This document shows positions 1 through 34,371 of a DNA stretch of 34,371 nt, piece by piece; the first letter of the stretch is position 1; each line of letters starts with the position of its first letter. The notes beneath the pieces were generated by a model. It was not told the origin of the DNA and did not search any database. It worked only from the letters and a program-made list of their open reading frames with translations. The stretch is from Candidatus Eremiobacteraceae bacterium (lineage in GTDB: Bacteria; Vulcanimicrobiota; Vulcanimicrobiia; Eremiobacterales; Eremiobacteraceae), in contig DATCBN010000042.1 in assembly GCA_036511855.1 (NCBI GenBank), positions 1 through 34,371 on the forward strand, written 5' to 3'. The position numbers and the translations under genes were made by a program.

Positions 1-792
1 GAGGTAGAAAATTGTGAGCGCAAGATAGAGCACGACTGCCAACGGTTGTATTCTCGGGGTTTCTCCGATCAGCGAACCCGGCGGGCGGGTGTACACTTTG
101 TATGTTTGGCGAAAGGCCAGTGCGTAAATAGGGAGACCGCCTAGTACCGATAACAATGCGTTGGTAATGGAAACCGGGTTTGCACCGACGCACGCTACCA
201 TGACCAACGGTAGCCCGTACAACAACGGAAAGAGAAAGATTTGTCGCATGAAGATCTTGCGCTCTTCTGGTGATTCGAGGGATGTCGCCGCTGGAGCGGT
301 ATCGAGCACCGCTTCGCCCACGATCGGCCCAAACGCAACTAAGAGGCCAAGTCCCACTACCATAACGATGTATTGCGCCCCTAAAGGAACGTGAACCAAG
401 CGGGCGATGACACCCGTGTCACCCCTTGTCCAAAATGGCGTTATGATGAGGTACTCGATGAACGTCGTGAGGCTGAGAACGAAAGACCATAAGAGTAAGA
501 GATTCGGATAACTAAATCGTCGATGGTCTCGTGAATATGCCCACAAGAATAGTAGACCAGTCACGAGACTGCCCAGCGGACCAGCCGCTGCGACAAACAC
601 TTCCTGCCACGACATCGTGACCGCGTTGTATTCATTGAACACAACGATTTGCGGTGAAAGCCCAAGTGCGAGAGCCGCTAGCGCGTGACAAGCTTCATGA
701 ATGAAGGTGGTCGAGAGCATGGCTGTGGCGAATGCGAGGGCTGAGGTCAAGCCTAAAATAAGCGCGTCTTTGCTTGTGGCGGAACGTGACAT
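1..792 (-). CDS. Membrane protein with HExxH motif, M50-like metalloprotease (partial, C-terminus off window)
   Basis: On the minus strand an uninterrupted frame runs from ATG at 790-792 to the window edge, giving 264 residues without a stop. The protein starts MSRSATSKDALILGL and has a first hydrophobic segment carrying FIHEACHALAALALG, so H32-E33-A-C-H36 is a zinc-protease HExxH inside or next to a membrane helix. About 30 residues later comes AAAGPLGSLVTGLLF, which resembles the AGP motif of intramembrane M50/site-2-protease-like families. Several further hydrophobic segments follow. No clear ribosome binding site is visible. It is divergent from the reductase at 884. M50-like metalloprotease is a family-level inference. 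The substrate is unknown, and the third zinc ligand would lie in a part I cannot assign or beyond the window. Confidence 0.72.
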   Translation of the reverse strand, partial: MSRSATSKDALILGLTSALAFATAMLSTTFIHEACHALAALALGLSPQIVVFNEYNAVTMSWQEVFVAAAGPLGSLVTGLLFLWAYSRDHRRFSYPNLLLLWSFVLSLTTFIEYLIITPFWTRGDTGVIARLVHVPLGAQYIVMVVGLGLLVAFGPIVGEAVLDTAPAATSLESPEERKIFMRQIFLFPLLYGLPLVMVACVGANPVSITNALLSVLGGLPIYALAFRQTYKVYTRPPGSLIGETPRIQPLAVVLYLALTIFYL

Positions 793-883
793 CCCGGCTA
801 CTTTACATCTCAACCCTGTGCCACGCCTCTCAGATGGGCCGGCGCAACGTCGATACAGCCGGCCGTTGCGATATGGAGGATGC

Positions 884-1435
884 ATGAAGAAAATTATCTT
901 TCAGATGTCGATCTCGCTCGACGGATACTTCGAGGGACCTGACCACAATCTCGATTGGCACATCGTGGACGACGATTTCAACACCTACGCTGTGGAGACG
1001 CTCCGATCCTCAGATGTGTTGATCATGGGCCGCACCACGTACGAACTTATGGCTGGATACTGGCCCACGGTGACGGACGACGATCCCGTTGCGAAAGAGC
1101 TGAACGGAAGGCCCAAGCTCGTCTTTTCGAGGTCGTTGAAGACCGTTGACTGGAATAATTCTCGGCTTGCTTCCGGCTCGATCGCCGACGAAGTCGCACA
1201 TTTGAAGAAGATTCCCGGCGATGGCCTGCTCTGGGTGGGCGGAAGCGAACTTGCGGCAGCGTTTCTCGACCAGGGCTTCATGGATGAGGTGCGATTCATC
1301 ATGACACCGGTGCTGCTCGGCGCAGGGAATCCCGTCTTTGGTGACATCAAAAAGCGCCACGAGCTCAATCTTTTGTGGACGAAGAGGTTCGCGTCCGGGA
1401 ACGTGGTCTTGGCATACGCGCCCACGCCGCGCTGA
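884..1435 (+). CDS. Dihydrofolate reductase family protein (RibD C-terminal-like reductase)
   Basis: 183 residues. The start MKKIIFQMSISLDGYFEG is typical of the stand-alone RibD-C/DHFR-like reductases (YwjB/YyaP type), which bind NADPH but whose physiological substrates are mostly unknown. Visible family motifs are SSDVLIMGRTTYELMAGYWP (strand, MGRxTYE turn), PKLVFSRSL, the nucleotide-binding GDGLLWVGGSELAAAFLDQG and the C-terminal DEVRFIMTPVLLGAGNPVF. The reading frame is open further upstream (from 701), but that part is low-quality coding and overlaps the divergent gene. The ATG at 884 has GGAGG at 875-879 with ideal spacing, so I use it. The length matches the family. It is followed closely by the hypothetical gene at 1453, probably in the same transcript. 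Confidence 0.88.
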   Translation: MKKIIFQMSISLDGYFEGPDHNLDWHIVDDDFNTYAVETLRSSDVLIMGRTTYELMAGYWPTVTDDDPVAKELNGRPKLVFSRSLKTVDWNNSRLASGSIADEVAHLKKIPGDGLLWVGGSELAAAFLDQGFMDEVRFIMTPVLLGAGNPVFGDIKKRHELNLLWTKRFASGNVVLAYAPTPR

Positions 1436-1452
1436 GAAGCGATAGAACTTCC

Positions 1453-2076
1453 ATGTCGCTGCAAAATCGCGTTACTCCGCGCGGCGAGATCGTCGCGAGC
1501 GGTGGCCGCGGCCTCATGATGGGCAACCGCGGCATCCTGCACGACGATAACAGACGCATCGTCCGGTACTCGCAGGTCCGACGGTGGATAACGTGCCTGA
1601 CAGAATACCGCGGGATACGGCGCGTCGTCATGCGACCGCACTCGTGGACCGAACTCTTTTTCCTCGACGAGGCGACGGCTTTCGCCGCCGGTCACCGGCC
1701 TTGTGCCGAATGCCGTCGACCGGACTATCGCCGGTATTGTGAACTGTGGGCGACGTGCTTCGGCGAACCTGTCGGCGCCGACATCGTCGACCGGCAACTT
1801 CACCAGGATCGGCTTGCCGGCCCGCGCACCAAACGAACGTATAAGGCGCAGCTCGCCGATCTTCCCGACGGCGCGTACATCGCCGATGTCGACCGCGCGT
1901 GGCTTCTGTGGGGCGATGCACTCTTCGCGTGGTCGCCGCTCTGGTATACAGAACGGCGCAAACGATCGGGAAATCGAGAGGTCGACGTGCTGACTCCGAG
2001 GTCCACGGTTGCTGTCTTTGCCGCGGGCTACCGGCCCGCAATCCATCCGAGCGCCGAGGAAGTTGCCCGACAATAG
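1453..2076 (+). CDS. Conserved hypothetical protein with CxxC motif
   Basis: 207 residues starting MSLQNRVTPRGEI. I do not recognise an assigned function, though the N-terminal LMMGNRGILHDD and the central TELFFLDEATAFAAGHRPC recall an uncharacterised conserved protein seen in several proteobacteria (memory, not checked). Cys84 and Cys87 in HRPCAECRRPDY form a CxxC pair that could bind a metal. The C-terminal half is rich in Trp, Arg and Asp (AWLLWGDALFAWSPLWY). It has no signal peptide or membrane segment, so it is likely cytosolic. The frame is open further upstream from 1375, but that overlaps the reductase, so I take ATG 1453, 17 bases after the preceding stop. It converges with the methyltransferase at 2110 with a 33-base gap and no clear terminator. 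Confidence 0.75.
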   Translation: MSLQNRVTPRGEIVASGGRGLMMGNRGILHDDNRRIVRYSQVRRWITCLTEYRGIRRVVMRPHSWTELFFLDEATAFAAGHRPCAECRRPDYRRYCELWATCFGEPVGADIVDRQLHQDRLAGPRTKRTYKAQLADLPDGAYIADVDRAWLLWGDALFAWSPLWYTERRKRSGNREVDVLTPRSTVAVFAAGYRPAIHPSAEEVARQ

Positions 2077-2109
2077 TTGTTTTTGCTGCCGGCCGAATAA
2101 CGTGGGCGA

Positions 2110-2949
2110 CTAGCTCGTAGAGAGCCCCGCCGGAATCCTGGACCATCCGCCAACGAGGTCCGGTCCGCCGATAACGCCAGGCGACGACGCGAGCTCATGC
2201 AGCAGTCTGTCTGGAAGTGTATCGAGGTCGCCGAGTTTCGATTGCGATAGTCCGGCGTACTCGAATTGCGGTCGCATTATTTGGAGAAGATCGACTAGCC
2301 ATTTCGCCAAGTCTTTCGCATTGCCAAGGAGCATGGTCGAGGTCATTGCGGGCGCGGGCAACCCGGCCTTTTGGAAGACAGACGGAAGCGCAGGCCCCAT
2401 TTCCGTGTTTGCGCCCGTTCGTAGAAACGTTTCGTGGATCAGAGACACGCTCGCGAAACACAACGGTAACTGCGAGCACCGCTTAAGAAACGCGGCCCAG
2501 GAGACTTCTTGGAAGGCGACGACCCCGCCCGGTCGCACCAAACGACAAAGCGATCGCACCACCGGAACTGGATCTTGGAGAAACATCAGGATAAAGCGGC
2601 CCACCGCAGCGTCGAACGGATCGGTGCGCGGAATCTCATTCACATCCGATTGTGTGAAGCTCACATTGCGCAAGCCTGCCTCGGCAACGCGCGCTCTTGC
2701 GCGTGCGATCGACCCGCCATCGCGTTCGATGCCGACCACGTCGCCGGTGGGTCCGACGATTCGGGAGACAAGCATGGCGACGTGCCCGGCGCCGGAGCCA
2801 AGTTCTAAAACGCGCTGGCCGTTGTCCAGGCCGGCCACGCGGAAAAACTGTTCGGTGACCGGATCGAAGCGTTCGGCCTGCCATGCGAGTCGCTCGTCTT
2901 CGGCCGGTGTGTTGCCGAGCGGGTATTCGGGCACGTCATCTGTGGACAT
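2110..2949 (-). CDS. Class I SAM-dependent methyltransferase
   Basis: 279 residues from ATG at 2947-2949 (MSTDDVPEYPLGNTPAEDER). Motif I of the Rossmann fold is RVLELGSGAGHVAML (residues about 47-60), followed by the acidic GDVVGIERDGGS loop (motif II), the DPFDAAVGRFILMFLQDP region (motif IV) and LVRPGGVVAFQEVSW (motif V/post-II). This is the UbiE/Methyltransf_11/25 type of small-molecule methyltransferase; the substrate cannot be told from sequence. The frame continues 20 codons upstream, but that extension runs into a palindromic repeat at 3011, so the shorter start is preferred although no strong ribosome binding site is visible. It is divergent from the epimerase at 3072. Confidence 0.87.
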   Translation of the reverse strand: MSTDDVPEYPLGNTPAEDERLAWQAERFDPVTEQFFRVAGLDNGQRVLELGSGAGHVAMLVSRIVGPTGDVVGIERDGGSIARARARVAEAGLRNVSFTQSDVNEIPRTDPFDAAVGRFILMFLQDPVPVVRSLCRLVRPGGVVAFQEVSWAAFLKRCSQLPLCFASVSLIHETFLRTGANTEMGPALPSVFQKAGLPAPAMTSTMLLGNAKDLAKWLVDLLQIMRPQFEYAGLSQSKLGDLDTLPDRLLHELASSPGVIGGPDLVGGWSRIPAGLSTS

Positions 2950-3010
2950 CGCGCACACGGATACACCGGCGAGGAATGGTTGCCCTACCGATACGTGGCT
3001 GCTCTGCAAT

Positions 3011-3036
3011 GGGCAAGCGATGCTTGCCCTACTACA
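3011..3036 (+). repeat. Palindromic repeat, family A (degenerate tail)
   Basis: A perfect 8-base inverted repeat with 3-base loop, GGGCAAGC-GAT-GCTTGCCC (3011-3029), followed by TACTACAG, a degraded form of the usual TAGTACG tail. It lies in the divergent region between the methyltransferase and epimerase genes, upstream of both starts. Confidence 0.85.
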
Positions 3037-3071
3037 GGAGCGAGTGTGCGGGGTAACGCATTGTTCGCCCC

Positions 3072-3581
3072 ATGCTCACGGTTAGACCGACCAATTTCCC
3101 TGAAGCCAAGATCATCGTGCCGGACGTGTACGAAGACGATCGCGGGTTTTTCAAAGAGACGTATTCCAAGAAGAAATACGCCGCCATCGGCGTGACCGAT
3201 GAATGGCTTCAAGACGGCGTTTCGTTGTCAGCCAAAAACGTCGTGCGGGGCATGCACCATCAACCCGGTATGGCGAAGTTGGTCAACGCGTTGGCCGGCA
3301 GCATCTACGACGTGATCGTCGACATCCGAGAAGGATCGCCCACATACAAGAAATGGCAAGGCTTCAATCTTTCCGCCGACAACCACTTGCAGCTGTACGT
3401 GCCCGATGGTTTCGCGCACGGATTCCTGGCACTGAGCGACGGCGTGGTTCTTCACTACAAGATGAGCGCTCATCACGACCCTGCCACCGAGCGCATACTG
3501 AGCTGGCGCGATCCATCGGTCGGCATCGACTGGCCGCTCACCGGAGAGCCGAGGATGTCTCGCAAAGACGCGGACGCCTAG
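3072..3581 (+). CDS. dTDP-4-dehydrorhamnose 3,5-epimerase family protein (RmlC-like)
   Basis: 169 residues of single-domain cupin, close to the usual RmlC length (about 180). RmlC epimerises C3 and C5 of dTDP-4-keto-6-deoxyglucose on the way to dTDP-L-rhamnose. The family signature is clear: DDRGFFKETY (residues 22-31), AKNVVRGMHHQ with the catalytic-type His at 62, the YVPDGFAHGFLAL cupin turn (109-121), Tyr129 in LHYKMSAHHD, and the WRDPSVGIDWPL end with an Asp at the position of the catalytic Asp. The usual YY after YKxT is replaced by HH, and RGLHYQ by RGMHHQ, so the substrate may differ. No other rhamnose or sugar-nucleotide genes are nearby, making this an orphan copy. No good ribosome binding site precedes the ATG. 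Confidence 0.87.
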   Translation: MLTVRPTNFPEAKIIVPDVYEDDRGFFKETYSKKKYAAIGVTDEWLQDGVSLSAKNVVRGMHHQPGMAKLVNALAGSIYDVIVDIREGSPTYKKWQGFNLSADNHLQLYVPDGFAHGFLALSDGVVLHYKMSAHHDPATERILSWRDPSVGIDWPLTGEPRMSRKDADA

Positions 3582-3697
3582 CCGCTGAAGGCAGCTTGCT
3601 AGCCACCGCAGAAACGGCCCGGCAGCAAACGGCCGACGGTTGGTCCTAAAAGGATCGACCGCTCGCTTCTTATTTAGAGTAGGAGAGATCGCGCCGC

Positions 3698-5185
3698 ATG
3701 GCCACCGTCCCCAAGACGACGACCGGGCTCTTCATCACACGTTCCATCGAAGCGCTGAACGTCGAGGAACACGAGGCAAGAGGGCCGGTCCTCAAGCGCG
3801 CCTTGGGTCCGTGGATGCTGATCGCCCTGGGCCTCGGCAACATGGTCGGCGCCGGCATCTTCGCGACCGTCGGCACCGGCATCCACAACTACGCCGGACC
3901 CGCGATTCTTGTTTCCTTTGCGATCTGCGCCGTCGCATCGGCCTGCGCCGGCCTGTGCTACGCCGAGTTTTCTTCGATGGTGCCGGTCGCCGGAAGTGCT
4001 TACACCTACACCTATGCGACGCTCGGCGAATTCCTGGCTTGGCTTATCGGATGGAACCTCGTCCTGGAGTACGGCATGTCTGCCGCGCCGGTCGCGACCA
4101 CTTTTTCCGCCAATATCCAGATCGCGCTCAATTCGATGGGGCTTCACATGCCGCATTGGGCGAGCGGTCTGTACGACCCAGCCCACGGCACCTATTTCGA
4201 CGTGATCGCGTTTCTGTGCGTCGTGGGTTTCTCGGTGCTGTTGACGCTCGGCGTCAAAGAGTCGGCCGGAACCAACTCGATCATCGTCATCGTGAAAATG
4301 GGCGTGCTCGCCTTTTTTGTCATCGTCGCCCTGCCGCATTTCGTTGGAGCCAACTTCACGCCGTTCGTGCCGCACGGCTGGTACACGCCGGGACCATCGG
4401 CTGCGTTTCCGGTGGTCGGCATCATCCCCGGCGCCTTTTACGCCTTCTTTGCGTTCATCGGGTTCGATTCGGTGACCGTCGCCGCGGAAGAAGCGAAGAA
4501 TCCGCAGCGCGATGTTCCGGTCGGCGTGCTCGGGTCGCTGATCCTGGGGACAATTTTCTACACGGCAGTGGCCATTGCGTTGATCGGGCTGCAGCCGGCC
4601 TCTGCCATCAATGCTAACACCCCGTTGCCGTCGGCGCTTACCGCGGCGGGCATGGGGCAGTTCGCGTGGGTCGCCATCCTTGGCGCAGTGCTCGGCACCT
4701 CGTCCGTCGTTTTGACCGCGATCTACGGGCAGAGCCGCATCTTCATGGTGATGGCGCGTGATGGACTTCTCCCCAAAGGAGTTGCGACGATCCATCCCAA
4801 GTTCCGCACCCCCGCGCGGATGACCATGGTCATGGGAATCATCGTCGGCATCATGGCCGGGCTGTTCTCGCTCGATACCCTGCTCAGCTTCGTCAATACG
4901 GGCACGCTCAGCGCGTTTCTTCTCGTGTGTCTCGGCGTACTCGTGCTGCGCTACACGCAGCCCGGGCGGCCGCGCGGATTCAAAACGCCGTGGGTGCCGT
5001 TCATCCCAATAGTCGGAGCGCTGCTGTCCCTGGCCCTCATGGTTTGGGGAACCGATCTCTTCATCTGGATCCGCTTCGGGGCGTGGATGGTCGCCGGATT
5101 GCTCATCTACTTCTTGTACGGGTATAGCCACAGCGAGGCCCGGAAGTCGGCCCTTGCGGCGCAGAAAGCCACTCCGCCGGGGTAG
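3698..5185 (+). CDS. APC-superfamily amino acid permease (cationic amino acid transporter type)
   Basis: 495 residues with roughly 12-14 hydrophobic segments. The first membrane helix reads MLIALGLGNMVGAGIFATVGTG, the GxGIF substrate-binding break of the APC (amino acid-polyamine-organocation) family. CYAEFSSMVPVAGSAYTYTYATLGEFLAWLIGW is the highly conserved helix 3 region of CAT/YfnA-like transporters, and FFAFIGFDSVTVAAEEAKNPQRDVP is the family's conserved helix 6-7 loop. It probably imports an amino acid with a proton across the inner membrane; the substrate is not predictable here. Start ATG 3698 is preceded by AGGAGAG at 3681-3687, 10 bases upstream. The gene ends 5 bases before an inverted copy of the palindromic repeat. 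Confidence 0.92.
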   Translation: MATVPKTTTGLFITRSIEALNVEEHEARGPVLKRALGPWMLIALGLGNMVGAGIFATVGTGIHNYAGPAILVSFAICAVASACAGLCYAEFSSMVPVAGSAYTYTYATLGEFLAWLIGWNLVLEYGMSAAPVATTFSANIQIALNSMGLHMPHWASGLYDPAHGTYFDVIAFLCVVGFSVLLTLGVKESAGTNSIIVIVKMGVLAFFVIVALPHFVGANFTPFVPHGWYTPGPSAAFPVVGIIPGAFYAFFAFIGFDSVTVAAEEAKNPQRDVPVGVLGSLILGTIFYTAVAIALIGLQPASAINANTPLPSALTAAGMGQFAWVAILGAVLGTSSVVLTAIYGQSRIFMVMARDGLLPKGVATIHPKFRTPARMTMVMGIIVGIMAGLFSLDTLLSFVNTGTLSAFLLVCLGVLVLRYTQPGRPRGFKTPWVPFIPIVGALLSLALMVWGTDLFIWIRFGAWMVAGLLIYFLYGYSHSEARKSALAAQKATPPG

Positions 5186-5190
5186 CAACC

Positions 5191-5216
5191 CGTACTAGGG
5201 TGAGCATCGCTCACCC
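5191..5216 (-). repeat. Palindromic repeat, family A, inverted copy with compensated arms
   Basis: CGTACTA is followed by GGGTGAGC-ATC-GCTCACCC (5198-5216). This is the family A element in reverse orientation, with two changes in each arm relative to GGGCAAGC/GCTTGCCC that preserve the pairing. It begins five bases after the permease stop codon. No T tract follows, so it is not a standard terminator. Confidence 0.85.
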
Positions 5217-5220
5217 ATTT

Positions 5221-5432
5221 GGGCAAGCGATGCTTGCCCTAGTACGGCTAAAATGGACGGGGCAAGCGATGCTTGCCCTAGTACGAGCGTAGAGTAAAGA
5301 CGGGGCAAGCGATGCTTGCCCTAGTACGGCTAAAATGGACGGGGCAAGCGATGCTTGCCCTAGTACGAGCGAAAATAAAACGGGGCAAGCGATGCTTGCC
5401 CTAGTACGAGCGAAAATAAAACGGGGCAAGCG
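5221..5432 (+). repeat. Tandem array of family A palindromes (five full copies plus one truncated)
   Basis: Full copies of GGGCAAGC-GAT-GCTTGCCC plus TAGTACG start at 5221, 5260, 5303, 5342 and 5383, so the period is 39-43 bases. A sixth copy is cut after GGGCAAGCG at 5432. The linkers fall into related types: GCTAAAATGGACG (after copies 1 and 3), AGCGTAGAGTAAAGACG (after copy 2) and AGCGAAAATAAAACG (after copies 4 and 5), which suggests growth by duplication of one- or two-copy units. It is not CRISPR: the repeat is a palindrome with a very short linker and the linkers are repeated. Confidence 0.9.
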
Positions 5433-5434
5433 GA

Positions 5435-5453
5435 GCCGACCATAAAGGTCGGC
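5435..5453. repeat. Palindromic repeat, family B
   Basis: GCCGACC (5435-5441), loop ATAAA and GGTCGGC (5447-5453), followed by CCCTACA. It is fused directly to the truncated last copy of the family A array. The same stem occurs at 32559 and 32646. It lies 3' of the hypothetical gene at 5474-6382 and could stop transcription arriving from that gene, though no T tract is present. Confidence 0.8.
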
Positions 5454-5473
5454 CCCTACAAAAGTTCTCTAGG

Positions 5474-6382
5474 TTAGAGCGAGCGGGAGATTGCCGATGC
5501 CGAGATCGATCCGGCATCAAGCGCGACCAGATACCGCTGCACGTCGCTCACGTTGCCCTGCGCTGCTTTCGCAGTTCCGCTTAGGCGAAGGTCATCCTGG
5601 ACGCGAAGATCCATCGCAACTACGCGCGCGTTCGCGCGATCGTAGTCGAAGTGCAGCGTGATATACGCTTTGCCCGTCGCATACCCGAGCGTCTCGCCCA
5701 TATTCGTGACGACGGGTTCTTTCATCGGCACGCTGCCTGTGGCGACGATTGAAAAAACGCTCGTGCCGAGGATGTAGCGCGTTCCGGTGACCGAATATTT
5801 CATCTGCGGCCGAGCGGTCATACCGTATAGTTTGGTGCCGAGCTTGCCGGACCACGACGAGCCCACCGATAGCGCCGCGCCGCGATTCACCGCGCGCTCG
5901 CCGAGAAATCCCAGCGGCAATAGGAACAAGCCACCCAAGGTGCCGTGATCCCGTACGACGGTGCCGTCGCCGTTGACCAGGGTCCACCCCGTGCCGGGTT
6001 TGCTGACGGGACGGCCGGCGACGCTGGCCGTGATGGCGCCCGAGCGGTGTAGGGTAATGCCGCGGGGCGACGTCTGCCGTACGGCGATCCGCTCGCGGCC
6101 GGTGAGGGTGGTGGTTATCGCCCGCTGATCGACGGTGCGGCCCGTCGCGTCACGTCCCGAGATGCTCTGGCCGACTTCACCGTGCAAGCTGTAGTTGAAG
6201 ATCTGACCGACTCGATGAGCCGATACGGCGGCCGTGGGATCGGAGGTCGAAGGGGCCACGGTCGCAGCAGAGCCGGTAAAGGGCGCGACGTCCAGATTGG
6301 CGGCAACGGGCGACCCGGTCATCAGGGTCGACATGCACACCAAGACCGGCGCAAGGGCGAATGCGATTGGCTTGTTGATCAT
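5474..6382 (-). CDS. Secreted hypothetical protein
   Basis: 302 residues from ATG at 6380-6382. The N-terminus MINKPIAFALAPVLVCMSTL, then MTGSPVAANLD, looks like a signal peptide with a possible signal peptidase I site after VAA. The rest is low in Cys and rich in Ser, Thr, Gly and Val with alternating polar/hydrophobic stretches, suggesting a mostly beta-stranded periplasmic or surface protein. I do not recognise the family. Segments such as GSSWSGKLGTKLYGMTARPQMKYSVTG and GKAYITLHFDYDRANARVVAMDL resemble beta-barrel or beta-sandwich repeats but match nothing I can name. The frame is open 18 codons further upstream, but those residues lack signal-peptide character, so the later start is chosen. 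It is divergent from the ABC ATPase gene. Confidence 0.7.
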   Translation of the reverse strand: MINKPIAFALAPVLVCMSTLMTGSPVAANLDVAPFTGSAATVAPSTSDPTAAVSAHRVGQIFNYSLHGEVGQSISGRDATGRTVDQRAITTTLTGRERIAVRQTSPRGITLHRSGAITASVAGRPVSKPGTGWTLVNGDGTVVRDHGTLGGLFLLPLGFLGERAVNRGAALSVGSSWSGKLGTKLYGMTARPQMKYSVTGTRYILGTSVFSIVATGSVPMKEPVVTNMGETLGYATGKAYITLHFDYDRANARVVAMDLRVQDDLRLSGTAKAAQGNVSDVQRYLVALDAGSISASAISRSL

Positions 6383-6428
6383 CGATTTCTTCGGAAGGCG
6401 CGGCCGCGTCGGCGCACAAAACACGAGG

Positions 6429-6443
6429 GGCGGCAAAGCCGCC
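6429..6443. repeat. Short intergenic palindrome
   Basis: GGCGGC-AAA-GCCGCC, followed by TGCTACTACGA, lies in the 140-base divergent region between the secreted protein and the ABC operon. The architecture (3-base loop, CTACTACG-like tail) loosely resembles family A, but the stem is different. It could be a relic or an operator. Confidence 0.45.
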
Positions 6444-6522
6444 TGCTACTACGACTCGTTACCTAAAAACCTCAACTTTCCCTATGCGGCAGTGCCCGTG
6501 GCGGGACACGAACGGAGATGCG

Positions 6523-7194
6523 GTGGAGCTCGTCGTTGACGTGCGCGCTGTTGCGAAGACGTACCGAACTAAGGCGACGGAAGTTCGCGCTGTGCGCAAC
6601 GCGACGTTCTCGCTGCACGCCGGCGAATTTGTGGCGCTCACGGGGCAAAGCGGATGTGGTAAGAGCACGTTGCTCAATCTGCTCGCCTGTGTCGACTCGC
6701 CGTCTTCCGGCTCTATCATCATCGAAGGTCGCGATGTGAGTGGGCTGGGAGACGACGATCTGACGCGCGTCCGCCGCGAGCGCATCGGCTACGTCTTTCA
6801 ATTCTTCAATTTGATTCCGACGATGACCGTGCGCGAAAACGTCGAGCTGCCGCTGCTGCTTGCCGGCGCAGCGAGGGCAAAGGCGAACGCCGCCGTCGAT
6901 GACGCGCTCGAACGAACGTCCATCGTGGATCAAGCGGCGAAGCTGCCGGCCTATCTGTCCGGCGGACAACAGCAGCGCGCTGCGATCGCGCGCGCCGTCG
7001 TCCACGCCCCAGCGCTCGTCCTGGCAGACGAGCCGACGGGCAACCTCGACTCGACGACCGGCGTCGAAATTCTCGCGCTGCTGCGCGCGTGCGCGACGCG
7101 CGGCGCAGCCGTGCTGATGGCGACGCATAGCGTCGAGGCGGCCGCAAGAGCGGATCGCCGATTGCTCATGCGCGACGGCGCGTTCGAGGCTTGA
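6523..7194 (+). CDS. ABC transporter ATP-binding protein, LolD/MacB type
   Basis: 223 residues of nucleotide-binding domain: Walker A GQSGCGKST (residues 41-49), Q-loop Gln93 in YVFQFFNLIPTMT, signature LSGGQQQR (145-152), Walker B VLADEPTGNLD (166-176) and switch His202 in MATHSV. The FQFFNLIPTMTVREN stretch and PTGNLDS are characteristic of the LolD/MacB/FtsE branch that powers FtsX-type permeases, which act on lipoproteins, lipids or peptides in the envelope by mechanotransmission. I choose GTG 6523 because GGAG sits at 6514-6517; an in-frame ATG at 6484 would add 13 residues but has no ribosome binding site. The stop overlaps the permease start (TGATG), indicating translational coupling. 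Confidence 0.93.
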   Translation: MELVVDVRAVAKTYRTKATEVRAVRNATFSLHAGEFVALTGQSGCGKSTLLNLLACVDSPSSGSIIIEGRDVSGLGDDDLTRVRRERIGYVFQFFNLIPTMTVRENVELPLLLAGAARAKANAAVDDALERTSIVDQAAKLPAYLSGGQQQRAAIARAVVHAPALVLADEPTGNLDSTTGVEILALLRACATRGAAVLMATHSVEAAARADRRLLMRDGAFEA

Positions 7195-9797
7195 TGCGCG
7201 GATTCGCCGCACTGTTCTCGGGACTCGTGTTTCGCTACGCCGCGTTGCACGCTGGCCGCGCGGCGCTGACTATTGCGAGCGTCGCGATCGGCGTCGGGTT
7301 GACCGTTGCCGTCCGGATAGCCGACGCGAGCGCGACCGAATCGTTCACCGGGTCGGCGAACACTGTCGCCGGCGGAACCGCTTTGCAGATCGTGCCGGAC
7401 GCCGGCCGCATTCCCGACGACGTCCTCGCGAGCGTCCGCGTCGTCCCAGGCGTGGCGTCGGTGTCGCCGATCGTGATGGGCTCGATCGCGGTATCGGAAC
7501 CTTCTGCTTGCAAATCGGCGGCTCGGTCGAAGTGTTCGACGCAAGCCGGCTTCGACTTGGTCGGCATCGATCTCGTGGCCGCCGCGGGGCTGGCAGAGTC
7601 AGGATCGGCGCCGCCGATAGATCGAAACGGGAGCGCGAAAATCTCGGCAGGCATCTTCCGGCGCGGCCGCGTCGTCTTGGGTTCTGCCTTGGCGTCGCGC
7701 TTGGGTCTAACGCTTGGCGCGCGGTTCGAAGCCGTGGCCGGCAGCCGGCCGGTGCCGCTCGTCGTGGGCGGGATCGCGGAGGATTCGATGCTGCCCGCCG
7801 GCTGGCGCGAGGTGATCTTCGCCGACATCAGCACGGCGCAAGAAACCTTTGGCCGGCACGGGCTAGACCGCATCGATGTCGTGCCGGCGCCCGGCAAGAA
7901 TCCGACAGCATTGGCCGCCGATCTGCGCGCGAAAGTTCCGCCTGGACTGCGGGTGACGACACCCGACGAACGGTCTGCCGCTTTGCGCAAATTGACCGCG
8001 TCTTTTTCGTTCAACCTGCTCGCGCTCGCGGCGATCTCTCTCTTGGTCGGCGCCTTCTTGGTCTACAACGCCGTGGCGATGTCGGTCGTGCAACGGCGAG
8101 CCGAGATCGGCGTCGCGCGCGCGCTCGGCGCGTCGCGTTCGCTGATCTTCTTCGTGTTCGCTTGTGAGGGCTTGGCCGTCGGCCTCGCGGGCAGCATCGT
8201 CGGCTTATGCATTGGCAGGTTGTTGGCCGGTACAGCGCTGCACGTCGTGGGCCGTACCGTGGACGCACTGTACGTCGGCACGTCCGACACGATCATCAGT
8301 ACGCCGCCCGCGATCTACTTCGAAGCGTTGGCATTCGGCGTCTTGCTCGCGCTGACCGCGGCGATCTCGCCCGCGCGTGAGGCGTCGCGCGTATCGCCGT
8401 CGACGGCCGTCCGCGTCGGCTCGTGGGAATCGGGCACGCCGCCGAACGCCGGTCCTCGATTGGTGATCGCACTATTCGCGTTTGCCGTCGCGGCGGCGTT
8501 TGTCCGTCTGCCTGCGGTGGGCGGCGAGCCCCTGTTCGGCTACGGCGCGGCCCTGCTTGTGGTTTTCGGTGGTTCGCTGCTCGGCGCACCGCTCGTCGAG
8601 TCATCCTCTCGGATCGCAGGTTCGATATCGGCGTCGTGGACGAACGCCGCTCTTCGGCTTGCGGCCGCAAATCTGCAGGGGCGCGTCCGGCGCAACGGCA
8701 TCGCGGTGGCGTCGCTTGCCATCGGCGTGGCCATGACGGTCAGCGTCACGACGATGATCGCGTCGTTTCGAACGAGCGTGGTCCAATGGATCGGCCAAAC
8801 CGCGCGCGGTGATCTCTACGTTCGTCCTGCAGGCGCCGTGAACGCCGACGACGCGCCGATGCCGAGCGTACTCGCGTCGCGCGTGGCGCACGTTGCGGGA
8901 GTCACGGCAGTGTCAACCGTTCGCGCGCGCTTGGCTGACATCGGCGGCCGCCTTGCGTACGTCGGCGCCATCGACGCCGACCAAGCCGCGCGCTTTGAGT
9001 CGTGGTCGATGTTGGGTCCCTCGAATACGGCCCAGACTCTTCACAGCTTGGTCGGCGCGCGGCGCGTGATCGTCTCCGAACCGTTCGCGTCGAAATTCGA
9101 CGTCAGGTCCGGCGACGTGATTTTGCTTCCTGGCGCGCACGGCCCCATCGCCTTCACGGTGGCGAACGTCTTTCGCGACTATTCGAGCGAGATCGGCTAC
9201 GCGTTCATGGATGCCGGGGAATACCGCGAACTGATCGGAGAGCCAGGCATCGACGGGATGGCGGTGTTCGCCGCAAAGGGCACCGACCCGGCGGTGCTGC
9301 GCGCGTCGGTCGAGCGGTCGCTTGCCGGCCAGCGCGTGGTCGTCGAATCCAGCGCCGAGCTTCGCGCGAGCGCGCTCGCGCAATTCGACCGGACCTTCGC
9401 AGTCACGTACGCGCTCGACGGCATCGTCTTGACCGTCGCTCTCTTGGGGATTGTGGCCACGCTGTCGGCGCAAGTGATCGAACGGCGTCAAGAGATCGGC
9501 GTCTTGCGCTGCATCGGCCTTTTGCGGCGCGACGTGATCACGATGGTGATCGGCGAGGCCGCGTGGCTCGGGGTCCTCGGATCGCTGCTCGGCATCGCGG
9601 CGGGCTATGCGGTCGCGTGGATTCTGGTCTTCGTCGTCAACAAGCAGGCCTTCGGGTGGACCATCGATTTCGGTCTGTCGCCGTTGAGCGATTTCCGGCT
9701 CGCGTTGGCGGTCGTCGCGACCTCCGCTGCCGCCGGATTCTTGCCGGCGGTACACGCGGCGAGCGTGCCGCCGGGCGAGGCGATTCGCGCAGAATGA
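7194..9797 (+). CDS. FtsX/MacB-family ABC transporter permease, double-module
   Basis: 867 residues, about twice the length of a LolC/E or MacB permease unit. Module 1 has an N-terminal helix (ALTIASVAIGVGLTVAVRIADA), a periplasmic MacB-like domain (about residues 45-265) and an FtsX helix bundle with FNLLALAAISLLVGAFLVYNAVAMSVVQRRAEIGVARALGASR (265-310). Module 2 repeats the plan: RNGIAVASLAIGVAMTVSVTTMIASFR (about 500), a second periplasmic domain, then VALLGIVATLSAQVIERRQEIGVLRCIGLLRRDV and two last helices. The QRRAEIG/ERRQEIG coupling motifs appear in both halves, so one chain probably supplies both permease halves. ATG 7194 overlaps the ATPase stop by one base, and its own stop overlaps the next start by ATGA. 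Confidence 0.92.
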   Translation: MRGFAALFSGLVFRYAALHAGRAALTIASVAIGVGLTVAVRIADASATESFTGSANTVAGGTALQIVPDAGRIPDDVLASVRVVPGVASVSPIVMGSIAVSEPSACKSAARSKCSTQAGFDLVGIDLVAAAGLAESGSAPPIDRNGSAKISAGIFRRGRVVLGSALASRLGLTLGARFEAVAGSRPVPLVVGGIAEDSMLPAGWREVIFADISTAQETFGRHGLDRIDVVPAPGKNPTALAADLRAKVPPGLRVTTPDERSAALRKLTASFSFNLLALAAISLLVGAFLVYNAVAMSVVQRRAEIGVARALGASRSLIFFVFACEGLAVGLAGSIVGLCIGRLLAGTALHVVGRTVDALYVGTSDTIISTPPAIYFEALAFGVLLALTAAISPAREASRVSPSTAVRVGSWESGTPPNAGPRLVIALFAFAVAAAFVRLPAVGGEPLFGYGAALLVVFGGSLLGAPLVESSSRIAGSISASWTNAALRLAAANLQGRVRRNGIAVASLAIGVAMTVSVTTMIASFRTSVVQWIGQTARGDLYVRPAGAVNADDAPMPSVLASRVAHVAGVTAVSTVRARLADIGGRLAYVGAIDADQAARFESWSMLGPSNTAQTLHSLVGARRVIVSEPFASKFDVRSGDVILLPGAHGPIAFTVANVFRDYSSEIGYAFMDAGEYRELIGEPGIDGMAVFAAKGTDPAVLRASVERSLAGQRVVVESSAELRASALAQFDRTFAVTYALDGIVLTVALLGIVATLSAQVIERRQEIGVLRCIGLLRRDVITMVIGEAAWLGVLGSLLGIAAGYAVAWILVFVVNKQAFGWTIDFGLSPLSDFRLALAVVATSAAAGFLPAVHAASVPPGEAIRAE

Positions 9798-10846
9798 ATA
9801 TCGTGCTTGCCGCCGCCGCCGCCGCCGCCGTCACGTGGCAGCCGGCGTTGCCCGGGTATACGTTTCACTTTCCGGCCGACTTCGGAGCGCATGAGTCGTC
9901 GCGCGACGAATGGTGGTACTACACCGGCAATCTTCGAGACGCGCGCGGGCATCGGTACGGCTTCGAGCTGACATTTTTCCGGGTGGGCATCCAACCGCAC
10001 TTGGCGGGCGGTTCACCATGGGATATCGACGATCTGTACTTCGCGCATTTCGCGGCGGCCGACGCGGCGAGCGGCGCCTACTATCACGTTGACCGGACTG
10101 GGCGCGCGGCACTGCACGCGGCCGGCGCGACAACAGGCGACGAACGCGTCTGGCTGGGCAAGTGGTCGGCTCGGCGAACGGCGGCCGGCAAGCACGTGCT
10201 CCAAGCTCGGGCCGACGATTTCGCGCTTGACCTCACGCTCTCGCCACGCAAGCCGGTCGTGCTCAACGGACGCGATGGGGTGAGCCGGAAGGGCTCATGC
10301 CGCGGCTGTGCGTCGCACTACTACTCGTTCACCGATCTCACGGCGCGCGGCATGCTTTCGTTGCCTTCGGGGAACGTCGCCGTGACCGGCGGCGCGTGGA
10401 ACGATCACGAATGGGGATCCGCCGCTCTCGAGCCCGGTGTGGTCGGCTGGGATTGGTTCTCGGTACAGCTCGACGACGGCCGCGAGCTGATGTTATATCT
10501 GCTTCGGCGCGCCGACGGCAGCGCGATTCCCCAGAGCAGCGGCACGTTGGTGGATGGCCAGGGTCGTGCGGTCTATCTCCCGCTCGCGAAGTTTTCCGTG
10601 GCGCCGCTTGGCGCATGGACGAGCCCGCACAGCCGGGCGCGCTACCCCGCAGGCTGGCTCGTGCGACTCCCTGCGTACCGCGCCGAACTCACCATCTCGC
10701 CGCTGCTCGCAGATCAAGAATTCGACGCCAGCCATTCGACCGGCGGTCACTATTGGGAGGGCGCCTGCTCGGTGACCGGCAGCTTTGGGGGAAAACACGT
10801 CGCCGGACAAGGTTATACGGAGCTCACGGGCTATGCTCCTAAATAG
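9794..10846 (+). CDS. AttH/CrtC-like lipocalin-domain protein
   Basis: 350 residues. The signature RDEWWYYTGNLRDARGHRYGFELTFFR (about residues 37-63) and the second-half GGAWNDHEWGSAAL and WDWFSVQLDDGRELMLYLLR are those of the AttH/carotenoid 1,2-hydratase (CrtC) two-domain lipocalin-like family. AttH proteins are encoded with an ATPase and FtsX permeases in AttEFGH-type systems, which is the arrangement here; I infer an extracytoplasmic partner that binds a hydrophobic substrate. Start ATG 9794 lies in an ATGA overlap with the permease stop. The frame is open further upstream only as a shadow of the permease. The start encodes seven consecutive Ala from a (GCC)7 run, making a short, unusual signal-like segment without positive charge. 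No carotenoid genes are nearby, so hydratase activity is unlikely. Confidence 0.88.
   Translation: MNIVLAAAAAAAVTWQPALPGYTFHFPADFGAHESSRDEWWYYTGNLRDARGHRYGFELTFFRVGIQPHLAGGSPWDIDDLYFAHFAAADAASGAYYHVDRTGRAALHAAGATTGDERVWLGKWSARRTAAGKHVLQARADDFALDLTLSPRKPVVLNGRDGVSRKGSCRGCASHYYSFTDLTARGMLSLPSGNVAVTGGAWNDHEWGSAALEPGVVGWDWFSVQLDDGRELMLYLLRRADGSAIPQSSGTLVDGQGRAVYLPLAKFSVAPLGAWTSPHSRARYPAGWLVRLPAYRAELTISPLLADQEFDASHSTGGHYWEGACSVTGSFGGKHVAGQGYTELTGYAPK
9809..9829 (+). repeat. (GCC)7 microsatellite in the AttH-like signal segment
   Basis: Seven consecutive GCC triplets encode residues 6-12 (all Ala) of the AttH-like protein. Triplet slippage would change the hydrophobic segment length without breaking the frame. 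Confidence 0.85.
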
Positions 10847-10885
10847 TACAATGATGCATGGTGTCCCAACGCGAAACGCGCACAC

Positions 10886-11275
10886 GTGACGATGACGGTT
10901 TCACGCGCGGCGATTCTGCTCGCGTTGTTCGCTGCGGTCGGATGCGGCCCGCGAGCCGTCTCCACACCGACCTCCACGCCGACCCCGATCCCGTTCGCGA
11001 CCGGCGACTATCCGGAGTATGGCTATGCGCCCGACCTGTCGTGGCTTGCAGGACGGATCGGCATCGCGATGCGCGGCAGCATCTGCCCCTACGTCATCAT
11101 CGGCACGCACCAGGGTGTGCCGTGGGGTGGAAAGTTCGCGCTGCGCGGCGCGTCCGGCATGCTGGATGGTTTGCATTCGGGCGCTACCGTCGTCGTCCAC
11201 GGCACCGTCGCGAAGGCGCAGCCGCGCGATTGTGGATTGCCGGCCTTCAACGTTTCATCGGTCGAGCTGCACTAA
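10886..11275 (+). CDS. Small putative lipoprotein of unknown function
   Basis: 129 residues from GTG 10886 (or the ATG two codons later, 10892; no strong ribosome binding site decides). The N-terminus MTMTVSRAAILLALFAAVGCG has a hydrophobic stretch ending in an A-V-G-C lipobox, so it is probably lipidated and exported. A Thr/Pro-rich tether (STPTSTPTPIP) follows, then a small beta-rich domain (IGIAMRGSICPYVIIGTHQGVPWGGKFAL … ATVVVHGTVAKAQPRDCGLPAFNVSSVEL) with two Cys that could form a disulphide. The phrase TVVVHGTV suggests an OB-like barrel, but that is only a shape impression. It sits 39 bases after the AttH-like gene and 12 bases before the next gene, so it probably shares the operon. 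Confidence 0.72.
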   Translation: MTMTVSRAAILLALFAAVGCGPRAVSTPTSTPTPIPFATGDYPEYGYAPDLSWLAGRIGIAMRGSICPYVIIGTHQGVPWGGKFALRGASGMLDGLHSGATVVVHGTVAKAQPRDCGLPAFNVSSVELH

Positions 11276-11287
11276 GAGAATGAGGCG

Positions 11288-11599
11288 ATGACCCCAAACG
11301 CCGACATCCTGCTCTTCACGTACGCGCTGGTTGTGGTCGGGCTGACCACCGGCGCGCAGATGATCTACGCGGGCAACCGGGACCGGGCGATGTATTTTTC
11401 GGGGCGCGATAAGCCACCGGTGACGCCGCCCTCGCTGCGGCAAGCGGGCATCATCTTCAGCGTCGTCGGGGTCGCGATGTTTGCCGCGATGGTCGTCGAG
11501 ATACTCTCAGGCGCGGCCGGCACGAATATCGTGGCGTTCATCGCCGCGACAATCATCATTCCACCCGTCGTCGTTTGGTACAACTCGAAGACTATGTAG
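11288..11599 (+). CDS. Small integral membrane protein of unknown function
   Basis: 103 residues with three hydrophobic segments (about 7-27, 52-72 and 78-96) joined by a short charged loop, AGNRDRAMYFSGRDKPPVTPPSLRQ. No recognised motif is present. GAGG at 11282-11285 lies just upstream of the ATG. The gene is 12 bases after the lipoprotein gene and is the last of the plus-strand operon: a palindrome with a T tract begins three bases after its stop. Its function may be linked to the ABC system only by position. Confidence 0.72.
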   Translation: MTPNADILLFTYALVVVGLTTGAQMIYAGNRDRAMYFSGRDKPPVTPPSLRQAGIIFSVVGVAMFAAMVVEILSGAAGTNIVAFIAATIIIPPVVVWYNSKTM

Positions 11600-11601
11600 G
11601 A

Positions 11602-11632
11602 GGGCAAGCATCGCTTGCCCTAATTTTTTTTT
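11602..11632 (+). terminator. Rho-independent-type terminator built from a family A palindrome
   Basis: The stem GGGCAAGC-ATC-GCTTGCCC (11602-11620) is followed by TAA and nine consecutive T (11624-11632). In the plus direction this is a hairpin plus T tract directly after the stop of the last gene of the ABC operon. In the minus direction, 3' of nuoN, no T tract follows the hairpin. Confidence 0.75.
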
Positions 11633-11658
11633 GGGCGAGCGATGCTCGCCCTAGTACG
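11633..11658 (+). repeat. Palindromic repeat, family A, compensated variant
   Basis: GGGCGAGC-GAT-GCTCGCCC followed by TAGTACG. Relative to the common copy, position 5 of the left arm is G instead of A and the paired base of the right arm is C instead of T, so the pairing is kept. It lies between the terminator and the nuoN stop, in the convergent gap. Confidence 0.88.
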
Positions 11659-11678
11659 ACTGCCCCTACGGAATGAAA

Positions 11679-13097
11679 CTAAAGGCGGCCGAGGAGAATT
11701 TGCGGCACGATGCCGAGCAGCAGCACTCCGGCTGCACCGACTCCCACCGCGATCCACGATTGCAGCGCGTTGCCCTTCGACTCGACGAGATCGCTGTCGA
11801 CCGGCGCGAACATCTGCCAGATGACCTTGAAGTAGACGTAGAACGAAACGATCGTGCCCGCGATCAACGCGGCTGCCATGGCTACGCCCCAAGGCCCGGT
11901 CCCCACGGCCTGACCCAGCAACAACACTTTGCCGATGAATCCGGCCGTCGCCGGAATCCCCGCTAGAGATAGGAAGAACAACATCATCAACGCCGCTGGG
12001 ATCGGCCGGCGGAAGAAGAGGCCCTGATAGGCTGCGAGGTCGGCGTGGTGTTCGTCGCCATCGCCGATCAGCGCGACGACGGCAAACGCGCCAAGATTCA
12101 TGAAGGCATATGCCGCCAGATAGAAGACCAGCGTCGCCACGCCGTTGCGGCCGACTCCGGCGAGTGCGAGGACCAGATACCCCGCCTGCGCGATTCCGGA
12201 GAATGCCAAAAGCCTTTTGAGGTTGGTCTGCCGGATCGCGCCGAGATTGCCGACGATCATCGACAACACCGCGAGGGCCCACAGCGGCACGAGCGCGCTC
12301 GAATCGTGGACGAAGACGACGTACGCGAAACGCGCGAGCACGGCGAATGCGGCCGCCTTGACTGCGACGGCCATGTACGCGGTCACCGCAAGCGGCGAGC
12401 CTTCGTAGACGTCGGGCGTCCAAAGGTGGAACGGCGCCAGGGCGAGCTTGAACGCAATGCCGACGAGGAACAGCGCGAAACCGGCGATGAAAAGCGGATC
12501 GCTGCCGGCTGCCGCTTGTGAGATGTTCACGAGCGATATGCTGCCGCCGGCGCCATACAGCAGCGCCATGCCGAAAATGAGGAATCCGGACGCGAACGAC
12601 CCCAACAGGACGTACTTGAGCGCCGCCTCGGCCGAGGATCGGCGCGGGAATCCAGTGCCCGCGAGCGCGTAGAGCGCGAGCGACAATGCTTCGATGCCGA
12701 TGAAAATGCCGATGAGATTGGTCGCTCCGGCCATGATCGCGCCGCCGACCGTGCAGAAGATCAACAGCGTCGCGTACGCGCCGGGGTTGCCGCCGTCTTC
12801 GGCTTTCGAAAGCGATGAGAGCAAGAACGTCACGGCCAGCGTGAGGAGCAGCAGCGCGTCGAATGGCCAGGAAAAGCCGTCCGATGAATACGCGCCGCCA
12901 AACGTGGAGACGGTCTGACCGGCGAGCGGCAACGAAACCAGGAACGAGGCCAGCGATCCAAGCGCGCCGATGCCGTATAGAAGCGGGCGCGGAGCCGCAT
13001 TGCTCGCAAGATCCACGATAAGCACGAGCAACCCAGTTGCCACCAGCACCGTCAACGGCGCGATCACTGCCCAGTCGATGGCGGCCGTCTGGATCAT
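11679..13097 (-). CDS. nuoN: NADH-quinone oxidoreductase subunit N
   Basis: 472 residues, the usual NuoN length, with about 14 membrane helices. It is one of three antiporter-like proton-pumping subunits in the membrane arm of complex I. The conserved core APFHLWTPDVYEGSPLAVTAYMAVAVKAAAFAVLARF (helices 7-8 with the pumping Lys) and LKRLLAFSGIAQAGYLVLAL (helix 10-11 with Lys) are clear. The first codon overlaps the nuoM stop (ATGA). It is the last gene of the nuo operon in transcription order and is followed by the repeat cluster at 11602-11658. Confidence 0.96.
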   Translation of the reverse strand: MIQTAAIDWAVIAPLTVLVATGLLVLIVDLASNAAPRPLLYGIGALGSLASFLVSLPLAGQTVSTFGGAYSSDGFSWPFDALLLLTLAVTFLLSSLSKAEDGGNPGAYATLLIFCTVGGAIMAGATNLIGIFIGIEALSLALYALAGTGFPRRSSAEAALKYVLLGSFASGFLIFGMALLYGAGGSISLVNISQAAAGSDPLFIAGFALFLVGIAFKLALAPFHLWTPDVYEGSPLAVTAYMAVAVKAAAFAVLARFAYVVFVHDSSALVPLWALAVLSMIVGNLGAIRQTNLKRLLAFSGIAQAGYLVLALAGVGRNGVATLVFYLAAYAFMNLGAFAVVALIGDGDEHHADLAAYQGLFFRRPIPAALMMLFFLSLAGIPATAGFIGKVLLLGQAVGTGPWGVAMAAALIAGTIVSFYVYFKVIWQMFAPVDSDLVESKGNALQSWIAVGVGAAGVLLLGIVPQILLGRL

Positions 13098-14563
13098 GCG
13101 CGGTGCCCCTGCGAAGAATCGGCGGCGGCGGCGGGCGGAGATTCCGTCACTGCGTTAGGGGCTCGATCCGTGAGCCAGCCCGGCCAGACGCCTAAGAAGA
13201 CGATGGCGGCGAGCAGCGGCGCCACGAGCAACAACTCGCGCGGGCGGAGGTCGCCATAACTGCGGGCGTCCGGCAAGCGCTCCGGTCCATGCATCGCGGC
13301 CTGGAACAGCCGCAAGGTATAGGCGCTCGCCAAGACGATGGCGATCAGCGAAACGGCCGTGACGACCGGTTGCGTCTGCCAGGAACCGATAAGGATGAGG
13401 AACTCGCCGGCAAAGCCCGACAAGCCGGGAAGCCCCAACAGTGCCATCGCCGCTATCAGCATCACCGCTTGCAATCGCGGCGCGTGCGCGGCGAGGCCGC
13501 CGAACGCGTCGAGGTCGCGCGTCCCCGAGCGTTCTTCGACGAAGCCGGCGACGAGGAAGACCGCCGCCGAAATCAATCCGTGACTGACGATCATCACGAG
13601 ACTCGCGCCGACCGACGTCACGTCGAACGCGAAGAGCGCGAGCAGCACAAAGCCGAGGTGAGAGAGCGACGAGTAGGCTACGAGAGTCTTCATGTCGCGC
13701 TGGCCGAGCGAAGTGAACGCTCCGTAGACGATGCTGATGACGGCCAAGACGAGCAGCACCGGCGCCCACACGTGCGCGGCGTTGGGGAACAACGGCAGCG
13801 CGAAGACGAGGAATCCGTACAGACCAGCCTTGCTCTGTATGCCTGCGACCATCGCGACGAGCGGCGGCGGTGAATTCGTATACGTAGGCGGCATCCACGC
13901 GTGGAACGGAAAGGCCGGCGTCTTGATGAGGAACGCCAATGCGAACGCGACGAACAGCCAGCCTTCTACCGGACCGAAGGCGTAGCTGTGCCCCAACACC
14001 TCGAACGTGCCCGTGTGGATGACCACGCCGACCAATCCGAGCAGCAACACCAGTCCGCCGGCGCCGTTGTAGATGAGATAACTCCAGGCCGCCCTTCGCG
14101 CGTCGGCCGAACCGGCGTAGCCGACGAGCAGCAAGAACACCGGAATCAGCATGAGATCCCAGTAGACGTAGAACAGCAGCAGGTCGCCGGCGGTGAAAAG
14201 TCCGAGCAGCGTGGTCTCAAAGATTAAAAGCAAGCACAAGAATCCGCGCAGCCGCCGGGCATCGGCGTAGCTGAACGCGGCCCAGACGGCTGCAACCGAC
14301 ACGAGCGTGGTCAACAGGACGAAGAATAGGCTAAGGCCATCGACGCGGACGTGGTATGCCGCCGTCCACGCGCCGGAGATCCAGGGCAGCGATTGCTCGA
14401 GGACCTGGCCCCGGCCGACGGCCAGGAGCCCGAGGCTCAGGACAAACGTGGCGACGGCGCCGAGCAGCGCCACACCTTTGAGCGCGCTAGTGGCGCCGCG
14501 CGGAACGATGAGCAACGCCACGGCGGTGACGAGCGGCAGGAAGACGACGTAGTCGATCATCAT
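13094..14563 (-). CDS. nuoM: NADH-quinone oxidoreductase subunit M
   Basis: 489 residues with about 14 membrane helices, an antiporter-like proton-pumping subunit. The conserved FLIKTPAFPFHAWMPPTYTNSPPPLVAMVAGIQSKAGLYGFLVF (central Lys/His proton path) and GQRDMKTLVAYSSLSHLGFVLLALFAF mark NuoM rather than L or N. The loop reads PPTYTNSPP where many NuoM proteins have PDAHTEAPT, a divergent but recognisable form. Two adjacent ATG codons are possible (MMIDY). The first overlaps the nuoL stop by four bases. Confidence 0.96.
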   Translation of the reverse strand: MMIDYVVFLPLVTAVALLIVPRGATSALKGVALLGAVATFVLSLGLLAVGRGQVLEQSLPWISGAWTAAYHVRVDGLSLFFVLLTTLVSVAAVWAAFSYADARRLRGFLCLLLIFETTLLGLFTAGDLLLFYVYWDLMLIPVFLLLVGYAGSADARRAAWSYLIYNGAGGLVLLLGLVGVVIHTGTFEVLGHSYAFGPVEGWLFVAFALAFLIKTPAFPFHAWMPPTYTNSPPPLVAMVAGIQSKAGLYGFLVFALPLFPNAAHVWAPVLLVLAVISIVYGAFTSLGQRDMKTLVAYSSLSHLGFVLLALFAFDVTSVGASLVMIVSHGLISAAVFLVAGFVEERSGTRDLDAFGGLAAHAPRLQAVMLIAAMALLGLPGLSGFAGEFLILIGSWQTQPVVTAVSLIAIVLASAYTLRLFQAAMHGPERLPDARSYGDLRPRELLLVAPLLAAIVFLGVWPGWLTDRAPNAVTESPPAAAADSSQGHRA

Positions 14564-16494
14564 CGCGCGATCGCCGCCTCAGACGACTGGCCTGCGTGTA
14601 TGACAAAAGCGTAGTACGCGAGCAGTAGCACGACGCCGATCGCTATCGTCAGGCCGTAGCGGCGCAGCTGGCCCGATTCCCACCAGCGGGCGGCATCGCC
14701 CAGCGAGGTCGTCGCACCGGTCAACGCGCGAGGAATGCCGCTGATGACAGCAGGCTCGAAGAACTTGGCGCAAAAAGCAGCGAGCGCATACGCAGGCACT
14801 TCAACAACCACGTGATAGACGGCGTCCAAATAGTAGGCGTTGAGCAACAGCTCTCGTGGGCCGGCCAACACGCGCTTGAAATCATCGCGCAGACTCGGCC
14901 GGACGACATAGAGCGCGTACGCGGACGCGATGCCGGCGACCGCAAGCAAGAACATGCCGGCGGCGAGGGGCCAGTTCAATTCGGCGATGCTCGGCGCGCG
15001 GCCGGTGCCGGCAAGACCGTAGAGCGACAGCTTGCCGAACGATCCGCCGAGGAACGCAGCAAGCGGCGATGCGAAAAAACCGCCGATGGCTGCCATAGCG
15101 GCCAGCACCATAACCGGCACGTTCATGGTGAACACTTGGTCGGCGTGCGGTTCGTGCTCGCCGCGATACGTGCCGGCGAAAGTGAGGAACAGCAGCCGGA
15201 ACATGTAGAAGGCGGTGAGCAGCGCGGCCACGATGAGAAGCCCAGTCAGGACGGGTTGGTGCAGCGCTAACCCCGCGTCGATGATGGAATCCTTCGAGAA
15301 GAAGCCGGCGAACGGCGGAACGCCGGAAATGGCCACGGTCCCGATGGCGAACGTCCAGAACGCGAGCGGCATCTTCTTCGCCAAGCCGCCCATCTTGCGG
15401 ATGTCTTGTTCGCCGCCCAAGTTGTGGATGACGATGCCGGCTGCCAAGAAGAGAAGCGCCTTGAAGAACGCGTGCGTGAGGAAATGAAATGTGCCTGCCG
15501 CGTACGCGCCGGCCCCGACGGCGAAGATCATATAGCCGATCTGGCTCATCGTGGAATACGCGAGCACGCGTTTGATGTCGTACTGCACGCACCCGATGGT
15601 GGCGGCGAACAGCGCCGATACCGCGCCGACGATGGCGACGGTTTCCGCCGCGGCCGGAGCGTGATCGTAGATGGGATAACAGCGCGCCACGAGGTAGACG
15701 CCCGCCGTCACCATGGTGGCCGCGTGAATGAGGGCGCTCACCGGAGTCGGGCCTTCCATCGCGTCGGGCAGCCACGTGTGCAACGGCAATTGCGCGGACT
15801 TGGCTACCGCGCCCACGAGAAGCCAGATGCCGATCCACGTCAACGCCGGCGCGCCGATGACTGCAACCCGCGAGAACACACCGTCAAACGAAACGCTGCC
15901 CGCGTGCGCGAACATCAAGAACATCGCGATCATGATGCCGACGTCGCCGATGACGTTCATGATTAGCGCTTTGCGCGCTGCGAGCACCGCGACCGGGCGG
16001 TCGTAATAAAATCCGATCAGCAAGTACGACGCGAGTCCGACGCCGCCCCAGCCGACGAGCAGCCACAAAAAGTTGTCGGACATCACGAGCAGCAGCATCG
16101 TGAAGACGAAGAGGTTCATGTAGGCGAAAAACGTGCGGTAGTCGCGGTCGTGAGCCATGTAGCCGGCCGAATAGAGGTGGATGAGGAATCCGACGCCGGT
16201 GATGACGAGCATCCACGTGAGCGCGAGGGGATCGACGAGCAATCCAAACGGAATCGAAAGCGGGCCGATGTGCGCCCAGGTCCCAAGCGTGGTGTGAAGA
16301 GCCTGCGCATTCGCCGGCTGATTACCGAGCGTCCATGCCACGATCTTGGTGAGGGCGAACGCGACGAGCATCACCGAATTGCCAATGATCGCCGACGCCG
16401 CGCGGGGCATGTAGGGTCCGACGAGCGCGATGAGCACCGCGCCCAGGAGAGGCAGAAACAGGATCGTCAGCGAGAGAGCGGTGAGGGTATCCAT
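14560..16494 (-). CDS. nuoL: NADH-quinone oxidoreductase subunit L
   Basis: 644 residues, the largest membrane-arm subunit, with about 16 helices and the C-terminal lateral extension typical of NuoL. Diagnostic stretches are QLPLHTWLPDAMEGPTPVSALIHAATMVTAGVYLVARCYP and DIKRVLAYSTMSQIGYMIFAVGAGAY, then THAFFKALLFLAAGIVIH. The final segment (DAARWWESGQLRRYGLTIAIGVVLLLAYYAF) is the anchor helix at the end of the lateral helix. The start ATG shares one base with the nuoK stop (TGATG). Confidence 0.97.
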   Translation of the reverse strand: MDTLTALSLTILFLPLLGAVLIALVGPYMPRAASAIIGNSVMLVAFALTKIVAWTLGNQPANAQALHTTLGTWAHIGPLSIPFGLLVDPLALTWMLVITGVGFLIHLYSAGYMAHDRDYRTFFAYMNLFVFTMLLLVMSDNFLWLLVGWGGVGLASYLLIGFYYDRPVAVLAARKALIMNVIGDVGIMIAMFLMFAHAGSVSFDGVFSRVAVIGAPALTWIGIWLLVGAVAKSAQLPLHTWLPDAMEGPTPVSALIHAATMVTAGVYLVARCYPIYDHAPAAAETVAIVGAVSALFAATIGCVQYDIKRVLAYSTMSQIGYMIFAVGAGAYAAGTFHFLTHAFFKALLFLAAGIVIHNLGGEQDIRKMGGLAKKMPLAFWTFAIGTVAISGVPPFAGFFSKDSIIDAGLALHQPVLTGLLIVAALLTAFYMFRLLFLTFAGTYRGEHEPHADQVFTMNVPVMVLAAMAAIGGFFASPLAAFLGGSFGKLSLYGLAGTGRAPSIAELNWPLAAGMFLLAVAGIASAYALYVVRPSLRDDFKRVLAGPRELLLNAYYLDAVYHVVVEVPAYALAAFCAKFFEPAVISGIPRALTGATTSLGDAARWWESGQLRRYGLTIAIGVVLLLAYYAFVIHAGQSSEAAIAR

Positions 16495-16802
16495 CAGCCT
16501 CTCATCACCGAGATGTCATCCACGTCGACCTCAGCGCGATGCCGGAACACCATGACGACGATGGCGAGCGCGATCGCCGCTTCAGCCGCCGCGACCGTGA
16601 TGACGATGAAGACGAAGATCTGGCCGGACATGTCGCCGAAATTGCGGGCGAATGCGGCGAAGGCCAGGTTTCCGGCATTCCACATCAGCTCGACCGACAT
16701 CAACATGGTGATCGGATTGCGGCGCACCAGAAAACCGACGAGCCCGATGACGAACAGCACCGCCGCAAGGGTGAGGTAGTCGGTGAGCGGGACCTGCGGC
16801 AT
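16494..16802 (-). CDS. nuoK: NADH-quinone oxidoreductase subunit K
   Basis: 102 residues with three membrane helices, a typical NuoK. The two conserved intramembrane glutamates of the proton path are seen as Glu38 in [17 protein letters not shown] and Glu74 in [15 protein letters not shown]. The C-terminal tail [16 protein letters not shown] is the usual cytoplasmic end. One base separates it from the nuoJ stop. Confidence 0.97.
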
Positions 16803-16803
16803 T

Positions 16804-17310
16804 TTAGAATCGCACCTCTTTGCGTCCGGCCATCAGCACGACGCCGATGATGGCCACGAGCAATATGACGGCCGTCGCTTCGAACGCGAACAAGTGCGTC
16901 GTGAGCAACTCCTGGCCGAACGACGGCACGGTGCCGAAGTCGGCCGGCGGAGAGGCGGCCGACGCAGCCCACGCCGCGCGGACGCCGATCGCCATGAGGG
17001 CGAGCGCCGCGATGCCGGATAGGATCGAAGGCACGGTTTGGAACGCAAGCCGGCCCTCGCCGCGGTCGACCGGTTGATTGCCGATGGTCAACAGCGCGAT
17101 GACGAAAAGAAAGAGCACCAGGATCGCGCCTGCGTAGATGATGATCTGCATCATCGCGAGGAACTCGGCCGAAAGCGTGAGGAAAAGCACGGCGAGTGCC
17201 GCGAAATTCACGATGAGGCCCACGACCGAGTGGACCGGCTGTCTGCTCGACACCACCGCGATGGCGGTGAAGACCAGCACCGCCGCACAGACCCAGTAAA
17301 GCACAAGCAT
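16804..17310 (-). CDS. nuoJ: NADH-quinone oxidoreductase subunit J
   Basis: 168 residues with five membrane helices. The conserved [22 protein letters not shown] is the helix 3 region, whose pi-bulge is involved in coupling quinone chemistry to proton pumping. The open frame extends far upstream, but this is a shadow of nuoI. ATG at 17308-17310 shares one base with the nuoI stop (TAATG) and gives a normal NuoJ N-terminus ([20 protein letters not shown]). Confidence 0.95.
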
Positions 17311-17846
17311 TAAGCTGCTCCGCCGTCCGGCGCGGAAGGCTGGACCGGTGCCGGCGTCACGCCGGGGTCGGTCTGAACGGCGGACTCCGTGTTCGCCATG
17401 TGCTGTATGAACTGGTCCTTCACCAACAGCTTGTCCTTGCCGAAGATCAGCCGCTCGCGCGTGTAATCGGCGATGTCGAAGCGTGGCGTCAACACGATGG
17501 CGTCGGTCGGACACGCCTCCTCGCACCACCCGCAGAAGATGCAGCGGAGCATGTCGATCTCGTAGCGGTAGCCATATCGTTCGCCGGGTGACGTCGGGTT
17601 GGCAGGATCGTTCTCTGCTCCGATGACCGTGATGGCGTTGGCGGGGCAGGCGACCGCGCACAATTCACACCCGATGCAGCGCTCGAGTCCGTCGTCGTAT
17701 TTGCGCAATTCGTGCACGCCGCGAAAGCGCTCCGGGTGCGGGTATGGTTCGCGCGGGTAGTCGATGGTCGACTTTTTCTTGAACAGATACTTGAGCGTGG
17801 TCGCGTGCCCGGTCACGATTCCCCGCACCGCATCGAAGAAATTCAT
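17310..17846 (-). CDS. nuoI: NADH-quinone oxidoreductase subunit I
   Basis: 178 residues, a two-cluster ferredoxin subunit. The ligands of N6a and N6b are complete: Cys57, 60, 63 and 67 (CIGCELCAVACP) and Cys102, 105, 108 and 112 (CIFCGWCEEACP). The N-terminal amphipathic helix (FFDAVRGIVTGHATTLKYLFKK) anchors it to the membrane arm next to NuoH. The last 35 residues are Pro/Gln-rich (DPGVTPAPVQPSAPDGGAA), a tail without a known role. The start overlaps the nuoH stop by four bases. Confidence 0.97.
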   Translation of the reverse strand: MNFFDAVRGIVTGHATTLKYLFKKKSTIDYPREPYPHPERFRGVHELRKYDDGLERCIGCELCAVACPANAITVIGAENDPANPTSPGERYGYRYEIDMLRCIFCGWCEEACPTDAIVLTPRFDIADYTRERLIFGKDKLLVKDQFIQHMANTESAVQTDPGVTPAPVQPSAPDGGAA

Positions 17847-18868
17847 GCGTTACCTTTCCACAGCGCGACGATGGTGGCCGTCACCAACACGTTCAGCACC
17901 GCGACAGGCAGCAGCACCTTCCACCCGAACGCCATGAGACGGTCGTAGCGAAGGCGCGGCAGGGTGGCGCGCATCCAGATGAGGACGAATAAGAAGAAGC
18001 AGACTTTCAACACGAACCAGACGACGGACAGATACGGCAGCGACGTCAAGAACGGGCCATCCCCGCCTCCGAGAAACAACAGCGTGGCGATGCACGAGAC
18101 CGTGATCATGTTGATGTATTCCGCGACGAAGAACGTGCCGAACCGGAGGCTCGAATACTCCGTGTGAAATCCGGCCACAAGCTCGGTCTCGGCCTCGGGC
18201 AAGTCGAACGGCGCGCGATTGGTCTCCGCGGTTGCGGTGACGAAGTAGATGAGAAAGCCGACGAACTGAGGGATGACGTACCACAAGTGATGTGCCGACT
18301 GCGCCGCCGTGATGCCGTTAAGATTGGTCGTACCCGCAAGCAGCAGCACGCCGATTATGGAGAGGCCCATCGCAAGCTCGTACGAGATCATCTGGGCGGT
18401 GGAGCGAATGGCGCCCAGCAGCGGCCATTTCGATTGCGATGCCCAGCCTCCAAGCGCGATGCCGTAGACACCGAGCGACGCCGCGGCCAACACGAAGAGT
18501 ATGCCGACGTTCAGGTCCGCGATGGCGATCGGGCTGCCATCGGGGAACGTGCCGAACGGAATCACCGCGTACGCGAGTACGGCCGTCAAGACTCCGATCG
18601 CCGGCGCGAAGCGGTAAAGCAGCGGATCGGCGTCTGCCGGTGTGAGATCTTCCTTTAAGACGAGCTTGACGGCATCCGCCGCCGGCTGGAGCAGACCCCA
18701 CGGGCCGCACCAGATCGGGCCGAGCCGCATCTGGAACCACGCCAAGATCTTGCGCTCGAACAGCATGAGGTACGCGAATGACGTGATGACGATGAAGATG
18801 AGCACGCCGGATTTTATCGCGACGACGATCGCGAACTTGGTCCACGGATCCGCCAGGAGACCGGTCAT
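17843..18868 (-). CDS. nuoH: NADH-quinone oxidoreductase subunit H
   Basis: 341 residues with about eight membrane helices, forming the quinone-entry chamber with NuoB and NuoD. Conserved features are ERKILAWFQMRLGPIWCGPWGLLQPAADAVKL in the first loop and ETNRAPFDLPEAETELVAGFHTEYSSLRFGTFFVAEY in the quinone-site loop, with the acidic residues linking quinone reduction to the pumps. The ATG overlaps the nuoG stop (ATGA). Confidence 0.97.
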   Translation of the reverse strand: MTGLLADPWTKFAIVVAIKSGVLIFIVITSFAYLMLFERKILAWFQMRLGPIWCGPWGLLQPAADAVKLVLKEDLTPADADPLLYRFAPAIGVLTAVLAYAVIPFGTFPDGSPIAIADLNVGILFVLAAASLGVYGIALGGWASQSKWPLLGAIRSTAQMISYELAMGLSIIGVLLLAGTTNLNGITAAQSAHHLWYVIPQFVGFLIYFVTATAETNRAPFDLPEAETELVAGFHTEYSSLRFGTFFVAEYINMITVSCIATLLFLGGGDGPFLTSLPYLSVVWFVLKVCFFLFVLIWMRATLPRLRYDRLMAFGWKVLLPVAVLNVLVTATIVALWKGNA

Positions 18869-21264
18869 GCGCTCGCCTGCGCTTCCACGCCTGAGCCGGC
18901 AGCGGTCACGCGCCCGAATCCGGATTCGTCGAGCAGCTTGTTGACGGGCGCCTCGGGCATCCCGGCGAGCACGAGCACGAAACCTTGCCGCACATCGTGC
19001 GCGATGCGCGTCGCCACGTCGATCGAACCGCCCTTGCCCGTCAGCGTGACGCGATCGCCGTCGGCGACGCCGACGCGGCTTGCGTCGGAGGGATGAAACA
19101 CCGCATAGGGAGCGGGCCGCATACCCGCGGTTCCAGGGTCGAACGCGACGCCGCCGCCGCCGGCGTAGAGATGCGGAACCGGGATCACGGTGAATGTGCC
19201 GTCGCCGGCATTCGCCAGCGCCGGCGGTGTGTCGGCCGATGGGCGCGCAAGCCCAGCGCCATGCACGTGCGCGGAGTGCGCGGCGGTCTCGGCTTGGCCC
19301 AACTGGGCGAATAGCACATCCGGGTCGGCGCTCAGCGCGTCGCCGCGGCCGATAGCGCCGGCGAGCGCTGCGATGAGTTGGGCGTCGTCGCGCACTTGGA
19401 TGGGCGGATCGATGGCGGCGGCGAACGCTTGGCGGCGTCCTTCGAGATTGGTGACGTGGCCGCGCTTTTCGGCGAACGACGCCGCCGCGAATACGACGTC
19501 GGCGTAGGCCGCCGTTTCCGTCATGACTTGATCGGCGACTGCGAGGAACGGAATCTTTTCGAACGCGCGGCGCGCGAGATCGCCGTCGGAGAACGTGAGC
19601 GCGGGATTTGCACCCACGACGAGGAGCGCGTCGAGTTTACCTTCGGCTGCCGCCGCGAGCATCTGCGATGTGGTCATCCCCGGCGCGCCGGAAGCGGCCG
19701 CGTAGCCGGGACCAAGGTTGGGCACGCAGCCTGCGGCTTCGGCGCCGCGCGCATTGCCCGTCGCTCCGACGACGAGCACGCCGACCGGGTGATCGTAACG
19801 GTGCAACGTCTCCATCAACCGCTCGAGCGCTTCGGCACTGCGCGGATCGTGACCGTCGTGGATAGCGACGATCTTCTCCGACGACGTCAGCTCTTTCGCG
19901 ATCTCGGCGACGAAGCCGTCAGCCGGCTCTTCCTTACCATGGTGAACGACGTCGGCGAGCTTGTCAAAAAGACCGGCGATCTCGGCGGGCGGATATTCCA
20001 CGTAATGGGCTTCGACCGGCAGCTCCGGCCGGTACGGTCCGACGTACACGAGCTTGGCGTGGCGGCGCGCCACCGCCCGTCGAATTCGCAGATCGAGGAT
20101 GGGCGCTTGTTCCGGCGTCAGTGCGCCGAACATCAAGATCAGCGATGCGTCGTCGAGGTCGGTGAGATGCGCGCCAAACCGGGCGGGCGAAGCGAATTTC
20201 TGCGCGTGCGCCCGATGATCGATGTTGTTGGTGCCGAGAACGTCGCGTGCGAATTTCTGCAGCGCGAACGCCTCTTCGTCGGATAGTCTGCCGCCGCCGA
20301 TGATGCCGACACGCCCGGCCTTCGCGGCCGCGGCGAGCCGCGGCGCCGCGAGCGCGACCGCATCGGCGAACGCGACGTCGGACCGGCCGGCGTCGTCCGT
20401 CACCGACGGCATGCGCAGACGGTCCGGCGTGTAGAGGTAGTTGAACGTGTAGCGTCCCCGGTCGCACAGCCAGCCGTCGTCGATGGCGGTGTTCTCGCGC
20501 GTGAACGTGCGCATGATGCGTCCGAAGCGAGTGTCGATGCGGAAATTGCACCCGACCGAGCATTGGGTGCACACGGAATCGGCGTGGCCGAGGTCCCAGG
20601 GCCGCGAGCGGAAACGATAGGCCTTGCTCGTCAGCGCGCCGACCGGGCAGATCTCGGTCGTGTTGCCCGAAAAGTACGAAGTGTACTCGCCGCCGTTGCG
20701 CGTCGCGATCAACGATCCGTAACCGCGATCTTCGACGATGAGGTTGCGTTCTTGCGCGATCTCGTCGTCGAAGCGCGTGCAGCGCCTGCACAAAATGCAG
20801 CGCTCTTCGTCGAGCACGATCGTGGGCCCGAGGTCGACCCTCTTGGGCTTGTGCAACTTAGGCTCGGTCAGCCGGCTTTCGCCGGGCCCGTACGACATCG
20901 TGAAATCCTGCAGATCGCACTCGCCGCCCTTGTCGCAGATCGGACAGTCCAGCGGATGGTTGAGCAAGAGGAATTCAAGCACGCCCTTGCGCGCCTCGGC
21001 CACCTTCGCCGACGACGTATGTACGACCATGCCTTCGGTCACGCGCGTCGCGCAAGCGATCTGAAGCTTCGGCATCTTCTCGATCTCGACGAGGCAGATG
21101 CGGCACAGGCCCGCCGGTTCGAGTTTGGGATGATAGCAATAGACCGGGATCTGCGTGCCCAATCGCTTGGCCGCTTCCACGACCAGCATGCCGTCGGGAA
21201 CCGCAAACGTGTTGCCGTCGATCGTGACGTTGACCGTCCGCGGGTTAACGGGAGTGCCGCTCAC
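18865..21264 (-). CDS. nuoG: NADH-quinone oxidoreductase subunit G
   Basis: 799 residues starting at GTG (overlap with the nuoF stop). It carries electrons from NuoF/E towards NuoI. The ligands are complete in order: [2Fe-2S] N1b with Cys43, 54, 57 and 71; N5 with His103, Cys107, 110 and 116; N4 with Cys156, 159, 162 and 206; and the extra N7 site Cys232-x2-Cys235-x3-Cys239-x27-Cys267, found in bacterial enzymes such as those of E. coli and Thermus but absent from mitochondria. The rest is the molybdopterin-oxidoreductase-like domain, which in NuoG carries no molybdenum, ending in a beta-barrel domain (ASRVGVADGDRVTLTGKGGSI). Confidence 0.96.
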   Translation of the reverse strand: MSGTPVNPRTVNVTIDGNTFAVPDGMLVVEAAKRLGTQIPVYCYHPKLEPAGLCRICLVEIEKMPKLQIACATRVTEGMVVHTSSAKVAEARKGVLEFLLLNHPLDCPICDKGGECDLQDFTMSYGPGESRLTEPKLHKPKRVDLGPTIVLDEERCILCRRCTRFDDEIAQERNLIVEDRGYGSLIATRNGGEYTSYFSGNTTEICPVGALTSKAYRFRSRPWDLGHADSVCTQCSVGCNFRIDTRFGRIMRTFTRENTAIDDGWLCDRGRYTFNYLYTPDRLRMPSVTDDAGRSDVAFADAVALAAPRLAAAAKAGRVGIIGGGRLSDEEAFALQKFARDVLGTNNIDHRAHAQKFASPARFGAHLTDLDDASLILMFGALTPEQAPILDLRIRRAVARRHAKLVYVGPYRPELPVEAHYVEYPPAEIAGLFDKLADVVHHGKEEPADGFVAEIAKELTSSEKIVAIHDGHDPRSAEALERLMETLHRYDHPVGVLVVGATGNARGAEAAGCVPNLGPGYAAASGAPGMTTSQMLAAAAEGKLDALLVVGANPALTFSDGDLARRAFEKIPFLAVADQVMTETAAYADVVFAAASFAEKRGHVTNLEGRRQAFAAAIDPPIQVRDDAQLIAALAGAIGRGDALSADPDVLFAQLGQAETAAHSAHVHGAGLARPSADTPPALANAGDGTFTVIPVPHLYAGGGGVAFDPGTAGMRPAPYAVFHPSDASRVGVADGDRVTLTGKGGSIDVATRIAHDVRQGFVLVLAGMPEAPVNKLLDESGFGRVTAAGSGVEAQASA

Positions 21265-22550
21265 GCCGCGCTCTCCTTACGCAGGCGCAGCGGGCAAGCC
21301 GATTGGGTCACGTGCGCCTTGAACTCGTCGGGGAAGCGCGTCATCACCGACTGCAGGAACGGCATGATCGAATCGCCGAGCGCGCAGAGATTGGTGCCGG
21401 TGATCGTCCGGTTGATGGTTCCGAGGATGCGCAGATCCTGTTCCGATCCTTCGCCGGCTTCCAGGCGCGCGACCATGCGGTGCACCCATTGCCCGCCCTC
21501 TCGGCACGGCGTGCACTGGCCGCACGATTCGTGTTCGTAAAAGCGGTTGAGCGTGACCGCCGAACGCACCATGCACGCGGTGTCGTCCATCACCACCACC
21601 GCGCCCGATCCCAGCATCGTTTTCTTAGCAGCGAGCGATTCGAAATCGATGCCGCAGTCGAGATCCTCTTCAAAGATCGCCGCCGATGATCCGCCGCCCG
21701 GCTGCACCGCTTTGATGCTCCGGCCCGGATTCAAGCCGCCAGCCCAGTCGAAGATCAATTCGCGGACCGTGATGCCCAGCGGGATCTCGTAATTGCCCGG
21801 ACGCAGCACGTGACCGCTCACGGAGATAACTTTTGGCCCCGGCGACTTCTCGGTCCCGATCGCCGCAAACCACGGCGCGCCGCGCATGATGATATGCGGC
21901 ACGTACATCAGGGTTTCGACGTTGTTGACGACGGTGGGCATGCTGTAGAGGCCGGCGTTCGCGGGGAACGGCGGCTTGAGCCGAGGTTCGCCGCGTTTTC
22001 CCTCGAGCGAGTTCAATTGGGCCGTCTCTTCGCCGCAGATGTACGCGCCCGCACCGCGATGCGCGACGATCTCTACCGAGTAACCGCTGCCCAAGATGTT
22101 TTGACCCACGAAGCCGGCGGCGTACGCTTCTGCCAGTGCCTTGCGGAAAGTCCTATAGCCCTGCAAGAATTCGCCGCGAATATAGATGAAGATCTGCTTG
22201 GCATTGATCGCGTAGGCGGAGATGATGAGCCCTTCGATGAGATTGAACGGCGAGTTCTCCAACAACATGCGGTCTTTGAACGTGCCCGGTTCGGCCTCGT
22301 CGGAGTTGCAGACGAGGTAGCGTGGACGGCCGTCCTTCGGGAGAAAACTCCACTTCTTGCCGGTCGGGAAGCCGGCGCCGCCGCGGCCGCGCAAATTCGA
22401 AGCGGAGATCTCGTTGACGATGGCCTCCGGCGTCATGTCGCGCATCGCTTTGGTCAACGCGTCAAAACCGCCGGTCTTGCGGTAGACCGCGAGATCGGTG
22501 AGATCGAGCGTGCCGAATCCTTTGGTCAGGACCGGTTCGAAGCTTGCCAT
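21261..22550 (-). CDS. nuoF: NADH-quinone oxidoreductase subunit F
   Basis: 429 residues, the NADH-oxidising flavoprotein subunit. The FMN/NADH-binding glycine loop LRGRGGAGFPTGKKW (residues 53-67), the SLBB region GAGAYICGEETAQLNSLEGKRGEPRLKPP (167-194) and the N3 cluster ligands Cys343, 346 and 349 (ESCGQCTPCREGG) with Cys389 (NLCALGDS) are all present. The ATG lies three bases after the nuoE stop, one of the few nuo junctions without overlap. Confidence 0.97.
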   Translation of the reverse strand: MASFEPVLTKGFGTLDLTDLAVYRKTGGFDALTKAMRDMTPEAIVNEISASNLRGRGGAGFPTGKKWSFLPKDGRPRYLVCNSDEAEPGTFKDRMLLENSPFNLIEGLIISAYAINAKQIFIYIRGEFLQGYRTFRKALAEAYAAGFVGQNILGSGYSVEIVAHRGAGAYICGEETAQLNSLEGKRGEPRLKPPFPANAGLYSMPTVVNNVETLMYVPHIIMRGAPWFAAIGTEKSPGPKVISVSGHVLRPGNYEIPLGITVRELIFDWAGGLNPGRSIKAVQPGGGSSAAIFEEDLDCGIDFESLAAKKTMLGSGAVVVMDDTACMVRSAVTLNRFYEHESCGQCTPCREGGQWVHRMVARLEAGEGSEQDLRILGTINRTITGTNLCALGDSIMPFLQSVMTRFPDEFKAHVTQSACPLRLRKESAA

Positions 22551-22553
22551 CGA

Positions 22554-23051
22554 CTACTCCGCGGGCAACGGCGATGCCGTGGACGATTGCGCGCGCCACT
22601 GGTCGAGCAGCGCGTCGAAAGTTGCCGGAGTGACGTCGTACACATACTCCAGATTGTGTTGCAGGCACGGCGCCTTGTCGCAGGCTGCGAGGCACTCCAC
22701 TTCTTCGTACGTGAACATGCCGTCCGCGGTTGTTTCGAGATGGCCGACACCCAAGCGCTTTTTGATGTGCGCCTGAAGGTCGTCCGCACCGCGAAGCATG
22801 CACGCGAGAGTGCGGCAGACCTGGATCACGTGCTTACCGACGGGATGCCTGAACAGCAGACTGTAGAACGAAGCGATCGACTCCACCTCCGCCGGCGTGA
22901 GGCGCACGAGTTCCGCCGCATCGGCGATGGCCTGATCCGTGACAGAGCCGTCTTCTTCTTGACAGAACTGCAGAAAGGGTATGAGTGCGGAACGCCGGTC
23001 GGGATAGCGCGCGATGAGCTCGCCGCCGCGTTTTTCGCGCTGCGGCGTCAT
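22554..23051 (-). CDS. nuoE: NADH-quinone oxidoreductase subunit E
   Basis: 165 residues, thioredoxin-like [2Fe-2S] subunit (cluster N1a). The four ligands are Cys79 and Cys84 (VCRTLAC) and Cys120 and Cys124 (ECLAACDKAPC). The helical N-terminal part (AELVRLTPAEVESIASFYSLL) is typical. The start ATG overlaps the nuoD stop by four bases. Confidence 0.96.
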   Translation of the reverse strand: MTPQREKRGGELIARYPDRRSALIPFLQFCQEEDGSVTDQAIADAAELVRLTPAEVESIASFYSLLFRHPVGKHVIQVCRTLACMLRGADDLQAHIKKRLGVGHLETTADGMFTYEEVECLAACDKAPCLQHNLEYVYDVTPATFDALLDQWRAQSSTASPLPAE

Positions 23052-24283
23052 CGGTCGACCTCGCCGAACACAGGATCGAGGCTGCCGATGATGGCGACGA
23101 CGTCCGCGATGAGATTACCGGGTGCAAGCGCCTTCAATGCCTGCAGGTTGTAGAACGACGGCGGACGCCAGCGCACGCGCCACGGCTTGTTCCCGCCGGC
23201 GCTCGTGACGTACATGCCGAGTTCGCCGCGCGGCGACTCGACCGCCTGATAGATTCGGCCTTCCGGCACGTTGAAGCCCGACGACACGAGCTTGAAGTGA
23301 TGGATGAGCGCCTCCATGGAATGTTGGATATCGGTCTTCGGCGGCGGTACGATTTTCGGATCGTCGATGACAACCGGTCCGCCGGGAAATCTCTCGCGGC
23401 CCTGTTTGATGATGCGCCATGCCTGCTGCATCTCATCGAGCCGGACGACGAACCGCCCGTAGCAATCGCCGCCGTCGTGCACGCAGATGTCGAAGTCGTA
23501 CGTTTCGTAGCCGCTGTACGGCAGCGCCTTGCGTACGTCATAGGCCACGCCGCTCGCCCGGAGGTTTGGTCCGGTCAGGCCCCACGCGATGGCGTCGGCT
23601 GCGGATATCCGCCCGACGCCGATCAAGCGGTCCATGATGATGACATTGTTTTCGAGGATGGTGCGCATGTCGGTCAAGCGCTCGGGAAACGACTTGATGA
23701 ATTCGTCGAGGATATCGAGGAAGCCGGCGGGCACGTCGAGCGCTAGACCGCCGATCCGGAACCACGACTGATGCATGCGCGCGCCCGTGACGAATTCCAT
23801 GATGCGCAGGATCTGTTCGCGCATCTCGAACGCGTACATGAAAATGGACTGCGCGCCGAGGTCCATCGCGTGCGTGCCGAGCTGCACGAGATTGCTCGCG
23901 ATGCGCGTCAGCTCCGTGAAGATGACGCGAAGCACTTGGGCGCGCGGCGGGATGATGGCGTCGATGCCGAGCAGTTTTTCAACGGCCAACACGTAGCACA
24001 GGCTGTTGGAGAGCGGCGCGAGATAGTCGGCCCGGTCCACAACGGTGATGGCCTGTTGCCAGAAGAGATTTTCCGCTTGTTTTTCGATGCCGGTGTGGAG
24101 AAAGCCGATCTCGGATTCCGAGGTGACGACCGTTTCGCCGTCGAGCTTGAGCATGACGCGCAGCACGCCATGCGTGCTTGGATGCTGCGGACCCATGCTG
24201 ATGACGAGCGTGTCGCGCTCATCGCCCTGCGAGACGATGAGATCCGGATTGTTGTCGAATTTCGAGAGATCGATGACGCTCAC
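23048..24283 (-). CDS. nuoD: NADH-quinone oxidoreductase subunit D
   Basis: 411 residues from GTG at 24281-24283, which overlaps the nuoC stop (GTGA) and gives a normal NuoD length. The frame is open for 62 more codons upstream, but this is a nuoC shadow. It is a 49-kDa-type subunit that forms the quinone site with NuoB: the N-terminal [14 protein letters not shown] contains the conserved His34 and His38, and the C-terminal [13 protein letters not shown] is the family end. Other conserved parts are [36 protein letters not shown] and RAPSFYNLQ-like [13 protein letters not shown]. It descends from a hydrogenase large subunit but has no NiFe-site cysteines. Confidence 0.95.
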
Positions 24284-24840
24284 GATGGGGTCACCGGCGG
24301 AACGGATCCGGGCCTGCCTCCGGCCGCGAATCCACGATCGTGGCCGCGCAACGGATAGTCCTTGCGAAGCGGATGGCCCTGCCAGTCGTCGGGCATGAGG
24401 ATGCGTGTCAGATTCGGATGCCCGTCGAAGCGAACGCCGAACAGATCGTAGACCTCGCGTTCGGGCCAATTCGCGGCTAGCCAGACGCCGCAGAGCGAAG
24501 GCACGGCCGGATCGGTGTCGTCGGGGAACACGCGCAATCGATAGCGCGGCGGATTGGTCACGAGCTTGGCGGTTTCGTCGAGCGCGATGAAGTGGTACGA
24601 GATCTCAAAACGCGGCGTGAGCGGGAGGTGATCCGTGGCGCCGATGTCGGCGAGCATGTTGAACCCTGCGGCGCGCAGCACATTGACCGCTGCGTGCAAT
24701 CCGGCAGGCAGGATCGCCGCCTCATCCATATCGTCGGCGGATGCGGCTTCGAGGAGATTCTCGCCGAGCGCATCGCGCAGCCGCTCGAGAAGTGAGGCCA
24801 TTCCGGCTCGATCGGGATGCGAGTGGAGGGTCTCAGACAT
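24280..24840 (-). CDS. nuoC: NADH-quinone oxidoreductase subunit C
   Basis: 186 residues from ATG at 24838-24840 ([26 protein letters not shown]), overlapping the end of nuoB by eight bases; a longer in-frame start is a nuoB shadow. It is a 30-kDa-type peripheral-arm subunit without cofactor. The conserved C-terminal block [40 protein letters not shown] is diagnostic. It is encoded separately from nuoD, unlike the fused nuoCD of E. coli. Confidence 0.95.
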
Positions 24841-25312
24841 TTTTGGCGAGCACCATCGCCTTGCCGCCGGCTTCGATCTGCTTGCGTAACTGCATGATGG
24901 CATAGATCAGCGCGTCCGGGCTCGGCGGGCAGCCGGGCACGTAGACATCGACCGGCAAGATGCGATCGACTCCGGGCAGGATCGCGTAATTGTCGAAAAT
25001 GCCGCCGGTCGACGCACAGGCGCCCATCGAGATCACCCATTTCGGATCCGGCATCTGGTCGTAGAGATGGCGGAGGATGGGCGCCATCTTGTTGGCGACG
25101 CGGCCAGAGACGATCATGAGGTCGCTCTGGCGCGGCGACGACCGGAAAACTTCAGCGCCGAACCGTGACGTGTCATAGCGCGGAGAAACGATCGACATCA
25201 TCTCGATGGCGCAGCAAGCGAGGCCCATGGTCATCGGCCAGATCGCCGATGTCCGCGCCCAGTTCGCGAATTCGTCGAGTTTGGTGGTGATGAAGGGCTG
25301 ATGCGGGCTCAT
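24833..25312 (-). CDS. nuoB: NADH-quinone oxidoreductase subunit B
   Basis: 159 residues from ATG at 25310-25312, chosen because it makes an ATGA overlap with the nuoA stop; an in-frame start nine codons upstream would overlap nuoA by 31 bases. It carries cluster N2, the last redox centre before quinone. The ligands are Cys33 and Cys34 (LACCAIEMM), Cys99 (MGACASTGG) and Cys128 ([11 protein letters not shown]). The tandem CC pair is the hallmark of NuoB. The short N-terminus and [10 protein letters not shown] are normal for the family. Confidence 0.95.
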
Positions 25313-25668
25313 CTCCACGAGAAGCCGCCCTTCTTCCAAACATATGCGTAGCCGATTCCGAGCACGACGATGAACGTGACCATCTCAAGCAAACCGAACG
25401 AGCCGAGTTCCTTGAGCCGCACGGCCCACGGATAGAATGACGCGGCTTCGACATCGAAGATGACGAACAGCATGGCGACTAAATAGAACCGGACTGGGAA
25501 GCGCCCGATCATGGCCGACGTGGGCGGCACGCCGCACTCGTACGCTTCGAGTTTCGTCTTCGTCGGGCGCTTCGCGGTGAAGATGCCCGGCACGGCGCTG
25601 ATGATCAGCGCGATGACCGCAGCAACGATGAAGAAGATTCCTACGGTCGCCCACGGTGATACTGGCAC
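25309..25668 (-). CDS. nuoA: NADH-quinone oxidoreductase subunit A
   Basis: 119 residues starting at GTG 25666-25668, with a GGGAGAG-like ribosome binding site about ten bases upstream on the minus strand. It has three membrane helices. The conserved loop AYECGVPP (Cys of the TMH1-2 loop near the quinone site) and [15 protein letters not shown] mark NuoA. It is the first gene of the 14-gene nuo operon; the promoter should lie in the 295-base gap upstream. Confidence 0.95.
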
Positions 25669-25795
25669 GCGTCTCTACTCTCCCGGCCTCAAGCAACAGC
25701 AACGATCGGAGTTCGCCCGCATAACGCGACTTTGTGAAATTTGTCCCAAAGTCCGGGGTTCGCCCCGAACCCTCGAAAACCTACGAAATCTATCG
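25669..25795. promoter_or_regulatory. Probable nuo operon leader/promoter region with a hairpin
   Basis: This holds the sequence just upstream of nuoA. On the minus strand a weak promoter-like pair, TTGGGA and TTATGC with 19 bases between them, can be drawn about 60-70 bases from the nuoA start, but I would not rely on it. Further upstream is a perfect 7-base stem GGGTTCG-CCC-CGAACCC (25756-25772). No coding frame here looks real. Confidence 0.35.
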
Positions 25796-25971
25796 TCCTT
25801 TCCGCGTCCGCCTATCGGCGACGGGCTGTCCTCGTCGGGGACGCAGGCTCGCGTGCATCCGTGCACGCGAACCTGCTCGGCTGCGGAGCCGCTCTCGCCA
25901 TCCTGGCTCCGCGGCTCCTTAGACGCCCCGCCCAAGAACAGCCCGTCGCCGATAGCGGAGCAACTAAAGGA
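25796..25971. repeat. MITE-like structured element with inverted ends
   Basis: The outer hexamers TCCTTT (25796-25801) and AAAGGA (25966-25971) are inverted, and inside them the 18-base arms CTATCGGCGACGGGCTGT (25812-25829) and its exact complement (25938-25955) match perfectly. The interior has further hairpins: CGCGTGCA-TCCG-TGCACGCG (25850-25869), extended by GCAGG/CCTGC across a 2x2 mismatch, and GCGGAGCC/GGCTCCGC (25883-25890 and 25905-25912). The element has no coding capacity, and its right end overlaps the stop codon of the cysteine synthase. It may be a non-autonomous mobile element or a structured RNA. Confidence 0.55.
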
Positions 25972-26959
25972 ACGAAAGGTCATCGCAGGTCGGCGTCAGA
26001 GAGTTTTCGGCCAGCCACGACGTGTTATATAATCGCGACAGGTATCGCGCGCCGCCGTCGCACAATATCGTGACGACGGTGTTGCCTTTTGGCAAGGTCT
26101 TTGCGATGCGCGCGGCTGCGGTGACATTGAGCGCGGCAGATCCGCCGAGCAGCAATCCTTCCTCGCGGACGAGATATTGCGCCATCTCTATCATGGCAAG
26201 ATCGTCGACGCGGACGGCATCATCGGGTTTCGCCCGCTTGAAATTCTCTGTGATGCGTTTGATGCCGATGCCCTCGCTCACCGAGTCGCCTTCCACATCT
26301 AAAGTTCCCGATTTGACGTAACTGTAAAGCGCCGAGCCCATCGGGTCGGCCAACACCGTGCGGATCTGGGAATTGCGTTCCTTCAGATAGGCGGTGACGC
26401 CGGCGAACGTGCCTCCGGTGCCGCACGCGCAGACGAACGCATCGATTGTGCCGTGTGTCTGGTCCCATATCTCCGGACCGGTCGATTCGAAATGCCCGCG
26501 CCAGTTCGCGGTGTTGTTGAATTGGTCGGCCCAGATGGAATGAGGCGTTTTCTCAGCCGTGCGCCGCGCGACATGATAGTAGTTGGCGTCGTCAGTGAAC
26601 GGCGCAGCCGGCACGACGCGCACGTCGGCGCCCAACGCGCGCAGCATGTCGATCTTCTCCTGAGATTGATCGTCGGGAATGCAGATGATGGTGCGATATC
26701 CGCGCGCATTGCCCAGGAGCGCCAATGCGATTCCCGTGTTGCCCGCAGTTCCTTCGACGATCGTTCCACCGCGCCGCAATTCGCCCGCGCGCTCGGCCGC
26801 TTCGATGATGGCTTTAGCTGCGCGGTCTTTGACCGAGCCGCCGGGATTCAAGAATTCCGCTTTGCCCAAAATGGTCCGGCCGAGCGCCGCCGATAGCGCC
26901 GGAAGCCGAAGCATAGGCGTATCTCCGACGGATGCAAAGAGGTCGGCGCGAATCTTCAC
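25964..26959 (-). CDS. Cysteine synthase (PLP-dependent, CysK/CysM type)
   Basis: 331 residues from GTG at 26957-26959, in a GTGA overlap with the upstream gene. It is a fold-type II PLP enzyme that makes cysteine from O-acetylserine (or a related activated serine) and sulphide in the cytosol. The PLP lysine is Lys44 in FLNPGGSVKDRAAK, the substrate loop is EGTAGNTGIALA and the phosphate-binding glycine loop is CGTGGTFAGV. The C-terminal LCDGGARYLSRLYNTSWLAENSL matches the family. CysK versus CysM versus cystathionine beta-synthase-like cannot be settled from sequence alone; no CBS domains are present. The stop codon lies inside the inverted-repeat element downstream. Confidence 0.88.
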   Translation of the reverse strand: MKIRADLFASVGDTPMLRLPALSAALGRTILGKAEFLNPGGSVKDRAAKAIIEAAERAGELRRGGTIVEGTAGNTGIALALLGNARGYRTIICIPDDQSQEKIDMLRALGADVRVVPAAPFTDDANYYHVARRTAEKTPHSIWADQFNNTANWRGHFESTGPEIWDQTHGTIDAFVCACGTGGTFAGVTAYLKERNSQIRTVLADPMGSALYSYVKSGTLDVEGDSVSEGIGIKRITENFKRAKPDDAVRVDDLAMIEMAQYLVREEGLLLGGSAALNVTAAARIAKTLPKGNTVVTILCDGGARYLSRLYNTSWLAENSLTPTCDDLSFL

Positions 26960-27684
26960 GCGGGCGCCGCTGCCGGCTGGAAGAGCCGCCGTAGGACGAA
27001 TTGAAGCGCGAGACCGCCGACGAAGATCTCGTCCATCAACACGTAATCCGGAGCGCGCCACGACCAAAGCGCGATCGCGGTCAAGCCGAGCGCAAAGCCA
27101 AGCGTGAAGATCTCTCCGATGAACCCATCGATGATCGCCGGCGGCCGGCCCGCGGGTTGGAGAAAGGCGGGGCGCAGGCGCGGCATCAGGCGCGGCACGG
27201 CTGCTCGATAGGCGAGATATGGTTGACCTTGAGTCTGCGTCAAAAAATTTTCCTCGATCGCGATGAGCCGATAGATGAACACGAGATTGAACAAGACGAC
27301 GAGCACGGTGACTGCGGGCGGGCCGATCAGCCCGATGCCGAGCGCGATGAACAGGTTTCCCAAGTAGAGCGGGTTGCGCACGAAGCGAAATGGCCCCGCG
27401 ACCTCGACGCCGCCTGTGACGACGTCGCCGCTCCATACAACCCCGGAGGTCAAATAACTCGCGCCCCACCAGCGGATGGTAAATCCGATGAAGCACGCCG
27501 CGACCGCGAACCATGCGCCGGTCTGAATTCCGATGTCGCCGAACTGTTTTGCAAGAATCGCATAGGTCGGTTTGAAGCTTCCGCCGAGCGCGGACTGCAA
27601 GAAGAATCCGAATCCGAACGCACACCCATAGAGCACTCCGAAAAGAACGCCGCGATACCGAAAATCCCAAGGCGTCGATGTCAT
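26956..27684 (-). CDS. Isoprenylcysteine carboxyl methyltransferase-family membrane protein
   Basis: 242 residues with about six hydrophobic segments. The family block is VAGPFRFVRNPLYLGNLFIALGIGL, then EENFLTQTQGQPYLAYRAAVPRLMPRL, the SAM-binding and C-terminal motif of the ICMT/PEMT (phospholipid methyltransferase-like) superfamily. Bacterial members methylate small or lipid substrates, mostly unknown. An extra C-terminal extension (about residues 175-242) adds two more helices. The stop overlaps the cysteine synthase start by four bases, so the two genes are coupled. It is divergent from trxB across a 110-base gap. Confidence 0.82.
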   Translation of the reverse strand: MTSTPWDFRYRGVLFGVLYGCAFGFGFFLQSALGGSFKPTYAILAKQFGDIGIQTGAWFAVAACFIGFTIRWWGASYLTSGVVWSGDVVTGGVEVAGPFRFVRNPLYLGNLFIALGIGLIGPPAVTVLVVLFNLVFIYRLIAIEENFLTQTQGQPYLAYRAAVPRLMPRLRPAFLQPAGRPPAIIDGFIGEIFTLGFALGLTAIALWSWRAPDYVLMDEIFVGGLALQFVLRRLFQPAAAPA

Positions 27685-27794
27685 CGCGTATCCAACGGTC
27701 CCCTTCGTGCCATGCAGGCGGGCTCAAAAGGCTACCTTTCCGAAGCAGGGAATACCTGGCCCTCGCAAGCGTCGACAAGGGAGTTCACGAACCG

Positions 27795-28742
27795 TTGAGT
27801 GGCGACATCCGCAAAATAATCATTGTAGGCTCGGGCCCAGCCGGTCTCACCGCCGCGATCTACGCCGCCCGCGCGAATCTGAAACCGTTGGTCTTCGCCG
27901 GCGGATTGTACGGCGGCCAATTGATGCTGACAAGCGATGTCGAGAACTATCCCGGATTCCCCGAACCCATCACCGGTCCCGAATTGATGGAGAAGTTTCG
28001 CGCGCAAGCCGCGCGCTTCGGTGCGGAAATCCACAATGAAGACATCACGCGTGTCGACTTCTCGGGCGGCCGCCGCCGTGTATGGGTGCACGAGCTCGAA
28101 TTCGAGTCGGAGTCGATCGTCGTGGCCACCGGCGCCTCCGCGCTGTGGCTCGGTCTGGAAAACGAGACGAGACTGCGGGGACGAGGCGTTTCCACATGCG
28201 CGACTTGCGACGGCGCCTTTTTCAAAGATAAGGATATTCTGGTCATAGGCGGCGGCGATACCGCGCTCGAGGAAGCGCTGTTCTTGACGCATTTCGGAAG
28301 CCGCGTCACAGTCGTGCATCGCCGCGATCAACTGAGAGCATCGAAGATCATGCAAGACCGCGCGAAAAAGCATCCAAAGATCAACTTCGTGTGGAACGCG
28401 ACGATCGCCGATGTGCTGGGCGATCGCAAAGTAAACGGCGTAGTGATGCGGGACACAATAACCGGCGACCTTTCCGAACGATCCGCCGACGCGGTGTTCG
28501 TGGCCATTGGACACATACCGAATACGGATGTCTTTTCGGGACATCTCGCCCTCGATGAGAAGGGCTATATCCTCGCGCCCGACGGCGTGAGAACGAACGT
28601 GGAAGGCGTGTTCGTGGCCGGCGACGTTCAGGATACGCAATATCGGCAAGCTGTGACGGCTGCTGGACTCGGATGCCGGGCAGCCATGGAAGCCGAGCGT
28701 TATCTGGAGGCGCGCGAAGCGCAACCAGCCGCCATCCGCTGA
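27795..28742 (+). CDS. trxB: Thioredoxin-disulfide reductase
   Basis: 315 residues from TTG 27795 (AAGGGAG at 27777-27783), which leaves a normal short N-terminus before the first strand; the frame is open 39 codons further upstream, but that part reads as junk. It is a flavoenzyme passing electrons from NADPH to thioredoxin. The FAD glycine motif is GSGPAG (12-17), the redox pair is Cys135-A-T-Cys138 in STCATCDGAFF, the NADPH motif is GGGDTALEE (152-160) followed by HRRDQLRASK (176-185), and the C-terminal FAD motif is FVAGDVQDTQYRQAVTAAGLG. All key residues are present. Confidence 0.94.
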   Translation: MSGDIRKIIIVGSGPAGLTAAIYAARANLKPLVFAGGLYGGQLMLTSDVENYPGFPEPITGPELMEKFRAQAARFGAEIHNEDITRVDFSGGRRRVWVHELEFESESIVVATGASALWLGLENETRLRGRGVSTCATCDGAFFKDKDILVIGGGDTALEEALFLTHFGSRVTVVHRRDQLRASKIMQDRAKKHPKINFVWNATIADVLGDRKVNGVVMRDTITGDLSERSADAVFVAIGHIPNTDVFSGHLALDEKGYILAPDGVRTNVEGVFVAGDVQDTQYRQAVTAAGLGCRAAMEAERYLEAREAQPAAIR

Positions 28743-28863
28743 AACTCCTCTGCAGAGCGGCGTCAAATCGGCCGATATTTCAGTATAAGACGCGCATTTG
28801 TGCCGTGGGTTTCGGACGTCGTCTCTTCGCTGTCCGGCTTGCTGCCGGAACAGCGTATTCTAC

Positions 28864-28878
28864 TCCAAAAATTTTGGA
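28864..28878. promoter_or_regulatory. A/T-rich perfect palindrome upstream of the TPR gene
   Basis: TCCAAAA-A-TTTTGGA (7-base arms, single central base) lies 30 bases before the ATG of the TPR gene. It stands out in a GC-rich region and has the size and symmetry of an operator for a dimeric regulator. A TATAAG at 28784-28789 could be a -10 element, but no good -35 is visible. Confidence 0.35.
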
Positions 28879-28908
28879 TTGCAGCGGCATCGAGGATTGC
28901 GCAAAGAC

Positions 28909-31134
28909 ATGGAAGCGAAACAGAACGAGCTGGGCCTATCGAAGTTGCGCGAGAGCGCGTCGGATCCCGAAACGAATCCGGCGGATCGCCGCGCAGCCGC
29001 CGATTTGCTCGCTGAGGCCGGCGCGATCGCCGACGCCGTACCCGCCTTGATCACGGCAGGCCGCGATCTCATGGACGCCGGCGACGTCGAAAACGCGCGC
29101 GCGTGTTTCGTGCGCGCCTTCGAACTCGATCCGAAGAATTACGACGCGCTGTTCGAAATCGGGCGCACCGATCTGGCAGAGGGGCATCGCGAAGACGCGC
29201 TGGCGAAATTCGTCGACGTGCTGCGTAAGACCAATCTCCGCCACTTGCCGGCGCTCTTTGAAACCGGCTGTCTTTATGAAGGGCTCGGCAAATTCGACGA
29301 GGCGATCCTCGCGTTCAAACGGATCGTCGAGCGCGACAAGACGCACGTCGACGGACTCGAGCATCTCGGCCGCGTTCATCAGTCGAAGAATCTTAAACCA
29401 GATGCGGTGAAATACTACAACTTAAGCGCCGAAGCCGCGTTTGAAGCCAAGCAATACGATGATGCGCGGCGCTGTTCGAGCGCGGCTCTCGCGCTCGAAC
29501 CGGACAATGCGAAAGCCAAAGCCATGCAAGCCGGCGTGAAAGCGCTCGCCGGCGAGGCGCCCGTTATCCTGGTTCCTAAGCCTCAGGAAAAAGCACCGCC
29601 CGCACCGCCCATCGCTGTAGCCGCCGCGATACCGGCGCCCAAACCTACGCCCGTAGCCGCAGCTACGCCCGTAGCGGTCGCACCGGCGCCGCAGCCAACG
29701 GCTCCGCGCACGCCGCCCGTCGCTGCCGCACCGGCGCCGCAACAAGTGCCCGCGCCCGCCCCGCCGGCAGCGGCCGCACCGGACCTGCATACCACCTCCA
29801 CCTCACTGTCCGCCGAAGTTTTCTTGCTCGAACAGCAATCGGAGGCCATGTCGCGGCTTGCGCAGGCGCAATCCGAAGTCGCACAGACATACAAAAAACG
29901 TCTCGCCATGGAAGAAGAGATCAAAACCGCGAAGGCAGCGCTCGAATCACTCGAGCGCGACCGCGCAAACGTCGAGTTGAGCTTGAGCGAGCTCACTAGC
30001 CGTGTGGAGACCGCGACCAAGGCGAAGGCCGCCGAAAATGCCGTACTTGCACAACTATCATCCAACATCCAGAAGGTGCGCGACGAACTCGAGGCGCTGT
30101 CGTCGTTGCCCGCTGAGATCGAGTCCATCAAAGGCAAGTGCGCGGCCGTCTCCGGACAGGTCGCAAAAGCAAACGAGGTTCTCGCGGGGTCTCACGCAAG
30201 AGCCGAGAAGGTGCTCACCGATTCCGGTGCGGTTGAAACCGCGCTCAAGGATCTCCAAAGCAAGTTCGCGGCCACGCGACAAGGCGCCGATGCGGTTGAA
30301 AGCCAGCTCATCGGACTGCTCGAGCAAACTCGCGGTGCACACACGGCAGCCAAAGGCGCGGTCGGCCAAGTCGCCGACATGAAGACCGCCGTCGCCTCGC
30401 TCGAAGCCCTCAACGCGCAACTCGATTCCGCTCGCGCGCAACTCGAAACAGAGTCGAAACGCATCACAGCGAAGCAGGCGGACACAGCCACGGCACTGGA
30501 GCGCGTCGAGGCGATCCGTTCGGCGCGCGGTTCGACGGATGCGAATGCAGCGGCCGTTCCGGCGTCTGCGGCGGAGAGCGCGGCAGCGAAAAAGACGAAC
30601 GGCGCTGCGCGCGGTCCTGCGTCGGCCGGCTCCGACGCGCTGATCGCAGAAGGCGACAGCTTTAGAGCCGCTCGGAACGCCGGCGCGGCGATCGAGAAAT
30701 ATAGAGCCGCAATCGCGCAAGATAGCTCAAACGCGGACGCGCGCTACCGGCTCGGCCTCGCGCTGTCCGATCTTGGGAAATCCGACGACGCGATATCCGC
30801 GCTAAAGCCGCTCGAATCGGATAAAGCGTACGGCATTCTCGCGCAAACCGCCGTCGCGGACGTCCTGCGCGCCAGCGGCGACCTCGATGGCGCCGAAGCA
30901 CAGCTTTCTAAGGCGCTCGAAGCGACGGGGTATCCTGAAGAGCATTACCGGCACGCACTGTACTCACTTGCCGGTCTGCACGAGGGAAAAGGCGATCCCG
31001 ACTCGCTCGGACTCGCCCTTTGGTCGTACGAAGAAATTCTCGCGGGAGATCCCGGGTTTGCCGACGTGGCAGCGCGGGTCGCGAACATCAAGGCGGTCCT
31101 GGCCGCTCCTAGCGCACGTAACGGAGCGAAATAG
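28909..31134 (+). CDS. TPR protein with Pro/Ala linker and long coiled coil
   Basis: 741 residues starting MEAKQNELGLSKLRES. Residues about 40-220 are tetratricopeptide repeats (DAGDVENARACFVRAFELDPKNYDALFEIGRTDLAEGHREDALAKF and following units). Residues about 224-295 are a low-complexity Pro/Ala linker with near-repeats such as APKPTPVAAATPVAVAPAP. Residues about 298-545 are a long coiled coil (LFLLEQ-like LEQQSEAMSRLAQAQSEVAQTYKKRLAMEEEIKTAKAALESLERD). Residues about 577-741 are a second TPR block (GDSFRAARNAGAAIEKYRAAIAQDSSNADARYRLGLALSDLG). No signal peptide or membrane segment is seen, so it is likely a cytoplasmic scaffold. A weak GAGGA lies 12 bases before the ATG. The partner and function are unknown; it is followed by another TPR protein. 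Confidence 0.83.
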   Translation: MEAKQNELGLSKLRESASDPETNPADRRAAADLLAEAGAIADAVPALITAGRDLMDAGDVENARACFVRAFELDPKNYDALFEIGRTDLAEGHREDALAKFVDVLRKTNLRHLPALFETGCLYEGLGKFDEAILAFKRIVERDKTHVDGLEHLGRVHQSKNLKPDAVKYYNLSAEAAFEAKQYDDARRCSSAALALEPDNAKAKAMQAGVKALAGEAPVILVPKPQEKAPPAPPIAVAAAIPAPKPTPVAAATPVAVAPAPQPTAPRTPPVAAAPAPQQVPAPAPPAAAAPDLHTTSTSLSAEVFLLEQQSEAMSRLAQAQSEVAQTYKKRLAMEEEIKTAKAALESLERDRANVELSLSELTSRVETATKAKAAENAVLAQLSSNIQKVRDELEALSSLPAEIESIKGKCAAVSGQVAKANEVLAGSHARAEKVLTDSGAVETALKDLQSKFAATRQGADAVESQLIGLLEQTRGAHTAAKGAVGQVADMKTAVASLEALNAQLDSARAQLETESKRITAKQADTATALERVEAIRSARGSTDANAAAVPASAAESAAAKKTNGAARGPASAGSDALIAEGDSFRAARNAGAAIEKYRAAIAQDSSNADARYRLGLALSDLGKSDDAISALKPLESDKAYGILAQTAVADVLRASGDLDGAEAQLSKALEATGYPEEHYRHALYSLAGLHEGKGDPDSLGLALWSYEEILAGDPGFADVAARVANIKAVLAAPSARNGAK

Positions 31135-31136
31135 CG

Positions 31137-32543
31137 GTGAGCGCCGATTCGCTTTTGACCGCCGCACACGAACTCGCCACGCAAGATGGCCTTCGCGCTT
31201 CGGTGCTCGCGTATATGGAGGCCGTCGATGCTCTGGTCGCCGAGAAGCGCGTGGCGCAAGCGCAGTCGGTGATGATCGAGCTTCTCAAAGCGCAAGAAAA
31301 AAAGAAAGGGCTGTTCGCCCGCACCGACAAGAACCCGCTCGGATCGGAGCGCGTGACCGTCGGCCTGAAATTCGCCGAGGTCGCCCCGCTCGGCAGACCC
31401 ACAGAAGATGCCCTCGATCAGCTGGGATATCTGGCCCAAGATTTTCCCGACGAGCTGACTATCCGCCGCGCCAACGCCGACGCGCTGCGCCAGTCAGGTT
31501 ACGCAGCCGACGCGATCGACGAATACCGGTATTGCGCGAGCGCGAATCCTGACGATGCCTTGATCAACCAGAACATCTCGGATCTCTACGTCGGCATCGG
31601 ACGGCCCGATGAGGCGACCGGCTATCTCATGCGCGCTCTGCAGTTGTACGCCAAACAAGGCGAATTCGCGCAGCTCGCCGCACATGCCGAAGCCTTGGTC
31701 GAACTCAGACCTGCAAGCATCGGGGACATCATCGACCTTCTCGCGTCGGCGCCCGGCGAATCGCTCGTAGGGCACCTGAAGATGCTCGACGATTTCACGC
31801 ATCGTGTGACGCACGCCGGCATCCTCGACGCAGCCCAAAAGGCGAAAGCGCGCGAGCAGCTTCAAGCTTTATACGGGCGGCTCGTGCTTGCCGATCCAGC
31901 CGACGAAGGCGCGGCGCGCGGACTGCAATCCTTGAACTCGGACGCCTCTCCAGTCGAACGGCGCAAAGCGCCTCGCGAGAAGGCGACGCCCTCCGTGCTC
32001 GATTCGACAGTTCCCGAGATAATGCCCGATCGCATCGAAGCTGTTTCTATTGTGCTTCCTGCCGCAGCCGAGGTGCTGCCCGAAGCCGTTTTCTCAGCGG
32101 ACGACGAGCCTATCTTTGAAGATATGCAGCTTCCGGAAGAATCGCCGACCGAACTTCATGCCGAGCCTGCTCCCGCGCCTCCGCCGCAGCGCTCGCCGGC
32201 GGCACCAAACGCGCTCGCGGCGTATACGCGGCGCAAAGCCAAAGAGCTATTCGACGCCGGCGACCTTCTGGGCGCCGCGATGGCCTACGAACGGCTACTG
32301 CGCAGCGGCCCGGACATCGACTCGCTTGAAGGCGTGCTGACGTGTTATGAACGCTTGGCTCGCACGCAAGATGCGGCGCGCGTCGCGGTGGAACTCGTGA
32401 ACGCGAAAGAACATGTCGGCGATCTGGAAGGTGCGCTTGCGACGATCGACCGGATCTCGGCGATCTCGTCAGACGCGAATTTCTCGCAGCGCCGCATGGA
32501 ACTGCTCGTGGCACTCGGCCGGCCCGAAGCGGTTAAACGCTAG
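31137..32543 (+). CDS. TPR protein, second of a tandem pair
   Basis: 468 residues from GTG 31137, two bases after the previous stop, with GGAG at 31122-31125. Helical repeats cover about residues 1-245 (ADALRQSGYAADAIDEYRYCASANPDDALINQNISDLYVGIGRPDEATGYLMRALQLYA), a low-complexity acidic/Pro linker about 270-355, and a C-terminal helical block about 360-468 (RRKAKELFDAGDLLGAAMAYERLLRSGPDIDSLEGVLTCYERLARTQDAARVAVELVNA). It has no coiled coil, export signal or membrane segment. Its architecture of repeats, linker and repeats mirrors its neighbour, so the two could form a complex. The gene ends in a hairpin plus T tract. Confidence 0.82.
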   Translation: MSADSLLTAAHELATQDGLRASVLAYMEAVDALVAEKRVAQAQSVMIELLKAQEKKKGLFARTDKNPLGSERVTVGLKFAEVAPLGRPTEDALDQLGYLAQDFPDELTIRRANADALRQSGYAADAIDEYRYCASANPDDALINQNISDLYVGIGRPDEATGYLMRALQLYAKQGEFAQLAAHAEALVELRPASIGDIIDLLASAPGESLVGHLKMLDDFTHRVTHAGILDAAQKAKAREQLQALYGRLVLADPADEGAARGLQSLNSDASPVERRKAPREKATPSVLDSTVPEIMPDRIEAVSIVLPAAAEVLPEAVFSADDEPIFEDMQLPEESPTELHAEPAPAPPPQRSPAAPNALAAYTRRKAKELFDAGDLLGAAMAYERLLRSGPDIDSLEGVLTCYERLARTQDAARVAVELVNAKEHVGDLEGALATIDRISAISSDANFSQRRMELLVALGRPEAVKR

Positions 32544-32558
32544 CCCCGTCGTTCTGTA

Positions 32559-32592
32559 GGGCCGACCTTTATGGTCGGCCCTAGATTTTTTT
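32559..32592 (+). terminator. Family B palindrome with T tract, terminator-like
   Basis: GGGCCGACC (32559-32567), loop TTTAT and GGTCGGCCC (32573-32581) form a perfect 9-base stem, followed by TAGA and a run of seven T. It lies 16 bases after the second TPR gene stop. It has the form of an intrinsic terminator in the plus direction. Confidence 0.7.
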
Positions 32593-32594
32593 AA

Positions 32595-32620
32595 GGGCAA
32601 GCGATGCTTGCCCTAGTACG
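32595..32620 (+). repeat. Palindromic repeat, family A
   Basis: GGGCAAGC-GAT-GCTTGCCC followed by TAGTACG, a full canonical copy located between the family B terminator and the second family B copy. Confidence 0.88.
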
Positions 32621-32645
32621 GGTTGTGTTCGTACAATATTATCTT

Positions 32646-32666
32646 GGCCGACCATCAAGGTCGGCC
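32646..32666. repeat. Palindromic repeat, family B, second copy
   Basis: GGCCGACC (32646-32653), loop ATCAA and GGTCGGCC (32659-32666), then CCACA. The loop differs from the other copies, while the stem is unchanged. It is 12 bases from the 3' end of the TonB-like gene on the minus strand. Confidence 0.8.
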
Positions 32667-32678
32667 CCACAGTTTGTG

Positions 32679-33500
32679 CTACAGCGAGAACGTGTAAACG
32701 ACGCGATAGGTCTGAGTCGCGGGATGGCCGTCTACTTCGGGAGCTTGAAATTTGCTCGCCCGCGCTGCGTCCAGCGCCGCGCCATCGAGCAACCGGTTGC
32801 CGGCCGACTGGCCGATCGACTGCGAGATCACGTTGCCGCTCGGCCCAACCGTGACGAGCACGATCGTCGTTCCTTGAATGCCCTGATTTCTTGCGATTTC
32901 AGGATATATCGGCTGGACTTGAGAGACGAACCGCGCTTCGACGACCACCGCCGGCTCGTAGATCGGCGTGGCTTGCGGCACGGCCGCCGCGGGCGCCGCA
33001 GTTACGGCCGGTTGTACCGGCGCTTGCGTGGGCACGGGATCCGGTGTGGCAGCCTGCGTCGCGGACGACGGGTCAAAAGCGGGAGCAGCCTGCGCAGTCT
33101 CTCTTGTCTTATGCGTCAGCCGTTTCGTCGCGACGATCTTTCCATTCACCGGCGGTGTGCTCGGCGCCGCAGACGGCGTCTCGCCTGGGGTCGGCGTCAC
33201 GGACGGAGACGCGTGCGGCGAAACAACGGCGGTGTGTTTGGCGTGTTTCTTCTTGGCGGCGAGCGGAGTGATTGCGCTCACACCTGTGAACGATGACAAC
33301 GGCGGAACGATCGCAGCGAGCCCGACCGGCGCCGCACTCGATTCGTGGTTGTGGCCAGACTCGACCGCATAACCGATGCCGCCGCCGATCAAGATCACGC
33401 CGGCAACGGCAGCGATGATGATCAATGGAACGCCTGAAACGCCGCCGGCGCGTGGTTTGAGCGTGCGGCGCAAGGTATGGGCGGAATTCATGATACTCAC
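32679..33500 (-). CDS. TonB C-terminal-domain protein
   Basis: 273 residues from GTG at 33498-33500, with AAGGA about ten bases upstream; ATG at 33489-33491 (residue 4) is an alternative. A single transmembrane helix (PLIIIAAVAGVILIGGGIGYAV, about residues 25-46) precedes a long periplasmic linker rich in Pro, Ala and Thr with a basic KKKHAKH patch. The last 80 residues (VSQVQPIYPEIARNQGIQGTTIVLVTVGPSGNVISQSIGQSAGNRLLDGAALDAARASKFQAPEVDG) are the TonB/TolA-like C-terminal domain. Such proteins transmit force or contact outer-membrane receptors. No exbB/exbD or receptor is in the window, so it may instead be a TonB-fold envelope protein of another role. Confidence 0.86.
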   Translation of the reverse strand: MSIMNSAHTLRRTLKPRAGGVSGVPLIIIAAVAGVILIGGGIGYAVESGHNHESSAAPVGLAAIVPPLSSFTGVSAITPLAAKKKHAKHTAVVSPHASPSVTPTPGETPSAAPSTPPVNGKIVATKRLTHKTRETAQAAPAFDPSSATQAATPDPVPTQAPVQPAVTAAPAAAVPQATPIYEPAVVVEARFVSQVQPIYPEIARNQGIQGTTIVLVTVGPSGNVISQSIGQSAGNRLLDGAALDAARASKFQAPEVDGHPATQTYRVVYTFSL

Positions 33501-33602
33501 GTACGGCTTGTCCTTTTGACCCGACAGATGAGCGCCGCAGTTCTAGCGTGATCGCCGCGCGTTGCATCTATACTAGAGTATCGTCGTGAGAGAGAGCGGG
33601 GA

Positions 33603-34371
33603 TTAGACCTCGCGCGGTAGCCTGTGGGCCAGCGCACGCAATAGCGCGACCCCGGATGTGAGCGCCCCCTCGTCTAGCCGGAAGTTAGGAGAATGCAGCA
33701 TGGCTGGCGCAGCGTCACCAGGCCGGCCGACGCCAAGCCGGATCAGACAGCCCGGCGCCAACTGCGCGAAGTAGGAAAAATCTTCGGCGCCCATCGTCGG
33801 CCGGTCTAACGACGTCACCGCTGGCACGCCCGCTGTGGCGAGCGCGATATTCGCGATGCGATCGGCGAGCGCGACATCGTTTTGCACCGATGGGTAGCCT
33901 TGCTCGAAATTCAACGTATATTCCGCGCGATGCGCTTCGGAGATCCCTCGCACGACCCGCTCAAGGCGCTCGGGCATCGTGGCACGCACGACTTCGTTCA
34001 AGCAACGAATCGTGCCGGAGATCTTTGTGACGTCGGCGATCACATTCCGCCGGTAGCCGCCTTCGATCCGGCCTATGGTCACCACGACGGACTCGAGCGG
34101 ATCGACTTCGCGGCTCGCGATCCGCTGAAGCGCGCCGACGATCTCCGCGGCGATTGGAATCGTGTCGACCGCCAAATGTGGATAGCCGCCGTGGCCGCCG
34201 CGTCCTCGGATCTCGATATCGAAATCGTCGCACGACGCGGTTGCCGGACCGCGCCGGATCCCGATCGTGCCGGCAGGAAGCGTGGGCCATACGTGGATCA
34301 TCGCAACGGCGTCGACGCCGTTCATGACGCCCGCCTCGATCATCGGCTTGGCCCCGCCGGGCCCTTCTTCG
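33603..34371 (-). CDS. M20-family amidohydrolase (partial, N-terminus off window)
   Basis: The frame is open to the window edge, giving at least 256 residues of the C-terminal part. The first codons beyond the internal Met read EEGPGGAKPMIEAGVMNGVDAVAMIHVWP, the conserved active-site Glu pair and metal-site region of M20D peptidases (IAA-amino acid/hippurate hydrolase and N-acetyl-diaminopimelate deacetylase group). The dimerisation domain contains FDIEIRGRGGHGGYPHLAVDTI, and the C-terminal GAEDFSYFAQLAPGCLIRLGVG carries the conserved Glu/Asp and Phe. It hydrolyses an N-acyl or amide bond of an amino-acid derivative in the cytosol; the exact substrate cannot be told. The gap to the TonB-like gene is 102 bases and contains an ATACT/AGTAT dyad (33570-33581) in a possible promoter. 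Confidence 0.87.
   Translation of the reverse strand, partial: EEGPGGAKPMIEAGVMNGVDAVAMIHVWPTLPAGTIGIRRGPATASCDDFDIEIRGRGGHGGYPHLAVDTIPIAAEIVGALQRIASREVDPLESVVVTIGRIEGGYRRNVIADVTKISGTIRCLNEVVRATMPERLERVVRGISEAHRAEYTLNFEQGYPSVQNDVALADRIANIALATAGVPAVTSLDRPTMGAEDFSYFAQLAPGCLIRLGVGRPGDAAPAMLHSPNFRLDEGALTSGVALLRALAHRLPREV

Follow-up and report, generated by a model that had tools for sequence, protein, structure and literature searches.

Paired arm changes in head-to-head REP dimers of a Candidatus Eremiobacteraceae genome

The window analysed here, a stretch of 34,371 nucleotides that constitutes contig C42 of a 3.07 Mb genome in 112 contigs, contains repeated copies of a short palindrome, and in two of its ten full copies both arms have changed together with the pairing kept. 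What these palindromes are, and why their arms change in pairs, is the question raised by this locus. An earlier note read the covariation as a sign that the hairpin is selected, or repaired as a unit.

Palindrome copies in the window

The full palindromes are located at 3011-3029, 5198-5216, 5221-5239, 5260-5278, 5303-5321, 5342-5360, 5383-5401, 11602-11620, 11633-11651, and 32595-32613. With up to three mismatches allowed, the window contains 17 strand matches, compared with 0.04 expected by chance, and a search of the window against Rfam at the gathering score gave 0 matches. The common arms are GGGCAAGC/GCTTGCCC, the copy at 5198 has GGGTGAGC/GCTCACCC, and the copy at 11633 has GGGCGAGC/GCTCGCCC. 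These positions and variant arms were given correctly in the earlier note to within a few bases, its position 5191 being the start of the tail of a palindrome that begins at 5198. The tail that it assigned to the copies, TAGTACG, is present in most of them as GTACTA, read 5' to 3' towards the hairpin; the tails at 3011 (GTAGTA) and 11602 (GTAGGA) differ. The array that it placed at 5221-5432 is composed of real copies, except that the end at 5432 is a single arm (5423-5431) fused to a second palindrome family (5434-5459) and not a full copy. An aspect not considered in that note is the placement of the two variants, both of which are inverted partners of common-type copies: 5198 is paired with 5221, and 11633 with 11602. 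The features are as follows.

3011..3035, minus strand: REP copy, common arms GGGCAAGC/GCTTGCCC, tail GTAGTA (3030-3035), between divergent genes
5192..5216, plus strand: REP copy, variant arms GGGTGAGC/GCTCACCC, tail GTACTA (5192-5197), head-to-head heterodimer with 5221-5245
5221..5245, minus strand: REP copy, common arms, tail GTACTA, pairs with 5192-5216 and opens a run of five head-to-tail copies
5260..5284, minus strand: REP copy, common arms, tail GTACTA
5303..5327, minus strand: REP copy, common arms, tail GTACTA
5342..5366, minus strand: REP copy, common arms, tail GTACTA
5383..5407, minus strand: REP copy, common arms, tail GTACTA
5423..5459, minus strand: hybrid of one REP arm (5423-5431) and the second palindrome family, GTAG-GGGCCGACC-TTTAT-GGTCGGC
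11596..11620, plus strand: REP copy, common arms, tail GTAGGA, then a T-run; half of a head-to-head heterodimer between convergent genes
11633..11657, minus strand: REP copy, variant arms GGGCGAGC/GCTCGCCC, tail GTACTA, partner of 11596-11620
32595..32619, minus strand: REP copy, common arms, tail GTACTA, between convergent genes

The second GTAG palindrome family (GGGCCGACC-TTTAT) is of low copy number and is observed in the window at 5434-5459, 32557-32583, and 32646-32672. It is similar to the congeners' REPs and is possibly a remnant; no gene for a matching REP-associated tyrosine transposase (RAYT) was found in this genome.

A high-copy REP family and its RAYT genes

Copies were counted by pattern in the whole genome, and positional statistics were taken from a 1.035 Mb sample, one third of the genome. 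At three or fewer mismatches, the genome contains 443 forward and 464 reverse matches to the palindrome, and a reversed control gives 2 and 3. The sample holds 244 copies, most of them intergenic. In size (20-40 nt class), high copy number, and mostly intergenic location, the palindrome agrees with a REP element. In two congeners, designated G001 and G002, 38-55 matches per strand are found at two or fewer mismatches, far fewer than here, and the other 38 relatives have essentially none. A syntenic interval could be identified in a congener for 25 clusters, and in 23 cases it contains no copy; the three clusters tested from the window (5192-5407, 11596-11657, and 32595) are among these. The congeners have only ~74% DNA identity to this genome and were used for presence or absence only; because of this divergence, insertion boundaries are unreadable from the empty sites. 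The remaining two clusters are apparently common to the congener, and the two-copy one may be independent, because the arm types are arranged differently there.

By approximate gene calls, 10 of 104 clusters lie inside predicted genes (for example, L042:11437, L046:7582, and L068:2775), and some of these may be gene interruptions. The same rough prediction places the clusters a median of 21 nt from a stop codon and shows a preference for convergent gene pairs (43 of 88 classed clusters, as opposed to 90 of 470 intergenic gaps). This placement is what would be seen if the palindromes were intrinsic transcription terminators under selection, with paired changes preserving the terminator stems. 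A run of five or more T residues follows 55 of the 244 hairpins, compared with 13 of 1728 random intergenic 12-mers, and terminator-like matches are found within the window. However, more than three quarters of the hairpins have no such run, and the arms are nearly identical in sequence and not just in stem. Nor would selected terminators account for the absence of 23 of 25 comparable clusters from the congener, for palindromes that flank RAYT genes, or for mixed inverted dimers. An origin as terminators is therefore improbable.

Two genes for Y1 transposases (Y1_Tnp) are present in the genome, one open (contig C109) and one frameshifted (contig C4). The open frame of 181 codons on C109 encodes a protein that scores 96.1 bits against the RAYT model NF047646 (cut-off, 80) and 29.3 bits against the IS200 model NF033573 (cut-off, 55), so that identity as an IS200/IS605 insertion sequence was rejected. 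In ten relatives, His68, His70, and Tyr127 are invariant. A sequence profile built from ten family RAYTs hits TnpA-REP (PDB 4ER8) with an E value of 9.5e-13, and 4ER8 is also the best fold match of the predicted structure (pLDDT 89); a search of the PDB with the single RAYT sequence returned nothing. With the curated cut-off passed and the HUH motif and catalytic tyrosine present, the C109 protein is, as judged from its sequence, a RAYT (TnpA-REP). The gene on C4 (L032:1426-1892) has a frameshift, possibly an assembly error, upstream of the region that in a relative holds the catalytic tyrosine.

The earlier note had suggested looking for a RAYT gene with matching termini, and both genes are located between inverted copies of the window palindrome, the right-hand copies at C109 being degraded. 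Copies flanking the C4 gene are mainly GTAC-tailed, and on one side of the C109 gene the copies are GTAG-tailed. At most other RAYT loci of this family, the gene has inverted hairpins of its own, with quite different arms. A RAYT of another genus (G009, L101 ~1151-1913) lies between GGGCGATT/AATCGCCC copies and, on its other flank, GGGCGACT/AGTCGCCC copies, and these inverted copies again differ by a paired change.

There is also variability in the tail. Among the 244 sampled copies, the tetranucleotide is GTAC in 141, GTAG in 76, and GTGG in 1; in the congeners, GTAG is found in 41 of the 45 copies that have GTAG or GTAC. Most amplified REP copies of G002 (94 of 108 matches) have GAAG as their head, another departure from GTAG, and the RAYT there (L099:1-840) is flanked by GAAG hairpins. 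A GTAC tail abolished cleavage by one RAYT and redirected cleavage in another (PMC8266576). The expectation from the guide model, GTAC copies beside GT or GA, was not seen here: the 5' dinucleotide is mostly CC, CT, or TC, and no cleavage-site claim is therefore made. A truncated copy in the same orientation, comprising the tail and part of the left arm, is observed 13-19 nt upstream of ~38 of the 141 GTAC-tailed copies and of 0 of the 76 GTAG-tailed copies (p 1e-8; for example, L036:15491, L059:19871, and L043:13371 in this genome). Such truncated copies may derive from deletion between tandem copies or from insertion into older copies.

Arm pairing and head-to-head dimers

A pattern allowing a pyrimidine or a purine at the two variable pairs recovers 565 hairpins genome-wide, at least 549 of which are paired at both positions. 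These fall into three discrete, perfectly paired arm types: 392 copies of GGGCAAGC, 126 of GGGTGAGC, and 31 of GGGCGAGC. The fraction of paired cells is 0.959, compared with 0.872 in shuffled data (maximum, 0.883). The claim that the arm changes keep pairing thus stands genome-wide at these two pairs, where changes do not break pairing as often as they preserve it. Outside them, most distinct arm changes break it: in the sampled third, three compensated haplotypes are found versus 33 with a broken pair. By a rough estimate, independent point mutation would yield ~0.03 compensated copies. What had been taken for selection or repair of the hairpin is consequently the kept pairing of two or three amplified arm types and not a record of many independent compensations; pairing matters via which arm types became numerous.

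Comparison with the congeners, whose RAYTs have hairpins other than the window palindrome, bears on whether each copy is selected or repaired in place. There, 33 of 61 copies in G001 and G002 are fully paired, compared with 199 of 244 here (p 2e-5). The 28 broken copies argue against in-place maintenance of every copy, and this part of the earlier reading is not supported as it stood. Quasi-palindrome correction by template switching is a known mutational process. Operating during replication on imperfect palindromes, and with no selection, it would change both arms together; it would not leave 28 of 61 congener copies broken and uncorrected, nor would it concentrate the changed arms in head-to-head partners, where they cluster non-randomly. 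As a source of the paired changes, it is very improbable.

The orientation of neighbouring copies shows where the changed arms are placed. Within 150 nt, the sample contains 79 head-to-tail, 55 head-to-head, and 6 tail-to-tail neighbours. The arms are mixed in 49 of the 55 head-to-head dimers, compared with 30.1 expected from random pairing of the members (p 5e-5), a comparison in which the dimers are not independent by descent and may have been amplified as whole units. The dimers comprise 42 of GGGCAAGC with GGGTGAGC, 7 of GGGCAAGC with GGGCGAGC, and 6 with the same arm. In contrast, just 19 of 71 head-to-tail neighbours are mixed. The same bias is observed in both congeners with their own REPs. 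In G001 (GTAG-GGCGGACC), mixed arms are found in 9 of 9 head-to-head dimers (p 0.011), mostly through variants that preserve pairing, and same-arm head-to-tail neighbours exceed expectation (p 0.0002). In G002 (GAAG-GGGCCGAC), 21 of 32 are mixed (p 0.009) and 11 of 32 have the same arm; about half of the mixed dimers are pair-preserving (GGGCCGAC with GGGCCGAT), and the rest have a one-sided change.

A founder effect would explain the mixing in another way: one dimer with two arm types was amplified as a unit, so that one or two events account for both the mixing and the covariation, and the RAYT's need for paired hairpins is the only selection behind them. The small number of discrete arm types fits such an origin, as does the location of 42 of the 50 sampled GGGTGAGC copies in mixed head-to-head dimers. 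It is nevertheless unlikely, given that two kinds of mixed pair exist here (the 42 and the 7 above), that two congeners, whose REPs are unrelated, acquired different mixed pairs, and that the spacer sequences are diverse. These head-to-head spacers are short, mostly 1-17 nt, and A/T-rich, and are longer in same-arm dimers (median of 12 versus 7 nt, with only six same-arm dimers).

Folding with DNA parameters, tails included, shows what the mixed arms do to the dimer. In real GGGCAAGC/GGGTGAGC dimers, the calculated joint hairpin is favoured over two separate hairpins by a mean of 1.7 kcal/mol, and this advantage rises to 16.2 kcal/mol once the partner is replaced by the same arm. Mixed arms are calculated to cost neither half its own hairpin and to make the long joint hairpin ~14 kcal/mol less stable. 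Of the 47 mixed dimers evaluated, 28 have their energy minimum as two separate hairpins, and all five same-arm dimers evaluated have it as the joint hairpin. In GGGCAAGC/GGGTGAGC dimers with unlike tails, the two-hairpin form is the calculated minimum in 18 of 19; for the window dimer at 5192-5245, which has like tails, the minimum is still the joint hairpin. Uninterrupted pairing between the halves extends over no more than 10 bp in any of the 49 mixed dimers and reaches 10-25 bp in same-arm dimers. For cleavage by SbcCD, a minimum stem of 8-16 bp is cited (PMC3733652). In this genome, the SbcC and SbcD models have sub-threshold matches only.

The paired changes are best read as a de-coupling of the dimer halves, since a pair change keeps the hairpin of its own half and breaks cross-pairing with the partner. 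As a whole, the preferred explanation, to which a probability of about 0.62 is assigned, is that these REPs are spread by the RAYT of their own genome and that paired arm changes de-couple the halves of inverted dimers. The REPs would be non-autonomous, single-strand substrates of the RAYT, which, following the model for REPs, would bind the tail and one intact hairpin on single-stranded DNA and cut beside the hairpin, thereby copying or moving REPs into intergenic gaps, mostly just past stop codons. Substrates would be limited to copies with pairing arms, and the numerous arm types would be perfectly paired for this reason. A same-arm dimer would fold into one hairpin of ~25 bp that hides both RAYT sites and is the kind of inverted repeat removed by SbcCD-type nucleases and replication slippage. 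With a stem pair changed on both sides in one half, that half would retain its hairpin and lose its pairing with the partner; alternatively, mixed arms may be favoured because each hairpin then stays accessible to the RAYT. The anatomy of the REPs and RAYT genes, the copy numbers, the absences in congeners, the arm types, the dimer bias in three species, and the folding energies are computed results; cleavage and mobilisation by the RAYT, and loss or inefficient use of same-arm dimers as the source of the bias, are what we infer. Several observations weigh against this explanation: the GTAC tail of most copies, given its effect on one RAYT in PMC8266576, the possible amplification of dimers as whole units, the 11 same-arm dimers of G002, the joint-hairpin minimum of the window dimer at 5192-5245, and the sub-threshold SbcC and SbcD matches. 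More tentatively, and at somewhat less than even odds, inverted REP dimers may be under a general two-sided constraint, to keep an own hairpin for the RAYT and to avoid pairing between halves, of which arm covariation and tail divergence (GTAC opposite GTAG) would both be outcomes.

Comparison with known REP systems

The REPs and RAYTs of Stenotrophomonas and Pseudomonas (PMC2817692; Nunvar 2013, PMC3686654) resemble those described here in several respects: a short palindrome preceded by a tetranucleotide, many copies that lie mainly between genes, RAYT genes flanked by inverted copies, and modified copies that stay palindromic. Selection for complementary arm mutations has already been suggested for REPs (Nunvar 2010, PMC2817692). 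The main differences are the GTAC head in 141 of 244 sampled copies, the short, A/T-rich head-to-head spacers, and the host lineage. IS200/IS605 elements (IS608 and ISDra2) likewise have a Y1 HUH fold and hairpin ends; unlike them, the protein here scores below the IS200 cut-off and above that for RAYTs, and has just two gene copies.

Inverted partners that are unlike in stem or loop have been described in the Y and Z REPs of the E. coli BIMEs and in the GTAG-24 dimers of P. aeruginosa (Di Nocera 2013, PMC3733652), where it is suggested that heterodimers may escape SbcCD-type clearance and where the preference of many REP families for dimers of unlike halves is left with no obvious explanation. 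In the present case, the arms that differ belong to one family and vary in a way that preserves pairing; the bias was measured relative to random pairing and to head-to-tail neighbours, and it recurs in three species. In REPINs (Bertels and Rainey 2011, PMC3116915), two inverted REPs also form a unit, as in the 55 inverted doublets of the sample. REPINs are described as one hairpin over both halves, whereas here the gap between joint and separate forms is small and the separate fold is often the minimum.

REPs, RAYTs, complementary arm changes (PMC2817692), heterodimers (PMC3733652), and inverted doublets (PMC3116915) are thus already known. Three features appear to be new within the literature searched: paired changes are concentrated in head-to-head partners, this pattern recurs within one genus in species with unrelated REPs, and most copies have a GTAC tail. 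The supposed conservation of GTAG is naturally broken by GTAC in one species and by GAAG in a second, and the guide-sequence model of RAYT cleavage could be examined with such material. For the preference for unlike halves left unexplained in PMC3733652, this genome and its two congeners provide an answer that is quantitative and can be tested: with paired arm changes, each half keeps the full stability of its own hairpin, and most of the extra stability of the joint hairpin is lost.
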